Assembly: GCA_001637315.1 (NCBI GenBank)
Contig: LSZA01000003.1
Span: forward strand, 1 to 64,000
Source of the DNA: Phormidium willei BDU 130791
GTDB lineage: Bacteria; Cyanobacteriota; Cyanobacteriia; Cyanobacteriales; Geitlerinemataceae
Direction of reading: 5' to 3'
Length of the DNA stretch: 64,000 bases
Shown: piece after piece, positions 1 to 64,000 of the stretch
Layout: the number at the start of each line of letters is the position of its first letter
Position numbering within the stretch: the first letter of the stretch is position 1
Made by a program: the position numbers and the translations under genes
The notes under the pieces: generated by a model
Databases searched by the model: none
Told to the model about the DNA's origin: nothing
Seen by the model: only the letters and a program-made list of their open reading frames with translations

Positions 1-186
1 AAGAGGGGATGGCAAAAGGCAAGAGGGGGAAATGGGAAATGTTAAAATTGTAGCGGAGGGGGCTTGTTTTTTGGGCCGCGATCGCCATGTCGTCGGGGCG
101 AAAAAATTTTCTCAAACCCCTTGCTTTGTGGATTCCTTTATCGCTAGAATAAGGTCTAGCAGATTGCCCGTCTGCTCTTATATCTC

Positions 187-224
187 TTGAATACCGTCAG
201 CCACCCCTTGTATAATAGGCTGAC
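187..224 (+). promoter_or_regulatory. Putative promoter with inverted repeat around the -10 box
   Basis: A TTGAAT hexamer at 187-192 lies 18 bp before a perfect TATAAT at 211-216, giving a good sigma-70-type promoter about 100 bp before the first gene. A perfect 7-bp inverted repeat, GTCAGCC (196-202) and GGCTGAC (218-224), brackets the -10 box. This arrangement fits an operator. The bound protein is unknown. Confidence 0.5.
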
Positions 225-319
225 ATTATAATTTGGGAATCGCCCAGTTTCGCCACGAAATCTGGGTTATTCCTGTTTAAGAATCCGCCCCTCTCTTCGA
301 GATTACGATATTTGCCTTC

Positions 320-1669
320 ATGAGTCGTTCAACCATTCAACCCGCCCTTGTCACCAAGGTTTTGCCGGGTTCCATTGCTGAAGAAATTGGCTTTCAAGCG
401 GGCGATCGCCTCGTGTCTATTAACGATATCTCACCGAGAGACTTAATCGACTATCAATTTTTGTGTGCTGACGAAATTCTGAGCCTAAAAGTTCTCGACA
501 GTGACAATGAACTCCATGAAGTGGAAATCGAGAAAGACTATGATTGTGATTTAGGCTTAGAGTTTTCTTCTGCCTTATTTGATACCCTAATTCAATGCAA
601 TAATCGTTGTCCCTTTTGCTTTATTGATCAAAAACCCCCAGGAATGCGGGATACCCTCTATCTCAAAGACGACGATTATCGCCTCAGCTTTCTCTATGGT
701 TCCTATCTCACCCTAACCAACCTTCCCCCTGCTGAATGGGAACGCATCGAACAACTGCGACTGTCTCCCTTATATGTTTCCGTACATGCTACCGAACCGG
801 AGGTGCGATCGCGCCTCCTGAAAAACCCCCGCGCCGGACAAATCCTCGAACAGTTACAATGGTTTCAAGACCGACGCTTGCAAATCCACGCTCAAGTGGT
901 GGTTTGCCCTGGAATTAACGATGGGATTCACCTCGAACGCACCCTAAACGACTTAGCCCAATTCGGCAAAAACCTCGACGATGACGACATCCCGGCTGTA
1001 GCTTCCGTGGCGGTGGTTCCCGTTGGCTTAACCCGATTTCGCCCCCCCGAAGATGAACTCACTCCCGTCTCCCCCAGCCAAGCCGAGGATGTCATCCAAC
1101 AGGTTCAGGCCTTACAACCGCAATTCCGAGAACAGTTAGGATCGAATTTTGCCTGGTTAGCTGACGAGTGGTTTCTCTTAGCGGGCCGAGAAATGCCCGA
1201 ACGGGTTGACTACGAAGGCTATCCCCAAATCGATAACGGTGTCGGTTCGATTCGCCTCTTCCTCGATGAATTTCGCGACATCGCCTCTACACAACTTCCC
1301 TCTCAGGTTGATCCTCCCCGTCACCTCACCTGGGTCGTGGGGAATGCTGTCAGAACTGCCTTCGGGGAGATTCTGCAACAACTCAACGCCGTTGAGGGGT
1401 TAACGGTGGAGATGTTAAGCCTCAATAGCGAGTTTTGGGGGCAAGATATTAGTGTAACTGGGGTTCTCACGGGTTCCGATGTACGACGAGGGTTGCAACA
1501 ACGGCGACATCATCTCGGTGATGGGATTGTTCTGCCGACAGTGATGCTGAAACATGGGGAAACCCGCTTCCTCGATGATGTCACGGTGGAGGAGTTGGAA
1601 CAGGAATTTGCCGTTCCCATTCGTCTGGCGACGGGAAGTGAAGGGTTGATTCAGGCGTGTTTACGATAG
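320..1669 (+). CDS. Cyanobacteria-specific FeS oxidoreductase-like protein (TIGR03279/DUF512 type, PDZ plus radical-SAM-like)
   Basis: The 449-residue protein starts with a PDZ-like segment (about residues 8-75, with LPGSIAEEIGFQAGD). It is followed by a cysteine cluster C93-x3-C97-x2-C100, the spacing used by radical SAM proteins to hold a 4Fe-4S cluster, and then a DUF512-like C-terminal half. The combination matches the family annotated as putative FeS-containing cyanobacterial oxidoreductase. The substrate is unknown and I do not assign a reaction. It appears to be a single-gene unit behind its own promoter, with dps convergent downstream. The ATG at 320 fits the family's N-terminus. Confidence 0.85.
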   Translation: MSRSTIQPALVTKVLPGSIAEEIGFQAGDRLVSINDISPRDLIDYQFLCADEILSLKVLDSDNELHEVEIEKDYDCDLGLEFSSALFDTLIQCNNRCPFCFIDQKPPGMRDTLYLKDDDYRLSFLYGSYLTLTNLPPAEWERIEQLRLSPLYVSVHATEPEVRSRLLKNPRAGQILEQLQWFQDRRLQIHAQVVVCPGINDGIHLERTLNDLAQFGKNLDDDDIPAVASVAVVPVGLTRFRPPEDELTPVSPSQAEDVIQQVQALQPQFREQLGSNFAWLADEWFLLAGREMPERVDYEGYPQIDNGVGSIRLFLDEFRDIASTQLPSQVDPPRHLTWVVGNAVRTAFGEILQQLNAVEGLTVEMLSLNSEFWGQDISVTGVLTGSDVRRGLQQRRHHLGDGIVLPTVMLKHGETRFLDDVTVEELEQEFAVPIRLATGSEGLIQACLR

Positions 1670-1715
1670 GGAACAGGGGCGGGTGTTGCCCGCTGTTCCT
1701 TGTCTGGGTGATAGA

Positions 1716-2243
1716 CTATTGTTTGAGACTATCCGGGGCGAGGAAGTGGGCAATGTGATAGGCTCGTTCTTCTGTTTTGAGGAGAATTTCGTCATATAAA
1801 TGACGGGTGGCGCGATCGCCTAGGCTATCACATTGGGCCGCCTGAGAACGCAACAAAGAAATGGCGGCTTGTTCAGCTTTCAAGTCCGATTCTAGCATTT
1901 GTCGGGCGGGAAAAACACCGTCTGCCTCGGGTTCAAAGGCACAAAGTTCTGCCAGTTTACTGAAACTGGCGGCGGGAACCCCTCCGAGGCCATTGAGCCG
2001 TTCTCCTAAGTCATGAACATGGCCGGCGACGTCATCATAGCATTCTTGGAAGAAGTTATGAAGTTGATAAAACTCAGCGCCTTCAACCACAAAGTGATGT
2101 TTTTGATATTGTAAATAGAGGGCTTCGAAGGTGGCTAAGAGGATATTCAAGCCCTCACAGACGGGTTCTGTTGTGGTTTTGGGTAGTGCAATGGGATTGT
2201 CGGCAATTTGCTCGAAGGCTTGGATTGGGGTTGCGATCGCCAT
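1716..2243 (-). CDS. dps: Dps-family ferritin-like protein
   Basis: The 175-residue protein has the Dps signature. H50, H62, D78 and E81 (in [15 protein letters not shown] and HDLGERL) match the inter-subunit ferroxidase ligands of the family. Dps proteins form 12-subunit shells that oxidise and store iron and protect DNA from peroxide. The start at 2243 is preceded on the minus strand by CAGGAG. A Fur-like palindrome lies about 150 bp upstream (2393-2407), which suggests iron or peroxide control. The gene is convergent with the FeS-protein gene. Family membership is clear; the exact oxidant and any DNA binding are not visible. Confidence 0.9.
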
Positions 2244-2720
2244 GAAATGTTCTCCTGATTACAAGACGAGAGCTTGAGTATTTGTGACCCCTTTTTGGGT
2301 CATCCATGTCTTGATTAGAACACAGGCCACTAGAAACTTCAAGGTATTTTTAGCTCAAACATTTTAGGTAAGAGAATTATTCTCAATAATCTTGATAAGC
2401 ATTATCAGTTGGGTTGAAATACCCGAAAACTGGGGGTATTTCTTGTGAACCCTCCAATCATCTATTCAGTCGTATTTAGCAATTTAAAACGACATCAAGC
2501 CAATTGATGTAGTGATAATCGAATCAAAGCAATCCTCAATGAGTTCCCAATAAGGGACTATTATTGACATCTCTGGCGTCCGAGACCCTAAACGGTAGCC
2601 AAAGATACAGTGATGCCCAGATATGTTACAGAATGTAACGAAGTTAGTCGGGGCTGGTGCGATCGCCGAGACTCCCTTTATAATCAAAAAAATTATTGCG
2701 AGAGTATCTCATTAACTGCC
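2244..2720. other. Intergenic region with dps control sites
   Basis: No convincing gene is visible. It contains the Fur-like palindromes (2372-2407), a perfect 7-bp inverted repeat ACATCAA...TTGATGT at 2492-2510, and a TATAAT at 2679-2684 that could serve the small gene starting at 2721. Confidence 0.5.
2372..2407. promoter_or_regulatory. Fur/PerR-like operator upstream of dps
   Basis: TGATAA-GCA-TTATCA at 2393-2407 is a perfect 6-bp inverted repeat on a 3-nt spacer. It closely matches the Fur core (TGATAATnATTATCA). Directly beside it, 2372-2384 is a second perfect palindrome, GAGAAT-T-ATTCTC. Both lie in the dps leader. Known Fur and PerR control of dps genes in bacteria makes an iron or peroxide regulator the first guess. 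Confidence 0.55.
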
Positions 2721-2951
2721 ATGCCACCATCGCCCTATCAACTCAAAATTCATGGAGGTTGTCGCTGGTGTATCTATCACAGGCTCAAGGATTTGGGGAT
2801 TTGCTGTCACTGTCGCGCCTATCAACCGCTCGATGTAACCGTCGATACACCGTCACAGTTATTGCAAATTTGGAGCGTCACGCGGCAATATACAACCCCA
2901 CCAGACATTCTCAAAAATTGGCTCGAAGACTGTTGGCAACAACAGGGATGA
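2721..2951 (+). CDS. Small cysteine-rich hypothetical protein
   Basis: The 76-residue open frame begins at ATG 2721. A longer version starting at 2610 adds an unconvincing N-terminus. The N-terminal half holds CRWC and, 11 residues later, CCHC. Two CxxC-like pairs of this kind usually bind zinc or another metal. The rest has a hydrophilic, protein-like composition ending in a Trp/Gln-rich tail. The gene ends 31 bp before the RNA methyltransferase gene on the same strand, so the two may be co-transcribed. I do not recognise the family. Confidence 0.5.
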   Translation: MPPSPYQLKIHGGCRWCIYHRLKDLGICCHCRAYQPLDVTVDTPSQLLQIWSVTRQYTTPPDILKNWLEDCWQQQG

Positions 2952-2982
2952 TAGAACCATATCTCTGTTAGTCCCTGATATC

Positions 2983-3771
2983 ATGCTCACTAGCCTGCAA
3001 AATCCCCTGATCAAGCAACTGCGCAAACTCCAGCAAACCAAACAACGCCGTCTCCAGCAACGATTCCTCCTCGAAGGAACTCACCTCATCGAAGAAGCCA
3101 GCCGCCATCAGTATCCTCTCGATGTTCTCTGTTATACCCCCGCCTGGGGCGATCGCCATCCCCAACTGCTAACACAACTTCAGGCGCAACGCACCGAAGT
3201 CGTCAGCGAGGATGTCTTAAACGCCCTGGCGACGACCGTCAACCCCGATGGTGTCATCGCCACCGCCCCCCAAAACCCCCCATCTCCCCCCCCATTGTTA
3301 CCCTCAGGGGTGGGATTTGCCCTGGAACGTCTGCAAGATCCGGGAAATTTGGGAACTCTCATTCGTACGGCTGTTGCGGCGGAGATCGATGGGCTATGGC
3401 TGAGTGAGGATAGCGTCGATCGCACCTCCCCCAAAGTCTTGCGGGCTTCGGCGGGAACCTGGTTTCAGATGCCCATGACGCCCTGTGAGAATCTCCTGAA
3501 AACAGTACAAGATTATCAATCCCAGGGGGTGCAAGTGGTGGCGACCTGCTTAGATAGCCCCATCACCTATTGGGATGTGAACTGGAAGCCGCCGTCGTTG
3601 ATTTTGCTGGGAAATGAAGGGGCGGGATTATCATCGCCCTTGCTGGAACTGGCCGATCTGCGCGTTACCATACCCATTAGCCCTAACGCCGAATCCCTGA
3701 ATGTGGCCATCGCCGCCGCCCTGTTGGCCTTTGACGTCAGACGACAACGACTCGGGTCAACTTTAACTTAA
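2983..3771 (+). CDS. TrmH/SpoU-family RNA 2'-O-methyltransferase
   Basis: The 262-residue SPOUT methyltransferase has an N-terminal substrate-binding segment (residues 1-100). The three SpoU motifs follow: LQDPGNLGTLIRTA (117-130, motif 1), LLGNEGAGLS (208-217, motif 2) and IPISPNAESLNVAIA (230-244, motif 3). The family transfers methyl from S-adenosylmethionine to the 2'-hydroxyl of an rRNA or tRNA nucleotide. The N-terminus resembles the RlmB/TsnR-like group, so rRNA is the likelier target, but the exact nucleotide cannot be read from sequence. Its stop overlaps the 3' end of the minus-strand gene that follows. Confidence 0.85.
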   Translation: MLTSLQNPLIKQLRKLQQTKQRRLQQRFLLEGTHLIEEASRHQYPLDVLCYTPAWGDRHPQLLTQLQAQRTEVVSEDVLNALATTVNPDGVIATAPQNPPSPPPLLPSGVGFALERLQDPGNLGTLIRTAVAAEIDGLWLSEDSVDRTSPKVLRASAGTWFQMPMTPCENLLKTVQDYQSQGVQVVATCLDSPITYWDVNWKPPSLILLGNEGAGLSSPLLELADLRVTIPISPNAESLNVAIAAALLAFDVRRQRLGSTLT

Positions 3772-3998
3772 TCAGAATCGGGGGAATTGGGGTTTTTTGA
3801 GTTCAGAAATTGCTCAATATCGGCGATCGCATCCTCCCAGATCGCTAAATCCGTTGGCATATCACTGGGGGGTTCCACGGGTTTCGCCTTCGGTGTCTCA
3901 GAGTCTTTAGGATGGCTGTTCATCGCTTTACGCAACTGTTCGAGGGTTTCCTCAAACGTGGGTTCGGCATCCGGGCGATCGGGAGTGTTAGGTTCCAT
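3768..3998 (-). CDS. Small acidic hypothetical protein
   Basis: The frame encodes about 76 residues from the ATG at 3998. A 92-residue version starting at 4046 is also open, but its first 16 residues look less protein-like. The product is rich in Pro, Glu and Asp, with a predicted helix near the C-terminus (LAIWEDAIADIEQFL), and has no cysteines or membrane segment. It overlaps the stop of the RNA methyltransferase by 4 bp in convergent orientation. I do not recognise it. The helical C-terminus argues for a real gene over a chance frame. Confidence 0.5.
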   Translation of the reverse strand: MEPNTPDRPDAEPTFEETLEQLRKAMNSHPKDSETPKAKPVEPPSDMPTDLAIWEDAIADIEQFLNSKNPNSPDSD

Positions 3999-4216
3999 AA
4001 GTCGAGAAAGAAGCAAGGGTGCCAACGCTGTCTCGGCGTTGCCCAACCGAGACTAGGCTACCCAATCTAGGCAATAAACCGGGCGATCGCGGCATTTCCC
4101 GCCGATCCTAACAAACTTTTTTGCCCCCTCCCAATCCCCTGCCCTCTCGCGAGGAGTTGTCTGATCGCCCCCGCACAGTTGAAAATGGGAAGGCTAAACG
4201 CACAGAGAAACTACTC

Positions 4217-5650
4217 ATGAGTCAAGGGTTTGATTACGATCTTATTATTATCGGTGCCGGTGTGGGGGGCCATGGTGCAGCCCTTCATGCTGTCGCCCAG
4301 GGGCTAAATACCGCCATCATTGAAGCCGCTGAAATGGGCGGAACCTGCATCAATCGCGGCTGCATTCCCTCGAAAGCCCTCCTGGCGGCATCGGGGCGAG
4401 TGCGGGAACTGCGTCAAACCCAACACCTGCGATCGATGGGGGTTCATGTCGGCGAGGTTCAATTCGATCGCCAAGGAATCGCCGATCACGCTGATAACCT
4501 GGTCAACACCATTCGCAGCAACATGACAAATAGCCTCAAACGCCTTGGGGTGGATATTATCCAAGGCTGGGGTAAAGTCGCCGCCGCGCAAAAAGTAACC
4601 GTCGAAACCCCAGACGGGGAAAAAACCTACAGTGCTGAGAATATCATTCTTGCTCCCGGTTCGGTTCCTTTTGTTCCCCCTGGGATTAACATCGATGGGA
4701 AAACGGTTTTTACCAGTGATGATGCCCTGAAACTGGAGACGGTTCCGCCCTGGATTACCATTATTGGCAGTGGCTACATTGGCTTAGAGTTCGCCGATGT
4801 CTATTCCGCCCTGGGTTCGGAGATTACGATGGTGGAAGCCCTCGACAAACTCATGCCTACCTTCGATCCTGATATTGCTAAAATCGCCAAGCGGGTGTTG
4901 TTGGATGCCCGAGATGTGGAAACCTACGCCGGTGTCTTTGCTACGAAAATCACCCCAGGAACCCCGGTGATGATTGAATTGACAGATGCCCAATCGAAGG
5001 AAGTCGTCGAAGTCTTGGAAGTGGATGCTTGTTTGGTGGCGACGGGGCGGATTCCCGTTACCGATAAGCTGAATTTAGAGGCGGTAGGAGTCGAAACCGA
5101 TCGCCGAGGCTTTATTCCGGTGAATGACTATCTGCAAGTTACCGCCAATGGCGAACCGGTTCCTCATCTTTGGGCGATTGGCGATGCTACCGGTAAGATG
5201 ATGTTAGCCCATGCCGCTTCGGCGCAAGGGGTTGCGGTGGTTGAGACGATTCAGGGGCGCGATCGCCAAGTCGACTATCGCAGTATCCCCGCCGCCGCCT
5301 TTACGCATCCTGAAATCAGTTTTGTCGGCTTAACGGAACCCCAAGCCAAGGAGTTAGGGGAGTCGCAAGGCTTTGAGGTGGGAACCGCCCGCACTTATTT
5401 CAAGGCTAATTCTAAAGCCCTTGCCGAAGCGGAAACCGATGGGATTGCCAAGATTATCTACCGCAAGGATACGGGGGAATTGTTGGGGGTTCATATTATC
5501 GGTATTCATGCGGCGGATTTGATTCAAGAGGCTGCCAATGCGATCGCCAATCGGCAATCAGTGCGTGAGTTAGCCTTTCATGTGCATACTCACCCCACTC
5601 TCTGCGAAGTTTTGGATGAAGCCTACAAACGCACTTTAGAAGCGGCGTAG
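4217..5650 (+). CDS. lpdA: Dihydrolipoyl dehydrogenase (E3)
   Basis: The 477-residue flavoprotein disulfide reductase is read from ATG 4217; an upstream in-frame ATG at 4121 adds an unrelated tail. It has the FAD-binding [15 protein letters not shown], the redox-active pair C44/C49 ([13 protein letters not shown]), the NAD-binding [12 protein letters not shown], a second FAD motif (LWAIGDATG) and the dimer-interface HTHPTLCE that supplies the catalytic His and Glu. It reoxidises lipoamide in 2-oxoacid dehydrogenase or glycine-cleavage complexes, passing electrons to NAD. No E1 or E2 gene is nearby, as is common in cyanobacteria. A 12-bp perfect hairpin (5678-5714) follows the stop. Confidence 0.93.
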
Positions 5651-5674
5651 TTGCCGGGTTTCTAATTGTGCAAT

Positions 5675-6598
5675 TTACTGTCGTTGTGGGGGGTAATACC
5701 GGCCACAACGACAGGGTAAGTCTGACTCGTCAATATAGCCCGAGTCGATTAAAAAGGCCCGCAACGCTGTCGGGAAGTCGGGATGTTTGCCAATCACGTC
5801 TCCCTCATCGTTATAAATGTTATATCCCGAGATTCCTGAGTCATCGTCGGGGTCATAATGGGCTAACATAAACTCCCACCCTTCTGCAAACTCTCCCAAC
5901 AGGGCTTTTTGGGCAACATATCCAGCTAACACTCCATTCACCTCGTGATTTCGTTCTTGGAGTGTCTCATACATCTGCCAAGCCCGTTGACGAAGTTCCG
6001 CCCGATGTTCGCGGCTAACATCGTGAAATTCTCCATCCTCGAAGTTTAAAATACGAGAGGGGGGAAAGGAACCGGCAAAGGAACTAAAGGCATAAAAGAA
6101 GCGTTGATCAACGGTTACGTATTCAACTTGTCTATCACCGTTGATATCTTCAAAGGTTCCACCACCCAATTGTTGCCAATCGAGGCGAGTGCTGTCAAAG
6201 GAATCGCCATTCCAGCTATAAATGTCATGAGTTGTGCAACAATGTCCTCCGCCGCTAAAGGTTGTGATAATGGCTTCTGGTGTTCCGCTTTGGTTTAAGT
6301 CTTTTAGCATCACATTCGCCCAGGAAAAGGTGAGGGCACTGTCGCGTAATATCAATTCCCGAGTCCATTCACGATAGCGGATTTGATAGTGTAAGTTATT
6401 ACGGTGATAACGATTCTCTAAGTCTGGGTTTCCGTCGTAGCGAACGGAAACTTGCATATTTCCCTCACGGAGTTCACGTTGTCTAAAGGGAGAGGTATCG
6501 GAATCAATGTGAAGGCTTGGCTGGGCGATGCCCCCCGAAATCCAAGTACCACTTGCCAAACCCAAGGCTGAGATGAGAGAAATGAGTCGCCAAACCAT
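5675..6598 (-). CDS. Secreted FG-GAP-like protein, paralog A
   Basis: The 307-residue protein is read from ATG 6598 and starts with a typical signal peptide (LISLISALGLASGTWISGGIAQP). An ORF start at 6691 adds 31 residues before the signal and is unlikely. The middle contains Asp/Asn-rich loops (DLNQSGTPEAIITTF, DINGDRQVEYVTVD) like integrin/FG-GAP calcium loops, and the motif GGGHCC with two adjacent cysteines. The C-terminus has a conserved block (VNGVLAGYVAQKALL, HPDFPTALRAFLIDSGY). It is clearly paralogous to the gene at 6842-7690. Its function is unknown and its location is likely periplasmic or extracellular. Confidence 0.75.
   Translation of the reverse strand: MVWRLISLISALGLASGTWISGGIAQPSLHIDSDTSPFRQRELREGNMQVSVRYDGNPDLENRYHRNNLHYQIRYREWTRELILRDSALTFSWANVMLKDLNQSGTPEAIITTFSGGGHCCTTHDIYSWNGDSFDSTRLDWQQLGGGTFEDINGDRQVEYVTVDQRFFYAFSSFAGSFPPSRILNFEDGEFHDVSREHRAELRQRAWQMYETLQERNHEVNGVLAGYVAQKALLGEFAEGWEFMLAHYDPDDDSGISGYNIYNDEGDVIGKHPDFPTALRAFLIDSGYIDESDLPCRCGRYYPPQRQ
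5678..5714. terminator. Perfect 12-bp stem shared by two convergent genes
   Basis: CTGTCGTTGTGG (5678-5689) and CCACAACGACAG (5703-5714) form a perfect 12-bp stem with a 13-nt loop, 27 bp past the lpdA stop. The stem lies inside the last codons of the convergent minus-strand gene, where it encodes the CRCGRYYPPQRQ tail. No uridine run follows, so the terminator role is a guess from position. Confidence 0.45.
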
Positions 6599-6841
6599 GA
6601 TCAACACCAGATGCAACGATAGATTATCATTCAGTCTAGTGCTATCTAAACCGGAAAATTTCCGGCTATCTATGACAGAATAAGCCAGCAAGAGATAGAC
6701 AGTTCAGCAAGTGATACAGGGTCTTGCAAACTGTGGGCAAATATCTCTAGGCTAGTTTGTTTTTATGTTTACTATAAATTCTTTATTTTGTCAATACATT
6801 TTCGTGAAACTTACTCAACCTAACCTGATTTTCGCAACTGG

Positions 6842-7690
6842 CTAATCTTCTAAATAGCCAGAATCCACTAAAAACGCGCGTAACGCCGTGGGAAAGTCAG
6901 GATGTTGACCAATCACCTCGCCATCCTCATTACGAATATCTAGCCCCCAGTCGTCTTGGCGGTCATAATGCTCTAACATAAACGCCCAAGCGTCCTCAAA
7001 TTCATCTAACAAGATTTTTTGGGCCACATATCCGGCTAAAATACCATTGACTTCATAGTCTCGTCCTTCGAAAACAGAGCGCATTTCCTCGGCGCGCGAT
7101 CGCAGTTCTTGAGGATACTCACGCGTCACATCCTCGAACCCAAAATCCTCCAATGAAAGAATCTTAGACGGAGGGAAAGACCCCGCATAGGAGCTAAATC
7201 GATAGAGAAATCTACCATCAAAGCTTAAAAATTCCAGATCCCCATCATTATCTAAATCTTGAAACATCCCACCGCCCGCATCAGCAGGGCCGAGGCTAAA
7301 CTCCTCAAATTCACGTCCAGTCCAACGATAAATCTGGTGAACCGTGCAACAATGAGCGCCTCCCGTGTAGGTTTCGACGATGACTTCTGGACGGTCATTA
7401 TTATCTAAGTCTTGAAAACGGACTTCACCCCGCATCATTGGATACTCAGGAGTATCTTGTAATTGGGCTTCATCTTGGTAATATAAAATATAGTACAGTT
7501 GGCGATCGTCAATCTGCTCTCCCGCTCGATAATCGACGCGAACACGAATATCTCCTTGAGAGATCTCTTGCTCAAAAGACTCGGAATCGTAGTCAATGTT
7601 GATTTGGGAGACTGCGATCGCCTGAGACGCCAGTCCTGCACCCACCATCGTAGCTACGGTTATCATGAAAGAAATAAGGTCATATACCAT
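6842..7690 (-). CDS. Secreted FG-GAP-like protein, paralog B
   Basis: The 282-residue protein has an N-terminal signal sequence (ISFMITVATMVGAGLASQAIA). Its body aligns along its whole length with the neighbour at 5675-6598: DLDNNDRPEVIVETYTGGAHCC, DLDNDGDLEFLSFD, SYAGSFPPSKIL, VNGILAGYVAQKIL and HPDFPTALRAFLVDSGY. The two genes are tandem on the same strand, about 240 bp apart, and most likely arose by duplication. The tails differ: this one lacks the extra cysteine-containing CRCGRYYPPQRQ end. I cannot name a function. Confidence 0.75.
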   Translation of the reverse strand: MVYDLISFMITVATMVGAGLASQAIAVSQINIDYDSESFEQEISQGDIRVRVDYRAGEQIDDRQLYYILYYQDEAQLQDTPEYPMMRGEVRFQDLDNNDRPEVIVETYTGGAHCCTVHQIYRWTGREFEEFSLGPADAGGGMFQDLDNDGDLEFLSFDGRFLYRFSSYAGSFPPSKILSLEDFGFEDVTREYPQELRSRAEEMRSVFEGRDYEVNGILAGYVAQKILLDEFEDAWAFMLEHYDRQDDWGLDIRNEDGEVIGQHPDFPTALRAFLVDSGYLED

Positions 7691-7710
7691 CGTTTAATTA
7701 ATCTCAACTC

Positions 7711-8682
7711 TTATCTGCCAATGATTCGCTTTAGCTTCAACTCAACCCGTTTGATTAGCGATTTATTTCTATCAATATCATAGCATCGATGATTAGGATT
7801 TGTCATCAAAAGACTTGCCAAAAAACTAAACGACGAGCGGGACGCAAATACCAAGCTATCACAAGCAGCCAATAGATATAAGTCCATTAATGCTTCAATT
7901 CCATTTTGCACTAAATCCTGGCATTCTTCAGGATTTTGATGCAATCGTTTACCTGAAGCAGAAAACCATTTGCGAATTGAAATAACATTCGGAAATTTCT
8001 TTTCAAAAGACAACAAAACCTCCTGAGAGTCCGTCGCCACAAAAATCTTAAACTTAGAATATCGTGATTGAACCGATACGACAACTGAGCGTAGATATGA
8101 CTCAACCTCAGGTAAGGGAACTTTCATATCTGAATAACGAATATGCACCCCAATCATATGCCCCTCAAAGTGTTCTTGCTTGAAGGTTTCGACTTTCTGA
8201 GCGATTTCATCTTTTAAAAAAAGGTTTTCTTGCAAAATAGATTTCAAAATTTCAGGACCTGTAAGCCTAGCAAATCTCCGAGCATCCCCCGTAAATAAAG
8301 GGCGCATAGCATGAATTTTGTGAGTATAAGCCGACAAAACAATAATATCCTCATCATAATCTAATCGAGACACATCAAACGACATATCCGCATAACCTTT
8401 CAGTCCCAACTCCTGACGAAGAGACCCCAAAGAACGATGAAGTCGATGAATCCAAACCACCGGGTAGATCGAATCCGTCAGCGGTAAACTTTCCACTGAC
8501 TGTGCTACCGGACAATCAAAATAGCGAAAAAACAAATTTTCCCCCGAATTACAATAACTGCCATCACGCCAATCCACCACCAACTGCCGCTGACTCAACT
8601 GAGCATATAAAATGCCCGTTGCGATCGCAAAAACTCGATTTCCAATCCCCGAAGTTCCCTTAACCACAACATACTTTGTCAT
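7711..8682 (-). CDS. NodZ/alpha-1,6-fucosyltransferase-like glycosyltransferase
   Basis: The 323-residue protein starts with VVVKGTSGIGNRVFAIATG, a GDP-fucose-enzyme-like N-terminal loop. It carries H180-I-R182-Y-S-D185, the HxRxxD motif seen in NodZ/FUT8-type fucosyltransferases, with a C-terminal FVATDSQEVLL and ASRSSFSFLAS like that superfamily. Such enzymes move L-fucose from GDP-fucose to a sugar. The window also encodes Gmd and GDP-fucose synthase at 21-23 kb, so donor would be available. No signal peptide or membrane segment is seen. The family is likely; the acceptor is unknown. Its start lies 20 bp upstream of paralog B's stop region on the same strand. Confidence 0.7.
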   Translation of the reverse strand: MTKYVVVKGTSGIGNRVFAIATGILYAQLSQRQLVVDWRDGSYCNSGENLFFRYFDCPVAQSVESLPLTDSIYPVVWIHRLHRSLGSLRQELGLKGYADMSFDVSRLDYDEDIIVLSAYTHKIHAMRPLFTGDARRFARLTGPEILKSILQENLFLKDEIAQKVETFKQEHFEGHMIGVHIRYSDMKVPLPEVESYLRSVVVSVQSRYSKFKIFVATDSQEVLLSFEKKFPNVISIRKWFSASGKRLHQNPEECQDLVQNGIEALMDLYLLAACDSLVFASRSSFSFLASLLMTNPNHRCYDIDRNKSLIKRVELKLKRIIGR

Positions 8683-9036
8683 CGTTTTTTTGACAGTAAA
8701 TTACCACCATCTTACACAGCCGATCAGGTTCGTCAAGACCTAGAAGACCTCGCCGAAGAGGTCGCCAAGCCCCAATGACCCCCTCCGACCTCTTCTCCCT
8801 CCCCTGGGGGAAAACAGCCAAGTTGCCCCCACCCTAACCCGCAAAAGTCAAGACATCCCCACATCCAGCCCATCCCAAGCAGGACAAAATTCGTTACCTT
8901 AAAAACAGAATCCCTCAAAACCCTAGCGGTCATCCCCCCACTCACCGTAGGATTTTAAGAATCATTACCCCGATTTGACCGCTACAACCGCATCAAACGG
9001 GTATTGTCGTTTGAAAGATAAGGAGAACCCAACCGA
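8683..9036. other. Intergenic region before acnB, possible gene remnant
   Basis: A plus-strand frame around 8692-8778 reads as a hydrophilic peptide ending VRQDLEDLAEEVAKPQ and stop, with no start codon. It may be the tail of a lost gene. The rest up to 9036 is the acnB leader, with AAGGAG about 13 bp before the acnB start. Confidence 0.3.
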
Positions 9037-11640
9037 ATGTTAGACGCATATCGCCAACACGCCGCCGAACGGGAAGCCCTGGGCATCCCCCCCCTTCCCC
9101 TCACCGCCGAACAAACCTCAGAACTCTGTGAACTCCTCAAAACCCCGCCCGAGGGCGAAGAAGGGTTCCTGATGCTTCTGTTGCGCGATCGCATTCCCCC
9201 CGGCGTAGACGAAGCCGCCTACGTCAAAGCCGGCTTCCTCACCGGAATCGCCAAAGGAGAAATCGACTGTCCCCTCATCTCCCACCAGGGCGCCATCTCC
9301 CTCCTCGGGACCATGGTCGGTGGCTACAACGTGCAGTCCCTCGTTGAACTGCTCAAATCCCGCGACAGCAACCTAGCCGCCGCCGCCGCCACCGCCCTGA
9401 GTACCACCCTGCTGGTCTTCGACGCCTTCAACGACGTTTTGGCCCTCTCTGACATTAACCCCTACGCCAAACAAGTCGTCGACGCCTGGTCCAACGGCGC
9501 TTGGTTCCTCGACAAACCCAAAGTTCCCGAAGCCATCACCGTCACCGTCTTCAAAGTTCCCGGCGAAACCAACACCGACGACCTCTCCCCAGCCCCCCAC
9601 GCCACCACCCGGCCCGACATTCCCCTGCACGCCCTCTCCATGCTGGAGTCTCTCATGCCCGAGGGGATTGAAACCATCGCCAAACTCAAAGAAAACGGCC
9701 ATCCCGTGGCCTACGTCGGGGATGTCGTCGGGACCGGTTCCTCCCGCAAATCTGCCATCAACTCCCTGTTATGGCACATCGGTCATGACATCCCCTACGT
9801 CCCCAACAAACGTTCCGGCGGCTTCATCCTCGGCGGAAGTATCGCCCCGATTTTCTTCAACACCGCCGAAGACTCCGGTGGCTTCCCCATCGAGTGTGAC
9901 GTCACCCAAATGGAAACCGGGGATATCATCACCATCCATCCCTACAAAGGCGAAATCACCAAAAACGGCGAACTCCTGACCACCTTCACCGTCAAACCCA
10001 ACACCATTCTCGACGAAGTGCGGGCCGGCGGACGGATTCCCCTATTGATTGGTCGCAGTCTCACCGACAAAACCCGCGAAGCCTTGGGCCTCGACATTAC
10101 CGACCTCTTCGCCCGTCCCGAAATCCCCGAAGTCAGCAACAAAGGTTTCACCCTGGCCCAGAAAATGGTCGGCCAAGCCTGCGGACTTCCCGGTGTGCGT
10201 CCTGGAACCTCCTGCGAACCCGTCATGACCACCGTTGGGTCCCAGGACACCACCGGCCCCATGACGCGAGATGAACTCAAGGAACTCGCCTGTCTCGGCT
10301 TCTCCGCCGACCTCACCCTACAAACCTTCTGCCACACCGCCGCCTATCCCAAGCCGGTGGACATCAACACCCACAAAGACCTGCCCGACTTCTTCTCCAC
10401 CCGAGGCGGCGTCTCTCTACGTCCAGGGGATGGCATCATCCACTCCTGGCTCAACCGGATGCTACTACCGGATACCGTTGGAACCGGCGGCGACTCCCAC
10501 ACCCGTTTTCCCTTGGGGATTTCCTTCCCCGCTGGCTCAGGGTTGGTGGCCTTCGCGGCGGCGTTAGGGGTGATGCCTTTGGATATGCCAGAATCCGTGT
10601 TAGTGCGCTTCACTGGGGAGTTACAGCCCGGTGTGACTCTGCGGGATATCGTCAACGCCATTCCCTGGGTGGCGATTCAGGACGGGAAACTCACCGTCGG
10701 TAAAGAGAACAAGAAAAACCTCTTCGCCGGGCGGATTATGGAAATGGAAGGACTGCCCGATTTGAAAGTTGAGCAAGCCTTTGAGTTGACCGATGCCACG
10801 GCGGAGCGGTCTTGTTCCGGTTGTACCATTAAGTTAGGGACTGAGACCATTTCCGAGTATCTGCGATCGAACGTGGTGCTGTTGAAAAACATGGTGGCTC
10901 GCGGCTATCAGGATGCGCGCACTCTGATGCGCCGCGCGGCCAAGATGGAGGAGTGGTTAGCCAATCCGGAGTTAATGTCGGCCGATAAAGATGCTGAGTA
11001 TGCGGACACCCTAGAGGTGAACCTCAGCGAGATTACCGAACCCATTGTCGCCGCCCCCAATGACCCGGACAATGTCAAGTTGATGTCGGAATGCACCAAT
11101 GACAAGATTGATGAGGTCTTCATCGGTTCTTGTATGACCAACATTGGCCATTACCGGGCAGCAGCCAAGGTGTTGGAAGGGGCTGGCCCGGTGAAGGTGC
11201 GGCTTTGGATTTGTCCCCCCACGCGCATGGATGAGAAGCAATTGCGCGAGGAAGGGGTTTATGGGGTCTTCGCAGCGGCGGGTGCGCGCACGGAGATGCC
11301 GGGATGTTCTCTCTGTATGGGCAACCAGGCCCGAGTTGAAGATGAGGCCACGGTCTTCTCCACCTCGACTCGTAATTTCAACAACCGTATGGGTAAAGGG
11401 GCGCGAGTCTATCTGGGTTCGGCGGAGTTAGCGGCGGTTTGTGCGCTACTCGGCCGCATTCCGACGAAGGAGGAATATCTGGAGATTATGAAGGATAAAA
11501 TCGACCCCTTTGCGGGTGAGTTGTACCGCTATCTCAACTTCAATGAGCTGGTTGGCTTTGAGGATGAGGGCCGTGTGATTCCCCTTGAGGAGATGCCCAA
11601 GATTGAGGACATCTTAGGGATGCCGGCTGGGGCGAAGTAA
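9037..11640 (+). CDS. acnB: Aconitate hydratase B / 2-methylisocitrate dehydratase
   Basis: The 867-residue protein matches AcnB in length and order: an N-terminal HEAT-like domain (residues 1-160), a swivel domain (about 165-380, with DLSPAPHATTRPDIPLHA and GTGSSRKSA), then the catalytic Fe-S domains. The 4Fe-4S ligands are visible as SCMTNIGH and GCSLCMGN near the C-terminus. It interconverts citrate and isocitrate in the open cyanobacterial TCA branch leading to 2-oxoglutarate for nitrogen assimilation. The start at 9037 follows AAGGAG. A hairpin at 11672-11704 probably ends the transcript. It is monocistronic by spacing. Confidence 0.95.
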   Translation: MLDAYRQHAAEREALGIPPLPLTAEQTSELCELLKTPPEGEEGFLMLLLRDRIPPGVDEAAYVKAGFLTGIAKGEIDCPLISHQGAISLLGTMVGGYNVQSLVELLKSRDSNLAAAAATALSTTLLVFDAFNDVLALSDINPYAKQVVDAWSNGAWFLDKPKVPEAITVTVFKVPGETNTDDLSPAPHATTRPDIPLHALSMLESLMPEGIETIAKLKENGHPVAYVGDVVGTGSSRKSAINSLLWHIGHDIPYVPNKRSGGFILGGSIAPIFFNTAEDSGGFPIECDVTQMETGDIITIHPYKGEITKNGELLTTFTVKPNTILDEVRAGGRIPLLIGRSLTDKTREALGLDITDLFARPEIPEVSNKGFTLAQKMVGQACGLPGVRPGTSCEPVMTTVGSQDTTGPMTRDELKELACLGFSADLTLQTFCHTAAYPKPVDINTHKDLPDFFSTRGGVSLRPGDGIIHSWLNRMLLPDTVGTGGDSHTRFPLGISFPAGSGLVAFAAALGVMPLDMPESVLVRFTGELQPGVTLRDIVNAIPWVAIQDGKLTVGKENKKNLFAGRIMEMEGLPDLKVEQAFELTDATAERSCSGCTIKLGTETISEYLRSNVVLLKNMVARGYQDARTLMRRAAKMEEWLANPELMSADKDAEYADTLEVNLSEITEPIVAAPNDPDNVKLMSECTNDKIDEVFIGSCMTNIGHYRAAAKVLEGAGPVKVRLWICPPTRMDEKQLREEGVYGVFAAAGARTEMPGCSLCMGNQARVEDEATVFSTSTRNFNNRMGKGARVYLGSAELAAVCALLGRIPTKEEYLEIMKDKIDPFAGELYRYLNFNELVGFEDEGRVIPLEEMPKIEDILGMPAGAK

Positions 11641-11671
11641 GCGCCTGATAGATTAACCTGGGGCGACCTCC

Positions 11672-11704
11672 AGAAACCGAGTGTCTTGAAGACACCCGGT
11701 TTCT
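11672..11704. terminator. Hairpin downstream of acnB
   Basis: AGAAACCG-A-GTGTCTT pairs with AAGACAC-C-CGGTTTCT, a 15-bp stem with one mismatch and a one-base loop, 32 bp past the acnB stop. There is no long U tract. Palindromes built on AGAAACC/GGTTTCT are common as dispersed repeats in cyanobacteria, so it may be a repeat element acting as terminator. Confidence 0.5.
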
Positions 11705-11728
11705 CGCTCCCCCGGTTGTTAGAATGGT

Positions 11729-11743
11729 GGTATAGGTCATACC
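11729..11743. promoter_or_regulatory. Possible operator of the hic locus
   Basis: GGTAT-AGGTC-ATACC is a perfect inverted repeat 44 bp before the hicA start. TA operons are usually autoregulated, but the HicB here is the short form without an obvious DNA-binding tail, so its use as operator is a guess. Confidence 0.3.
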
Positions 11744-11786
11744 TATTTAAATAACCCAGCTATATGCTCGTAAACTTTACTAAAGA

Positions 11787-11992
11787 ATGCCCCAGAAGAT
11801 TCGAGACTTGAAAAAGTCACTGGCTAAAGCCGGTTTTTTAAAGTTTCTGCGAAAGGAAGCCATACTCAATGGAAGCATCCTAGTTTATCTGTGATTCTAA
11901 TTATTTTTGGTAATGATGGAAAAGATGCCAAGCGTTATCAAGAAAAACAAGTATCCAAAGCATTAAAACTATTAAATAAAAACCAAAAATAA
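11787..11992 (+). pseudogene. hicA: hicA toxin gene broken by a one-base frameshift
   Basis: The ATG frame reads MPQKIRDLKKSLAKAGF, the normal start of HicA mRNA interferases, but runs to a stop after 35 codons. The next frame, entered near 11840, continues KGSHTQWKHPSLSVILII and then GNDGKDAKRYQEK to a stop at 11992. That carries the catalytic-histidine motif GSHxxxxHP and the conserved DAKRYQEK of the family. Spacing between AGF and KGSH is 14 nt where family members have about 15, so one base is missing between 11838 and 11851. The hicB start is 10 bp downstream. As read, no full toxin can be made. Confidence 0.8.
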
Positions 11993-12002
11993 GAATAATT
12001 TT

Positions 12003-12218
12003 ATGAGATATACGATTGTCATTCAATGGTCAGAATTAGACGACTGCTTCGTTGTCTTCTTACCGGAATTTGAAGATGTCATGCAGCCGGTCACTAATGG
12101 TGATAGCTATGAAGGCGCCTTTAAAAATGCTCAGGACCTGTTGGAACTGCTGGTTGAGTCGAGTCGTTTGGAAGGGAAGCCATTACCTCTGGTTAAACCC
12201 ACGTTTCAACTTGCTTAG
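12003..12218 (+). CDS. hicB: HicB-family antitoxin (short form)
   Basis: The 71-residue protein begins MRYTIVIQWSELDDCFVVFLPEFEDV, the first beta strands of the HicB fold. It continues with GDSYEGAFKNAQDLLELLVE, the typical helix, and ends KPLPLVKP. It has no C-terminal ribbon-helix-helix or HTH extension, so it fits the short HicB-like group. It normally binds and neutralises the HicA RNase; here its partner directly upstream is frameshifted. The antitoxin frame is intact, which is the expected survivor of a decayed toxin-antitoxin pair. Confidence 0.85.
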   Translation: MRYTIVIQWSELDDCFVVFLPEFEDVMQPVTNGDSYEGAFKNAQDLLELLVESSRLEGKPLPLVKPTFQLA

Positions 12219-12427
12219 TGGTTTCATTAAGGATGTCATCGATAGAAAAATCGAGGTTTCAAGTTTGAAGTATAACGCTGTTCTACCGTCAAGGGTAGCG
12301 AATTGGTTCGGTTTTGTGAAGGAGGAGCACTCTGAAAACGTAATACTTTATTAAGAAAATCGCAAAATCACTAAAATCGTTGCTAAAATCCTGAGATATG
12401 TTGGTGTAGACTGAGATTAATCGTCTT

Positions 12428-12847
12428 TTGAACAGGCAAGATTTACAACAATTAGCAGATATTCGAAAAAATGAAGTCAAGGTTTTACTCGATAACCACC
12501 AGTACTCGGGGGCTTACTACCTGAGCGGCTACATCGTTGAATATGCGTTGAAGGCTTGTATTGCTAAACAAACACAACAGTATGATTTTCCAGACAAGAA
12601 AACGGTTTTAGATAGTTACAGCCATGATTTAGTTAAACTGGTGAAAGTGGCACGCTTAGACGCTCAATTAAACGAAAAAATAGACAACGATGAAAATAAT
12701 TATTTTACAAGGTACTGGTCAATCGTTAAAGACTGGACAGAAGAAAGTCGCTACAAACAACATACCGAACAGGAAGCTTCGGAGATTTACCAGGCAATTA
12801 CTGATCCAGATCATGGAGTGTTAAAATGGCTACAGCAACATTATTGA
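12428..12847 (+). CDS. HEPN-domain protein
   Basis: The 139-residue, mostly helical protein starts at TTG 12428 as NRQDLQQLADIRKNEVKVLL. It contains YYLSGYIVEYALKACIA and SYSHDLVKLVKVA, the two helices and the H-D-L element typical of HEPN domains, then WTEESRYKQH. The catalytic R-x4-6-H of HEPN ribonucleases is not clearly present; the nearest match is R-x3-H (RYKQH). It may therefore be a non-cleaving or divergent member. It overlaps the next gene by 22 bp, so the two are probably translated together. HEPN proteins commonly act in toxin-antitoxin or defence modules. The function here is inferred. Confidence 0.7.
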   Translation: MNRQDLQQLADIRKNEVKVLLDNHQYSGAYYLSGYIVEYALKACIAKQTQQYDFPDKKTVLDSYSHDLVKLVKVARLDAQLNEKIDNDENNYFTRYWSIVKDWTEESRYKQHTEQEASEIYQAITDPDHGVLKWLQQHY

Positions 12848-13215
12848 ACTACGAAATAGAAGAAGGGAAACGCTTTCTCGATGCCCTCAATGAGGCTGGA
12901 CTTTCAATTGATTCAGCACTCTGGATTTACGAGTCAGAACGAGAGTTGTGGCAATTAATGCTCACGTCGCCTCTTTGTAATACTGGAGGAACGCTGAAGG
13001 CTTATGAGGCTATCTTAAAGGTATTTCGCCAAGTAGAACCGGCATTAAAAATTGATTGGACTTCTCTTGTTGCGGTTAGCCCTAAACATGAATTGATTGA
13101 AGGGCTGCGTCAGTTGCAATGTCAATTTAATTTAGATTTTTCAGGAAGACGTATTGTCAATAATATGGTTGATCGAATGCTGATTGAGGATGCTTATGTT
13201 TATCAAATCAAATAG
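12826..13215 (+). CDS. Partner of the HEPN protein, unknown family
   Basis: The 129-residue protein starts at ATG 12826 with GGAG 7 bp upstream, inside the 3' end of the HEPN gene. It is soluble and alpha-helical by composition (EEGKRFLDALNEAGLSIDSALWIYESERELWQLML) and has a C-terminal block SGRRIVNNMVDRMLIEDAYVYQIK. It lacks the GSxxRG nucleotidyltransferase motif of MNT antitoxins, so this is not a classical MNT-HEPN pair. The overlap with a HEPN gene implies a shared role. I do not recognise the family. Confidence 0.65.
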   Translation: MATATLLNYEIEEGKRFLDALNEAGLSIDSALWIYESERELWQLMLTSPLCNTGGTLKAYEAILKVFRQVEPALKIDWTSLVAVSPKHELIEGLRQLQCQFNLDFSGRRIVNNMVDRMLIEDAYVYQIK

Positions 13216-13330
13216 CCAAAGACAAAACAACATTTACTGGATTGGATGAACACTATATCCTACGGCTCAATAATAACAGTGGACAAACTACGATCGCAAT
13301 CCTAGAAAGTCATTGAACTGAATCTTGATT

Positions 13331-13675
13331 TCACCCAGAATCACGAGCGATTTTATCCTTTAAAACCAACTTTAGCTCATCCGAAATGGGCAGCCAAGCG
13401 ATTTCTTTGTAGAGATTGGAGCTAGATTCTCCATCTTGTAGGCGTGTCTTATAAATCTCAACCAAAACCGACTCTAAACCATACTTAGCTAATGCGTCTG
13501 ATGCCAGTCCAATAATTCCTAAAAAGACAATTCCGCCAATCATTCCACCCGGTCCTAACATTGCCAAGGCAGCCGTTATGGCAGCGGCTCCAGTCAACCC
13601 TGTTGTCGCCATGGTAATCAGAAGAATTACCGCTGGTAAGCCAATACCTGCTAGTTTTCTAATAATTTCATCCAT
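13331..13675 (-). CDS. Small glycine-rich membrane protein
   Basis: Of its 114 residues, about 15-70 form one long hydrophobic, Gly/Ala-rich stretch (LPAVILLITMATTGLTGAAA, then ALAMLGPGGMIGGIVFLGII), enough for two membrane-spanning hairpins. A charged C-terminal tail follows (YKTRLQDGESSSNLYKEI and DELKLVLKDKIARDSG). There is no signal peptide. It is on the strand opposite the HEPN pair, 115 bp away. The Gly-rich hairpin resembles pore-forming or holin-like segments, but that is only a resemblance. No family is assigned. Confidence 0.6.
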   Translation of the reverse strand: MDEIIRKLAGIGLPAVILLITMATTGLTGAAAITAALAMLGPGGMIGGIVFLGIIGLASDALAKYGLESVLVEIYKTRLQDGESSSNLYKEIAWLPISDELKLVLKDKIARDSG

Positions 13676-13871
13676 TATGAACTCCTAAATAATCTTGCTC
13701 TAAACTTGCTAACTTCTTAGGCGATCGCCAGGGTTCCCGTCCCAGATTACCACCCTAAATAATAGTATAAACGCATCGGCGGTTTTTTGTTCCTGACGAC
13801 ACCCATTTCACCGTATATCTTGACCCGTAGGCCTGCTGCTATAATCGGGATAGTGCGCCCCCCGCCTAACA

Positions 13872-14009
13872 ATGATTCAATCAACCTCAGACCTCCAGCA
13901 GCTTTACGACGCAGACTATATCCTGTGGCTCGATGCGACTGTGGCAAAACTGCGATCGCACCACTACAACGACGTCAATTAAGACCACTTAATCGAGGAA
14001 ATTGAAGAT
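13872..14009 (+). pseudogene. DUF29 gene remnant
   Basis: The ATG at 13872 opens a 36-codon frame containing LYDADYILWLDATVAKLRSH, the conserved start of DUF29 proteins. It is stopped by TAA at 13980. In the same frame the sequence continues DHLIEEIED, the next DUF29 motif, normally preceded by Trp or a similar residue where the stop now stands. After about 14009 the similarity is lost. The gene is therefore both interrupted and truncated. DUF29 is a short cyanobacteria-rich family of unknown function. Confidence 0.65.
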
Positions 14010-14124
14010 TCTCCAAAAAGCACTTAATTTATCCACCAAAAGCTTCGATTCGTATTATACTGTAAAGATAAACAAATTCCAAGAAATTGGTTTACCCTTT
14101 CTTTTCACTAGCAATGAAGAAATG

Positions 14125-14338
14125 GTTTATCGTACAGGAATTGGGAAAACCCTCATCCCGAGGGGAAACTGTTGCATTGGAGTGATAAGTTCGTGGAAAA
14201 CGGGATACCTAAACTTTATTAGCTCATTTCGGGAATAATGAGTTGTTAAATTTAGGACTGTCTTGCTTCTGATAAAACCCGCAATAAGGCAACAAAGCGG
14301 AATGACTAAAGTTCAAGGTTTAGCCGGCAAAACTCTTA
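14125..14338 (+). pseudogene. Decayed fragment of a fourth tandem paralog plus its spacer
   Basis: Positions 14128-14338 align without net length change to 15933-16143, which is the last third of the second paralog together with the spacer before the third. In the fragment, the codons for Trp-Gln (TGG CAA) have become TGA TAA, and other substitutions are scattered. The segment ends at the start codon of the first paralog, as its counterpart ends at the start of the third. It marks an older unit of the same tandem duplication. Confidence 0.85.
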
Positions 14339-15178
14339 ATGACTAAGAACACAATCAGGAACTGGAAACAAATCTGTAGCGGCATTTTACTGGGAAGTCT
14401 GGTAAGTTGTACGGGAGCGCCCGATGATCGAACCCACGTCACCACTGACCAACTCAATCAGGCGATTTGTATCGAGGATTGGGAAGGCGCGATCGCGATT
14501 CTCGATAATATTATCCCAGATTATCCTGATAGTCAGAATACATTGGCAGAATATCGCGATCGCCTGCAACAACTCTCTACAACAGGTTTGGGCGAGGAAC
14601 AAAAAGCACAATACTGTTCTCCAGGACACCCAATATCACCCAATCCTAATCCTGTACCACAAGATGAAAACTCGCTAACCCGCCGCGTTTGGAGATACTA
14701 CGATGAAGAATTGTGGGATTACATCCATACCTCGCGCGAACCTTTCGATAGTGATGGTCGGAGTTACGAGGAAATCACGACTTTCGTTGAATTTCCGGGG
14801 ATAATTTCTAATCTCGATTATTATTATAGTTGGATTGCTGAGAATGGCACTTACTTAGCCGCCACGTTTTCTGACAACCAGTTGGAGGAGTTGTCAGCCG
14901 ATGAAATAATAGACTGTCAAGAAAATAATGAGTGCGATCGCATATCCCCTCCAGCTAAGTTTGAACGTCTTGTTGAGCGTTTTGAAGCAGGAATGAACGC
15001 TCAAGCAGTTTTACAAGCGATTGTGCGAGAATTGGGAGAACCTTCATACCAACGGGAAAAGGTTGTGTACAGTTGGCAATTCCAAGAAGGAGAGACGTTT
15101 TGTACCATAGACATTGAGTTTTCTAATGATAAATTTATTGGTTCAAGTTTTAGCTGCGGAATGTTGCCAGAATCTTAG
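14339..15178 (+). CDS. Tandem family protein 1, predicted lipoprotein
   Basis: The 279-residue protein has an N-terminal signal with lipobox LVSC (ILLGSLVSCTGAP), so Cys should be lipidated. The mature part begins with a block shared by all three paralogs, DQLNQAICIEDWEGAIAILD, then IIPDYPDSQNTLAEYRDRLQ, which reads like a tetratricopeptide-type helical repeat. A variable centre follows, then a C-terminal module seen in all copies (KFERLVERFEAGMNAQAVLQ and VRELGEPSYQ). The C-terminal helix-turn-strand repeats resemble small SmpA/OmlA-like folds only loosely. Function is unknown; it is expected on a membrane facing the periplasm. Confidence 0.75.
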   Translation: MTKNTIRNWKQICSGILLGSLVSCTGAPDDRTHVTTDQLNQAICIEDWEGAIAILDNIIPDYPDSQNTLAEYRDRLQQLSTTGLGEEQKAQYCSPGHPISPNPNPVPQDENSLTRRVWRYYDEELWDYIHTSREPFDSDGRSYEEITTFVEFPGIISNLDYYYSWIAENGTYLAATFSDNQLEELSADEIIDCQENNECDRISPPAKFERLVERFEAGMNAQAVLQAIVRELGEPSYQREKVVYSWQFQEGETFCTIDIEFSNDKFIGSSFSCGMLPES

Positions 15179-15282
15179 CTTTTGTCTGATTTTAATACTA
15201 GAATATAGCGACTTGTCTATCTGCGGCTACAAATGCGATCGCAGAATTAGCATTTTCGGGGTTGTAGCTAGCAAAACTATCA

Positions 15283-16080
15283 ATGACCAAGAACACAACA
15301 ATGAACTGGAAACAACTTTGTGGCAGCATTTTACTGGGAAGTTTGGCGAGTTTGGTTGCCTTACCCAGTCAAGCCCACGATACCACAGCGCAACTCAATC
15401 AGGCGATTTGTATCGAGGATTGGGAGGGCGCGATCGCGACCCTCGATAATATCATCCCAGATTATCCTAACAGTCAAACGACCTTGGCAGAATATCGCGA
15501 TCGCCTGCAACAACTCTCTACAACAGGTTTGGGCGAAGTACAAAAAAATCAATATTGTTCCCCGACTCTTAGCCAAACGAACACTATCGAGATTGATATC
15601 GAAGAAAGCCCCGCTTTGTTTGTCCGCATCGAACGGTATTTCGAGCAAATTGACCTAAGTCAAGGCTACAATGCGATCGCCTCCTCAATCGGTCGTCCCG
15701 GGAAAATTTCTGAGATTTATTCTTCCTACGCTTGGAACGAAATAGGGGGCTTGCTTGCCCAATTTTCTGATGACCAATTAGTGAATCTGTCAATTCATCC
15801 TGCGTCGGAATGTCAGAGAAATGCTGAATCTGATGACGGTATGAGTTGTGAGATGCTCTCTCCTCCAGAGAAGTTTGAGCGTATTACAGAACGCTTCCAT
15901 TCAGGGATGAACGCTCAAGTGGTTTTACAATCTATCGTACAGGAATTGGGAGAACCCTCATCTCGATGGGAAACGGTTGCATTGGAGTGGCAAGTTCGTG
16001 AAGAACGGGATACCTGCACTTTATTAGCTCATTTCGGGAATAATGAGTTATTAAATTTGGGACTATCTTGCTTCCGATAA
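15283..16080 (+). CDS. Tandem family protein 2, predicted secreted (no lipobox)
   Basis: The 265-residue paralog lies 104 bp behind copy 1. The signal peptide is the same as in its neighbours up to ILLGSLAS, but the lipobox Cys is replaced (SLASLVALPSQAHD), leaving a type I cleavage site after SQA. It should be soluble where the neighbours are membrane-tethered. The blocks QAICIEDWEGAIATLD, YRDRLQQLSTTGLGE and FHSGMNAQVVLQSIVQELGE are shared. A middle GYNAIASSIGRPGKISEIYSS matches copy 3 better than copy 1. Confidence 0.75.
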   Translation: MTKNTTMNWKQLCGSILLGSLASLVALPSQAHDTTAQLNQAICIEDWEGAIATLDNIIPDYPNSQTTLAEYRDRLQQLSTTGLGEVQKNQYCSPTLSQTNTIEIDIEESPALFVRIERYFEQIDLSQGYNAIASSIGRPGKISEIYSSYAWNEIGGLLAQFSDDQLVNLSIHPASECQRNAESDDGMSCEMLSPPEKFERITERFHSGMNAQVVLQSIVQELGEPSSRWETVALEWQVREERDTCTLLAHFGNNELLNLGLSCFR

Positions 16081-16143
16081 AACCCGCAATAAGGCAAAAA
16101 AGTAGAATAACTAAAGTTCAAGGTTTAGCCGGCCAAACCATCA

Positions 16144-16950
16144 ATGACTAAAAACATAATCATGAACTGGAAACAAATTTGTAGCTGCATTTTACTGGGA
16201 AGTCTCGCGAGTTGTACGGAATCGCCAACTCAAGCTTATGACACCACTGACCAACTCAATCAGGCTATCTGTATGGAGGATTGGGACGGCGCGATCGCGA
16301 TTCTTGATAAGATCATCCCAGATTACCCTAACAGTCAAACAACTTTGCTAGAATATCGAGATCGCCTGCAACAACTCTCTACAACCGGTTTGGGCGAGGT
16401 ACATCAATTAGATTATGACTGTACTGACGAATCAATTCCCAAGATCGAAGAAACACCTCTGAGCGATCGTGTAGAAAGCTATAACGAGCAAATCGACCCC
16501 GGCATGAGCTACGATGAAGTTGCTACAACTGTGGGTCGTCCGGGGAAAATAAACGATATTTATTCCTCATATCTATGGAGAGATGAGCATGGCAACTTTC
16601 TCTATGCCAAGTTCTCTGAAGACCAGTTAGATAATTTAAATATTGATGAAATTAGGGACTGTGAAGACAACAATCCTCGCTGTGTTGCTGTCGGTATTAC
16701 CGCTCCTGCTCCTGCGGCTGAGTTTAAAGAGATTGCAGCCCGTTTTGAAGAAGGAATGAACGCTCAAGTGGTTTTAGAACAGCTTTTGCAGGAATTAGGA
16801 GAACCCGAAATGCAGACAGACTGGGTTAATTATGAGTGGGTATTCCGAGAAGCAACCGATCCCGATCCGAATAATTGCACGTTGACTGTTCATTTTAACA
16901 ACGATAGTTCATCACTCAACCAGGCTTACTGTTTATATAACGATAGATAG
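16144..16950 (+). CDS. Tandem family protein 3, predicted lipoprotein
   Basis: The 268-residue third copy has lipobox LASC (LLGSLASCTESP). It shares QAICMEDWDGAIAILD, YRDRLQQLSTTGLGE, SYDEVATTVGRPGKINDIYS and FEEGMNAQVVLEQLLQELGE with copies 1 and 2. It lies 63 bp behind copy 2, and that spacer is the sequence duplicated upstream of copy 1. A centre rich in Ala/Pro (TAPAPAAEF) is private to this copy. Function is unknown. Confidence 0.75.
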   Translation: MTKNIIMNWKQICSCILLGSLASCTESPTQAYDTTDQLNQAICMEDWDGAIAILDKIIPDYPNSQTTLLEYRDRLQQLSTTGLGEVHQLDYDCTDESIPKIEETPLSDRVESYNEQIDPGMSYDEVATTVGRPGKINDIYSSYLWRDEHGNFLYAKFSEDQLDNLNIDEIRDCEDNNPRCVAVGITAPAPAAEFKEIAARFEEGMNAQVVLEQLLQELGEPEMQTDWVNYEWVFREATDPDPNNCTLTVHFNNDSSSLNQAYCLYNDR

Positions 16951-17250
16951 CAGCAAAAGCTCTTCATAAGGCTCTTCTGCTGTATTCTTCTATGGTATTA
17001 TATAACTATGATGACTCAATTTTGCGGAGAATGATCAGGTTTTCCGTACCCGTCGTCCAGCACCTTTTGAACCCAAACAACCCACAAAACGCTCCGAGGG
17101 TCTTATCATCCAACAACGTCAGCAAGTTCATCCTCACAGACCTAAGCGCCTCATCGCCAAAAAAAATCCGGCAACCCCTTGACATTCTCAAAACTCGGGG
17201 CTAGGATAGTAAAGGTGTTGAGTTGAGAAACTCACGGACACCACGAATAC
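16951..17250. other. Spacer before tRNA-Glu
   Basis: Between 17010 and 17182 an open plus-strand frame reads as a very basic, Pro/Gln/Arg-rich peptide (PAPFEPKQPTKRSEGLIIQQ is part of it) with no ATG, ending at TGA 17182. It may be a gene fragment or chance. The tRNA promoter is probably in the last 50 bp. Confidence 0.3.
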
Positions 17251-17323
17251 GCCCCCATCGTCTAGAGGCCTAGGACACCTCCCTTTCACGGAGGCGACGG
17301 GGATTCGAATTCCCCTGGGGGTA
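17251..17323 (+). tRNA. trnE: tRNA-Glu (anticodon TTC)
   Basis: The 73-nt sequence folds as a tRNA. GCCCCCA pairs with TGGGGGT in the acceptor stem (A is the discriminator base), and the D arm holds TCTAGAGGCCTAGGA. The anticodon stem CCTCC/GGAGG carries CTTTCAC with TTC, and the T arm GGGGA-TTCGAAT-TCCCC is perfect. The CCA is not encoded. In cyanobacteria charged tRNA-Glu also feeds tetrapyrrole synthesis through glutamyl-tRNA reductase. Confidence 0.97.
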
Positions 17324-17360
17324 TTCCACACAATGACCGATCGCCAACGCTGGTGGTCGG

Positions 17361-19343
17361 TCATTGTTCATCTAAGACCCCTGGCTCAAGCAAGACCTGA
17401 TAAATCTTCGCAGGTTTTTGTCGGCCCTTCAACAACACATTACCAAGCAACTCGATCGCAAACTGCCCCTGAACATAACGATAGGTCGACTCACTAATCA
17501 AAATCCGACAGAGTCCCCCATCCACCGACTTATCAAAACTCTCCAACCGCGACGCCACATTCACACTGTCACCAATAATCGTGTAATCCTCCCGCTGAGA
17601 ACTGCCCAAACTGCCCACCACCAGAGACCCCGTCGCAATTCCCACCCGCATCGAAATAATCGGTTGGCCCTCCTCTTGCCAGCGTAAATTCAACTCCTGG
17701 AGTTTATAACCCATATCCAGCGCACAACGCACCGCCGCGATCGCATCCGCCGCAATTTCCGTCTCCTCCTCCCGTAACAACGGCACCCCAAACACCGCCA
17801 TCACTGAATCACCAATAAACTTATCAATCGCCCCCTCATGGCGTAACACCACCTCAGCCATTCCCTCCATATACTCATTAAGCCAACGCATCAAAGGTTC
17901 AGCATCAATCTGTTCGGCTAACGTACTGAAATTCTTGATATCCGTAAACAAGACCGTCGCCGTCGCCTGGCGCCCTACCAAGCGCCCCTCCTGTAAAATC
18001 TGATGTCGTTGTCGCCAAATCTCCTCCGCCACCGTTGACGTCACATGACGACCAAACAGGTGCATCATCAACTGGCGGTCTTCCCGTTCCAAATGAGCCA
18101 CATAAGCCGTGATCACAATCGCCGACCCCACCAACCCCAAAATCGGCACCACCACAGGAATCCACCATCCCCCCAAAAACGCCCCATAGCCCAAACCCCC
18201 TAACACCCCAGCCGTGCCAACCAGAACCAGTACCGTGCCACGACGGCGACGCAACCCCCAACACAGCATCGCCCCAGCCGACGTCCAAAGCAGAATCCAC
18301 GCCGCTTCCCACCCAGACGGCCAAACCCGAATCAGAGAGCGATTCTCCAACGCTGCACTAATAATCTGACTCGTTAAATTAGCCTGAAACTCAACCCCTG
18401 CCATGCGATGGGGTCGATCCAAATCTCCCCCCAATATCATCTGACTATAAGGCGTATAGAAAAAATCATTAAGACTCGGCGCCAAAGGACCCACCAACAC
18501 CACGCGATCGCGGATGTCCTCCGCACTCACCCGTCCATCCAAAACATCCGATAGGGAGACCATCTCAAAGAACCCCGGCCCACCCCGAAAATTGAGCAAA
18601 ATCTGATACCCTCCCGCATCAGCCCGAACATAGCCCCCATCATTAGCCTCAAACGGATAAAACACCTGCTGTCCCAATTTCAGATACTCCGGATGAGTTT
18701 GGGCCTCTGGATCAAACCCCCGTTCCTGTTGCAAATACAGCCAAGCCAGAACAAACCCCAAACTCGGATAAGACTGGCCCGTCTCATCCGTTAAAAACAA
18801 TAACGCCCGTCGCAGTCGTCCATCACCATCAACCGGCACATCATTCACCCCCACCTGGCCCTTCTCAGCTAAAACCGGCGGTGGACCAATCACCCCACCC
18901 ACCTGATCCGGGACCTGCTTCTCAATGCCAATAATCTTATCCGAGCGCTCAAAAACATCTAATAGGCGATCGTGTCCGGGTTCAACGGGAATATTGCGGT
19001 AAAAATCTAAACCAATCGCCCGAGGGTTCGCCTCTTCAATCGTTTCCAAAAGCGTCGCTAACGTCTCATCCTTAATCGGCGAACCCCAGCGTTCAATATC
19101 GGGTTCCGTCAAACCAACAATCAAAATGCGGTCATCATGGGAACTCTCAGGACGCAAGAGGAACAAATAATCATAAGCCACCCATTCCAACGGCTGCCAC
19201 AGGCCCAAGGTCCGGAAAAGCAGTAGAATAAGCGCAACCCCCGGCCCAGCCATGAGAACTCCTTGCCACTCAGACCAATGTTGCCGTATTTGCTTCGGGA
19301 GATTGAGCCAGACCATCCAGGATTTCTTGAAACGCCCCCCCAA
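17361..19343 (-). CDS. CHASE2-domain class III adenylate cyclase
   Basis: The 660-residue protein has an N-terminal membrane segment (about 30-48) and a CHASE2 extracytoplasmic sensor domain (about 50-340). Three membrane segments follow (about 347-418), then a class III nucleotide cyclase domain (455-650). Metal-binding D468 and D512, the adenine-selecting pair K508 and T588, and transition-state residues N595 and R599 are all present, so ATP is the expected substrate. The CHASE2 ligand is unknown. The start may be 19343 or the internal ATG at 19316. It is divergent from exbB. Confidence 0.9.
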   Translation of the reverse strand: MGGRFKKSWMVWLNLPKQIRQHWSEWQGVLMAGPGVALILLLFRTLGLWQPLEWVAYDYLFLLRPESSHDDRILIVGLTEPDIERWGSPIKDETLATLLETIEEANPRAIGLDFYRNIPVEPGHDRLLDVFERSDKIIGIEKQVPDQVGGVIGPPPVLAEKGQVGVNDVPVDGDGRLRRALLFLTDETGQSYPSLGFVLAWLYLQQERGFDPEAQTHPEYLKLGQQVFYPFEANDGGYVRADAGGYQILLNFRGGPGFFEMVSLSDVLDGRVSAEDIRDRVVLVGPLAPSLNDFFYTPYSQMILGGDLDRPHRMAGVEFQANLTSQIISAALENRSLIRVWPSGWEAAWILLWTSAGAMLCWGLRRRRGTVLVLVGTAGVLGGLGYGAFLGGWWIPVVVPILGLVGSAIVITAYVAHLEREDRQLMMHLFGRHVTSTVAEEIWRQRHQILQEGRLVGRQATATVLFTDIKNFSTLAEQIDAEPLMRWLNEYMEGMAEVVLRHEGAIDKFIGDSVMAVFGVPLLREEETEIAADAIAAVRCALDMGYKLQELNLRWQEEGQPIISMRVGIATGSLVVGSLGSSQREDYTIIGDSVNVASRLESFDKSVDGGLCRILISESTYRYVQGQFAIELLGNVLLKGRQKPAKIYQVLLEPGVLDEQ

Positions 19344-19478
19344 TTTTATCGCGTTCAGGCGGTTAAAATGGATTGGCTAGAATCTCGGCTAAAGTGTCTA
19401 AATGTCTAGCCTGACCTGGCCTCATCGCCGGAACCTGGCCCCAACCCTTGAGAGTTTGAGAACGCAGGAGTAGAACGG

Positions 19479-20255
19479 GTGAATATCCTAGAACTGTTTG
19501 ATAAAGGCGGTATCGCAATGATTCCGCTATTGGTGTTGTCTGTTTTGTCCATCGCCACCATTTTTGAACGCCTCTGGTTTTGGGCTCGTGTCCTTCCCAA
19601 AGAGCGAGAACTGGTCAATCGCGTCTTAGAAACAGCACAACAGGATTGGGATTTAGCCGCAGAAATTGCCCGTCAGGGGCGATCGAGTCCCATCGCCCGC
19701 TTCCTCTATGCACCACTGCAACTTCAAGAACCCGAACCCGAACTCTTCCAACTCGCCCTAGAAGCCTCCGCTGACGAAGAACTCGCCAATATGCGACGGG
19801 GGGATAAAATCTTGGAAGGGGTCATTGCGATCGCCCCCCTACTCGGCCTACTCGGGACCGTCTTAGGCTTGATCGAATCCCTCGGGTCGATTAGCATCGG
19901 TGATCTCGGAACGACCGCCACCGAAGGCGTCACCCAGGGGATTGGCGAATCCCTCATTAGCACCGCCACGGGATTGATTGTCGCCATTATCAGCCTCAGC
20001 TTCTATCGGCTGTTTCAGGGATTTGTGGTCAACCAATCCAAAGTCTTTCGCAAAAGTGGTAACGCCCTAGAACTGTGCTATCGCCAATTTTGGGCTCAAC
20101 ATCAACGTCAATCTCTCGATCACTCTAATCGGTCTAAACCCCCTAAAATTTCATCAACCCATCCGTCCGATCCTAACCCTGACCAAAAGCCGGAGAAAGA
20201 CCCCAATACAAATCCAGACGAGAATCCAGACAATAACAAAGACAGCCCAAACTAA
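19479..20255 (+). CDS. exbB: MotA/TolQ/ExbB-type proton channel protein
   Basis: The 258-residue protein from GTG 19479 (CAGGAG upstream) has a first membrane helix ([20 protein letters not shown]), a cytoplasmic loop, and two further helices ([20 protein letters not shown] and [20 protein letters not shown]). This is the ExbB/TolQ layout. The C-terminal tail is Pro/Asn/Asp-rich low complexity after residue 210. With ExbD it converts proton flow into mechanical work for outer-membrane transport or envelope maintenance. The exbD gene follows after 133 bp. Confidence 0.88.
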
Positions 20256-20388
20256 CCCATACACCCCAACCTCAACTTAAAAACAATTCACGTCATCGGT
20301 ACGCTGGTTATTGTTGAGTATAAATTGGTGTTCCCAGGCTAGTTTGACTCGGCTCGTTTGACTTGGCCATTTCGACCCGACTATTTCG

Positions 20389-21018
20389 ATGAAAATTAAA
20401 CCAACCGAGATCCTTCAGGACAACGCCCATATTGAGATTCTGCCGCTGATGGATGTCATCTTTTGTATTTTGACATTTTTCATCCTTGGGGCAGTGGGAT
20501 TGAGCCGTCAGCAGGCGATCGAGCAAAGTTTACCCCAAGCCTCCACCGGCGAACAGCAGATGCGGGAAATGTTCCGAGTCAGCATCGATCCCATTGGTCG
20601 CATCTACGTCGATCGCGACCCCGTCACCATGGACGAACTCCCCGCACGGCTCCTGGCCTATCAAACCGAAAACCCTGAGGGACTGGTGGTCCTGTTCGGT
20701 CATCCCATGGCTCAATATGACAATGTGTTACAAGTGCTTGACCTTTTGCGATCCATTGGTGGCGATCGCGTCTCCCTTGGCATCAATCCCAGTCAAGAAA
20801 ACCCCCTAGAGCGCAACCAACAACAAAACCCCTTCGGCGATTTCCCCATCACCCCCGAATCAGACCTATCTCAACCGGAACCCTCACCGGAGGGAGAATT
20901 ACCCGGACTAGAATCTGAGTTAGAGTTTGATAGCCCAGTCTTAGATGGGTTAGACACAACCCCAGAAAACGCACCCCCAGAAGACGCAACTGGGGACACC
21001 AATCCTGACCCCAACTAA
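20389..21018 (+). CDS. exbD: ExbD/TolR-family biopolymer transport protein
   Basis: The 209-residue protein has a short cytoplasmic N-terminus and a single membrane helix carrying the conserved Asp (D22, in LPLMDVIFCILTFFIL) that takes part in proton transfer with ExbB. A periplasmic domain (about 55-140) follows, then an unusually long acidic, Pro-rich tail (after about 145). Typical ExbD proteins are near 140 residues, so the tail is an addition. TonB is not seen nearby. It ends 6 bp from the convergent fcl gene. Confidence 0.88.
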   Translation: MKIKPTEILQDNAHIEILPLMDVIFCILTFFILGAVGLSRQQAIEQSLPQASTGEQQMREMFRVSIDPIGRIYVDRDPVTMDELPARLLAYQTENPEGLVVLFGHPMAQYDNVLQVLDLLRSIGGDRVSLGINPSQENPLERNQQQNPFGDFPITPESDLSQPEPSPEGELPGLESELEFDSPVLDGLDTTPENAPPEDATGDTNPDPN

Positions 21019-21023
21019 CGCCT

Positions 21024-21977
21024 CTAATCCAGTTCAGCCGCATGTTGACGATACCAGGCGATCGTTTGTTGCAGGCCCTCCCGGAACCCCGTCTGAGCCA
21101 CAAAACCAAAACGCTCCTTAGCTCGCTGAGTATCCAAACAGCGGCGGGGTTGGCCATTAGGCTTATCCGTTTCCCAAACAATCTCCCCTTGAAACTCCAT
21201 CAACTCACAAATCGTTTCCACCAAATCACGGATGGAAATCTCTTCATGGGTGCCCAAATTTACCGGATCAGGATCATCATAATCCTGAGTCGCCATAACA
21301 ATCCCGCGAGCCGCATCCGTTGAATAGAGGAACTCCCGCGTCGGCGAACCATCTCCCCAAACCGGCAGTTGAGTCTGGCCTTGTTGTTGAGCCTCATGAA
21401 CCTTGCGAATCAGGGCCGGAATCACATGAGAACTACTGGGATTGAAATTATCTTCCGGGCCATAGAGATTCACCGGCAGTAGATACACCCCATTAAACCC
21501 ATATTGTTGACGATAGGCTTGCAGTTGCACCAACAGGGCTTTCTTGGCAATTCCATAGGGGGCGTTCGTTTCCTCAGGATAGCCATCCCAAAGAGCATCT
21601 TCTCGGAAAGGAACCGGCGTAAATTTCGGATAAGCGCAAATCGTCCCGACACAAACAAACTTCTCAACTCCCGCCTCATAAGCACTGTGAATCAGTTGCG
21701 TTCCCATCATCAAGTTGTCGTAAAACAACTCAGCCGGTTTTTCCCGATTCAGGCCAATCCCGCCCACATGAGCCGCCAAGTGGATGATGATATCCTGACC
21801 GTTGACCACCTCCTGACAATGGTCTAATTGTCGTAAGTCGCGATCGCGCGATCGCGGCACCGAAATATTCCCCTCACTGGCCCCAGCTGCCACCAACTGA
21901 GCCATCACCTGGCGACCGAGGAATCCCGCCCCGCCCGTCACCACAATCTGCTTGTCTGCCAACGATAAACCCGCCAT
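21024..21977 (-). CDS. fcl: GDP-L-fucose synthase
   Basis: The 317-residue short-chain dehydrogenase/epimerase has the NADP-binding [13 protein letters not shown] at the N-terminus, the catalytic YGIAKK (Y-x3-K), and the GDP-fucose synthase features [16 protein letters not shown] and [11 protein letters not shown]. It turns GDP-4-keto-6-deoxymannose into GDP-L-fucose. It is placed directly after gmd on the same strand (about 100 bp gap), the two enzymes of the GDP-fucose pathway. The start at 21977 follows GGAAGAGG. It is convergent with exbD. Confidence 0.95.
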
Positions 21978-22076
21978 AACCTCTTCCTTTTAGACTCTCA
22001 ATGCCAGCGTCAAAATGCCATCTTCAAAATGCCATTTTCCCAGGGCAGGCACAACACCCGCCCCACCTCATCTCGT

Positions 22077-23153
22077 TTAATCTACCGTATTCGTCGAATC
22101 GTGACGAATAAAGGCGCGATCGCTCGGACTCTCACCATTGGCTTGCTTCGAGGGCAATCCCAGCGCCGCTAAATCCGCCTCCACCATCAACGCCACCAGC
22201 TCACCAAAATTCACCGAAGGCGTCCAGCCCAGCTTCTCTCGGGCCTTAGACGAATCCCCAATCAATAAATCCACCTCCGCCGGACGCAAATAGCGCTGGT
22301 CAAACTCCACATACTCATGCCAATCGAGGCCCACATAGCCAAAGGCTAAATCCAGAAACTCTCGAATCGAATGGGTTTCATTCGTCGCAATCACATAATC
22401 ATCCGGCGACTCTTGCTGAAGCATCAACCACATCGCTCGTACATAGTCCTTGGCATAGCCCCAATCCCGTTTCGAGTCCAAATTACCCAGAAACAGCTTT
22501 TTCTGCATTCCGCCTACAATCCGGGCCACCGCGCGAGTAATCTTACGGGTGACAAACGTCTCACCTCGTCGTGGCGACTCATGATTAAAAAGAATGCCAT
22601 TACAGGCAAACAAATCATAAGACTCACGATAGTTCACCGTTTGCCAATGGGCATAGACTTTGGCACAAGAATAGGGACTGCGAGGATAGAACGGAGTCTC
22701 TTCCTTCTGGGGAACTTCCTGCACTTTCCCGAACATTTCCGAAGACCCCGCCTGATAGAAACGCACCTCGTTGCTGGTGCGTTGTTGATAGTCTCGGATC
22801 GCTTCGAGAAGTCGTAGTGTTCCCATCGCCACCGTATCGACCGTATATTCAGGAGAGTCAAAACTCACCCGGACATGGGACTGAGCGCCCAGGTTATAAA
22901 TTTCATGGGGGCGAACTTCCTCGAGAATGCGCCGTAAGGTCGTCCCATCGGTGAGATCCCCATAATGGAGAAACAGCCGCGCTCCTTCACTGTGAGGGTC
23001 AACATACACATGATCAATACGATCGGTGTTGAACGTCGAGGTTCGACGAATAATCCCGTGAACTTCGTAGCCTTTCTCTAACAGCAGTTCAGTGAGATAG
23101 GACCCGTCTTGCCCAGTAATTCCGGTAATTAATGCTCGTTTCAATTCGGTCAC
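22077..23153 (-). CDS. gmd: GDP-mannose 4,6-dehydratase
   Basis: The 358-residue SDR enzyme has [19 protein letters not shown] at the N-terminus, the catalytic Y-x3-K in [11 protein letters not shown], and the Gmd signatures [12 protein letters not shown] and [16 protein letters not shown]. It removes water from GDP-mannose to give GDP-4-keto-6-deoxymannose, the precursor for Fcl next door. The length is standard. Its C-terminus has a short Ser/Asn-rich tail. Upstream on the same strand are the priming sugar transferase and a GT4 gene, so the block is read as an exopolysaccharide cluster. Confidence 0.96.
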
Positions 23154-23420
23154 AATTGTGTAATCCTCAAGTCTGTATCGTTGGGAGACTCCCTCGTCCG
23201 TTGTAGCCTATCTTGCCTGAGTCTGCCCTGGGTTGGGCAGACGGTTTAGCTGACGCCTCTAGGTCGGGGCCTACCGAAGACCCAACAGCTTAGAGTCAGG
23301 GGGTCAGCGCCATGATGAGACTCCATCCCGAGGGAGTGGGGGTTGGGTTCACCGTAGTCAATCCCAACCGAGGGGATCTCGGGTGAGCGATCGCCCCGAG
23401 TCCCGAGGCGAGTCGCCAGT

Positions 23421-24152
23421 CTAATAAGCGCCATTATTTTTGGGGAAAATAATCACACCAATCGTTTTGATGGCGATCCAAAAATCCATCCAAGCATGGC
23501 GGCAGTTGACATAATACACATCAATCTTGACCCGCTTTTCATAGGGAATATCATTGCGTCCGGACACTTGCCATAATCCAGTAATTCCTGGACGAATGGT
23601 CAAAACTTTATCCATGTAGCGTCCATACTTTGGCAACTCTTCCCGAATCAGAGGGCGCGGACCCACCACACTCATATCCCCCCGAAGAACATTCCAAAAC
23701 TGGGGAAATTCATCCAGACTGGTAAACCGCAAAAAACGACCAATCCAGGTAATTCTGGGATCGCTCTTGAGTTTAAAGGTTTCCTGAAACTCTTCCCGAA
23801 TTTGTGGAGAGCTTTCTAGAAGCTCCTCTAACACTTGATCGGCATTGGAGACCATCGTTCTAAATTTGATGCAACCAAACGGTTTTCGGTCTTTGCCAAT
23901 TCGTTCTTGAACATAGAAGATCGGACCTGGAGAACTCAAGAGAATTAGAGACCCCAAAATCAAGTACACCGGAGAAAATAAAATCAAAACCAGGGCAGAA
24001 AACAGAATGTCAAACAGGCGTTTTCCTAACGCACCGTTGGCATCTGCCACTGTGAACCTTTGGGGGCGCAAGTCTGCCAGACGGGGTGCAATTCCCCGTT
24101 TGACAAGCGCCCACAGTCCTTTTGCAGAGATCAGTTGGCTATTGGCAGTCAT
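23421..24152 (-). CDS. Polyprenyl-phosphate sugar-1-phosphate transferase (exopolysaccharide priming enzyme)
   Basis: The 243-residue protein is read from ATG 24152, which has GGAG a few bases upstream; the frame is open to 24212 but lacks a ribosome site there. A hydrophobic helix (RLFDILFSALVLILFSPVYL) leads into the bacterial sugar-transferase domain with the conserved VQERIGKDRKPFGCIKFRTM, SLDEFPQFWNVLRGDMSVVG and RPGITGLWQVSGRN. It loads the first sugar phosphate onto undecaprenyl phosphate at the inner membrane. This is the short, single-helix form. The sugar is not predictable. Confidence 0.9.
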   Translation of the reverse strand: MTANSQLISAKGLWALVKRGIAPRLADLRPQRFTVADANGALGKRLFDILFSALVLILFSPVYLILGSLILLSSPGPIFYVQERIGKDRKPFGCIKFRTMVSNADQVLEELLESSPQIREEFQETFKLKSDPRITWIGRFLRFTSLDEFPQFWNVLRGDMSVVGPRPLIREELPKYGRYMDKVLTIRPGITGLWQVSGRNDIPYEKRVKIDVYYVNCRHAWMDFWIAIKTIGVIIFPKNNGAY

Positions 24153-24218
24153 CGTACTCCTTCCATTCACACCACACACACACAGTCGAGATCCTAACGC
24201 CATATCCGTCATCTGGCT

Positions 24219-25418
24219 TTAGTCCACCGTAAACGGATGAGCAGACAGGACATGAGTTTCATTGGGGATACCCGTTTGAAAGTCTCGACAACAGCGTTCT
24301 AAATAGGATAGATAACGCTGTTCAAAGATTGTAGGGGCAAACTGAACCGAATGCGATCGCGCCGCCTCGGGTTGAAAGCGCGATCGCAGTTCCTCAAAGG
24401 TTTTAACCGCTTCGACGAGGGCGAGATCAGTTTGTGGCGTAAATAAAATTCCCGTCCCGCCACGGCCCCATTGACGAATATCCCGTACGGTTTCTAAGGC
24501 CCCGCCGGCACCATAAGCAATCACGGGGGTTCCGCAAGCTTGAGCTTCCACCGGCGCAATGCCAAAATCTTCACACGCTGCATAAACAAAGGCCTTGGCT
24601 TGGGACATATACTGTTCCACAACCCCATTGGGCTGAGATCCGAGAAATTTGATATTCCCTTGGGCCATCGCCTCCAGACGGCTCGCCTGGGGACCGCTAC
24701 CAATCACCACCAGGGGATGTCCCAATTGGTTAAAGGCCCGGACGATCAAATCAATCTTTTTGTAACTGACTAACCGGGCCACCGTTAGATAAAACTCTCC
24801 TTTCTCGGTCACAAAGGGAAATCGCTCCACATCTACAGGAGGATAAATGACTTCGGCGCGACGACGGTAGCAACGCCAAATTCGGCGGGCGGTATGTCCG
24901 GAGTTAGCGATAAAGTAATCGACCCGGTTGGCGCTGAGAACATCCCATTGACGCAGTTGATGCAGCAACAGACGGGTTAACCATCCCGGTATCCCTTGCC
25001 CTAAGCGCGATTCCCGCAGATAGTCAAAGGTTAAGTCCCAGATGTAACGCATGGGCGTATGGCAATAGCAAATATGCATCTGTTGTGGACGAGTCAACAC
25101 TCCCTTGGCCACGGCATGGGACGATGAGAGAATCAGATCATAATCCCCGAGATCGAGCTGTTCAATGGCCAGAGGCAATAGGGGCAGGTATTTTTGAATC
25201 CCCGCTCGCGATCGCGGCAACTGTTGCAGAAAGGTTGTGCCAATACGACGGCCATAAAGGTAACTCTCGGGGTTAGACGATTCAAAATCGATTAAGGCAT
25301 AGAGATCGGCATTGACATGGTTGAGAATCTCTCGGACAACCCGTTCTGAACCGCCGGTTGCTTCGGGGGTGAGCCATTCATGAACTACGGCCGTCTTTAA
25401 ATGTCTGACATCGGACAT
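24219..25418 (-). CDS. Family 4 glycosyltransferase (WbaZ-like)
   Basis: The 399-residue GT-B enzyme starts at ATG 25418 (KTAVVHEWLTPEATGGSERV); the upstream frame from 25448 adds ten residues. It contains the donor-binding C-terminal half with YLTVARLVSYKKIDLIVRAF, VIGSGPQ and EDFGIAPVEAQACGTPVIAY, where the E-x7-E of GT4 enzymes is seen. The closest known group transfers mannose to lipid-linked polysaccharide intermediates. It sits between the priming transferase and a divergent aminotransferase gene. Confidence 0.88.
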   Translation of the reverse strand: MSDVRHLKTAVVHEWLTPEATGGSERVVREILNHVNADLYALIDFESSNPESYLYGRRIGTTFLQQLPRSRAGIQKYLPLLPLAIEQLDLGDYDLILSSSHAVAKGVLTRPQQMHICYCHTPMRYIWDLTFDYLRESRLGQGIPGWLTRLLLHQLRQWDVLSANRVDYFIANSGHTARRIWRCYRRRAEVIYPPVDVERFPFVTEKGEFYLTVARLVSYKKIDLIVRAFNQLGHPLVVIGSGPQASRLEAMAQGNIKFLGSQPNGVVEQYMSQAKAFVYAACEDFGIAPVEAQACGTPVIAYGAGGALETVRDIRQWGRGGTGILFTPQTDLALVEAVKTFEELRSRFQPEAARSHSVQFAPTIFEQRYLSYLERCCRDFQTGIPNETHVLSAHPFTVD

Positions 25419-25509
25419 AATTTGAAATAGACAATCGAAAATAAACAACTAAAATCCATGAAATCTTCGGCTGACAGCAACTTAATGTAACTGCATAATC
25501 CTATTTGAT

Positions 25510-26739
25510 ATGTCAATTACCGAGGAAGAGCGAGTCTCCCTTCCCAGGAGCGGCATTAACTTAACAGGGTACAGGAGCGGTATGCTAAGGAAAGACATTT
25601 TTGGGCGTGAGCGAGTGAACTCAATTCCCCTACTGGACTTAGCACAGCAATATCAAGGCTTACAACAGCCGTTAGACCACACCGTTCTCAAGGTCATGGC
25701 CTCGGGACGCTATATCGGCGGTGAAACAGTCACCCGCTTTGAGCGGGAGTTTGCTGACTATCTCGGGACTGAACATTGTGTGAGTTGTAATTCAGGAACC
25801 GATGCCCTGTTTTTGGCCCTGCGAGCCTTGGATATTGGCCCCGGCGATCTCGTCGTGACCACTCCCTTCACGTTTATCGCCACCGTGGAGATGATTAGCG
25901 CTGTTGGGGCCACACCGGTATTTGTGGATATCGAAGCTGAGACGTTTAACCTCGACCTCAATCAACTCGCCAGCCTCCTAAAGTCTTCCATGACCCCCAA
26001 ACCCAAGGCGATTTTGCCGGTCCATTTGTTTGGCCGTCCCCTAGATATGACGGCCCTGATGGCGTTAGCCGCTGCCTATGAGATTCCGGTGATCGAAGAT
26101 TGCGCCCAGGCCACCGGCGCGACGTGGCAGGGACAACGGGTAGGAAGTTTTGGCATTATGGGCTGTTTCAGCTTTTTCCCCACCAAAAATTTAGGGGCCT
26201 TTGGCGATGGAGGCGCGATCGCCACCAACAACCCTCAACTGGCCCAACGACTGCGATCGCTCAAAGAACATGGCGCAACCCGTCGCTATTACCACGAAGA
26301 AATCGGCATTAACAGTCGCCTAGATGCCCTTCAGGCGGCAATCTTGTCCGTGAAATTGGGCTATTTAGACCAATGGAACCAGCAACGTCGCCAAGTGGCC
26401 CGTCGTTATGAACAGCGACTGGCCTCTCTACCGGATTTACACCTTCCCCAAGATGTCCCCGGCCATGTTTGGAATCAATACAGCCTCCGACTCGCCCCCC
26501 ATCAAGACCGCGATCGCCTGCGATCGCGCCTACAAGAGCAAGGCGTGGGAACAATGGTCTACTACCCAACCCCCCTCCATTCTCAGCCCGTCTATCGCCA
26601 TCTAGGCTACGTTGCAGGCGATTTTCCAGTCAGCGAAGCCGTCTGTACCCAAGTTCTCTCGCTACCCATGTTTCCTGAACTCCAGGCCCAGCAGCAAGAA
26701 CAGGTAATGTATCGGTTGAAGGAGTCGATTGAGGGGTAG
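25510..26739 (+). CDS. DegT/DnrJ/EryC1-family sugar aminotransferase
   Basis: The family core runs from IPLLDLAQQYQ. The PLP-binding lysine lies in FSFFPTKNLGAFGDGGAI, and the substrate-face CNSGTDALFLAL and VHLFGRPLDM are present. It likely puts an amino group on a nucleotide-linked keto-sugar for the polysaccharide made by this cluster. The 409-residue frame opens at ATG 25510; ATG 25582 or GTG 25615 would remove about 24-35 residues that have no family match, so the start is uncertain. It is divergent from the GT4 gene. Confidence 0.88.
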   Translation: MSITEEERVSLPRSGINLTGYRSGMLRKDIFGRERVNSIPLLDLAQQYQGLQQPLDHTVLKVMASGRYIGGETVTRFEREFADYLGTEHCVSCNSGTDALFLALRALDIGPGDLVVTTPFTFIATVEMISAVGATPVFVDIEAETFNLDLNQLASLLKSSMTPKPKAILPVHLFGRPLDMTALMALAAAYEIPVIEDCAQATGATWQGQRVGSFGIMGCFSFFPTKNLGAFGDGGAIATNNPQLAQRLRSLKEHGATRRYYHEEIGINSRLDALQAAILSVKLGYLDQWNQQRRQVARRYEQRLASLPDLHLPQDVPGHVWNQYSLRLAPHQDRDRLRSRLQEQGVGTMVYYPTPLHSQPVYRHLGYVAGDFPVSEAVCTQVLSLPMFPELQAQQQEQVMYRLKESIEG

Positions 26740-26877
26740 GAAAGAGGGAACACCGGAACAGGGGAAGAAAAGGCAAGAGGGGGTAGGGTGTGTTCCGGCT
26801 TGCAACAGGTTTGGGGATGCACCGATCAGTTGTAAGCTGCCGGAACGCACCGTCTCAGGGTGGCTATTGAGATTCGA

Positions 26878-27693
26878 CTATTGAGATTCCACCCAATCTA
26901 AGAACTGTTGCCAACGTTGTTCAACATTGGACTCATCTTCATCTGCACGCGATCGCAACTCAGCCAGGCGATCGAGCGCATCATACCAAACCCCCGTTTC
27001 CGCCAACAGTCCCACCTGTTGCGATAGAGAAGCATCCTCTAACTCAGCCGCAAACTCAGGAGTGGGGGCCAGCCGTGTCACCCAAGCCTCACGCCAAATA
27101 TCCGGACCAAAACTCGTGGGAGACTCAGGATTGCAAAGAATACGCACAAACCAGGTGTAATCCTGGCCCACCGCCAGAGGCGTGACCGAGTTGCCCTCGT
27201 CATCCTGCTGGGGTAGCTGTAACGGCAAAATGCCACCCTCTTCCGGAGGCGAGACTTGACCCACATACACCTCGCGATCGCGGATCTCCTCGCCCTGTTC
27301 ACCGTCGAGATACTCCCATTGCGTCACCGCAAACTCTAACCTTGCTTCTTCGGGTAACGGTGGCACATAGACAAAAAAGCGAGGATACTCCTGTAAAGTA
27401 ATCCCCAAAATATCCGGGGGAACCAACAGAGTTAACGGCCTGGCATTCACATCAGGACTCGACGCACAACTGCCTCTAACCGTATCAAACAAGGGCTGAT
27501 CCCGAGGTTCCGTTTGACTGGGACTCCACCGGGTTCCGGCTCCCTCTAAACGCCCCGGAGTGCCGCGATCAGGCGGGACAAACTCGCCCAACGCCGGGGA
27601 GGCCAGAGTCCCGACACTTAAGACTAGGATTCCCAATCCCCAGAATAGAGACATGGGTGGGTGCGACAGACGGTGAGGTTTGCGGTGTATCAT
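26878..27693 (-). CDS. DUF928-family secreted protein
   Basis: The 271-residue protein has a signal peptide ([20 protein letters not shown]). Its body matches DUF928: a beta-sandwich-like N-terminal half ([28 protein letters not shown]) and a C-terminal helical half ([19 protein letters not shown]). DUF928 proteins are cyanobacterial, exported and of unknown role. Its start overlaps the mutS stop by 4 bp, so it is probably co-transcribed with mutS, although a functional link is not evident. Confidence 0.82.
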
Positions 27694-30491
27694 TGCAACT
27701 TACTGTTAGGTTGACAATTCAAAGGGGAACGATTACCGAAGATATCGAGTTGTTGCAGTCGGGGAGACTCTTCATCTCCCCCTCGCTGTTGACTTGAATA
27801 GCGTCCTCGCGCTTCACCGACCCCTGATGATGGCCCAGAGCCGCCCCGACGCAATCCCAGGGCAATTTTGCTATGTTGCTCAATTTGCCCCATCACTTGA
27901 CGAGCGCGATCAATCACTGACGGGGGCAACCCAGCTAAACGCCCGGCTTCAATGCCATAGGAACGATCGGCACCTCCTGGACGAACTTGATGCAGAAAGA
28001 TAATCTCGTTAGGCATCTCCTTCACCGTGACTTGATAGTTGGCAATATTGGGCAACATCGAGGCGAGTTCGTTGAGTTCGTGATAGTGGGTCGCAAAGAT
28101 GGTACGAGCGCCAAGGTCACTGGCTAAATGCTCGGCAACGGCCCAAGCAATGGAGAGACCATCGAAGGTGGCGGTTCCCCGACCAATCTCATCGAGTAAC
28201 ACGAGCGATCGCGCTGTAGCATGGTTGAGGATATTCGCCGTTTCGTTCATCTCCACCATGAACGTCGATTGCCCGGTGGCTAAATCATCGACAGCTCCGA
28301 CGCGGGTAAAAATGCGATCGCACAGCCCCAAGGTCGCCGCCTCAGCGGGAACAAAACTGCCGGTTTGTGCCAGCAGTTGAATCAGCCCCACCTGTCGCAA
28401 GTAACAACTCTTGCCACTGGCATTCGGCCCCGTCAAAATAATCACATCAGGGTGCGATCGCTCCGGACTCTCCTCGGCTGAAGTCGCGGTCTCTGTCCAA
28501 CCTAACTCGGCGGAATTGGGAACAAAAAATCCGGGTGGAAGGGATTGTTCGACCACAGGATGACGACCCTGAATAATGGAAATCTCCCGAGAGGCCACCA
28601 ATTTGGGCCGACAATAGCCTTGATCATTAGCCAGTTCTGCCCAACCGGCTAAGACATCTAGGGCCGCTACGGCTCGCGCCACCTGCCGGATTTCCTCGGC
28701 TAAGGCGCCCACCTCGGCTCGTAGTTCGAGGAAAATCTCATATTCGAGACGATTGAGATCATCCTGGGCCGTGAGAATTCGGGCTTCCCGCTCTTTGAGA
28801 TCCGGGGTGATATAGCGTTCTTCGTTGGTTAGGGTTTGTTTGCGAATATAGCCGTCGGGGGCGAGATCACTTTTGGACCGTGGTAGGGCTAGGTAATAGC
28901 CGAAGGTCTTATTGAACCCCACCTTGAGGGTGCTAATGCCGGTTCGTTGCCGTTCCTGGGTTTCTAAGTCCGCCAGCCATTGCCGATCGCCACCGACCAT
29001 TTCCCGCATCTCGTCGAGTTGGCTGTTGACTCCTGACCGAATCAGGTTCCCCTCTTTCAGATGTAGGGGAGGATTCTCAACTAAGGCGTTATGGAGTCGC
29101 TGGCCCACCTGTTCGAGGGCTTCGGGAACTTTAGCCACGGCTCGTAGATAGGGAGATTGAGCGTCAGCCACGAGGGCCGCCAGTTCCGGCAGTTTGACAA
29201 TCGAGTCGGCGATCGCCACTAAGTCCCGTGCATTGGCGGTTCCTGACCCAGCACGCCCGGTTAGGCGTTCCAGGTCATAAATCTGTTTTAAGCCCCCTTG
29301 TAGGCTCTCTCGCAGGCTGGGATGAGCGAGTAACTCGGCGATGCTCTCTTGTCGAGCTTCAATGTTGGCTTGATTGAGCAGCGGTTGCAGTAACCAGCGT
29401 CGTACTGCTCGCGATCCCATGGCGGTACGGGTTCGATCAATGGCCCAGAGCAATGAGCCATAACGAGTTCCATCCCGAACCGTTTCTAGGATTTCTAAGT
29501 TGCGGCGGGTTTGAGAGTCGAGAATGAGATAATCGGCGATGGCATAGCTGCGTAAGCGTTGCAGCGGCAGTTTGCGGCTACCTGGGGCGGCTGTGGCCCG
29601 GCGATCGCTCACATCTTGTTCGAAGGTATTTTCGAGGTAGTCGAGGAGTCCTCCGGCGGCTCGTACGGCCATGGGCAAATGGTCGCAGCCTAAGCCTTCG
29701 AGCGATCGCAACTGATAGCGGTGTAGAAGTCGTTGCCGGCTGTTACTCGCTTCAAAGGCACTCGGCGGACGTAGGGCATAGCAAAACTGGCGCGGTAGGC
29801 TTTCGGGAATCTCGTCACCCGAGTCTCCGGCGCGAATCAGACGACCGGGATTGGGGGTTGAGGAGGGAAACAACACTTCTGACGGCTGCAACCGCATCAG
29901 TTCTTGGCTTAAAGCCTCGACGCCTCGCCCTTCGGTGGTGAAAAATTCCCCCGTTGAGATGTCGGCGTGAGCTAACCCCCACTTCTGTTTGACTAAGACC
30001 ACGGCGGCCAGAAAGTTGTTGCGGCTGGCACTGAGCATCCCCTCTTCGACGAGGGTTCCGGGGGTTAGCACGCGGGTAATTTGACGCTCGACCATACGTT
30101 TTTCGGTCTTGGCGGCCGCCGCATCTTCGATTTGGTCGCAAATGGCGATGGCAAAGCCTTTATCGACTAACATCGTGGTATAGCGATCGAGGGCATGATG
30201 GGGAACCCCGGTCATCGGCACTCGCCCAATGGTTTTACCACCATCTTTACTCGTCAGAACCAGTTCAAGTTCCTGGGAGACGGTGATGGCATCTTGAAAA
30301 AAACACTCAAAAAAATCACCGACTCGGTAGAGTAGGAGGGCGTTGGGATACTGCTGTTTTGTTTCGACGTAATGTTGCATCATCGGCGTGAGATCTTCGA
30401 CGTTGAGTTGCCGATAATCTGCATTGGCCGGGGTGCGATCGCGCCCAAAACGGGTCTCGGGCCGGGAGGGATGACGAGGGGATGCACTCAT
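27690..30491 (-). CDS. mutS: DNA mismatch repair protein MutS
   Basis: The 933-residue protein has the mismatch-binding F-x-E ([13 protein letters not shown]) in domain I. Connector, lever and clamp domains follow, then the ATPase with Walker [15 protein letters not shown] and Walker [17 protein letters not shown], and a C-terminal helix-turn-helix dimerisation region ([14 protein letters not shown]). It is somewhat longer than Escherichia coli MutS, mainly through an N-terminal leader of about 35 residues and a Gly/Ser-rich C-terminal tail. It recognises base mismatches and recruits MutL. Start 30491. Confidence 0.96.
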
Positions 30492-30599
30492 TAGATCGCT
30501 GGCAAGGTCACAGAAGTAAGGGACAAGGTTTTAGGCTAGAAGAACCATCTTTTCAGTTTAACGGTTGGCCTGGACTCGATGAGATAAGTCTTAGCAAAA

Positions 30600-30631
30600 T
30601 TTATTGACGGCTGCGTTTATTGACGGCTGCG
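30600..30631. repeat. 16-bp perfect tandem duplication at a gene's 3' end
   Basis: TTTATTGACGGCTGCG occurs at 30600-30615 and again at 30616-30631. The second unit covers the last codons and stop of the minus-strand gene at 30617-30973. The first unit lies just outside. It looks like a recent slippage duplication. Confidence 0.85.
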
Positions 30632-30973
30632 TCCCCGCCGACGCAAAATCCAAACGATGACAGACAGAGATTGTTGCAACACTTGCAATCGCAGTTGAGT
30701 CTGTTCGAGGCGATCGCGGGTCTGTTGAGTCATCTGATGCTGTTCCTCAAGCCAACGACTCGCTAGGGGAAGTAACTGACGACTATACTGTTCGGTTGTC
30801 AGCAGCCAATGACTCAAACGCGCTAGACGACCGCGCAGTCGTGTTAGGTAAAAGGCCAGCACAAACCCCAAAATGGCTAGACTGAGATTCACGCCCATCA
30901 CCATGATCACCTCCGGGGAATCCCACAGGCTTGTCCAAGTCGAGGTGTTGTGATATGGATCAGCAGCAGTCAT
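30617..30973 (-). CDS. Hypothetical single-pass membrane protein
   Basis: The 118-residue protein has one membrane helix (EVIMVMGVNLSLAILGFVLA, about residues 22-42). It is followed by a basic, coiled-coil-like cytoplasmic tail (RWLEEQHQMTQQTRDRLEQT and QLRLQVLQQSLSVIV) ending in RRRGRSRQ. It lies 125 bp downstream of the divergent end of the mutS gene cluster, on the same strand as mutS. The composition suggests a membrane-tethered scaffold. I do not recognise the family. Confidence 0.65.
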   Translation of the reverse strand: MTAADPYHNTSTWTSLWDSPEVIMVMGVNLSLAILGFVLAFYLTRLRGRLARLSHWLLTTEQYSRQLLPLASRWLEEQHQMTQQTRDRLEQTQLRLQVLQQSLSVIVWILRRRGRSRQ

Positions 30974-31601
30974 AAAATCTGAAAACTCGGGTAGGGAAAG
31001 ACTCGCCCAAGGGCGATCGCTCTCCGACTCTAAAGCAAAGATTGAAGGATGGCTCTAGTTTTGATAACAATCTTAGGCGATCAAACTCTATCCTAAAAAT
31101 GCTTTTTTTGAACGTGACCACCCAACTCTACTACCATTTTGCTACAGTTGCCATGGTCAACCCAATAAAAATACCATATTAGATTGGATGACTTAAGTCT
31201 TTAACTTGTAAAAGCAAAGGGATAGGTCAATCTGAATTCTCCAAAAATCAAGGTTTTTATGAATTTCGAGAATCCTTAAAACACCTGGAATTTTCGGACG
31301 ACTTCAGTCTTCAGACGAACAAGTCGAATAAGTTACGGGAGATATTAACTGGCAAGAGAGATAGTCTTGAGGCGACCCAAGCCGAAAATTGCAAATATTA
31401 TCATCGTTCACCGTCTCAGAACTCAACGACTCAAGCCCCTGAAAACCGGCGACTTGGGGTTGGAGCGATCCCAAGGTGGCTCCAACTGTGGCACAATTGT
31501 TAACGTGTCAAGACCGAATTAGCACAATCTCAGGTAAACGCCATCCCAGTTTCGATCTTGGCCAGCCCCAATTCGTTATTTTGGAGATAGAGTAAGTTAG
31601 C
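30974..31601. other. 628-bp intergenic region, control region of two divergent genes
   Basis: No gene is convincing. It is AT-rich compared with its flanks. A perfect 8-bp stem, GTTGGAGC (31459-31466) with GCTCCAAC (31479-31486), lies about 115 bp before the UbiB-family gene. Otherwise nothing stands out. Confidence 0.4.
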
Positions 31602-33344
31602 GTGAATCCCCACCCTCTGAGTCACTTGCAGCGTTATGACGCAGACGCGATCGCGCGTTACTACCAACGCCGTCCCTGGGAAGCCATCTGGCGATCGCTT
31701 GTCGTGATCTGGCTTTTTGCTGGATTTATCATTGGGCTTCAGTTAGACCATTGGTTGAAGCGAGAACCCGCTCACAAATCAAAACGAGCGCAGCAACTGC
31801 GAAAAATTTTGACTCATCTTGGGCCGACATTCATCAAAGTTGGACAGGCCCTGTCAACCCGCCCTGATCTGATCCGCAAAGACTTTCTCGAAGAACTCGT
31901 CAAGTTACAAGATCAACTTCCCCCCTTCAGCAATAGCGTCGCCTTTGCTATCTTTGAACGAGACTTAGGGATCAGCGTCGATGAAGCCTTCCAGGATATT
32001 TCCCCCAGTCCCATCGCCGCCGCCAGTCTCGCTCAAGTCTACCGCGCCCGTCTTTACAGCGGCCAAGAAGTCGCCGTCAAAGTACAACGCCCGAACCTTC
32101 TCCCTCGGTTAACTCGGGACTTATACCTAATTCGTTTAGGCTCGAAACTCCTCAGCCCCTTTCTACCCCTCAATTTAGGTCACGATCTGACCTTGGTTGT
32201 CGATGAATTTGGCGTCAAACTCTTTGAAGAAATTGATTACATCAACGAAGGGCATAACGCCGAAAAATTCGCCCACAACTTCCGTGACAATCCTCGGGTC
32301 AAAGTGCCACAAATCTATTGGCAATACTCCAGCCGCCAAATTTTAGTCCTAGAGTGGATTCACGGCTACAAACTCACCACAACAACGAATCTGCGTCAAG
32401 CCGGAATCGACGCTGAAGCCATTATCGAAGTGGGAGTTATCAGTGGTTTGCAACAACTGCTCGAACATGGATTTTTCCATGCTGATCCTCATCCGGGAAA
32501 TCTATTTGCCACCAAAGATAATCAGATGGCATTCATCGACTTCGGCATGATGGATCAACTTGATCCTTGGATGAAGGAAACCTTAGTCGATGCCATTGTG
32601 CATCTGGTCAACAAGGATTACGAAGACCTCGCTCATGCCTTTGTTAAACTGGGATTTCTCGCCCCTGAAACCGATATTTATCCCATTGTTCCTGCCTTAG
32701 AACTCGTCCTTGGAGATATTGTTGGCCAAAGTGTGCGCGACTTTAATATCAAAACGGTTACCGATCGCTTCTCCGAGTTGATGTACGAATACCCCTTCCG
32801 GGTTCCGGCAAAGTTTGCTCTGATTATTCGCTCGGTCGTCACTCAAGAAGGATTAGCGCTGAGCCTAGACCCCAACTTTAAAATTGTGGATTTGGGTTAC
32901 CCCTACATTGCCCAGCAATTACTACGGGGAGAATCGCCCCAACTGCGTCGCCGTCTGTTGGATGTGCTATTCCAAGATGGCAAGTTTAAATGGAAACGCC
33001 TCGAAAACTTGATTGAAATTGCCCGGACTGACGAAAGCTTTGATATTATTCCAACAGCCCAATTGGGTCTGCAATATCTCATGTCTGACGAAGGCCGCTT
33101 TTTACGGCAGCAGCTACTGTTGGCCCTAACTGAAGGCGATCGCCTCCACACCGAAGAAGTCCAACGGCTGTGGAATCTCATCAAAGACGATATCAAACCC
33201 GATCGCATCTGGGATGCCGCCATCACCTCCCTCACCGAGTTCTCCGCCGAACGAGCCTCGCAAGTGGCCTCGCAAGTGGCCTCGGAATGGCTACGAGATG
33301 TTCCCCTAAGCGCCTTCCAAGATAATCCCTCGCCCCTGCGTTAA
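31602..33344 (+). CDS. ABC1/AarF/UbiB-family atypical kinase
   Basis: The 580-residue protein from GTG 31602 has the family marks: K-x-G-Q (FIKVGQALSTRPDLI), AAASLAQVYRARL (alanine-rich loop replacing the glycine loop), AVKVQRP, the catalytic HADPHPGNLF and the metal-binding IDFGMMDQL. Members support quinone (ubiquinone or plastoquinone) synthesis or membrane lipid homeostasis, by an ATPase activity whose substrate is not settled. A membrane-type stretch appears near residue 33-46 (LVVIWLFAGFIIGL). The next gene starts 5 bp after the stop, so the two are probably one operon. Confidence 0.9.
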   Translation: MNPHPLSHLQRYDADAIARYYQRRPWEAIWRSLVVIWLFAGFIIGLQLDHWLKREPAHKSKRAQQLRKILTHLGPTFIKVGQALSTRPDLIRKDFLEELVKLQDQLPPFSNSVAFAIFERDLGISVDEAFQDISPSPIAAASLAQVYRARLYSGQEVAVKVQRPNLLPRLTRDLYLIRLGSKLLSPFLPLNLGHDLTLVVDEFGVKLFEEIDYINEGHNAEKFAHNFRDNPRVKVPQIYWQYSSRQILVLEWIHGYKLTTTTNLRQAGIDAEAIIEVGVISGLQQLLEHGFFHADPHPGNLFATKDNQMAFIDFGMMDQLDPWMKETLVDAIVHLVNKDYEDLAHAFVKLGFLAPETDIYPIVPALELVLGDIVGQSVRDFNIKTVTDRFSELMYEYPFRVPAKFALIIRSVVTQEGLALSLDPNFKIVDLGYPYIAQQLLRGESPQLRRRLLDVLFQDGKFKWKRLENLIEIARTDESFDIIPTAQLGLQYLMSDEGRFLRQQLLLALTEGDRLHTEEVQRLWNLIKDDIKPDRIWDAAITSLTEFSAERASQVASQVASEWLRDVPLSAFQDNPSPLR

Positions 33345-33349
33345 CCCTC

Positions 33350-33763
33350 ATGTTCTATTCTGACCCCCCCTACGTCCTCATCGCAGCTAGCCTCGTCATG
33401 GCAGCCGTCTGTTGCTATGCCTTCTACCGAACCCTCGTCGACACCCTCCAAGATTGGTCCAAACGGCGATCGAGTCGCCTCTTGGTGTTACTCCAAGGCA
33501 GTCGCCTAAAAGTGCCATTGTTGGGCATTACCCTGGGAGCAACCGGCTTTCTATCGGGATCGCTGCTCTTCTTCTCGATGCCTCCGGGCTTCGCCTATAG
33601 CTTCTCAGGGGCCATCGCGGGCATATCGGCAATCCTAGTCTGGATTCAGTTACGGACTCTGTTACGCCGTCTCGAATCCGGCGGTGTTAAAGCCCTGAAG
33701 TTGGAGGAGTTGGGATTAGGGGAGATTCCCCTACCAGGGTTTATCTCCGATGATTCCCGCTAA
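33350..33763 (+). CDS. Hypothetical membrane protein
   Basis: The 137-residue protein has membrane stretches near residues 7-28 (VLIAASLVMAAVCCYAFY) and two more around 52-95 (LLGITLGATGFLSGSLLFFS and AYSFSGAIAGISAILVWIQL). A charged C-terminal tail ends in GEIPLPGFISDDSR. It starts only 5 bp after the UbiB-family gene and is likely co-transcribed. Such small membrane partners of ABC1 kinases are common in cyanobacteria, but the function is not known. Confidence 0.7.
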   Translation: MFYSDPPYVLIAASLVMAAVCCYAFYRTLVDTLQDWSKRRSSRLLVLLQGSRLKVPLLGITLGATGFLSGSLLFFSMPPGFAYSFSGAIAGISAILVWIQLRTLLRRLESGGVKALKLEELGLGEIPLPGFISDDSR

Positions 33764-33770
33764 CCTAGGC

Positions 33771-33821
33771 TAATCATCCCGGGTAATCATCCCGGGTAAT
33801 CATCCCAGGTAATCACTCGGG
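33771..33821. repeat. Four tandem 13-bp units
   Basis: TAATCATCCCGGG is repeated at 33771-33783, 33784-33796, 33797-33809 (one change) and 33810-33821 (degenerate, 12 bp). It lies between the membrane-protein gene and the ABC exporter. Function is not evident. Confidence 0.85.
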
Positions 33822-33884
33822 ACTCCGTTAAAGTTTCGTTACAATTGGGGCAGCCGTTAACCTCTTCCTCTCATTTTGGTATCG

Positions 33885-35633
33885 ATGCAGCGATCGAAAT
33901 TTAAACAACTCCTGTCCTACCTGCGACCTCATTGGAAACAAGTCGCCCTAGGAACCCTAACCCTCTTTATCGTCAACGGGTTAGGGGTTTATATTCCCTG
34001 GTTAATTCGTGACGGCATTGATGACTTGGAAGTGGCCTTCAGCATGGACCGCATCATGCGCTATGTGGGGCTGATTGCACTGTTGGCATCGATGATGTGG
34101 GGGATTCGGGTCATGTCCCGGATGCTCTTGTTCGGCATTGGCCGCCAGGTGGAATTTGACCTGAAACAGCGGATTTTTCAACATCTGCTCTATATGGATG
34201 CCGAGTATTTCTCCCGCAACCGGGTTGGAGATTTGATTAACCGGGCCACCAGTGATGTGGATAATCTCCGTCGCTTGCTCGGGTTTGCGGTGTTGAGTCT
34301 ACTCAATACCATTTTTGCCTATCTCTTAACCTTGCCAGTGATGTTGTCGATTAGTGTGCGGTTGACGTTGCTATCGATGCTGATTTATCCGGTCATGTTT
34401 ATCCTGGTTTGGGTGTTTAGTGGCCGCCTACGAGATGAACAGCGGGACGTGCAAGAGAAGCTATCGAGCCTGAGTGAGTTGATTCAGGAGGATATGAGCG
34501 GCATTTCCCTGGTTAAAATCTATGGCCAGGAGGAGAACGAACGGCGGGCTTTTGCCAAACAGAATAAACGGCTATTTGAGAGTAATTTAGCTTTGGCTCG
34601 AACCCGTACGACTCTGTTTCCATTGTTACAGGGGTTAGCCGGGGCTAGTTTACTGATTTTATTGGGATTTGGGGCGCGAGATATTGCCGATGGGGCGATC
34701 GCCGTCGGCGATTTTGTGGCCATGATTCTCTATGTCGAGCGGCTCGTGTTCCCCACGGCCTTATTGGGCTTCACCTTAACGATTTATCAACGGGGTGAGG
34801 TGAGTATCGATCGCATCGAAACCATTTTTACCAGTGAATCGGGGATTCAAGACCGTCCTGGGGCGATCGCCCTCCCGCCTGAAGAAGTTCTCGGACGCAT
34901 CGAGGCCCGCAACCTCCATTATGTCTATCCTGGCGACAGCACACCGGCCTTAGATCAAATCTGTTTCAACATCGAACCCGGAGAAACCATCGCCGTTGTG
35001 GGTTCGATTGGCTCCGGGAAATCGACTCTAGCCAACGCCATTCCGCGAATCTTAGAAATTGAACCGGGACACCTGTTTCTCGATGGTTACGACGTCACAG
35101 AGCTACGGCTACAGGACTTGCGAGGGGCGATCGCCTATGTCCCTCAAGACAGCTTCCTGTTTAGTTCCAATATCCGCGACAACATCCGCTACGGCAAACC
35201 CCAAGCCGAGCAAATCGAAGTCGAACACGCCGCCAAGTTGGCTCAAATCCACCCGGAAATTCTCAACTTCCCCAACCAATATGACACCGTCGTCGGAGAA
35301 CGAGGTATTACCCTTTCCGGCGGACAACGACAACGCACGGCTCTAGCCCGGGCCTTATTGATGGATTCTCCAGTCTTAATCCTCGATGATGCCCTCTCCA
35401 GCGTCGATAACCAAACCGCCAGTCGCATTTTAGAGGAGTTATCCACCGGGGCTGAGCGTAAAACCGTCTTATTTATCTCTCACCAACTCTCCGCCGCCGC
35501 CAAAGCCGATCGCATTTTAGTCTTAGATCACGGTCGCGTTGCTCAACTCGGAACTCACACTGAACTGATGGAACAAGCGGGATTGTATCAGTCTCTCTGG
35601 GAAGAACAACAGTTAGAAGCCCTACTTCGATAG
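33885..35633 (+). CDS. ABC exporter (membrane and ATPase domains fused)
   Basis: The 582-residue MsbA/BmrA-type half-transporter has a six-helix membrane domain (about residues 15-310) and an ATPase domain (about 335-580). The ATPase contains Walker A GSIGSGKST, signature LSGGQRQR and Walker B VLILDDALSSVD. The catalytic glutamate after Walker B is replaced by Asp (LDDA), seen in some heterodimeric exporters, so a partner subunit may exist elsewhere. ATG 33885 is preferred over an upstream TTG at 33876. The substrate is unknown; lipids or drugs are typical. Confidence 0.85.
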   Translation: MQRSKFKQLLSYLRPHWKQVALGTLTLFIVNGLGVYIPWLIRDGIDDLEVAFSMDRIMRYVGLIALLASMMWGIRVMSRMLLFGIGRQVEFDLKQRIFQHLLYMDAEYFSRNRVGDLINRATSDVDNLRRLLGFAVLSLLNTIFAYLLTLPVMLSISVRLTLLSMLIYPVMFILVWVFSGRLRDEQRDVQEKLSSLSELIQEDMSGISLVKIYGQEENERRAFAKQNKRLFESNLALARTRTTLFPLLQGLAGASLLILLGFGARDIADGAIAVGDFVAMILYVERLVFPTALLGFTLTIYQRGEVSIDRIETIFTSESGIQDRPGAIALPPEEVLGRIEARNLHYVYPGDSTPALDQICFNIEPGETIAVVGSIGSGKSTLANAIPRILEIEPGHLFLDGYDVTELRLQDLRGAIAYVPQDSFLFSSNIRDNIRYGKPQAEQIEVEHAAKLAQIHPEILNFPNQYDTVVGERGITLSGGQRQRTALARALLMDSPVLILDDALSSVDNQTASRILEELSTGAERKTVLFISHQLSAAAKADRILVLDHGRVAQLGTHTELMEQAGLYQSLWEEQQLEALLR

Positions 35634-35700
35634 GTGGTGCATTGCCAACCATTCGACTACTCTAGGGGAAGCTTCAACCTTAAGTCCAGAAGAGGTGTTG

Positions 35701-36111
35701 ATGATGATCTTTCGCTCGGCTATTGACCCTTGGCTTTATTGGCTCATAGCTCTGAGTTCAATCGTGGTTCTAATCGCTGTTTTTCCCTTACTTCTGTCGG
35801 GACATCTACTCAAGATGTTCTCGGCGGTTGTTCTGGTTTTTGTAACCCTGGGACTGCCGGTTTGGCTGCTTCTGACAACCCTCTATACAATCGATTCGGA
35901 CCTGTTGCGGATTCGCTCAGGTCCCTTTCGCTGGGCGATCGCCCTCGATCGCATCGAAGAGGTTTACCCGTCTCGCTCAAAACGCTCCGGACCCGCCCTA
36001 TCATTAGATCGCCTGGAAATCCGCTATCATCCTAACAAGCGTGTTTTGGTCTCTCCTCAGCATAAACAGGAGTTCCTGCAAGCCATCGGCGTAGATCACG
36101 TCTCCCCTTGA
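35701..36111 (+). CDS. Membrane protein with a YyaB-like bacterial PH domain
   Basis: The 136-residue protein starts at ATG 35701; alternative starts at GTG 35695 add two residues. It has two membrane helices (LYWLIALSSIVVLIAVFPLL and LKMFSAVVLVFVTLGLPVWL) followed by a compact beta domain (LLTTLYTIDSDLLRIRSGPF, RLEIRYHPNKRVLVSPQHK) like the bPH domain of YyaB/DUF1200 proteins. Function is unknown. It follows the ABC exporter after about 65 bp on the same strand. Confidence 0.7.
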   Translation: MMIFRSAIDPWLYWLIALSSIVVLIAVFPLLLSGHLLKMFSAVVLVFVTLGLPVWLLLTTLYTIDSDLLRIRSGPFRWAIALDRIEEVYPSRSKRSGPALSLDRLEIRYHPNKRVLVSPQHKQEFLQAIGVDHVSP

Positions 36112-36159
36112 ACCGGTGGCTAATCCCTTGCCCAACCCGCCGCAACATCGATCGCCACA

Positions 36160-36768
<609 letters not shown>

Positions 36769-36910
36769 GGGTCGATTACCGTTGAATCTCAGTTTAATTC
36801 TAACAAATCTCCCTGAGCGTCAAGGTTTGAGCCGTTGACCCTAAAGCCGCTATAGTGAGAGCAAAGACACCTAACGTCAGCCATTCACTCTAGCGATTAA
36901 CTGAGATTTT

Positions 36911-37954
36911 ATGCCAGCGAAACTACCTGTCACCGTCATTACTGGATTTTTGGGGGCCGGAAAAACGACCCTGATTCGTCATCTCTTGCAACATAACCAA
37001 GGTCGCCGCATTGCGGTTTTGGTCAATGAGTTTGGTGAGGTGGGCATCGATGGGGAGCTGTTACGCTCTTGTCAAGTCTGTGATGAGGACGGGGAGGACC
37101 GTTCCAATATTTTGGAGTTGGCCAACGGCTGCCTCTGTTGTACGGTTCAAGAAGAGTTTTTGCCGACGATGCAGGAATTGCTGTTACGTCGCGATCGCAT
37201 CGATAGTATTGTCATCGAAACCTCGGGGTTGGCTCTACCAAAACCTCTGGTACAAGCGTTTCGTTGGCAAGAAATTCGGACCGGGGCTACGGTGGATGGT
37301 GTGGTCACGGTGGTTGACTGTGAGGCGATCGCAGACAATCGCCTGGTAAGTGATCGACAAGCGTTAGAGGCTCAACGTCAGGCTGATGATAGTCTCGAAC
37401 ATGAGACGCCGATTGAGGAATTGTTTGAGGATCAACTCAATTGTGCGGATTTGGTGGTCTTAACGAAATGCGATCGCGTCCCCAGTCAGCGGTATCAACA
37501 GGTCCGAACTTGGCTCGAGTCTCAGGTTCGTCCAGGGGTGAAACTCATTCCCTGTCATCAGGGGGAGATTGAATCGAGTGTCTTGTTAGGCTTCAATGCA
37601 GCGGTTGAGGATGATTTGGACAGTCGCCCGAGTCATCATGATGGAGACCATGATCACGATCATGATGATGAGATCAATTCAATTTGTCTGACCTTCGATC
37701 ACCCTATGAACCCCAAAGCCTTGAGCCAACGACTTCAGCAGTTGGTCGAACAGGAGGAGATTTATCGCATTAAGGGGTTTGTGAATGTCGCCAACAAACC
37801 GATGCGGATGGTGTTGCAGGGAGTCGGACAACGGTTTGAATCCTTCTTCGATCGCCCCTGGAAAGGTGATGAACACCGACAAACGCGTTTAGTGTTTATT
37901 GGCCAAGGCCTACAACGCGATCGCCTCTCAGACTTTCTCGCCGACGTCTCGTGA
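36911..37954 (+). CDS. CobW/COG0523-family metal-chaperone GTPase
   Basis: The 347-residue G3E GTPase has P-loop GFLGAGKTTLIRHLL, the metal-binding NGCLCCTVQEE (CxCC), and the guanine motif LTKCD. A His/Asp stretch (SHHDGDHDHDHDDE, about residues 240-253) could hold metal, and the CobW C-terminal domain closes the protein. Members deliver zinc, cobalt or other metals to enzymes using GTP. The His-rich loop and CxCC point to zinc, but the metal cannot be fixed from sequence. It is monocistronic by spacing. Confidence 0.9.
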   Translation: MPAKLPVTVITGFLGAGKTTLIRHLLQHNQGRRIAVLVNEFGEVGIDGELLRSCQVCDEDGEDRSNILELANGCLCCTVQEEFLPTMQELLLRRDRIDSIVIETSGLALPKPLVQAFRWQEIRTGATVDGVVTVVDCEAIADNRLVSDRQALEAQRQADDSLEHETPIEELFEDQLNCADLVVLTKCDRVPSQRYQQVRTWLESQVRPGVKLIPCHQGEIESSVLLGFNAAVEDDLDSRPSHHDGDHDHDHDDEINSICLTFDHPMNPKALSQRLQQLVEQEEIYRIKGFVNVANKPMRMVLQGVGQRFESFFDRPWKGDEHRQTRLVFIGQGLQRDRLSDFLADVS

Positions 37955-38063
37955 TTCGTCTTGTTGTCTCCTCGTTCCTTGGCTGAAGTCAATTGAAGCC
38001 AAGAAATGCCCAACGGGAGGCTCTGCTTCCCTGACCCTTGCTGAAACTGGGCGTTAAATTGCG

Positions 38064-39161
38064 CTATTTACTCTCAGGATGCTGCTGTTCCTCCGTTTGC
38101 GGCTCAAAGCGATTCAGACAACGAATCATCTGATAGAGGCGACCAAAGTTCTTTTGATTGAAATACAGAGCCAGGCGAGGTAAGGTGTAACTCTCCTGAG
38201 GTAGTTCCTCAGGAAGTGGGCCGGTTCGCTCAATTTTGCCCCGGGTGAGGATATCCTGATAATCCTCATTGAGTTGCACCAGCGCCTCATCGGAAATGGG
38301 AGACTTGAGACGAATAATCAGGCGATCGCCCACATATCGACTTGAATGGTAGGTTCGGTAAAACTCCCGGATAATCTGACAGGCACTGTCGACGTTATCG
38401 GTGATGCTGTACAGGCTCAAGTCTTCCTCGCTGATGGTTCCATTGTCGAGCAGACAGGTTTTGAGATAGTCTTGCCAGCCATACCAATAGTCACCGCCGG
38501 GGCGATCAATGAGAACCAGGGGAGCGGGGCCATATTTACCTGTTTGCATCAGGGTAATGGTTTCAAAGGCCTCGTCCATGGTGCCAAAACCACCCGGAAA
38601 CAGGGCAATGGCATCACTTTCTTTTAGGAAAAAGAGTTTGCGGGTGAAGAAGTATTTGAAGTTAACCAGCTTGGGATCGTCACTGATATAGGGGTTGGAG
38701 GTTTGCTCAAAGGGGAGTTGAATGTTTAAGCCAAACGATCGCTCGGTTCCGGCCCCCTCGTTCCCGGCGGCCATAATCCCACCACCGGCCCCGGTGATGA
38801 TCATAAACCCATATTCCGCCAGACGACGGGCAAACTCTCGGGCTAGTTCATATTCAGGGCGATCGCTTGGGGTGCGAGCTGAGCCAAAAATGGCGATTTT
38901 ACGCACATGACGATAGTTCTCGAAGACGTCTAAACCCCGTTCGATGTCTTTGAGGGAATGGCTGACGATTTTCCAGTCGAGGCGATCGGTATCCTGTTGG
39001 GCTAGCTTAATAAGGGTGGAGAGCGATCGCGAAATCCACTTCCAATGTTCGTGACTCGGGAGTTCCTCAACCAAATGAGAAATATCCTGGGAGAGACGCT
39101 CAAAGCTTTCTTCTGGGGTGGGATTGGGAACGGGTCCAGGGATCTGTTGAGGAGATGGCAT
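38064..39161 (-). CDS. LOG-family Rossmann protein (TIGR00730-like)
   Basis: The 365-residue protein carries a central Rossmann domain (about 85-270) with IFGSARTP, GAGGGIMAAGNEGA and PGGFGTMDEAFE, the PGGxGTxxE motif of the LOG family. LOG enzymes release cytokinin bases by cleaving their ribose phosphate, but long bacterial members such as this are mostly uncharacterised nucleotide-monophosphate hydrolases. The N- and C-terminal extensions of about 80 residues each are more than the minimal LOG. It sits downstream of trxA on the same strand. Confidence 0.85.
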   Translation of the reverse strand: MPSPQQIPGPVPNPTPEESFERLSQDISHLVEELPSHEHWKWISRSLSTLIKLAQQDTDRLDWKIVSHSLKDIERGLDVFENYRHVRKIAIFGSARTPSDRPEYELAREFARRLAEYGFMIITGAGGGIMAAGNEGAGTERSFGLNIQLPFEQTSNPYISDDPKLVNFKYFFTRKLFFLKESDAIALFPGGFGTMDEAFETITLMQTGKYGPAPLVLIDRPGGDYWYGWQDYLKTCLLDNGTISEEDLSLYSITDNVDSACQIIREFYRTYHSSRYVGDRLIIRLKSPISDEALVQLNEDYQDILTRGKIERTGPLPEELPQESYTLPRLALYFNQKNFGRLYQMIRCLNRFEPQTEEQQHPESK

Positions 39162-39309
39162 AACTGTCGTGAATTGGAGCGCAGTATCCTATTTTACAGA
39201 TTTTGCCCAAAAAATAGTGCCAGGAGAACTCCGAAGAGTCCACCCAGCACTCCGGGGAAGACAACAAGTCCCTGAAGGACGGGGATGAGGCGCGATCGCC
39301 CCCCACATC

Positions 39310-39633
39310 CTAGAGATACTTTTCGAGAGTATTCGCCAAGGTTGTTTTGGGAACGGCGCCGACAACCATATCCACCCGCTGTCCATCTTTAAAGATCATC
39401 AGCGTGGGGATACTGCGAATTCCGTACTTGCTGGCGACTTCAGGATTATCATCGGTATTGAGCTTGACGACCTTAACTTTCCCTTCGTATTGTTGGGCGA
39501 TCTCCTCGACCACAGGACCCACCATCCGACAAGGTCCACACCAAGGTGCCCAGAAGTCCACCAGGACGGGCAGTTCGCTTTCCAAAACGTCGTTTTTAAA
39601 GCTTGCGTCTGAAACCTCTGCGGTTGCTGACAT
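39310..39633 (-). CDS. trxA: Thioredoxin
   Basis: The 107-residue protein has the active site W31-C32-G33-P34-C35 in [14 protein letters not shown], the cis-proline in RSIPTLMIF, and standard length. It reduces protein disulfides in the cytosol and in photosynthetic organisms controls many Calvin-cycle enzymes. Upstream on the same strand lie yfr1 and guaB3, the order known in other cyanobacteria. The start at 39633 is the usual MSATAEVSD. Confidence 0.96.
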
Positions 39634-39863
39634 ACTTCAAAAGTCCTTATCTAATCTTGTTTGCAATGTTGAGCGTAACAGTCTCCTCAGGTGGGAGCTA
39701 GCGAGTGATCACCATAGACTACGCTTTCCCCTAGATTTTACCACAGGGGTCGCCCGGCTCCATTGACCAAAAATAGCGACGCATTCCCCCACCTCGCGTC
39801 AGTGGCTGGGGGAGGATTCATAACCCCAGGTGCAGGTTGGTCAACCCGAACAGGGCCAGTCCC

Positions 39864-39938
39864 AAAAAAGAAACCACCCGAACGATTCGTCCGGGCGGAG
39901 TGTGGTGTGAGGAGTGAACGGAAACATGTGTCTCCGCT
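39864..39938 (-). ncRNA. yfr1: Yfr1 small RNA
   Basis: On the minus strand, a TAGAAT -10 box (39950-39945) is followed by a short RNA. It begins with a stem CGGAGAC/GTTTCCG, has an unpaired CU-rich centre with ACTCCTCACAC, the invariant Yfr1 motif, and ends in a strong stem around CCCGGACG-AAT-CGTTCGGG closed by TTTCTTTTTT (U tract 39869-39864). Length is about 75 nt. Its place between guaB and trxA is the conserved location of Yfr1. Yfr1 regulates outer-membrane porin mRNAs in other cyanobacteria; targets here are unknown. Both ends are estimated. Confidence 0.92.
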
Positions 39939-40044
39939 CATTCTATTCTAAGAGATAAATGGCAAACCTGTCTCCTAGAAACTTAACTTCATATGAGGCC
40001 AGTTGTCAGGTCGGCTCACAGGCAGACATCCTCAAAGAGCGAGC

Positions 40045-41208
40045 CTACTTGCCCATGCCCAACTGTTGCGCTTTTTGATACACCTTTCCTTCGGTTAATA
40101 ACGAAGGAGCAATGGCAATTTCCACCTGCTGCATATCTTGGAGAGTTTTCGCTCCCAAGGTTCCCATACTCGTTTGTAAGGCTCCAAGGAAATTATGGGT
40201 TCCATCGTCAAGTTGTGCTGGACCGCGCAGGATCTGTTCGAGAGTTCCGGTACTACCGACCTTAATACGAGTTCCCCGAGGTAACACAGGGCTTGGCGTC
40301 GCCATACCCCAGTGATAGCCACGTCCAGGAGCTTCCTTGGCACGAGCAATGGGGGAGCCAATCATGACCCCATCTGCCCCGCAGGCAATACATTTACAAA
40401 TATCGCCACCGGTGACGAGTCCACCATCGGCAATGACCGCCACATAGTTACCGGTTTCCTTGAAGAAGTCATCCCGAGCCGCTGCACAGTCAGCCACAGC
40501 CGTCGCTTGGGGAACTCCAACCCCTAAAACTCCCCGAGAGGTGCAAGCCGCACCGGGTCCGATGCCCACTAAAATGGCAGCCGCCCCCGTCTTCATCAGG
40601 TTTAGGGCAACGTCATAGGTAACGCAGTTCCCCAGAACCACCGGCATGGGCATCCGCTGACAGAAGTCACCTAAATCCAGCGGTGTCACCGTCTCTGGAG
40701 ACAGGTGAGCGGTGGAGACAACCGTTGCCTGGACAAAGACTAAATCAGCTTCGGCTTGAGCAATCGCGTCACCAAACTTCACCGCACCGGCGGGAGTGAC
40801 GCTGACAGCCGCGATTCCGCCCTGTTCTTTAATTTCTTGAATCCGTTTGACAATCAGTTCATCGCGAATCGGCTGACTGTAAAGTTCCTGCATCAGTGGC
40901 ACGAACTCAGTTTTGTCAACGGAGGCGATGCGATCGAGAATCGGGTTGGGATCGTCATAACGAGTTTGAATGCCCTCAAGGTTAAGGACACCGAGTGCCC
41001 CGAGTTGAGACAGTTTGACTGCCATCTGCACATCCACCACACCATCCATGGCACTGGCGATAATAGGGATTTCTCGTTTGATTCCGCCGATTTCCCAACG
41101 GGTATCGGCAAGGATCGGATCGAGGGTGCAATTTCCCGGCACTAGGGCGATTTCGTCAATTCCGTAGGCGCGACGAGCGTTTTTGCCTCGTCCAATTTCA
41201 ATATCCAC
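40045..41208 (-). CDS. guaB3: GuaB3-type IMP dehydrogenase
   Basis: The 387-residue TIM-barrel protein of the IMP dehydrogenase family lacks the CBS domain pair of ordinary GuaB. It has the catalytic-cysteine loop [13 protein letters not shown], the phosphate site [14 protein letters not shown] and the flap region [13 protein letters not shown]. Cyanobacteria use GuaB3 for the IMP to XMP step of GMP synthesis. It reads towards yfr1 and trxA on the same strand. The start at 41208 ([16 protein letters not shown]) is the common N-terminus of the family. Confidence 0.92.
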
Positions 41209-41958
41209 TGTTACTTACCGTTCCCAAACGTATTTAAGCTAGACTAGCAAATTTACCCAAAAATGATCCATAGGACAAGACGAAGACGGCATAAGCCGCA
41301 ATTGTCATGGTGGAAATTCAACGGCTATTGAGTCAGAGATCCAAGTTGAGACCTTCAAGCATCAAGCTCAGACGCGGCGGCCAACGGCTGAAGTACAGGT
41401 AACGCATTAACGCATCAACGCCCACAAATCGTCAAAGAAGGTTTGGCACAGAGGCACGCTCGTTGCCACAGGTCCTTATCATCGAGCCACTCCAGCCCGG
41501 TCTCGAAGAGCCGCAAGAGGATATGGAGGGTCGCTATCAGGGAGGAAAGATGCGGCTTGCCATGCCCGGAGATGGTGTTGTATCGCAATCAAAGATTGTC
41601 TTAGGACACCCTGAGTTGAGAGAAAATCCCTCATCTGTCGCCTGCTACCATAAAAATAACTTATCAAAAAAATAGCAGTCCTAGCTCCCATTTACGCACC
41701 AGAGACACCGATCGCCCCCACAGTATCCCTAAACCCCTCAAGCATTCCTCAATTCCTATCCCAACTCCCGTCCGAACCAGACTTGATCGGTCTTTGTATA
41801 AGATTTTATTATATAGCGTATCATTTGTTTATCTCTATACAAATAGACAAACCATTGAAGTTTGTCTATGATGAAACCATTAAATTTTTCTAAAATGTCA
41901 TCGGTTTACCCCCCCGAGAGGTGGGATTCCTAGCCCCAAACCTTGAGGTTACGTTCCT
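41209..41958. other. 750-bp control region between guaB3 and ndhF3
   Basis: No convincing gene is present. The right part (41793-41869) holds inverted repeats described separately. The left part, 41300-41690, has no motif I recognise; weak open frames on both strands there look like chance. It may hold upstream elements for the divergent promoters. Confidence 0.4.
41793..41869. promoter_or_regulatory. Palindromic operator candidate before ndhF3
   Basis: ATAGACAAAC (41843-41852) and GTTTGTCTAT (41860-41869) form a perfect 10-bp inverted repeat on a 7-nt spacer, about 90 bp before the ndhF3 start. TTTGTATA (41793-41800) and TATACAAA (41836-41843) form a second, wider pair. In other cyanobacteria the ndhF3 operon is low-CO2 induced and bound by the LysR-type regulator NdhR (CcmR), so this is the natural candidate site. 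Confidence 0.5.
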
Positions 41959-43803
41959 ATGCTTGATTTTCTCAGCCAGACGGTCTGGCTCATTCCCTGT
42001 TATACCCTCATCGGCGCGGGACTTGCTCTCCCTTGGTCTCCCGGATTCATTCGCCGAACCGGTCCGCGTCCCGCCGGATATGTCAACGCTCTCATGACCT
42101 TCATCGCGTTCGTACATAGTCTAACCACCCTGATCGACACCTGGAACCAGCCCCCCTACGCCCTCTCCTTTGAGTGGCTAAACGCTCCCGGATTAGTGAT
42201 CAACCTCGATTTAGAAGTTTCCACCGTAGCACTCGGGGCTTGCGTTCTCATTACTGGTTTGAATTTTCTGGCGCAAATCTATGCGATCGCCTACCTAGAA
42301 ATGGACTGGGGCTGGGCCAGAGTCTACTCCCTCATGGGACTGTTTGAGGCCGGAATGTGTCTCCTCGTCCTCTGTAACTCCCTCTTCTTTAGCTACGTCA
42401 TCCTAGAAATCCTCACCCTAGGAACCTATCTCATCGTCGGCATCTGGTACAACCAATCCCTCGTCGTCAGCGGCGCCCGCGATGCCTTCCTCACCAAACG
42501 AGTCGGCGACCTCATTCTACTCATGGCCGTCGTCGCCCTGTTACCCCTCTCAGGAACCTGGAACTTCAGCGAACTCGCCATCTGGGCCGAAACCGTCGAA
42601 CTCGACCCCACCGTGGCCACCCTCCTGGCCCTGGCCCTCGTTGCCGGTCCCATCGCCAAATGCGCCCAGTTTCCCCTCCATCTCTGGCTCGATGAAGCCA
42701 TGGAAGGCCCCTACCCCGCCACCATCCTCCGTAATACCGTTGTCGTCTCCACTGGGGCCTGGGTTCTCATCAAAGTTCAACCTATTATCGCCCTTTCCCC
42801 CTTCGGCTCCAGCGTCGTCTTTGCCATCGGGGCCGCCACCGCTGTCGGAACCAGTCTCATTTCCGTAGCCCAAATCGACGTTAAACGAGTCTTGTCCTAT
42901 CTCACCAGTGCCTATCTGGGGATTGTCTTCATCGCCGTGGGGATTGGGGCCACTCAAGCCGCCCTCGGCCTACTCCTGACCTACGCCCTCGCGATGTCCT
43001 TACTAATTATGAGTACTGGGGGCATTGTTCTCAATAACATCACTCAAGACCTCACCCAGTATGGCGGTTTATGGTCTCGTCGTCCCATCTCGGGACTCTG
43101 CCTCATGGTCGGTGGCGTCTCCCTCGTCGCCCTACCTCCTTTTGGTGGCTTTTGGTCCTTGGTGCAGATTGCCGATGCGCTCTGGGAAACTCGTCCAGGA
43201 CTGTTCGCCGTCGTCTTAGCCGTTAACGCCATCGTCGCCTTTAGCGTGACTCGCCTCTTTGGACGGATGTTCGCCGGCGAATTGACCGACTTTACCCGTC
43301 GTTCCTCCGAAGGCTTATGGTTACTGGTTCTGCCGATGACCATCCTGACTGGCGTCACCTTACATCTGCCTCTATTGTTGGCTCAATGGCAGCTTCTTCC
43401 CGATTGGGCCATGGTGAATCGTTCTCTAGCTGTACTGCTCACTTGGTCGAGTTTGGTGGGAATTGGTTTAGGGGCTGTGGTCTATCTCAATCCCAACTGG
43501 AAAAAACCCGTTAAACTCAGCTCTCAAGCCATTCAAAATTTCTTTGCCTATGACTTTTATACGCCACAACTCTATAAAGGAACCATCATTTTTGCCGTCG
43601 ATCGCATCTCGAAGGCTGTGTACTGGCTAGACCGCTATATCGTCGATGGAGCAGTGAACTTTGTCGGTTTTGCCACAGTCTTTGGCGGTGAAAGTCTCAA
43701 ATACAACACCAACGGGCGATCGCAGTTTTACGCCTTCTCTATCATCCTCAGCGTCGCTATCTTCATCCTCCTAACTACACTGCCCTACTTCTCGGGCCTC
43801 TAA
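41959..43803 (+). CDS. ndhF3: NDH-1 subunit NdhF3 (CO2-uptake complex)
   Basis: The 614-residue proton-pumping membrane subunit of the ND5/NuoL type has many hydrophobic helices. Conserved residues are in KCAQFPLHLWLDEAMEGP (quinone/proton channel Lys and Glu-region). The gene order ndhF-ndhD-cupA identifies it as the F subunit of the CO2-uptake form of NDH-1, located in the thylakoid membrane. That complex hydrates CO2 to bicarbonate, driven by electron flow from reduced ferredoxin. The next gene begins 93 bp downstream. Confidence 0.9.
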   Translation: MLDFLSQTVWLIPCYTLIGAGLALPWSPGFIRRTGPRPAGYVNALMTFIAFVHSLTTLIDTWNQPPYALSFEWLNAPGLVINLDLEVSTVALGACVLITGLNFLAQIYAIAYLEMDWGWARVYSLMGLFEAGMCLLVLCNSLFFSYVILEILTLGTYLIVGIWYNQSLVVSGARDAFLTKRVGDLILLMAVVALLPLSGTWNFSELAIWAETVELDPTVATLLALALVAGPIAKCAQFPLHLWLDEAMEGPYPATILRNTVVVSTGAWVLIKVQPIIALSPFGSSVVFAIGAATAVGTSLISVAQIDVKRVLSYLTSAYLGIVFIAVGIGATQAALGLLLTYALAMSLLIMSTGGIVLNNITQDLTQYGGLWSRRPISGLCLMVGGVSLVALPPFGGFWSLVQIADALWETRPGLFAVVLAVNAIVAFSVTRLFGRMFAGELTDFTRRSSEGLWLLVLPMTILTGVTLHLPLLLAQWQLLPDWAMVNRSLAVLLTWSSLVGIGLGAVVYLNPNWKKPVKLSSQAIQNFFAYDFYTPQLYKGTIIFAVDRISKAVYWLDRYIVDGAVNFVGFATVFGGESLKYNTNGRSQFYAFSIILSVAIFILLTTLPYFSGL

Positions 43804-43825
43804 TTCCCCCTTCTACCTTCTACTT

Positions 43826-43867
43826 GTTCCCTATTCTCTGTTCCCTGTTCCCTGTTCCCTATTCCCT
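43826..43867. repeat. Heptamer short tandem repeats (STRR-like)
   Basis: GTTCCCT and close variants (ATTCTCT, ATTCCCT) recur in six consecutive 7-bp units between ndhF3 and ndhD3. Such heptamers are typical of filamentous cyanobacteria. Confidence 0.85.
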
Positions 43868-43896
43868 TCTTTTGCCTTTTGCCTTCCTAACCAATC

Positions 43897-45384
43897 ATGC
43901 TAACCGCCCTTATTGTCATTCCTCTCATCGGAGCGTTACTCATTAGCTTCGTCAAATCTGGAACTACCGCCCGCAATTTGGCCCTAGGAACGGCCGGGGT
44001 CGCCTTTATCTGGACCATCTGGCTCATCAGTCAATTTGATTTGAGCAACAATGGCCTGCAATTTTCCGAATATCTGCCCTGGATCGATGCCATTGGCTTA
44101 AGTTATAGTCTCGGCGTGGATGGTCTGTCGATGCCATTATTGGCCCTAAATGCCTTTCTGACGGCGATCGTCGTCTATAGTAGTGTCCCCAATATCGCGC
44201 GATCGCAACTCTATTACGCCCTCATTCTCCTCGTTAACGCCGGAGTCGCCGGGGCCTTCCTCGCTCAGAACCTACTACTGTTCGTTCTCTTCTTTGAACT
44301 GGAGTTAATCCCCCTCTATCTCCTAATCGCCATCTGGGGAGGCGAAAAACGGGGCTACGCGGGCATGAAATTTCTCCTCTACACCGCCGTATCGGGAATC
44401 CTCATTCTGGCCGCCTTCTTAGGAGTGGTTTTCCTCAGTGGTAACCTCAACTTCGACTATGACAGCCTGGCCAGTCAAAACCTGTCCCAACGAGCGCAAC
44501 TGATTATCCTCAGTCTCTTGTTAGTGGGATTGGGCATTAAAATTCCCCTGGTTCCCCTCCATACCTGGTCCCCCGATGCCTACGTCGAAGCCTCTCCCCC
44601 CATCGCCATCCTCCTCGGCGGGATTTTGGCCAAACTGGGAACCTATGGTTTAATCCGCTTTGGTTTACAAATGTTCCCTCAGACTTGGTCTATCGTCGCA
44701 CCCGGATTAGCGGTGATTGGGGCCATTAGTGTCATGTATGGGTCCTTGAATGCGATCGCCCAGCAAGACATCAAACGCATGGTCGCCTACAGTTCCATCG
44801 GCCATATGGGCTATATCCTCGTCGCCGTCGCCGCTGGAACCGAACTCAGCGTTCTCGGCGCCGTCGCCCAAATGATTGCCCACGGCTTAATTTTGGCCCT
44901 ACTCTTTAACCTGGTTGGCATTGTCGAGAGCAAAGTGGGAACCCGAGAACTCTCCCTCCTTAACGGCCTCATGAACCCCGTGCGCGGCTTGCCCCTCGTC
45001 AGTGGCTTACTGGTCACTGCCGGCATGGCCAGCGCCGGAATCCCCGGCTTAGTGGGCTTTGCCGCCGAGTTTATCGTCTTCCAGGGCAGTTTTCCCATTT
45101 TTCCCATTCCCACCCTGATTTGCATCCTTTCCTCCGGGCTAACAGCGGTTTATTTCGTGATTTTGCTCAACCGCACCTGTTTCGGCAAACTCGACAACAC
45201 CCTTGCCTACTACGATCGCCTCACCTGGTCCGAACGAGTCCCCGCCCTCATCCTAACGGCCACCATCTTCTACTTCGGACTACAACCCAACGCCCTCATT
45301 CGTTGGATGCAACCCACCGCCACGGCGATCGCCTCGACCCTCCCCCCAACCCCAGAACTCATCGCCCAACACCCCCAACCCTAA
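43897..45384 (+). CDS. ndhD3: NDH-1 subunit NdhD3 (CO2-uptake complex)
   Basis: The 495-residue ND4/NuoM-type antiporter-like subunit contains LLFVLFFELELIPLYLLIAI (conserved Glu of helix 5), KIPLVPLHTWSPDAYVEASPP (conserved Lys and helix-break His) and DIKRMVAYSSIGHMGYILVA. It pairs with NdhF3 in the CO2-uptake NDH-1 complex of the thylakoid membrane. It starts at ATG 43897 and ends in a Pro-rich tail. It is flanked by heptamer repeats on both sides within the operon. Confidence 0.92.
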   Translation: MLTALIVIPLIGALLISFVKSGTTARNLALGTAGVAFIWTIWLISQFDLSNNGLQFSEYLPWIDAIGLSYSLGVDGLSMPLLALNAFLTAIVVYSSVPNIARSQLYYALILLVNAGVAGAFLAQNLLLFVLFFELELIPLYLLIAIWGGEKRGYAGMKFLLYTAVSGILILAAFLGVVFLSGNLNFDYDSLASQNLSQRAQLIILSLLLVGLGIKIPLVPLHTWSPDAYVEASPPIAILLGGILAKLGTYGLIRFGLQMFPQTWSIVAPGLAVIGAISVMYGSLNAIAQQDIKRMVAYSSIGHMGYILVAVAAGTELSVLGAVAQMIAHGLILALLFNLVGIVESKVGTRELSLLNGLMNPVRGLPLVSGLLVTAGMASAGIPGLVGFAAEFIVFQGSFPIFPIPTLICILSSGLTAVYFVILLNRTCFGKLDNTLAYYDRLTWSERVPALILTATIFYFGLQPNALIRWMQPTATAIASTLPPTPELIAQHPQP

Positions 45385-45446
45385 ACCGCAATAAGGCAAT
45401 CACAAGAGTCCGGCTAGGTACTACCTCTTAATTTCTTTCCCCCTTT

Positions 45447-45511
45447 TGCCTATTGCCTATTGCCTCTTGCCCTCTTCCCCCTATTCCCTGTTCCCTATTC
45501 CCTGTTCCCTT
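45447..45511. repeat. Heptamer short tandem repeats before cupA
   Basis: TTGCCTA units (45447-45467) are followed by alternating ATTCCCT and GTTCCCT units (45484-45511), the same repeat family as between ndhF3 and ndhD3. Translated, they give the artificial N-terminal extension SLFPSSP of the longest cupA frame. Confidence 0.8.
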
Positions 45512-45519
45512 CTTCCCCC

Positions 45520-46818
45520 ATGACCCAAACCACCACCAAACCCAGCCAAAACGCCCTTCCTCCCTCCCAGCATCCCTACGCAGACATCATTCATCGTTTG
45601 GAAGCGGGCGGTTCAATGCTTCCTGATACTCCAGAAAACTTGATGCAAATCATCGGCATCTATAAAGCCTATGCCGTTCCCATGGATTTCTACTGGCGGA
45701 ACTTGCTTTATATCGCCGAACAAGTCTTTCTCAATCCCATTCCCGCCTTCAAATATTTCCTCCCCAAATCCTATTTAGACCGTCACAATAGCTACGCCGG
45801 CGACCAATCTGAACTGCGAATTTGGCGAGGAGGAGGCGAGGCTCATCCTGAACTTTTAGACTTTATCGAGCGAGGTGAAACCGGCAAAATGCCGAAGCTG
45901 TTCCATCACCTCTGGCACGATCGCATTAACATGGAGTTTGCCGAAGCCTGTATGCGAGCCATGTTGTGGCATCAAGGGATGGGGGGACGCTTCAACGACT
46001 ACCTCGAAAGCGACGAGTATATCGCCAACTGCGATCGCGCCATCCGCGCCTACTTCAAAGGCAATCCCCTGATGTTGGGACTCTATAAACTCTTCCCAAC
46101 CATGTTTATCGAGCAAGTACGACAACTCTCCTACTATGCCAACCTCGGGCTATTTTGGGAAGTCATGGCCCCGGTGTTTTTTGAAATGTCAGACCTCTAT
46201 GATGAAGGGAAAATGACCACCGTTCCCGAAGCCATGGAGTTTCTAATTAATGGCATTTTTGCCGTCGCCAGTCGCCCCATTTACCATCACGTCTATATTC
46301 GGGGTGAATGCTACGAAATTATCCCCAAATCCAAAGCCTTTACTTGGCTATATGAAGCCGCATTACCCTATGTAGAAGCCGTCTTTTACCGAACCGCACC
46401 CTTCCGAGGAACCAAATCCTATAACGCCCAAGCCAAACAAGTTCCCCAAGAACAGAAAGACTTTCACTATGGCATTCTTTACGCTGATGTCTTCCCCGTC
46501 GGGAGTGCCGGGATTCCCCCAACCTTGTTAATGCAGGATATGTTCCATTTCTTGCCCCCCTATTTACAAGACTATTATCGTCAACATTGTCGGGGAGAAG
46601 ATGACCAGTTAATTCAATTGGGAATTACCTTTCAGCGGTCTATGTATAATGTCACCTCAGCCGTGATTCAGTCATTACGTCAAGCTCTCCGTTATCCCCT
46701 AGATGACCCTAACCCTAAGCATTTACAGAAAAATCGTGACTTCTTTGAAGCACAAATGGATCGCTTTTTGCGTCCTGAAGCTCGCTTAGCTGACATCCAA
46801 AGTCGAGACTACCGCTAA
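45520..46818 (+). CDS. cupA: CO2 hydration protein CupA
   Basis: The 432-residue protein from ATG 45520 (TQTTTKPSQ) belongs to the ChpX/ChpY family, seen in LEAGGSMLPDTPENLMQIIG, YAVPMDFYWRNLLYIAEQVF, RIWRGGGEAHPEL and AFRGTKSYNA-type segments. In NDH-1MS it is the carbonic-anhydrase-like subunit that turns CO2 into bicarbonate. The ndhF3-ndhD3 context supports CupA over CupB. The frame opens earlier (45460) through heptamer repeats and is not the real start. A cupS gene, usual next in this operon, is not seen. Confidence 0.88.
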   Translation: MTQTTTKPSQNALPPSQHPYADIIHRLEAGGSMLPDTPENLMQIIGIYKAYAVPMDFYWRNLLYIAEQVFLNPIPAFKYFLPKSYLDRHNSYAGDQSELRIWRGGGEAHPELLDFIERGETGKMPKLFHHLWHDRINMEFAEACMRAMLWHQGMGGRFNDYLESDEYIANCDRAIRAYFKGNPLMLGLYKLFPTMFIEQVRQLSYYANLGLFWEVMAPVFFEMSDLYDEGKMTTVPEAMEFLINGIFAVASRPIYHHVYIRGECYEIIPKSKAFTWLYEAALPYVEAVFYRTAPFRGTKSYNAQAKQVPQEQKDFHYGILYADVFPVGSAGIPPTLLMQDMFHFLPPYLQDYYRQHCRGEDDQLIQLGITFQRSMYNVTSAVIQSLRQALRYPLDDPNPKHLQKNRDFFEAQMDRFLRPEARLADIQSRDYR

Positions 46819-46837
46819 GATTGAAATTCCGCTTTTT

Positions 46838-46865
46838 TAGGGTGAGCAATGCATTGCTCACCCTA
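46838..46865. terminator. Rho-independent terminator after cupA
   Basis: TAGGGTGAGCAAT and its exact complement ATTGCTCACCCTA form a perfect stem around GC, preceded by T6 and followed by TTTTTTT. It lies 20 bp past the cupA stop, ends the ndhF3 operon and can work in both directions. Confidence 0.9.
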
Positions 46866-47247
46866 TTTTTTTGGAACTTCAAACCCCTATTGTCAGGGGT
46901 TTGTATCAGTTATAGCAATTATAGCAATCGAAGATTTGCCTAGAAAAATTCTGAGTTGGGAGAGAATCTCCGACCTCTTGCCTCTTGCCATCCCCTCGGT
47001 GGGAGGGGTTAGGGGTGGGTTATGCCTCTTGCCTTTTTATCCCTTATTTTTTGTAAAATTCAGACCAAATGTTGCGATCGCATTCACCCATCCGTTAACC
47101 AAAATATAAACTGGATTTACTAAACTCTTAATTTTAGTCCAAACAAAGCTGTGAGATTCTAATTGAGGCAGTTTCAAGCACCCAACAACTAGCCGTTTTG
47201 CTGCCTAATTCCAATTCCATCAGACAATCAGCGGGAATCTCACCATC
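46866..47247. other. Spacer between the CO2-uptake operon and the phosphoesterase gene
   Basis: No gene is visible. It contains degenerate TTGCCTC-type heptamers around 46979-47036, one HIP1 octamer, and an AT-rich leader before 47248. Confidence 0.5.
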
Positions 47248-50200
47248 ATGGCCATTCGACTCAACTCAATCGGAAGCTTTGAAACCGGAATTTTTGACGA
47301 AAGCGCCGCAGAAATTGCCGCTCACGATCCAGCTAGCCAGCGCTTATTTGTCGTGAACGCCAATAGCGCTAGCATCGAAGTTTTAGACATCCGTGACCCC
47401 GGTAATCCCAGCAAACTCTTTGAGATTAACGCCACCAATCTCGGAGGAATTGCCAATAGTGTTGCCGTTAAGGATGGTCTGGTAGCCGTTGCCGTTGAAA
47501 ATAATAACACCCAGGAACCGGGACTGGTGGCCTTCTATGACATCAACGGAACCCTTCTCAACACAGTCCCCGTCGGTCCCTTGCCCGATATGCTCACTTT
47601 TACCCCCGATGGTCAGACCATCTTAGTGGCCAACGAAGGGGAACCCAACGATGACTATACCATCGACCCCGAAGGCTCGGTGAGTGTCATTGATATTAGT
47701 GCCGGTGTCGCTAACGCCACAGTCCGCACCGCCGATTTTACCGCCTTTAACGATCGCCGCCCAGAACTCCTCAACGCTGGCCTGCGCGTCTTTGGCCCCA
47801 ACGCCAGCGTCGCCCAAGACGTCGAACCCGAATATATCGCCGTGGCCCCAGCCGGCGATCGCGCTTTCGTCGCCCTACAAGAAAACAATGCCTTCGCCGT
47901 TGTCAACATCGCCGAAGCCCGGATTGAAGACATTGTTCCCTTTGGCTTTAAAGATCATAGCCGCCCCGAAAATGGTCTCGATGCCAGCGATCGCGACGAC
48001 GCCATCAACATCACCAGCCACCCCAACCTCGTCGGGATGTATCAACCCGATGCGATCGCCGTCTACGAAGCCAACGGGCAAACCTTCATCGTCACCGCCA
48101 ACGAAGGAGATGCCCGCGATTACGATGGCTTCAGTGAAGAAGCCCGCGTCAAAGACATCACCCTCGATCCCGACGCGTTCCCGGATTTCTGGACTGTACA
48201 AGCTGACGAAAACCTCGGTCGCCTTACCATCACCACCGTGAACGGACGCAGCGACGGAACCTTCTTTGACGCCGATCTCAGCGGTGAATCCCAAGTTCCC
48301 GCCGTCGAAACCGATGCCAGCGGCCGGGCCGTCTTCAAACTCAAGGACGACCAAACCGCCCTGCGCTATGACCTGAAAGTGGAAGGATTGGACTTTGGCC
48401 CCATTCTCGGACAAACTCCCCAAACCCCAGATACAGCCGATGATGTCACCCGGCTTCATCTTCACGCCGCCAATTCCGGTGAAAATGGCCCCGTGGCCCT
48501 AGGAATTCTCGACCCCGCCCAAGATCCCGACTTCAGCGCCACCATTAACGAGGATGGCTCAACCACCCTCAGCGGCGTCTGGCAAGACAGCGATGCCACC
48601 AACCAAGCCCTCAGTGCCTTTATTCCCAGTCTTCTCGCTGCCAACCCCGATGACGAAGTGGGGTTATACGTCAATATCCACACCGAAGCCAACCCCGATG
48701 GAGAACTGCGGGGACAAGTCACCGCCACCGAGGCCTACGACAAACTCTTTGCCTTTGGCGCTCGTTCCTTTGCCATTTGGGATACCCAAGGAAATCTGAT
48801 TGCTGATACCGGTTCGGACTTTGAACGCATTACCGCTGAACAGTTCCCAGATAACTTCAACTCCGACAACGACGAAAATAGTTTTGATACCCGCAGTGAC
48901 AACAAGGGGCCAGAACCCGAAGGCGTGGCGATTGGTCAAGTCAATGGACGTTCCTATGCCTTTGTCGGGTTAGAACGCATGGGCGGAATCATGACCTATG
49001 ACATTACCGACCCCAATAATCCCGTTTTTGTCAATTACCTCAATAACCGCGACTTCAATGGTGATCCTGAAGCCGGAACAGCAGGAGATTTAGGGGCTGA
49101 GGGCATTATTTTTATCACCCCTGAAGATAGCCCCAATGGTAATCCTCTGGTGGTGGTTGCCAATGAAGTGAGTGGAACCACCACACTCTTTAATGTTGCC
49201 TCCGATGAAGCCCCCACATCCCCTATCATGCCCTCCTCGAACCGTTGGCAGATTCTTCATGCGTCCGACTTAGAAGGCGGTGTGGGAGCGATCCAAGATG
49301 CGCCCAATTTTGCGGCTGTGGTGGAAGGATTGGAACTCGAGGCCCAAAATCAGGGAGTGAACTCGATTCTGCTTTCTGCTGGCGACAACTATCTACCGGG
49401 ACCGTTTTTTGCAGCGGCTGGAGATGGCTCGGTTCGTGAGACGCTACAAGGGGTCTATAGCGATTTGTTTGGCGTTGACTTGTCTGATATCCGAGAAGGG
49501 GTGGGCCGCTTTGATATCACCAATGCCAATGTCATTGGCTTTGATGCTTCGGCGGTCGGGAACCATGAATTTGACGCTGGAACCAGTACCTTTGCCGAAA
49601 TTATTGGTCCCGATATCCGGGGCGATGGGCCAGAGGATGTGCGTTGGTTGGGGGCGCAATTCCCCTATCTCTCAGCTAATTTAGACTTCTCGAACAGCAA
49701 TTTAGACGGGTTAGCGACCTCTGAGATTCTCCCGAGTACGGCGTTTGCGTCAACGCCTGATGACTTAAACGCTGCTGGGGCCGCGCCTAAACTGGCGCCC
49801 GCGACGATTATTGAACGCAACGGCGATCGCATCGGCGTCGTCGGCATTACAACCCCGATTGTGGAAACGATTTCCTCCACGGGAGATGTGGCAGTCATCG
49901 GCCCCAACAGCAATGACATGGCGGCCTTGGCTAATGTCATTCAACCCACTATCGACCAACTGCTCGGACAGGGAATTAATAAAATTGTCACCGTCAGTCA
50001 CTTGCAGCAGTTCCAACTCGAACAAGAGCTAATTCCCTTACTGCGAGGGGTGGATGTGGCCATTTCCGGTGGCTCAGACAGCATTCTCGCTAATCCGGAA
50101 ACGCGGCTACGGGCCGGCGATACGGCGACACTGGCCTATCCCGTTCTCAGTAACAACGCCGATGGCGAACCGGCGGTGATTGTCAGCACTGATGGCGAGT

Positions 50201-51465
50201 ATTCCTATGTCGGTCGTCTGGTGCTGGAGTTTGATGACAATGGCGTGCTACTCCCTGGGAGTATTAACCCCAATGAAAGCGGCCCCGTTCCCAGTGATGC
50301 TCAAGGCGTGAGTGAGATTTGGAGTCAGGCGGCTCCGGGTGAAGACCCGTTTGCTCCTGGACGCAAGGGAGCTGTGGTGCGTCAACTGACCGATGCTGTG
50401 CAAGGGGTTGTTACGGCCAAGGATCAGCAGATTTTCGGCACCAGTAGCGTCTTTATTGAAGGTCGCCGCGAGAAAGTTCGCACGGAGGAAACAACCCTCG
50501 GCAATTTGACGGCTGATGCTAATCTCTTTGCGGCTCAGCAGGTTGACCCAACGGTTCAGGTCTCTCTGAAAAATGGCGGTGGGATTCGCGCTGCCATTGG
50601 TGAAGTCATCGGAGATCGTGGTGATTTGGTTCCTCCGCAAGCTAATCCTCTTTCGGGTAAGGAAACGGGCCAGATTTCCCAGTTGGATATTGAAAACTCG
50701 CTGCGGTTTAATAATGAATTGACCCTCTTGACCCTCACCGCTGAGCAGGTACGGCAAGTTCTCGAACATGGGGTTGCTGAAAGTGCGCCAGGTCAGACAC
50801 CGGGACGATTCCCTCAAGTTGGCGGTCTCTCGTTTAGTTTTGATGCTACGTTACCTCCGGGCCAGCGGGTGCGATCGGCGGCGATCGTGGATGAGTCGGG
50901 TGATATTGTTGATCCGTTGGTGATTGGCGGTGAGGTCTTCGGCGATGGCGATCGCCCCATCCGCTTAGTGACCCTCAATTTCTTGGCTGAAGGCGGCGAT
51001 GGGTATCCGTTCGATGACTTTGTGGCTCAGAATCCGGCGTTTGCCAATGTGGTGGAGTTACCGGATATCTTGACGGAGGCGGGTGCAGCCACGGCGGCAA
51101 CCCCTGGCTCGGAACAGGATGCCCTGGCGGAGTATTTACTCACGTTAGGACCGTTCATGGAGCCGGAAACCCCCGCTCAAGTGGACACTCGTATTCAGGG
51201 GCTAACTGAACGCGAAGATGGGGTGTTTGACCCGTTAACGGGGATGCAGACCAATGACGTGGTTCGTCTCTTTATTGACACGCAACAACCCATCAATTTT
51301 GGGAAGTTTGTCGCTTTTGTCAATTCGGCTCAAGCTGGCTTCCGGGGTGACAATGGTTTAGGGGTCTTGTTTGGCGGCCAGGTTGATGGCATTTTCGAGA
51401 CCGGTGCGGATCCTTTATCGGGTCAGGGGCAACCGTTTTTGAGTGATGTCTTGGATTTGAGTTGA
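47248..51465 (+). CDS. Choice-of-anchor I / CHRD / 5'-nucleotidase multidomain protein
   Basis: The 1405-residue protein begins with a choice-of-anchor I beta-propeller-like domain (from residue 1; FVVNANSASIEVLDI, DGQTILVANEGEPNDDY). It is interrupted by a CHRD domain (about 345-500; LSGESQVPAVETDASGRAVF, NIHTEANPDGELRGQV) and resumes with FAFGARSFAIWD. From about 665 comes a metallophosphatase (ILHASDLEGG, LSAGDNYLPG, VGNHEFDAGT), then a 5'-nucleotidase C-terminal domain (about 1045-1330; ETTLGNLTADANLF, LKNGGGIRAAIGE). It probably hydrolyses extracellular nucleotides or phosphoesters. No signal peptide is seen; related proteins use type I secretion. Confidence 0.85.
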   Translation: MAIRLNSIGSFETGIFDESAAEIAAHDPASQRLFVVNANSASIEVLDIRDPGNPSKLFEINATNLGGIANSVAVKDGLVAVAVENNNTQEPGLVAFYDINGTLLNTVPVGPLPDMLTFTPDGQTILVANEGEPNDDYTIDPEGSVSVIDISAGVANATVRTADFTAFNDRRPELLNAGLRVFGPNASVAQDVEPEYIAVAPAGDRAFVALQENNAFAVVNIAEARIEDIVPFGFKDHSRPENGLDASDRDDAINITSHPNLVGMYQPDAIAVYEANGQTFIVTANEGDARDYDGFSEEARVKDITLDPDAFPDFWTVQADENLGRLTITTVNGRSDGTFFDADLSGESQVPAVETDASGRAVFKLKDDQTALRYDLKVEGLDFGPILGQTPQTPDTADDVTRLHLHAANSGENGPVALGILDPAQDPDFSATINEDGSTTLSGVWQDSDATNQALSAFIPSLLAANPDDEVGLYVNIHTEANPDGELRGQVTATEAYDKLFAFGARSFAIWDTQGNLIADTGSDFERITAEQFPDNFNSDNDENSFDTRSDNKGPEPEGVAIGQVNGRSYAFVGLERMGGIMTYDITDPNNPVFVNYLNNRDFNGDPEAGTAGDLGAEGIIFITPEDSPNGNPLVVVANEVSGTTTLFNVASDEAPTSPIMPSSNRWQILHASDLEGGVGAIQDAPNFAAVVEGLELEAQNQGVNSILLSAGDNYLPGPFFAAAGDGSVRETLQGVYSDLFGVDLSDIREGVGRFDITNANVIGFDASAVGNHEFDAGTSTFAEIIGPDIRGDGPEDVRWLGAQFPYLSANLDFSNSNLDGLATSEILPSTAFASTPDDLNAAGAAPKLAPATIIERNGDRIGVVGITTPIVETISSTGDVAVIGPNSNDMAALANVIQPTIDQLLGQGINKIVTVSHLQQFQLEQELIPLLRGVDVAISGGSDSILANPETRLRAGDTATLAYPVLSNNADGEPAVIVSTDGEYSYVGRLVLEFDDNGVLLPGSINPNESGPVPSDAQGVSEIWSQAAPGEDPFAPGRKGAVVRQLTDAVQGVVTAKDQQIFGTSSVFIEGRREKVRTEETTLGNLTADANLFAAQQVDPTVQVSLKNGGGIRAAIGEVIGDRGDLVPPQANPLSGKETGQISQLDIENSLRFNNELTLLTLTAEQVRQVLEHGVAESAPGQTPGRFPQVGGLSFSFDATLPPGQRVRSAAIVDESGDIVDPLVIGGEVFGDGDRPIRLVTLNFLAEGGDGYPFDDFVAQNPAFANVVELPDILTEAGAATAATPGSEQDALAEYLLTLGPFMEPETPAQVDTRIQGLTEREDGVFDPLTGMQTNDVVRLFIDTQQPINFGKFVAFVNSAQAGFRGDNGLGVLFGGQVDGIFETGADPLSGQGQPFLSDVLDLS

Positions 51466-51517
51466 AGGTTAGTGTGAGTTGAGTCGCCGTCCCAATGCAG
51501 CGCCTTGGATGACGTTA

Positions 51518-51922
51518 TCATTCAAGGCGGGCGGCGGCTGCCGCGATATGACCAGCCAAGATGCTGACAAATGCCTTCAGGCTAGTCATCGACGATAGTT
51601 GCGAAAACTTTCCAGAATTGATAGCAGCTCGTTTTGTGGCAAGAACAGTGGCCGCTGTGTACAACTGTTCTTGCATAAGTCGTTGACAGAGCAGATCATA
51701 TCGCTGGAGGTACGAGGCTCCCTCAAATTCTGGAAATACGGCAAAGTGTGGCGATGAACTTGACACAGGTTTTTGGGATTCTGGGGCATCCTCAACGATC
51801 ATCAGCCACCCCACAAAGGGACGAGGCTGCTTGCCAAATGCTCCTTCACGATAAGCCGTCCACAAATCTTGTGCTGTTCCAATCGCCTCCTCAGTTCGAT
51901 TATTAAAATTGTTACCAAACGA
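51518..51922 (-). pseudogene. Relic of an XhoI/PaeR7I-type restriction endonuclease (C-terminal half)
   Basis: Read on the minus strand from [20 protein letters not shown] to the stop at 51518, the segment matches the C-terminal half of the XhoI/PaeR7I family: [43 protein letters not shown] and LLCQRL. The N-terminal half with the nuclease centre is missing. The open frame continues upstream to 51976 but that part is out of frame with, and encoded over, a methyltransferase fragment. The remnant is therefore non-functional. Confidence 0.8.
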
Positions 51923-52075
51923 GATCCAAGATAAACTCCACCACCTCCTGGCGGGTGAAGATGGCGCCCCGTGCATCGGCTTGGGGATTGCAGGCTAACT
52001 GCTCAATCGCTGCCTGCACCTGGGGACTGACACTATGAGAATTGGGGAGATCGAGGCTCAGTTGTCTGAATGGCA
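51918..52075 (-). pseudogene. Relic of the XhoI-type DNA methyltransferase (N-terminus)
   Basis: From about TTG 52075, the minus strand reads LSLDLPNSHSVSPQVQAAIE and then [19 protein letters not shown], the N-terminus of the N6-adenine methyltransferase partner of PaeR7I/XhoI systems. It stops at TAA within the junction with the endonuclease relic, where the family would continue GY. The bases shared by both genes at the join are TCGTT (51917-51921). The catalytic NPPY-type motif region is gone. Confidence 0.65.
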
Positions 52076-52239
52076 AGAGGGGTCTTGTTGGAATTGATGA
52101 ATGCCTGTAGTTGATTGTATATTGCGGCGATCGCCCATCACTTGATTGATCGCCATCTCGCTAATGAGCCATCTGGCACGTCGTTTGCTCTCTCCCTTCA
52201 AAGACAATGGCACAATAGAGACAATCGAAGACCCTCGTC

Positions 52240-53136
52240 ATGGCAATTATCAATTCTCCTATGAGTACAACCGTTAACACGCCCACCCCTAAGGCTGAGT
52301 TGGCCGCGCAAGCCGTCGCCGACCATGCTTTGGCGGATTTTATCCAAGAAACCTTAGCCCTCACCCGGCGTCTGTTTATTCAACTACAACGCCGGCCCAC
52401 AACCCTCGTGGCCGGGATTATTCAACCGCTGATGTGGTTGATTCTCTTTGGGGCCTTGTTCCAAAATGCACCCGCTGGCCTGTTTGCCGAAAGTCAAAAC
52501 TATCTTCAGTTCCTCGGGGCTGGGGTGATTGTCTTTACCGCCTTCGCCGGCGCTCTCAATGCGGGCCTACCGATTATGTTCGATCGCGAGTTCGGATTCC
52601 TTAATCGCCTGCTGGTGGCTCCCCTCTCTAGCCGCTTCTCGATTGTTCTCGCCTCCACCATCTATATTGTCAGTCTCAGTTTCCTGCAAACCGCCGTGAT
52701 TATGGCCGCCGGAACCGTCATGGGGGCAGGACTTCCGGGATTGGCTGGCTTGGGTGCGATCGCCCTGTTCCTCTTTTTCCTCATCCTAGGGGTGACGGGC
52801 CTCAGTCTCGGCTTAGCCTTTGCGCTCCCAGGCCATGTGGAACTGATTGCGGCCATTTTCGTCACGAACTTACCGCTTCTATTTGCCAGTACTGCCCTGG
52901 CCCCTCTCTCCTTTATGCCAGCCTGGTTACAAGTAGTCGCCAGTCTCAACCCGCTCAGCTACGCCATTGAGCCAATTCGCTATCTCTATCTCCATGACAG
53001 TTGGAGCCTCGGCAGTATCGTCATGGAAGCACCCTTTGCTGATATTAGCTTCGGCGCGGCTCTGCTGGTGTTGTTTGTCTTTGCGATCGCGGCGTTAGCC
53101 CTAATTCAACCCCTACTCCGCCGTCGCTTCGCCTAA
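52240..53136 (+). CDS. ABC-2-type transporter permease
   Basis: The 298-residue protein has the DrrB/NodJ-like arrangement of six membrane segments (LVAGIIQPLMWLILFGALF, FLGAGVIVFTAFAGALNAGL, FLQTAVIMAAGTVMGAGLPG, GAALLVLFVFAIAALALIQP). The ABC-2 signature is around AFALPGHVELIAAIFVTNLP and LNPLSYAIEPIRYL. It exports a polysaccharide, lipid or drug together with an ATPase that is not encoded next to it. The start may be 52240 or the Met at 52261. It is divergent from the restriction relics. Confidence 0.85.
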   Translation: MAIINSPMSTTVNTPTPKAELAAQAVADHALADFIQETLALTRRLFIQLQRRPTTLVAGIIQPLMWLILFGALFQNAPAGLFAESQNYLQFLGAGVIVFTAFAGALNAGLPIMFDREFGFLNRLLVAPLSSRFSIVLASTIYIVSLSFLQTAVIMAAGTVMGAGLPGLAGLGAIALFLFFLILGVTGLSLGLAFALPGHVELIAAIFVTNLPLLFASTALAPLSFMPAWLQVVASLNPLSYAIEPIRYLYLHDSWSLGSIVMEAPFADISFGAALLVLFVFAIAALALIQPLLRRRFA

Positions 53137-53179
53137 GTCTCGATTCCCTTCGTCAATCCCCGTTTAGGAGGATCTATTT

Positions 53180-53542
53180 ATGAATCCCTTACGTTCTCTC
53201 GTTAGCACTTCCCTCACCCTCGTCGCCTTGGCCAGCAGTCTGGTTCTAGCGACGAGCGCCCAGGCCCAAAGCTCCCGTGATGTCCCTTCTAATGACCCTT
53301 TCCGCGATAGTGCCAACACCGGCGATCGCGACCCCATGCAAGGGGAAGGCGGCCTGGATATGTTAGACATCATCCACCGTAGCAACTTAAGCGGCGGTCA
53401 AACCCTAGAACAATTCCGTTCTGGACAAGAAGGTCGTCTCAACAATGCTGCCGATGATTTTCGCCGCCGTCAACTCGAACTCATCCGCCAACAAAATACG
53501 GTCTCAACCGATGAGTTAGAGTCCGCCAATCCCGACCACTAA
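53180..53542 (+). CDS. Small secreted hypothetical protein
   Basis: The 120-residue protein follows an AGGAGG ribosome site and has a clear signal peptide (LTLVALASSLVLATSAQAQ, cleavage near residue 30). The mature part is hydrophilic (SNDPFRDSANTGDRDPMQG, LDIIHRSNLSGGQTLEQFRS) with a basic helical end. Proteins of this type occur across cyanobacteria without known function. It follows the ABC permease by 43 bp on the same strand and ends before a strong terminator. Confidence 0.7.
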   Translation: MNPLRSLVSTSLTLVALASSLVLATSAQAQSSRDVPSNDPFRDSANTGDRDPMQGEGGLDMLDIIHRSNLSGGQTLEQFRSGQEGRLNNAADDFRRRQLELIRQQNTVSTDELESANPDH

Positions 53543-53559
53543 CCTCAGTTGCATACCAT

Positions 53560-53593
53560 AAAAAAAGATGGGAGTCAACCCCCATCTTTTTTT
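53560..53593. terminator. Bidirectional terminator between convergent genes
   Basis: AAAAAAAGATGGG pairs with CCCATCTTTTTTT around a short loop. The A run on one side and T run on the other allow termination from the small secreted protein gene and from apcE. Confidence 0.88.
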
Positions 53594-53674
53594 ATGTTGA
53601 TTGAAGTAGATGAACCCCAACGACAACGGTTGGGAGCCATGGTTTGGTTATATCACAACTCCCACCGACCCCTT

Positions 53675-56674
<3,000 letters not shown>

Positions 56675-57868
56675 ATGACAGATCGGTCTCAGATTAGCGC
56701 GGCAGTGCGCCAACTTTACAATACCTATCCCTTTCCACCTGAACCATTACTCGATACTCCTCCCCCTGGGTATAACTGGCGCTGGCATTGGCAAGCTGCC
56801 TACAACTTCTGCACGGGACGCAAACCGCCACGAGATGATGTGCAAATTCTCGATGCTGGCTGCGGAACCGGGGTGGGAACGGAATATCTGGTTCACCTCA
56901 ACCCCCAGGCCCAGGTGACGGGGATTGATCTCAGTGAGGAAGCCGTCAACGTGGCCCGCGAACGCTGTCGCCGTTCGGGAGCGGAACGGGTGACGCTCCA
57001 AAACCTCAGTCTTTACGATATTGGCCAGCTCGACACCCGCTTCGATTACATTAACTGTGTTGGGGTTCTACATCACCTGCCTGACCCCGTCGCCGGGATT
57101 CAAGCCTTGGCCCGTCAGTTGAAGCCTGGGGGATTGATGCACGTGTTCGTCTATGCGGAGTTGGGACGACGGGAGATTTATTTGGCTCAGCAGGCGTTAG
57201 GGTTGTTACAAGGGGGCGATCACGACAACTTCAAGGAAGGGGTACGCCTAGGCCGTCAACTGTTTCAGGCTCTCCCGGATACCAATCGCTTGGTGGTCGA
57301 AGACAAACGCCGCTGGTCCCTAGAAAATCACCGCGATGCTAATTTCGCCGATATGTATCTCCATCCTCAGGAGGTCGATTACAATATCGAAACCCTCTTT
57401 GGGTTGATTGATGCTTCGGGACTCTCGTTTGTGGGCTTTTCTAATCCCGCTTATTGGCAAATTGAACGCTTGATTGGCTCGGATGCTGAGTTACTGGCGC
57501 GATCGCAGCAGTTGCCCGAACGAGACTATTATCGCCTCGTCGAACTCCTAGACCCGGAACTGACTCACTACGAATTTTTCCTCTCTCGTCCTCCCCTCGA
57601 ACACTGGAACTGGCAAGACGATGAGACGTTACGCCAAGCCATCCCGGAGATTCATCCTTGTTTGCAAGGTTGGCCGAGTCAATCGTTGTTTAACTACGAT
57701 TATCAGATTGTGGATCTCTCTGAAGCAGAGTTTGCCTTGATGCAGGCCTGTGAGTATCACGAGACGACCGTTGGCGACCTTTGTGATCAACTCAGCCTTG
57801 ACCTGGACTCGGTGCGATCGCTGCAACAACAGCAACTGCTGCTGCTGACCCCAGCTAGCACAACCTAG
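56675..57868 (+). CDS. Class I SAM-dependent methyltransferase
   Basis: The 397-residue protein has a leading segment found in this cyanobacterial family (AVRQLYNTYPFPPEPLLDTP). A Rossmann methyltransferase domain (about 55-180) follows, with motif I ILDAGCGTGVGTEYL, TGIDLSEEAV and the motif-IV-like NCVGVLHHLPDP. The C-terminal 200 residues are helical with no recognised domain and end in a Gln/Leu run. The methyl acceptor is not predictable. It is divergent from apcE and precedes the ATP synthase operon by about 280 bp. Confidence 0.82.
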   Translation: MTDRSQISAAVRQLYNTYPFPPEPLLDTPPPGYNWRWHWQAAYNFCTGRKPPRDDVQILDAGCGTGVGTEYLVHLNPQAQVTGIDLSEEAVNVARERCRRSGAERVTLQNLSLYDIGQLDTRFDYINCVGVLHHLPDPVAGIQALARQLKPGGLMHVFVYAELGRREIYLAQQALGLLQGGDHDNFKEGVRLGRQLFQALPDTNRLVVEDKRRWSLENHRDANFADMYLHPQEVDYNIETLFGLIDASGLSFVGFSNPAYWQIERLIGSDAELLARSQQLPERDYYRLVELLDPELTHYEFFLSRPPLEHWNWQDDETLRQAIPEIHPCLQGWPSQSLFNYDYQIVDLSEAEFALMQACEYHETTVGDLCDQLSLDLDSVRSLQQQQLLLLTPASTT

Positions 57869-58152
57869 ATGCAGAACCGGAACCACCATGGCCGCTTGGG
57901 GCCAGCTAGACCCTCAACTTTACCTTGACCCTCAACATCTAGGGCAAAGTCGACGGCGGTTGGCGTACCGCACCGTGATATGATTGCTTCTGGTTTGGAT
58001 TAGTCCAGACGCTCCTTCTCGTCAGCCCGAAACGGTTGATTACATCCCATGACGGTTTGAAGCAAGACCTTTGAGTCCAATGAGTCAAACCTCATCGGCT
58101 GTCATTGACCCCATCGGTACGGCGTGACCTCGATGTAGGTGTTTTTTGCACT

Positions 58153-58701
58153 ATGCAGCCACGCTTTCAAGACAACCTCACGCCGTTGACGACCCGTCCT
58201 CGCTTTCGTCGATCTGATGACGAGTTTGGCCGCACAGTTGCCCCGATCTCGTCCCAGCCGATTCGCGTTTCTGCGCCTGCGGTGCAACCGGAAACGGTTA
58301 CCGTTGCTGAGGAGAGCCAATCCTCAGATGAGGAGTATTTCCAGCTTCAGAAGCAATTGTACCTCGTGACATTAGCCATTTCTGGAGCGGTCGTTGCCTC
58401 ACTTTGGTATTTGTACTCCCGTGATCTGGCCTTAAATTATTTAATTGGGGCGATCGTTGGCACAGTCTATTTACGCATGATGGCGAGAGATGTTGGTCGT
58501 CTCGGTCGGACGAAGGTTCGGTTGGGGAACGGACGGATGGCACTGTTTATCGGGCTAATGGTGATCGCCACCCAAGTTCAGCAGTTGCAAATTCTCCCCA
58601 CCTTCTTTGGGTTTATGACGTACAAAGTAGCGATTCTCGTCCATGTCCTGTTGACGACGTTCGCGCCGGACTCAAACTCTTCCAGGCAACCTGTCAATTG
58701 A
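58153..58701 (+). CDS. atpI: ATP synthase subunit I (AtpI/Atp1)
   Basis: The 182-residue protein read from ATG 58153 (frame open from 58105) has a charged N-terminus, then four membrane segments in the second half (LYLVTLAISGAVVASLWYLY, LALNYLIGAIVGTVYLRMM, ALFIGLMVIATQVQQL, VAILVHVLLTTFA). This is the AtpI assembly factor that opens ATP synthase operons and helps build the c-ring. It starts the operon; atpB follows 9 bp after its stop. Confidence 0.85.
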   Translation: MQPRFQDNLTPLTTRPRFRRSDDEFGRTVAPISSQPIRVSAPAVQPETVTVAEESQSSDEEYFQLQKQLYLVTLAISGAVVASLWYLYSRDLALNYLIGAIVGTVYLRMMARDVGRLGRTKVRLGNGRMALFIGLMVIATQVQQLQILPTFFGFMTYKVAILVHVLLTTFAPDSNSSRQPVN

Positions 58702-58710
58702 TGAGATAAC

Positions 58711-59454
58711 ATGCTCGACGTGCTACATACCGTTAACACTTTCCATTTGGCTAACTTGGAGGTCGGCCAACATTGGTACTGGGAAGTCGGTAGCCTCAAA
58801 CTTCACGGACAAGTTTTTCTGACCTCTTGGTTCGTGATCGCCGTGTTGGCGATCGTCTCAATTTTAGCAACCCGCAACCTGCAACGGGTTCCCAGCGGAC
58901 TTCAGAATTTTATGGAGTACGCCCTGGAGTTTATCCGGGATCTGGCCAAAACCCAGATTGGAGAAAAAGAGTATCGCCCCTGGGTTCCTTTCGTAGGGAC
59001 GTTATTTTTATTCATTTTCGTGTCAAACTGGTCTGGGGCGCTTGTTCCTTGGAAGCTCATTGAGCTACCTGCAAGTGAACTGGCGGCCCCCACCAACGAT
59101 ATCAACACGACGGTGGCATTGGCCTTGCTGACCTCCTTGGCCTACTTTTATGCCGGATTCAGCAAACGCGGGTTAGGCTACTTCGCCCGCTATATTGAGC
59201 CAACACCAATCCTTCTTCCAATTAACATTCTGGAAGATTTTACCAAACCCCTCTCCCTGAGTTTCCGTCTCTTTGGTAACATCTTAGCGGACGAATTAGT
59301 GGTAGCGGTTTTGGTTCTGTTGGTGCCGCTGTTCGTGCCATTGCCCGTAATGCTACTGGGATTATTTACCAGTGCCATTCAGGCGTTGATTTTCGCCACT
59401 CTTGCGGCTGCCTATATCGGTGAAGCCATGGAGGGACACGGTGACCATGATTAG
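58711..59454 (+). CDS. atpB: ATP synthase F0 subunit a
   Basis: The 247-residue integral membrane protein carries the essential Arg of the proton half-channel in [20 protein letters not shown]. It also has [12 protein letters not shown] and [20 protein letters not shown], the last two helices of subunit a. It forms the stator side of the proton path in the thylakoid membrane. Cyanobacterial literature also calls it atpI. The next gene is 171 bp downstream. Confidence 0.96.
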
Positions 59455-59622
59455 TCACTAACAGTCCCGTGGGGGTTGACGGCAAGACACGACTCCCCCA
59501 CACAATTAACCGAGACCGTTGGGTTTTCTCCGATGGAGAATCCTCAGTCGGACTCTGGACAACTCAAAAAATCGACAGTTTTTTGTCGTTTGACGTTTAA
59601 CTTAGACTGAAAAAAGGAGTAA

Positions 59623-59871
<249 letters not shown>

Positions 59872-59983
59872 TCAGTTTTCTGACGATAGGGGGTTCAGAG
59901 CCAGTTCAAGGACGTGAGTCCACGAACACGGGATTTCTGCACCCCCTATGCACGACAAGGAGGGTAAGGACAAACCTAACATT

Positions 59984-60466
59984 ATGCATTGGACAATCGT
60001 ACTGGCAACTGAAGCCACTCAAGAGGGCGGGTTGTTTGCTTTCGACGCAACCTTGCCCCTGATGGCTGTTCAGTTCATGATTTTGGTCGGGATTCTCAAT
60101 GCGGTGTTCTATAAACCGTTGACGAAATCCCTCGATGACCGAGATGACTACATCCGTGGTAAAACACAAAGCGCACAGGCGCGTCTAAAAGACGCTCAAG
60201 ACAAGAAGGCGAAGTACGAGCAAGAACTCGCCTCAAGTCGCCGACAGGCACAAGAGATTATTAATGCGGCTCGGGATGAGGCTGACAAAACCGCTGACGC
60301 TGAAATCGCTGAAGCCCAACGTCAAGCCAATGAGGAACGAGAACAAGCGGCGGCTGAGATTGAACAGCAGAAACAGGCGGCTTTTGCTCAAATTGACCGA
60401 CAGGTTGATGCACTCAGTCAGCAAATTCTCGAAAAGATCCTCGGTTCTGAACTCGTGAAACGTTAG
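59984..60466 (+). CDS. atpF2: ATP synthase F0 subunit b'
   Basis: The 160-residue protein is read from ATG 59984 ([15 protein letters not shown]); a frame open from 59948 adds 12 charged residues and overlaps the likely ribosome site, so it is less likely. It has one membrane helix ([18 protein letters not shown]) and a long coiled coil ([19 protein letters not shown]). Cyanobacteria carry two b-type stator subunits; this is b', also named atpG in the cyanobacterial naming. Confidence 0.93.
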
Positions 60467-60617
60467 CGAGCGAGCGCGAGTCGGAGACGGTGACTGACAA
60501 TTGTGGTTATGAACGATTGTGAGTGACGGTCGATGTCTCGATTGAAAGATTGGGTCGTGGCTAGACCGCGATGACCAATCTGCGACGTAACATTTAAGCG
60601 ATTAAGGTTTAAGAATC

Positions 60618-61142
60618 ATGGAGACTTTTGTGTGGCTGGCTGAGGCCGAAGGAGGTTTTGCGTTTAATCCAGACCCACTCGGCACCAACCTAGTTAACCT
60701 CATCATTGTCATTGGTGTTCTGTACTACTTCGGACGAGGATTCCTCGGAAAAATCCTTAGCGATCGCCGCAACACCATTGAAACTGACATTAAAGACGCT
60801 GAGCAAAAAGCGAGTCAGGCTCAAGCGCAGCTCAAAGCAGCTAACGCTGACCTCGAACAGGCTCAGGCTCAGGCTAAGCGTATTGTAGCAGACGCTCAAG
60901 AACGGGCTAAAGCGGTTAAAGCCCAAATTATGGACGAGACTCGCGCTGAAGTCGAACGATTGAAAGCCTCCTCAGCTCAGGAGCTTCAGTCTGATGAAAG
61001 CCGCGCGATGGCTCAGCTACGTCAACGTGCGGTAAGTTTGGCCGTAGAAAAGGCTCAGACCTACTTACGCGATCGCCTCAGTGCCGAAGACCAACAAAAA
61101 ATTATCGATCGCAGCATTAGCCAAATTGGAGGTCAGCGATGA
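60618..61142 (+). CDS. atpF: ATP synthase F0 subunit b
   Basis: The 174-residue stator subunit has the membrane helix in LVNLIIVIGVLYYFGRGFLG and a long Ala/Gln/Lys-rich coiled coil (ASQAQAQLKAANADLEQAQA). It links the membrane sector to F1 with b' and delta. The stop overlaps the start of the delta gene by 4 bp (61139-61142), a typical translationally coupled junction. Confidence 0.95.
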   Translation: METFVWLAEAEGGFAFNPDPLGTNLVNLIIVIGVLYYFGRGFLGKILSDRRNTIETDIKDAEQKASQAQAQLKAANADLEQAQAQAKRIVADAQERAKAVKAQIMDETRAEVERLKASSAQELQSDESRAMAQLRQRAVSLAVEKAQTYLRDRLSAEDQQKIIDRSISQIGGQR

Positions 61143-61687
61143 CAGGACAAATGGCAACCGCCGAAATTGTCGAGCCTTATGCCAAAGCCTTGATGGCCAT
61201 CGCCAGCGAACATGACCTGGTAGATACCATCGGCGAAAATACGGCTCAAATCCTCGACACCCTCAAGAGTTCAGAGGAACTCCAGGAATTTATCACCAAC
61301 CCCATCATCAAGCCGGCGACCAAAAAAGCCGTCTTAACACAACTGTTTAACGGCCAGGTGCATGACTACAGTTTCCGTTTTCTGTGCCTGCTCGTCGATC
61401 GCGGTCGTATTCTGTTCTTAAAAGAGATTTGTTCTCAGTATCAAGTCCTATTACGAGAACTGAAAAACATTGCTCTGGCTGAAGTCACCTCAGCCGTCGA
61501 ACTCAGCGATGAGCAACAAGAGCAAGTTCGCGATCGCGTCAAAGGGTTCACCAACGCCAGTGATGTCGAGTTAGAGATCGAAGTCGATCCGGCCCTGCTC
61601 GGTGGCGTGATGATCCGCGTTGGCTCTCAAGTGCTTGACATCAGTTTGCGGGGTCAACTGCGTCGTCTAGCTCTGAGCCTCAGTTAA
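61139..61687 (+). CDS. atpH: ATP synthase F1 subunit delta
   Basis: The 182-residue protein has an N-terminal helical bundle (VEPYAKALMAIASEHDLVD) that binds subunit alpha. Its C-terminal end (LGGVMIRVGSQVLDISLRGQ) is the conserved GG-x6-G-x2-D-S/T delta signature region. It joins the top of F1 to the b/b' stalk. It overlaps atpF by 4 bp. The cyanobacterial name is atpD. Confidence 0.94.
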   Translation: MTGQMATAEIVEPYAKALMAIASEHDLVDTIGENTAQILDTLKSSEELQEFITNPIIKPATKKAVLTQLFNGQVHDYSFRFLCLLVDRGRILFLKEICSQYQVLLRELKNIALAEVTSAVELSDEQQEQVRDRVKGFTNASDVELEIEVDPALLGGVMIRVGSQVLDISLRGQLRRLALSLS

Positions 61688-61770
61688 CGCCACCGCCATT
61701 GGCCGCGAGTGCGTCTAGACGTTCGTGATCACAGTTTTATCCAAGAAGCGTTCAACAGCGAGACAAGATT

Positions 61771-63288
61771 ATGGTAGCTATCAGACCAGACGAAATTAGC
61801 AGCATCATTCAGAAACAGATTGAAGACTACGACCAAGATGTCAAAGTCTCCAATGTGGGAACTGTACTCCAAGTTGGAGACGGAATTGCCCGGGTCTATG
61901 GCCTCGAACAAGCCATGGCCGGAGAACTCCTCGAATTTGAAGACGGAACCGTTGGCATTGCCCTCAACCTCGAAGAAGATAACGTTGGCGCCGTGTTGAT
62001 GGGAGAAGGCCGCGAGATCCAAGAAGGGTCCTCCGTCAAATCCACCGGCAAAATTGCCCAGGTTCCCGTCGGGGAAGCCATGATTGGTCGGGTCGTCGAT
62101 GCCTTAGGTCGTCCCATTGACGGTAAGGGTGACATCAAGACGAACGAAACTCGCCTCATTGAATCCGGTGCACCGGGGATTATTGAACGGAAATCCGTTT
62201 GTGAACCCCTACAAACCGGGATTACCTCCATCGATGCCATGATTCCCGTCGGCCGCGGTCAACGGGAGTTGATTATTGGTGACCGTCAAACCGGGAAAAC
62301 CGCCATCGCCATCGATACCATCCTCAACCAGAAGAGTGAAGACGTGGTTTGCGTCTATGTGGCGGTGGGTCAAAAAGCCTCCACGGTAGCTCAGGTGATC
62401 GGCGTCCTCGAAGAAAATGGCGCGATGGACTACACCATCGTTGTCGCCGCCAACGCCTCAGACCCGGCTACCCTACAATACTTGGCGCCTTACACTGGGG
62501 CGAGTATGGCCGAATACTTTATGTACAACGGTAAAGCCACTCTGGTCATCTATGATGACTTGTCCAAACAGGCTCAAGCCTATCGTCAGATGTCCCTGCT
62601 GCTGCGTCGTCCCCCCGGTCGTGAAGCCTATCCTGGAGATGTGTTCTATCTCCACTCTCGTCTGTTGGAACGGGCCGCTAAACTCAGCGATGAACTCGGT
62701 GCCGGTAGCATGACGGCACTGCCGATTATTGAAACCCAAGCCGGTGACGTCTCGGCTTACATTCCCACCAACGTCATCTCGATTACCGACGGACAGATCT
62801 TCCTCTCCTCTGACCTGTTTAACTCCGGTCAACGTCCGGCGGTCAACCCCGGTATTTCCGTCTCCCGTGTGGGTTCGGCCGCGCAAACCAAAGCCATTAA
62901 GAAGGTGGCTGGGAAGATGAAACTGGAATTGGCTCAGTTTGATGAACTGGAAGCTTTCTCCCAGTTCGCTTCTGATTTGGATGCGGCGACCCGCAACCAA
63001 CTCGAACGAGGGAAACGCCTACGCCAGTTGCTCAAACAGCCTCAGAGTTCTCCTCTGCCTCTCGAAGAACAGGTGGCGATCGTTTACGCTGGGGTCAATG
63101 GTCTCCTCGATGAGATTCCGGTGGAGAAAGTCACTAGCTTCACCCAAGGCCTGCGGGAATATCTGCGCAGCAGCAAGCCCAAGTTTGGTGAGTTGATTCG
63201 CTCGACCAAGAAATTGGAAGAAGAGTCGGAAAATCTCCTCAAAGAGGCGATCGCAGAATATAAACAGACCTTCTTGGTGTCTGCGTAA
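61771..63288 (+). CDS. atpA: ATP synthase F1 subunit alpha
   Basis: The 505-residue protein has Walker [15 protein letters not shown], the non-catalytic nucleotide site, [17 protein letters not shown] (the arginine finger region SVSRVG) and the C-terminal helical domain. Length and sequence are typical. Three copies alternate with beta in F1 and control catalysis. It is preceded by a spacer of about 80 bp after delta. The gamma subunit gene follows. Confidence 0.97.
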
Positions 63289-63374
63289 TCGCGAACTTGA
63301 TTGCAGGGTGAGGGTGGCCGGCCATCCCTTACCCTCAATCCCTCTAGTGCCACTATTGTTCAACCGTTTCTCCT

Positions 63375-64000
63375 ATGGCTAATCTAAAGGCGATTCGCGA
63401 TCGCATTAAATCTGTTAAAAATACGCGAAAAATTACTGAGGCCATGCGTCTTGTTGCAGCGGCGCGGGTTCGTCGCGCTCAAGAACAAGTCTTGGCCACT
63501 CGTCCCTTTGCGGATGCCTTGGCCCAAGTCCTGTTTGGCCTGCAAAACCGTCTGCAATTTGAAGACGCAGAGTTACCTCTACTCCAACAGCAAGAGGTGG
63601 AGTCGGTGGCCCTGGTGGTTGTCTCAGGCGATCGCGGTCTCTGTGGCGGCTACAATGCCAACATTATCCGTCGTGCCGAGGCCCGCGCCGCTGAACTGAA
63701 GGCCGAAGGCAAAAACGTCACCTTCATCCTCATCGGCCGCAAAGCCATTCAATACTTCAAGCGTCGGGAAGCCCCGATTACGGCGACCTTCGCCAATCTG
63801 GCACAAATCCCCACCGCTGAAGAAGCCGGACAAATTAACGACGAAACCCGCGCTCTTTATCTCTCGGATAATGTACAACGGGTGGAGTTAGTCTATACCA
63901 AATTTGTCTCCCTCGTCAGTTCTAAGCCGGTGGTGCAAACCCTGCTTCCTCTCGATCCTCAGGGCCTCGCCGCCCAGGATGACGAAATCTTCCGCCTCAC
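63375..64000 (+). CDS. atpG: ATP synthase F1 subunit gamma (partial, runs off the window)
   Basis: The first 208 codons are present from ATG 63375: [20 protein letters not shown] and [17 protein letters not shown], the N-terminal coiled-coil shaft, then [16 protein letters not shown] and [20 protein letters not shown]. The window ends where cyanobacterial gamma subunits carry their extra regulatory insertion, so its presence cannot be confirmed. It is the central rotor of F1. The cyanobacterial name is atpC. Confidence 0.96.

Follow-up and report, generated by a model that had tools for sequence, protein, structure and literature searches.

In Phormidium willei BDU 130791, the short element downstream of guaB3 is very probably yfr1, a small-RNA gene whose linker would target the ribosome-binding regions of envelope genes and block their translation. 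The element lies within a 64,000-nucleotide stretch of contig LSZA01000003.1, all of which was analyzed and which we refer to as the window. Yfr1 is a known small regulatory RNA, of which this is the standard cyanobacterial version; its gene is expected in nearly every cyanobacterium. As read from the genome sequence, yfr1 is present in a single copy with a predicted promoter, a predicted terminator, and two covarying stems that would hold the linker single-stranded, and this linker is complementary to predicted ribosome-binding regions in the leaders of three or more OprB porin genes, murC, and a sugar-transferase gene in the window. The added value is that a target set in a filamentous lineage can be read without experiments.

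A single-copy yfr1 gene between guaB3 and trxA

An Rfam search of the whole window matched Yfr1 (RF01116) to the minus strand at 39872-39937 with 58.0 bits (E 6.9e-9), against a gathering score of 38 bits for the family, and the match spans the full-length model (positions 1-59 of 59). The initial annotation had named the element Yfr1 and proposed a covariance search with that family; the search has now been run, and its score, 20 bits above the gathering score, bears the name out. No second match was found by Rfam across the 4.6-Mb genome, which is 91.7% complete. The published Northern probe Yfr1_multi_2 is identical at 24 of 24 positions to 39900-39923, and a Northern probe sequence for yfr1 is GTGTGGTGTGAGGAGTGAACGGAA. 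The only other Rfam match in the window is a tRNA gene at 17251-17323 on the plus strand.

Published Yfr1 RNAs are distinguished by an invariant undecanucleotide in an unpaired linker of 16 to 20 nt between two stem-loops (PMC2190773), and the stems are defined as a 5′ stem of 6 to 10 bp and a GC-rich 3′ hairpin of 6 to 9 bp or more that is followed by a U tail. The minus strand of 39864-39938 contains, in order, GCGGAGAC-ACAT-GTTTCCGT, a linker with ACTCCTCACAC and CCACAC, and the hairpin CCGCCCGGACG-AAT-CGTTCGGGTGG followed by TTTCTTTTTT. In the predicted fold, a 5′ stem of 8 bp and a 3′ stem of 11 bp, the latter followed by UUUCUUUUUU, flank 19 unpaired nucleotides that include the 16-nt linker (ACUCCUCACACCACAC). 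The minimum free energy (MFE) of this fold is −29.7 kcal/mol (z = −5.1), and none of 200 shuffled sequences was equally stable. The -10 box, TAGAAT here, reads TACAAT at the same place in most relatives, and the -35 region (GAGACA) is a weak match; both transcript ends are predictions based on where the -10 box and the T run lie. Position, strand, core, both stems, -10 box, and terminator all agree with what had initially been annotated. The guaB-trxA gap named there stands on the trxA side, and the upstream gene is more exactly of the GuaB3 type. Coordinates are collected in Table 1.

Table 1. Positions within the window of yfr1, its parts, its neighbors, and its predicted target
Feature	Position	Strand	Evidence
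guaB3, GuaB3 family IMP dehydrogenase-related protein, upstream neighbor	40045..41208	-	TIGR01304, 539.7 bits
-10 box TAGAAT of predicted yfr1 promoter	39945..39950	-	Comparison with relatives; -35 match weak
yfr1 gene; transcript probably ~66-73 nt long, starting close to 39938	39866..39938	-	Rfam match
5′ stem-loop GCGGAGAC-ACAT-GTTTCCGT	39918..39937	-	Rfam, fold, covariation
Invariant unpaired core ACUCCUCACAC	39905..39915	-	Rfam; unpaired in MFE fold
Remaining unpaired linker CACACT	39899..39904	-	Conserved among filamentous relatives
3′ hairpin of intrinsic terminator, then T-rich stretch to 39864	39874..39898	-	Terminator prediction
trxA, thioredoxin, downstream neighbor	39310..39633	-	TIGR01068, 142.2 bits
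Split complement GTGTGGTGTGA-ATGGAA-GGAGT, predicted to bind Yfr1	24156..24177	-	Duplex −24.2 kcal/mol
Undecaprenyl-phosphate sugar phosphotransferase, RfbP/WbaP-like, 243 aa, predicted target	23421..24152	-	NF052601, 414 bits; PF02397, 219 bits

Complementary sites in envelope-gene leaders

The 11-mer of the Yfr1 core occurs three times in the genome, yfr1 itself included, and the two other copies are antisense sites, each no more than 40 nt ahead of the start codon of an OprB/SLH porin gene. A reading of these two copies as Yfr10-like RNAs was rejected, both being antisense target sites at porin genes. Perfect anti-Yfr1 sites precede the porin gene on contig C13 (GTGTGAGGAGTACATCC-ATG; duplex of −25.0 kcal/mol) and that on contig C11 (GTGTGAGGAGTTTACTGTGAGGAGTTTGAAAACC-ATG, with two tandem sites; −20.2 kcal/mol). 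A third porin gene, on contig C73, has GGTGTGAGGGAAG-ATG (−19.6 kcal/mol); a fourth, on contig C30, also reaches −19.6 kcal/mol, but its start codon is uncertain. In the same duplex scoring of the organism's own genome, porin C6 showed no strong Yfr1 site at its likely start. Control duplexes at the first start codon of 42 window genes averaged −5.5 kcal/mol, and the strongest of them reached −11.0 kcal/mol. Across the family, 26 of the 30 porin genes scored reached −15 kcal/mol, whereas 2 of 41 window genes did so when the same laxer start rule was applied, all starts being predicted start codons (Fisher p ~5e-13, a value that ignores relatedness, the 26 porins not being independent because porin orthologues are related). 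With base composition preserved, none of 200 shuffled linkers reached 26 of 30 porins (worst case, 24 of 30; mean, 4.9). In murC of this genome, GGTGTGGTGTGTTAGGA lies before the coding region and gives a duplex of −27.0 kcal/mol. The strong murC site is kept in 10 of the 14 family genomes scored, among which one genus has a murC gene without a Yfr1 site. In Nostoc, experiments have validated both porins and murC as targets of Yfr1 (PMC6974561); in Prochlorococcus, two porins have been validated (PMC6778093).

The porin leader at locus L033 (1476-1515, minus strand) carries two tandem Yfr1-complementary sites 16 bases apart, and its close relatives either keep one site or have the second replaced by AAGAGGAG repeats. 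The possibility that these tandem cores, which follow a TAGAAT-like box, form an RNA gene was discarded, the region being the antisense of the porin leader. Tandem GTGAGGAG..GTGAGGAG..ATG was rejected as a general porin feature after a search over the class, because simple GTGAGGA repeats dominate, control counts are similar, and the marine matches are probably Yfr2-like rather than porins. The single 8-mer GTGAGGAG precedes ATG at 38 places in the organism's own genome, against 9 for the control, and most of these places are not gene starts.

Within the window, a further site lies 15 kb from yfr1, where the sugar-transferase ATG at 24152 (minus strand) is preceded by GTGTGGTGTGA-ATGGAA-GGAGT-ACG. 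Its duplex surfaced only under the laxer start rule when the window genes were scored. The two arms of this site together form the exact complement of the 16-nt linker; one linker half would pair with GTGTGGTGTGA and the other with GGAGT, leaving the six mRNA bases between the arms bulged out. The CACACT part of the linker is predicted to lengthen target pairing in filamentous cyanobacteria and would be used with both the murC and the sugar-transferase leaders. Eleven family genomes have a conserved leader around the site, and the sequence upstream drifts. The pattern GTGTGGTGTGAN{2,12}GGAGTN{1,14}ATG was found at 21 places in 20 of 242 class genomes. Fifteen of these places precede sugar-transferase orthologues from about 10 families, and their spacers vary both in length and in sequence. 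Another two lie before murC, recognized by its start motif, and this recovery of murC by a pattern built from the linker alone is a useful check. One more precedes a gene for a squalene/phytoene-synthase-like protein, recognized by its start. Genes of this kind, identified by their N-terminal sequence, have Yfr1-complementary leaders in the organism's own genome and in a distant one (L152 1501 and L250 1501; GTGAGGAGTTGAACTGATG and GTGTGGTGTGA..GGAGT), and are a possible further Yfr1 target.

We consider it fairly likely that Yfr1 directly represses the sugar transferase through the split site and that selection has kept this site in about 10 families. No paper linking Yfr1 with a sugar-transferase gene was found in a literature search that covered main texts; a prior listing in supplementary tables is possible, and the product of all4829, a validated Yfr1 target in Nostoc, is not given in the main text.

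GAGG and GGAG are normal Shine-Dalgarno sequences and account for part of every site, which raises the possibility that Yfr1 is real but that the porin, murC, and sugar-transferase sites are merely strong Shine-Dalgarno sequences pairing with UCCUC by chance. We regard such chance pairing as improbable: the pairing extends well past the Shine-Dalgarno sequence, either into a GGTGTG that precedes the purines or into GTGTGGTGTGA, which lies several bases further upstream, whereas the window control genes, with ribosome-binding sites of their own, have no such extended pairing. In the 242 class genomes, the split pattern matched at 21 places and its reversed control at none.

Conservation of the element as a probable separate RNA

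The three genes guaB3, yfr1, and trxA lie on the same strand, and yfr1 has the same place in most cyanobacteria. The nearest named genome by guaB3 is that of Geitlerinema sp. P-1104 (94% identity). Among 80 guaB3 loci of relatives, 69 have the exact core downstream, with trxA also in reach in 58; several of the loci lacking the core or trxA are truncated where a contig stops. A sample drawn from the whole phylum gave a Yfr1 match in 135 of 292 genomes, and the genomes without one, among those listed, are nearly all outside the class to which the window belongs. All 11 positions of the core are invariant in 24 diverse sequences. In the same 24 sequences, 91% of the cells of both stems are paired and 9 of 17 pairs have changed on both sides, a covariation score reached by none of 500 shuffles; as a control, sliding one stem side by one column lowered pairing to about 50%. 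Both-side changes affect four of the eight pairs of the 5′ stem and five of the nine pairs of the 3′ stem, the latter with 98% of cells paired. The two stems had initially been described as strain specific in sequence. This holds for the second, which varies with compensation, but not for the first, as CGGAGAC/GTTTCCG is near-identical in almost every filamentous relative, the differences being found mainly in picocyanobacteria.

Two picocyanobacterial genomes (G291 and G257) have another exact copy of the Yfr1 core about 30 nt away from that of yfr1; it is on the opposite strand and has a strong 5′ hairpin of its own (L121, also L012 and L013; near 527-605); this near-palindromic region is perhaps a divergent second Yfr1. 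In genome G288 (L122, ~536-610), a second core-bearing RNA with a 5′ hairpin and a terminator lies away from guaB/trxA and looks like a Yfr10-type RNA.

Since genes on the same strand flank the element on both sides and its 3′ hairpin would also stop read-through from guaB3, it might instead be a cis-acting element that resembles Yfr1, such as an attenuator or terminator in the trxA leader or at the 3′ end of guaB3, rather than a separate trans-acting RNA. This is very unlikely. The element has its own -10 box, its 5′ stem and core would be superfluous for a terminator, and complementary sites are present at unlinked genes. Moreover, the core stays invariant across the phylum while its neighbors change (Table 2 of PMC2190773), and published Yfr1 is a discrete RNA of 54 to 69 nt in the ten strains tested (PMC2190773). 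That the conservation reflects a protein encoded by the overlapping 67-codon frame at 39738-39941 (minus strand), which is open and starts with ATG, can practically be dismissed, since loop and stem lengths vary by one base among relatives and so break any frame, the frame runs through the terminator and has no NCBIfam match, and conservation tracks the base pairs and the core instead.

Proposed action of Yfr1 and comparison with known RNAs

The linker matches ribosome-binding sites in front of porin, murC, and sugar-transferase genes, so Yfr1 most likely turns off the synthesis of cell-envelope proteins. In the scheme we propose, yfr1 would be transcribed from the TAGAAT promoter, and abundant Yfr1 would base-pair in the cell with the leaders of envelope genes, covering the Shine-Dalgarno sequence and blocking ribosome entry. 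Less porin, peptidoglycan, and surface-polysaccharide synthesis would then follow. The sugar transferase probably starts surface-polysaccharide assembly; the predicted targets would widen the known envelope theme of porins and murC to a surface-polysaccharide enzyme. If so, porins, peptidoglycan, and exopolysaccharide would all be coordinated by a single RNA. The sugar-transferase site, deeply conserved and easily tested, is the one testable addition to a known RNA.

Yfr1 may in turn be held in check by a second RNA. A Cyano-1-like RNA (RF01701) on contig C12 scores 40.6 bits, just under the gathering score of 41, and carries GTGTGTGAGGAGCG, which gives a duplex of −22.5 kcal/mol with the Yfr1 linker. 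We take Cyano-1 to correspond to Yfr2, and a Yfr2-type RNA with such a complementary motif could act as a sponge for Yfr1. In Prochlorococcus, Yfr2 sequesters Yfr1 (PMC6778093). Marine-type genomes (L186-L189, ~1501) have GGGGTGTGAGGAGCCAAACCTTGTGAGGAGTTGGC, which contains two anti-Yfr1 motifs and is not followed by a long frame; these elements are probably Yfr2-type RNAs, some of them multi-copy.

MicF, MicC, and OmrA of enterobacteria are small trans-acting RNAs that pair with the ribosome-binding regions of porin genes; they are unrelated to Yfr1 in sequence and structure, the likeness being one of mechanism only. Yfr10-like RNAs have the core motif in common with the RNA described here but are without conserved structure and synteny (PMC6778093), both of which are present in full at the window locus. 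With Yfr1 (RF01116), the RNA shares the core, the two stems, the U tail, predicted size, strand, and the guaB/trxA position (PMC2190773), and nothing of substance differs; relative to the Yfr1 RNAs of related cyanobacteria, its upper 3′ stem is strain specific, with compensatory changes.
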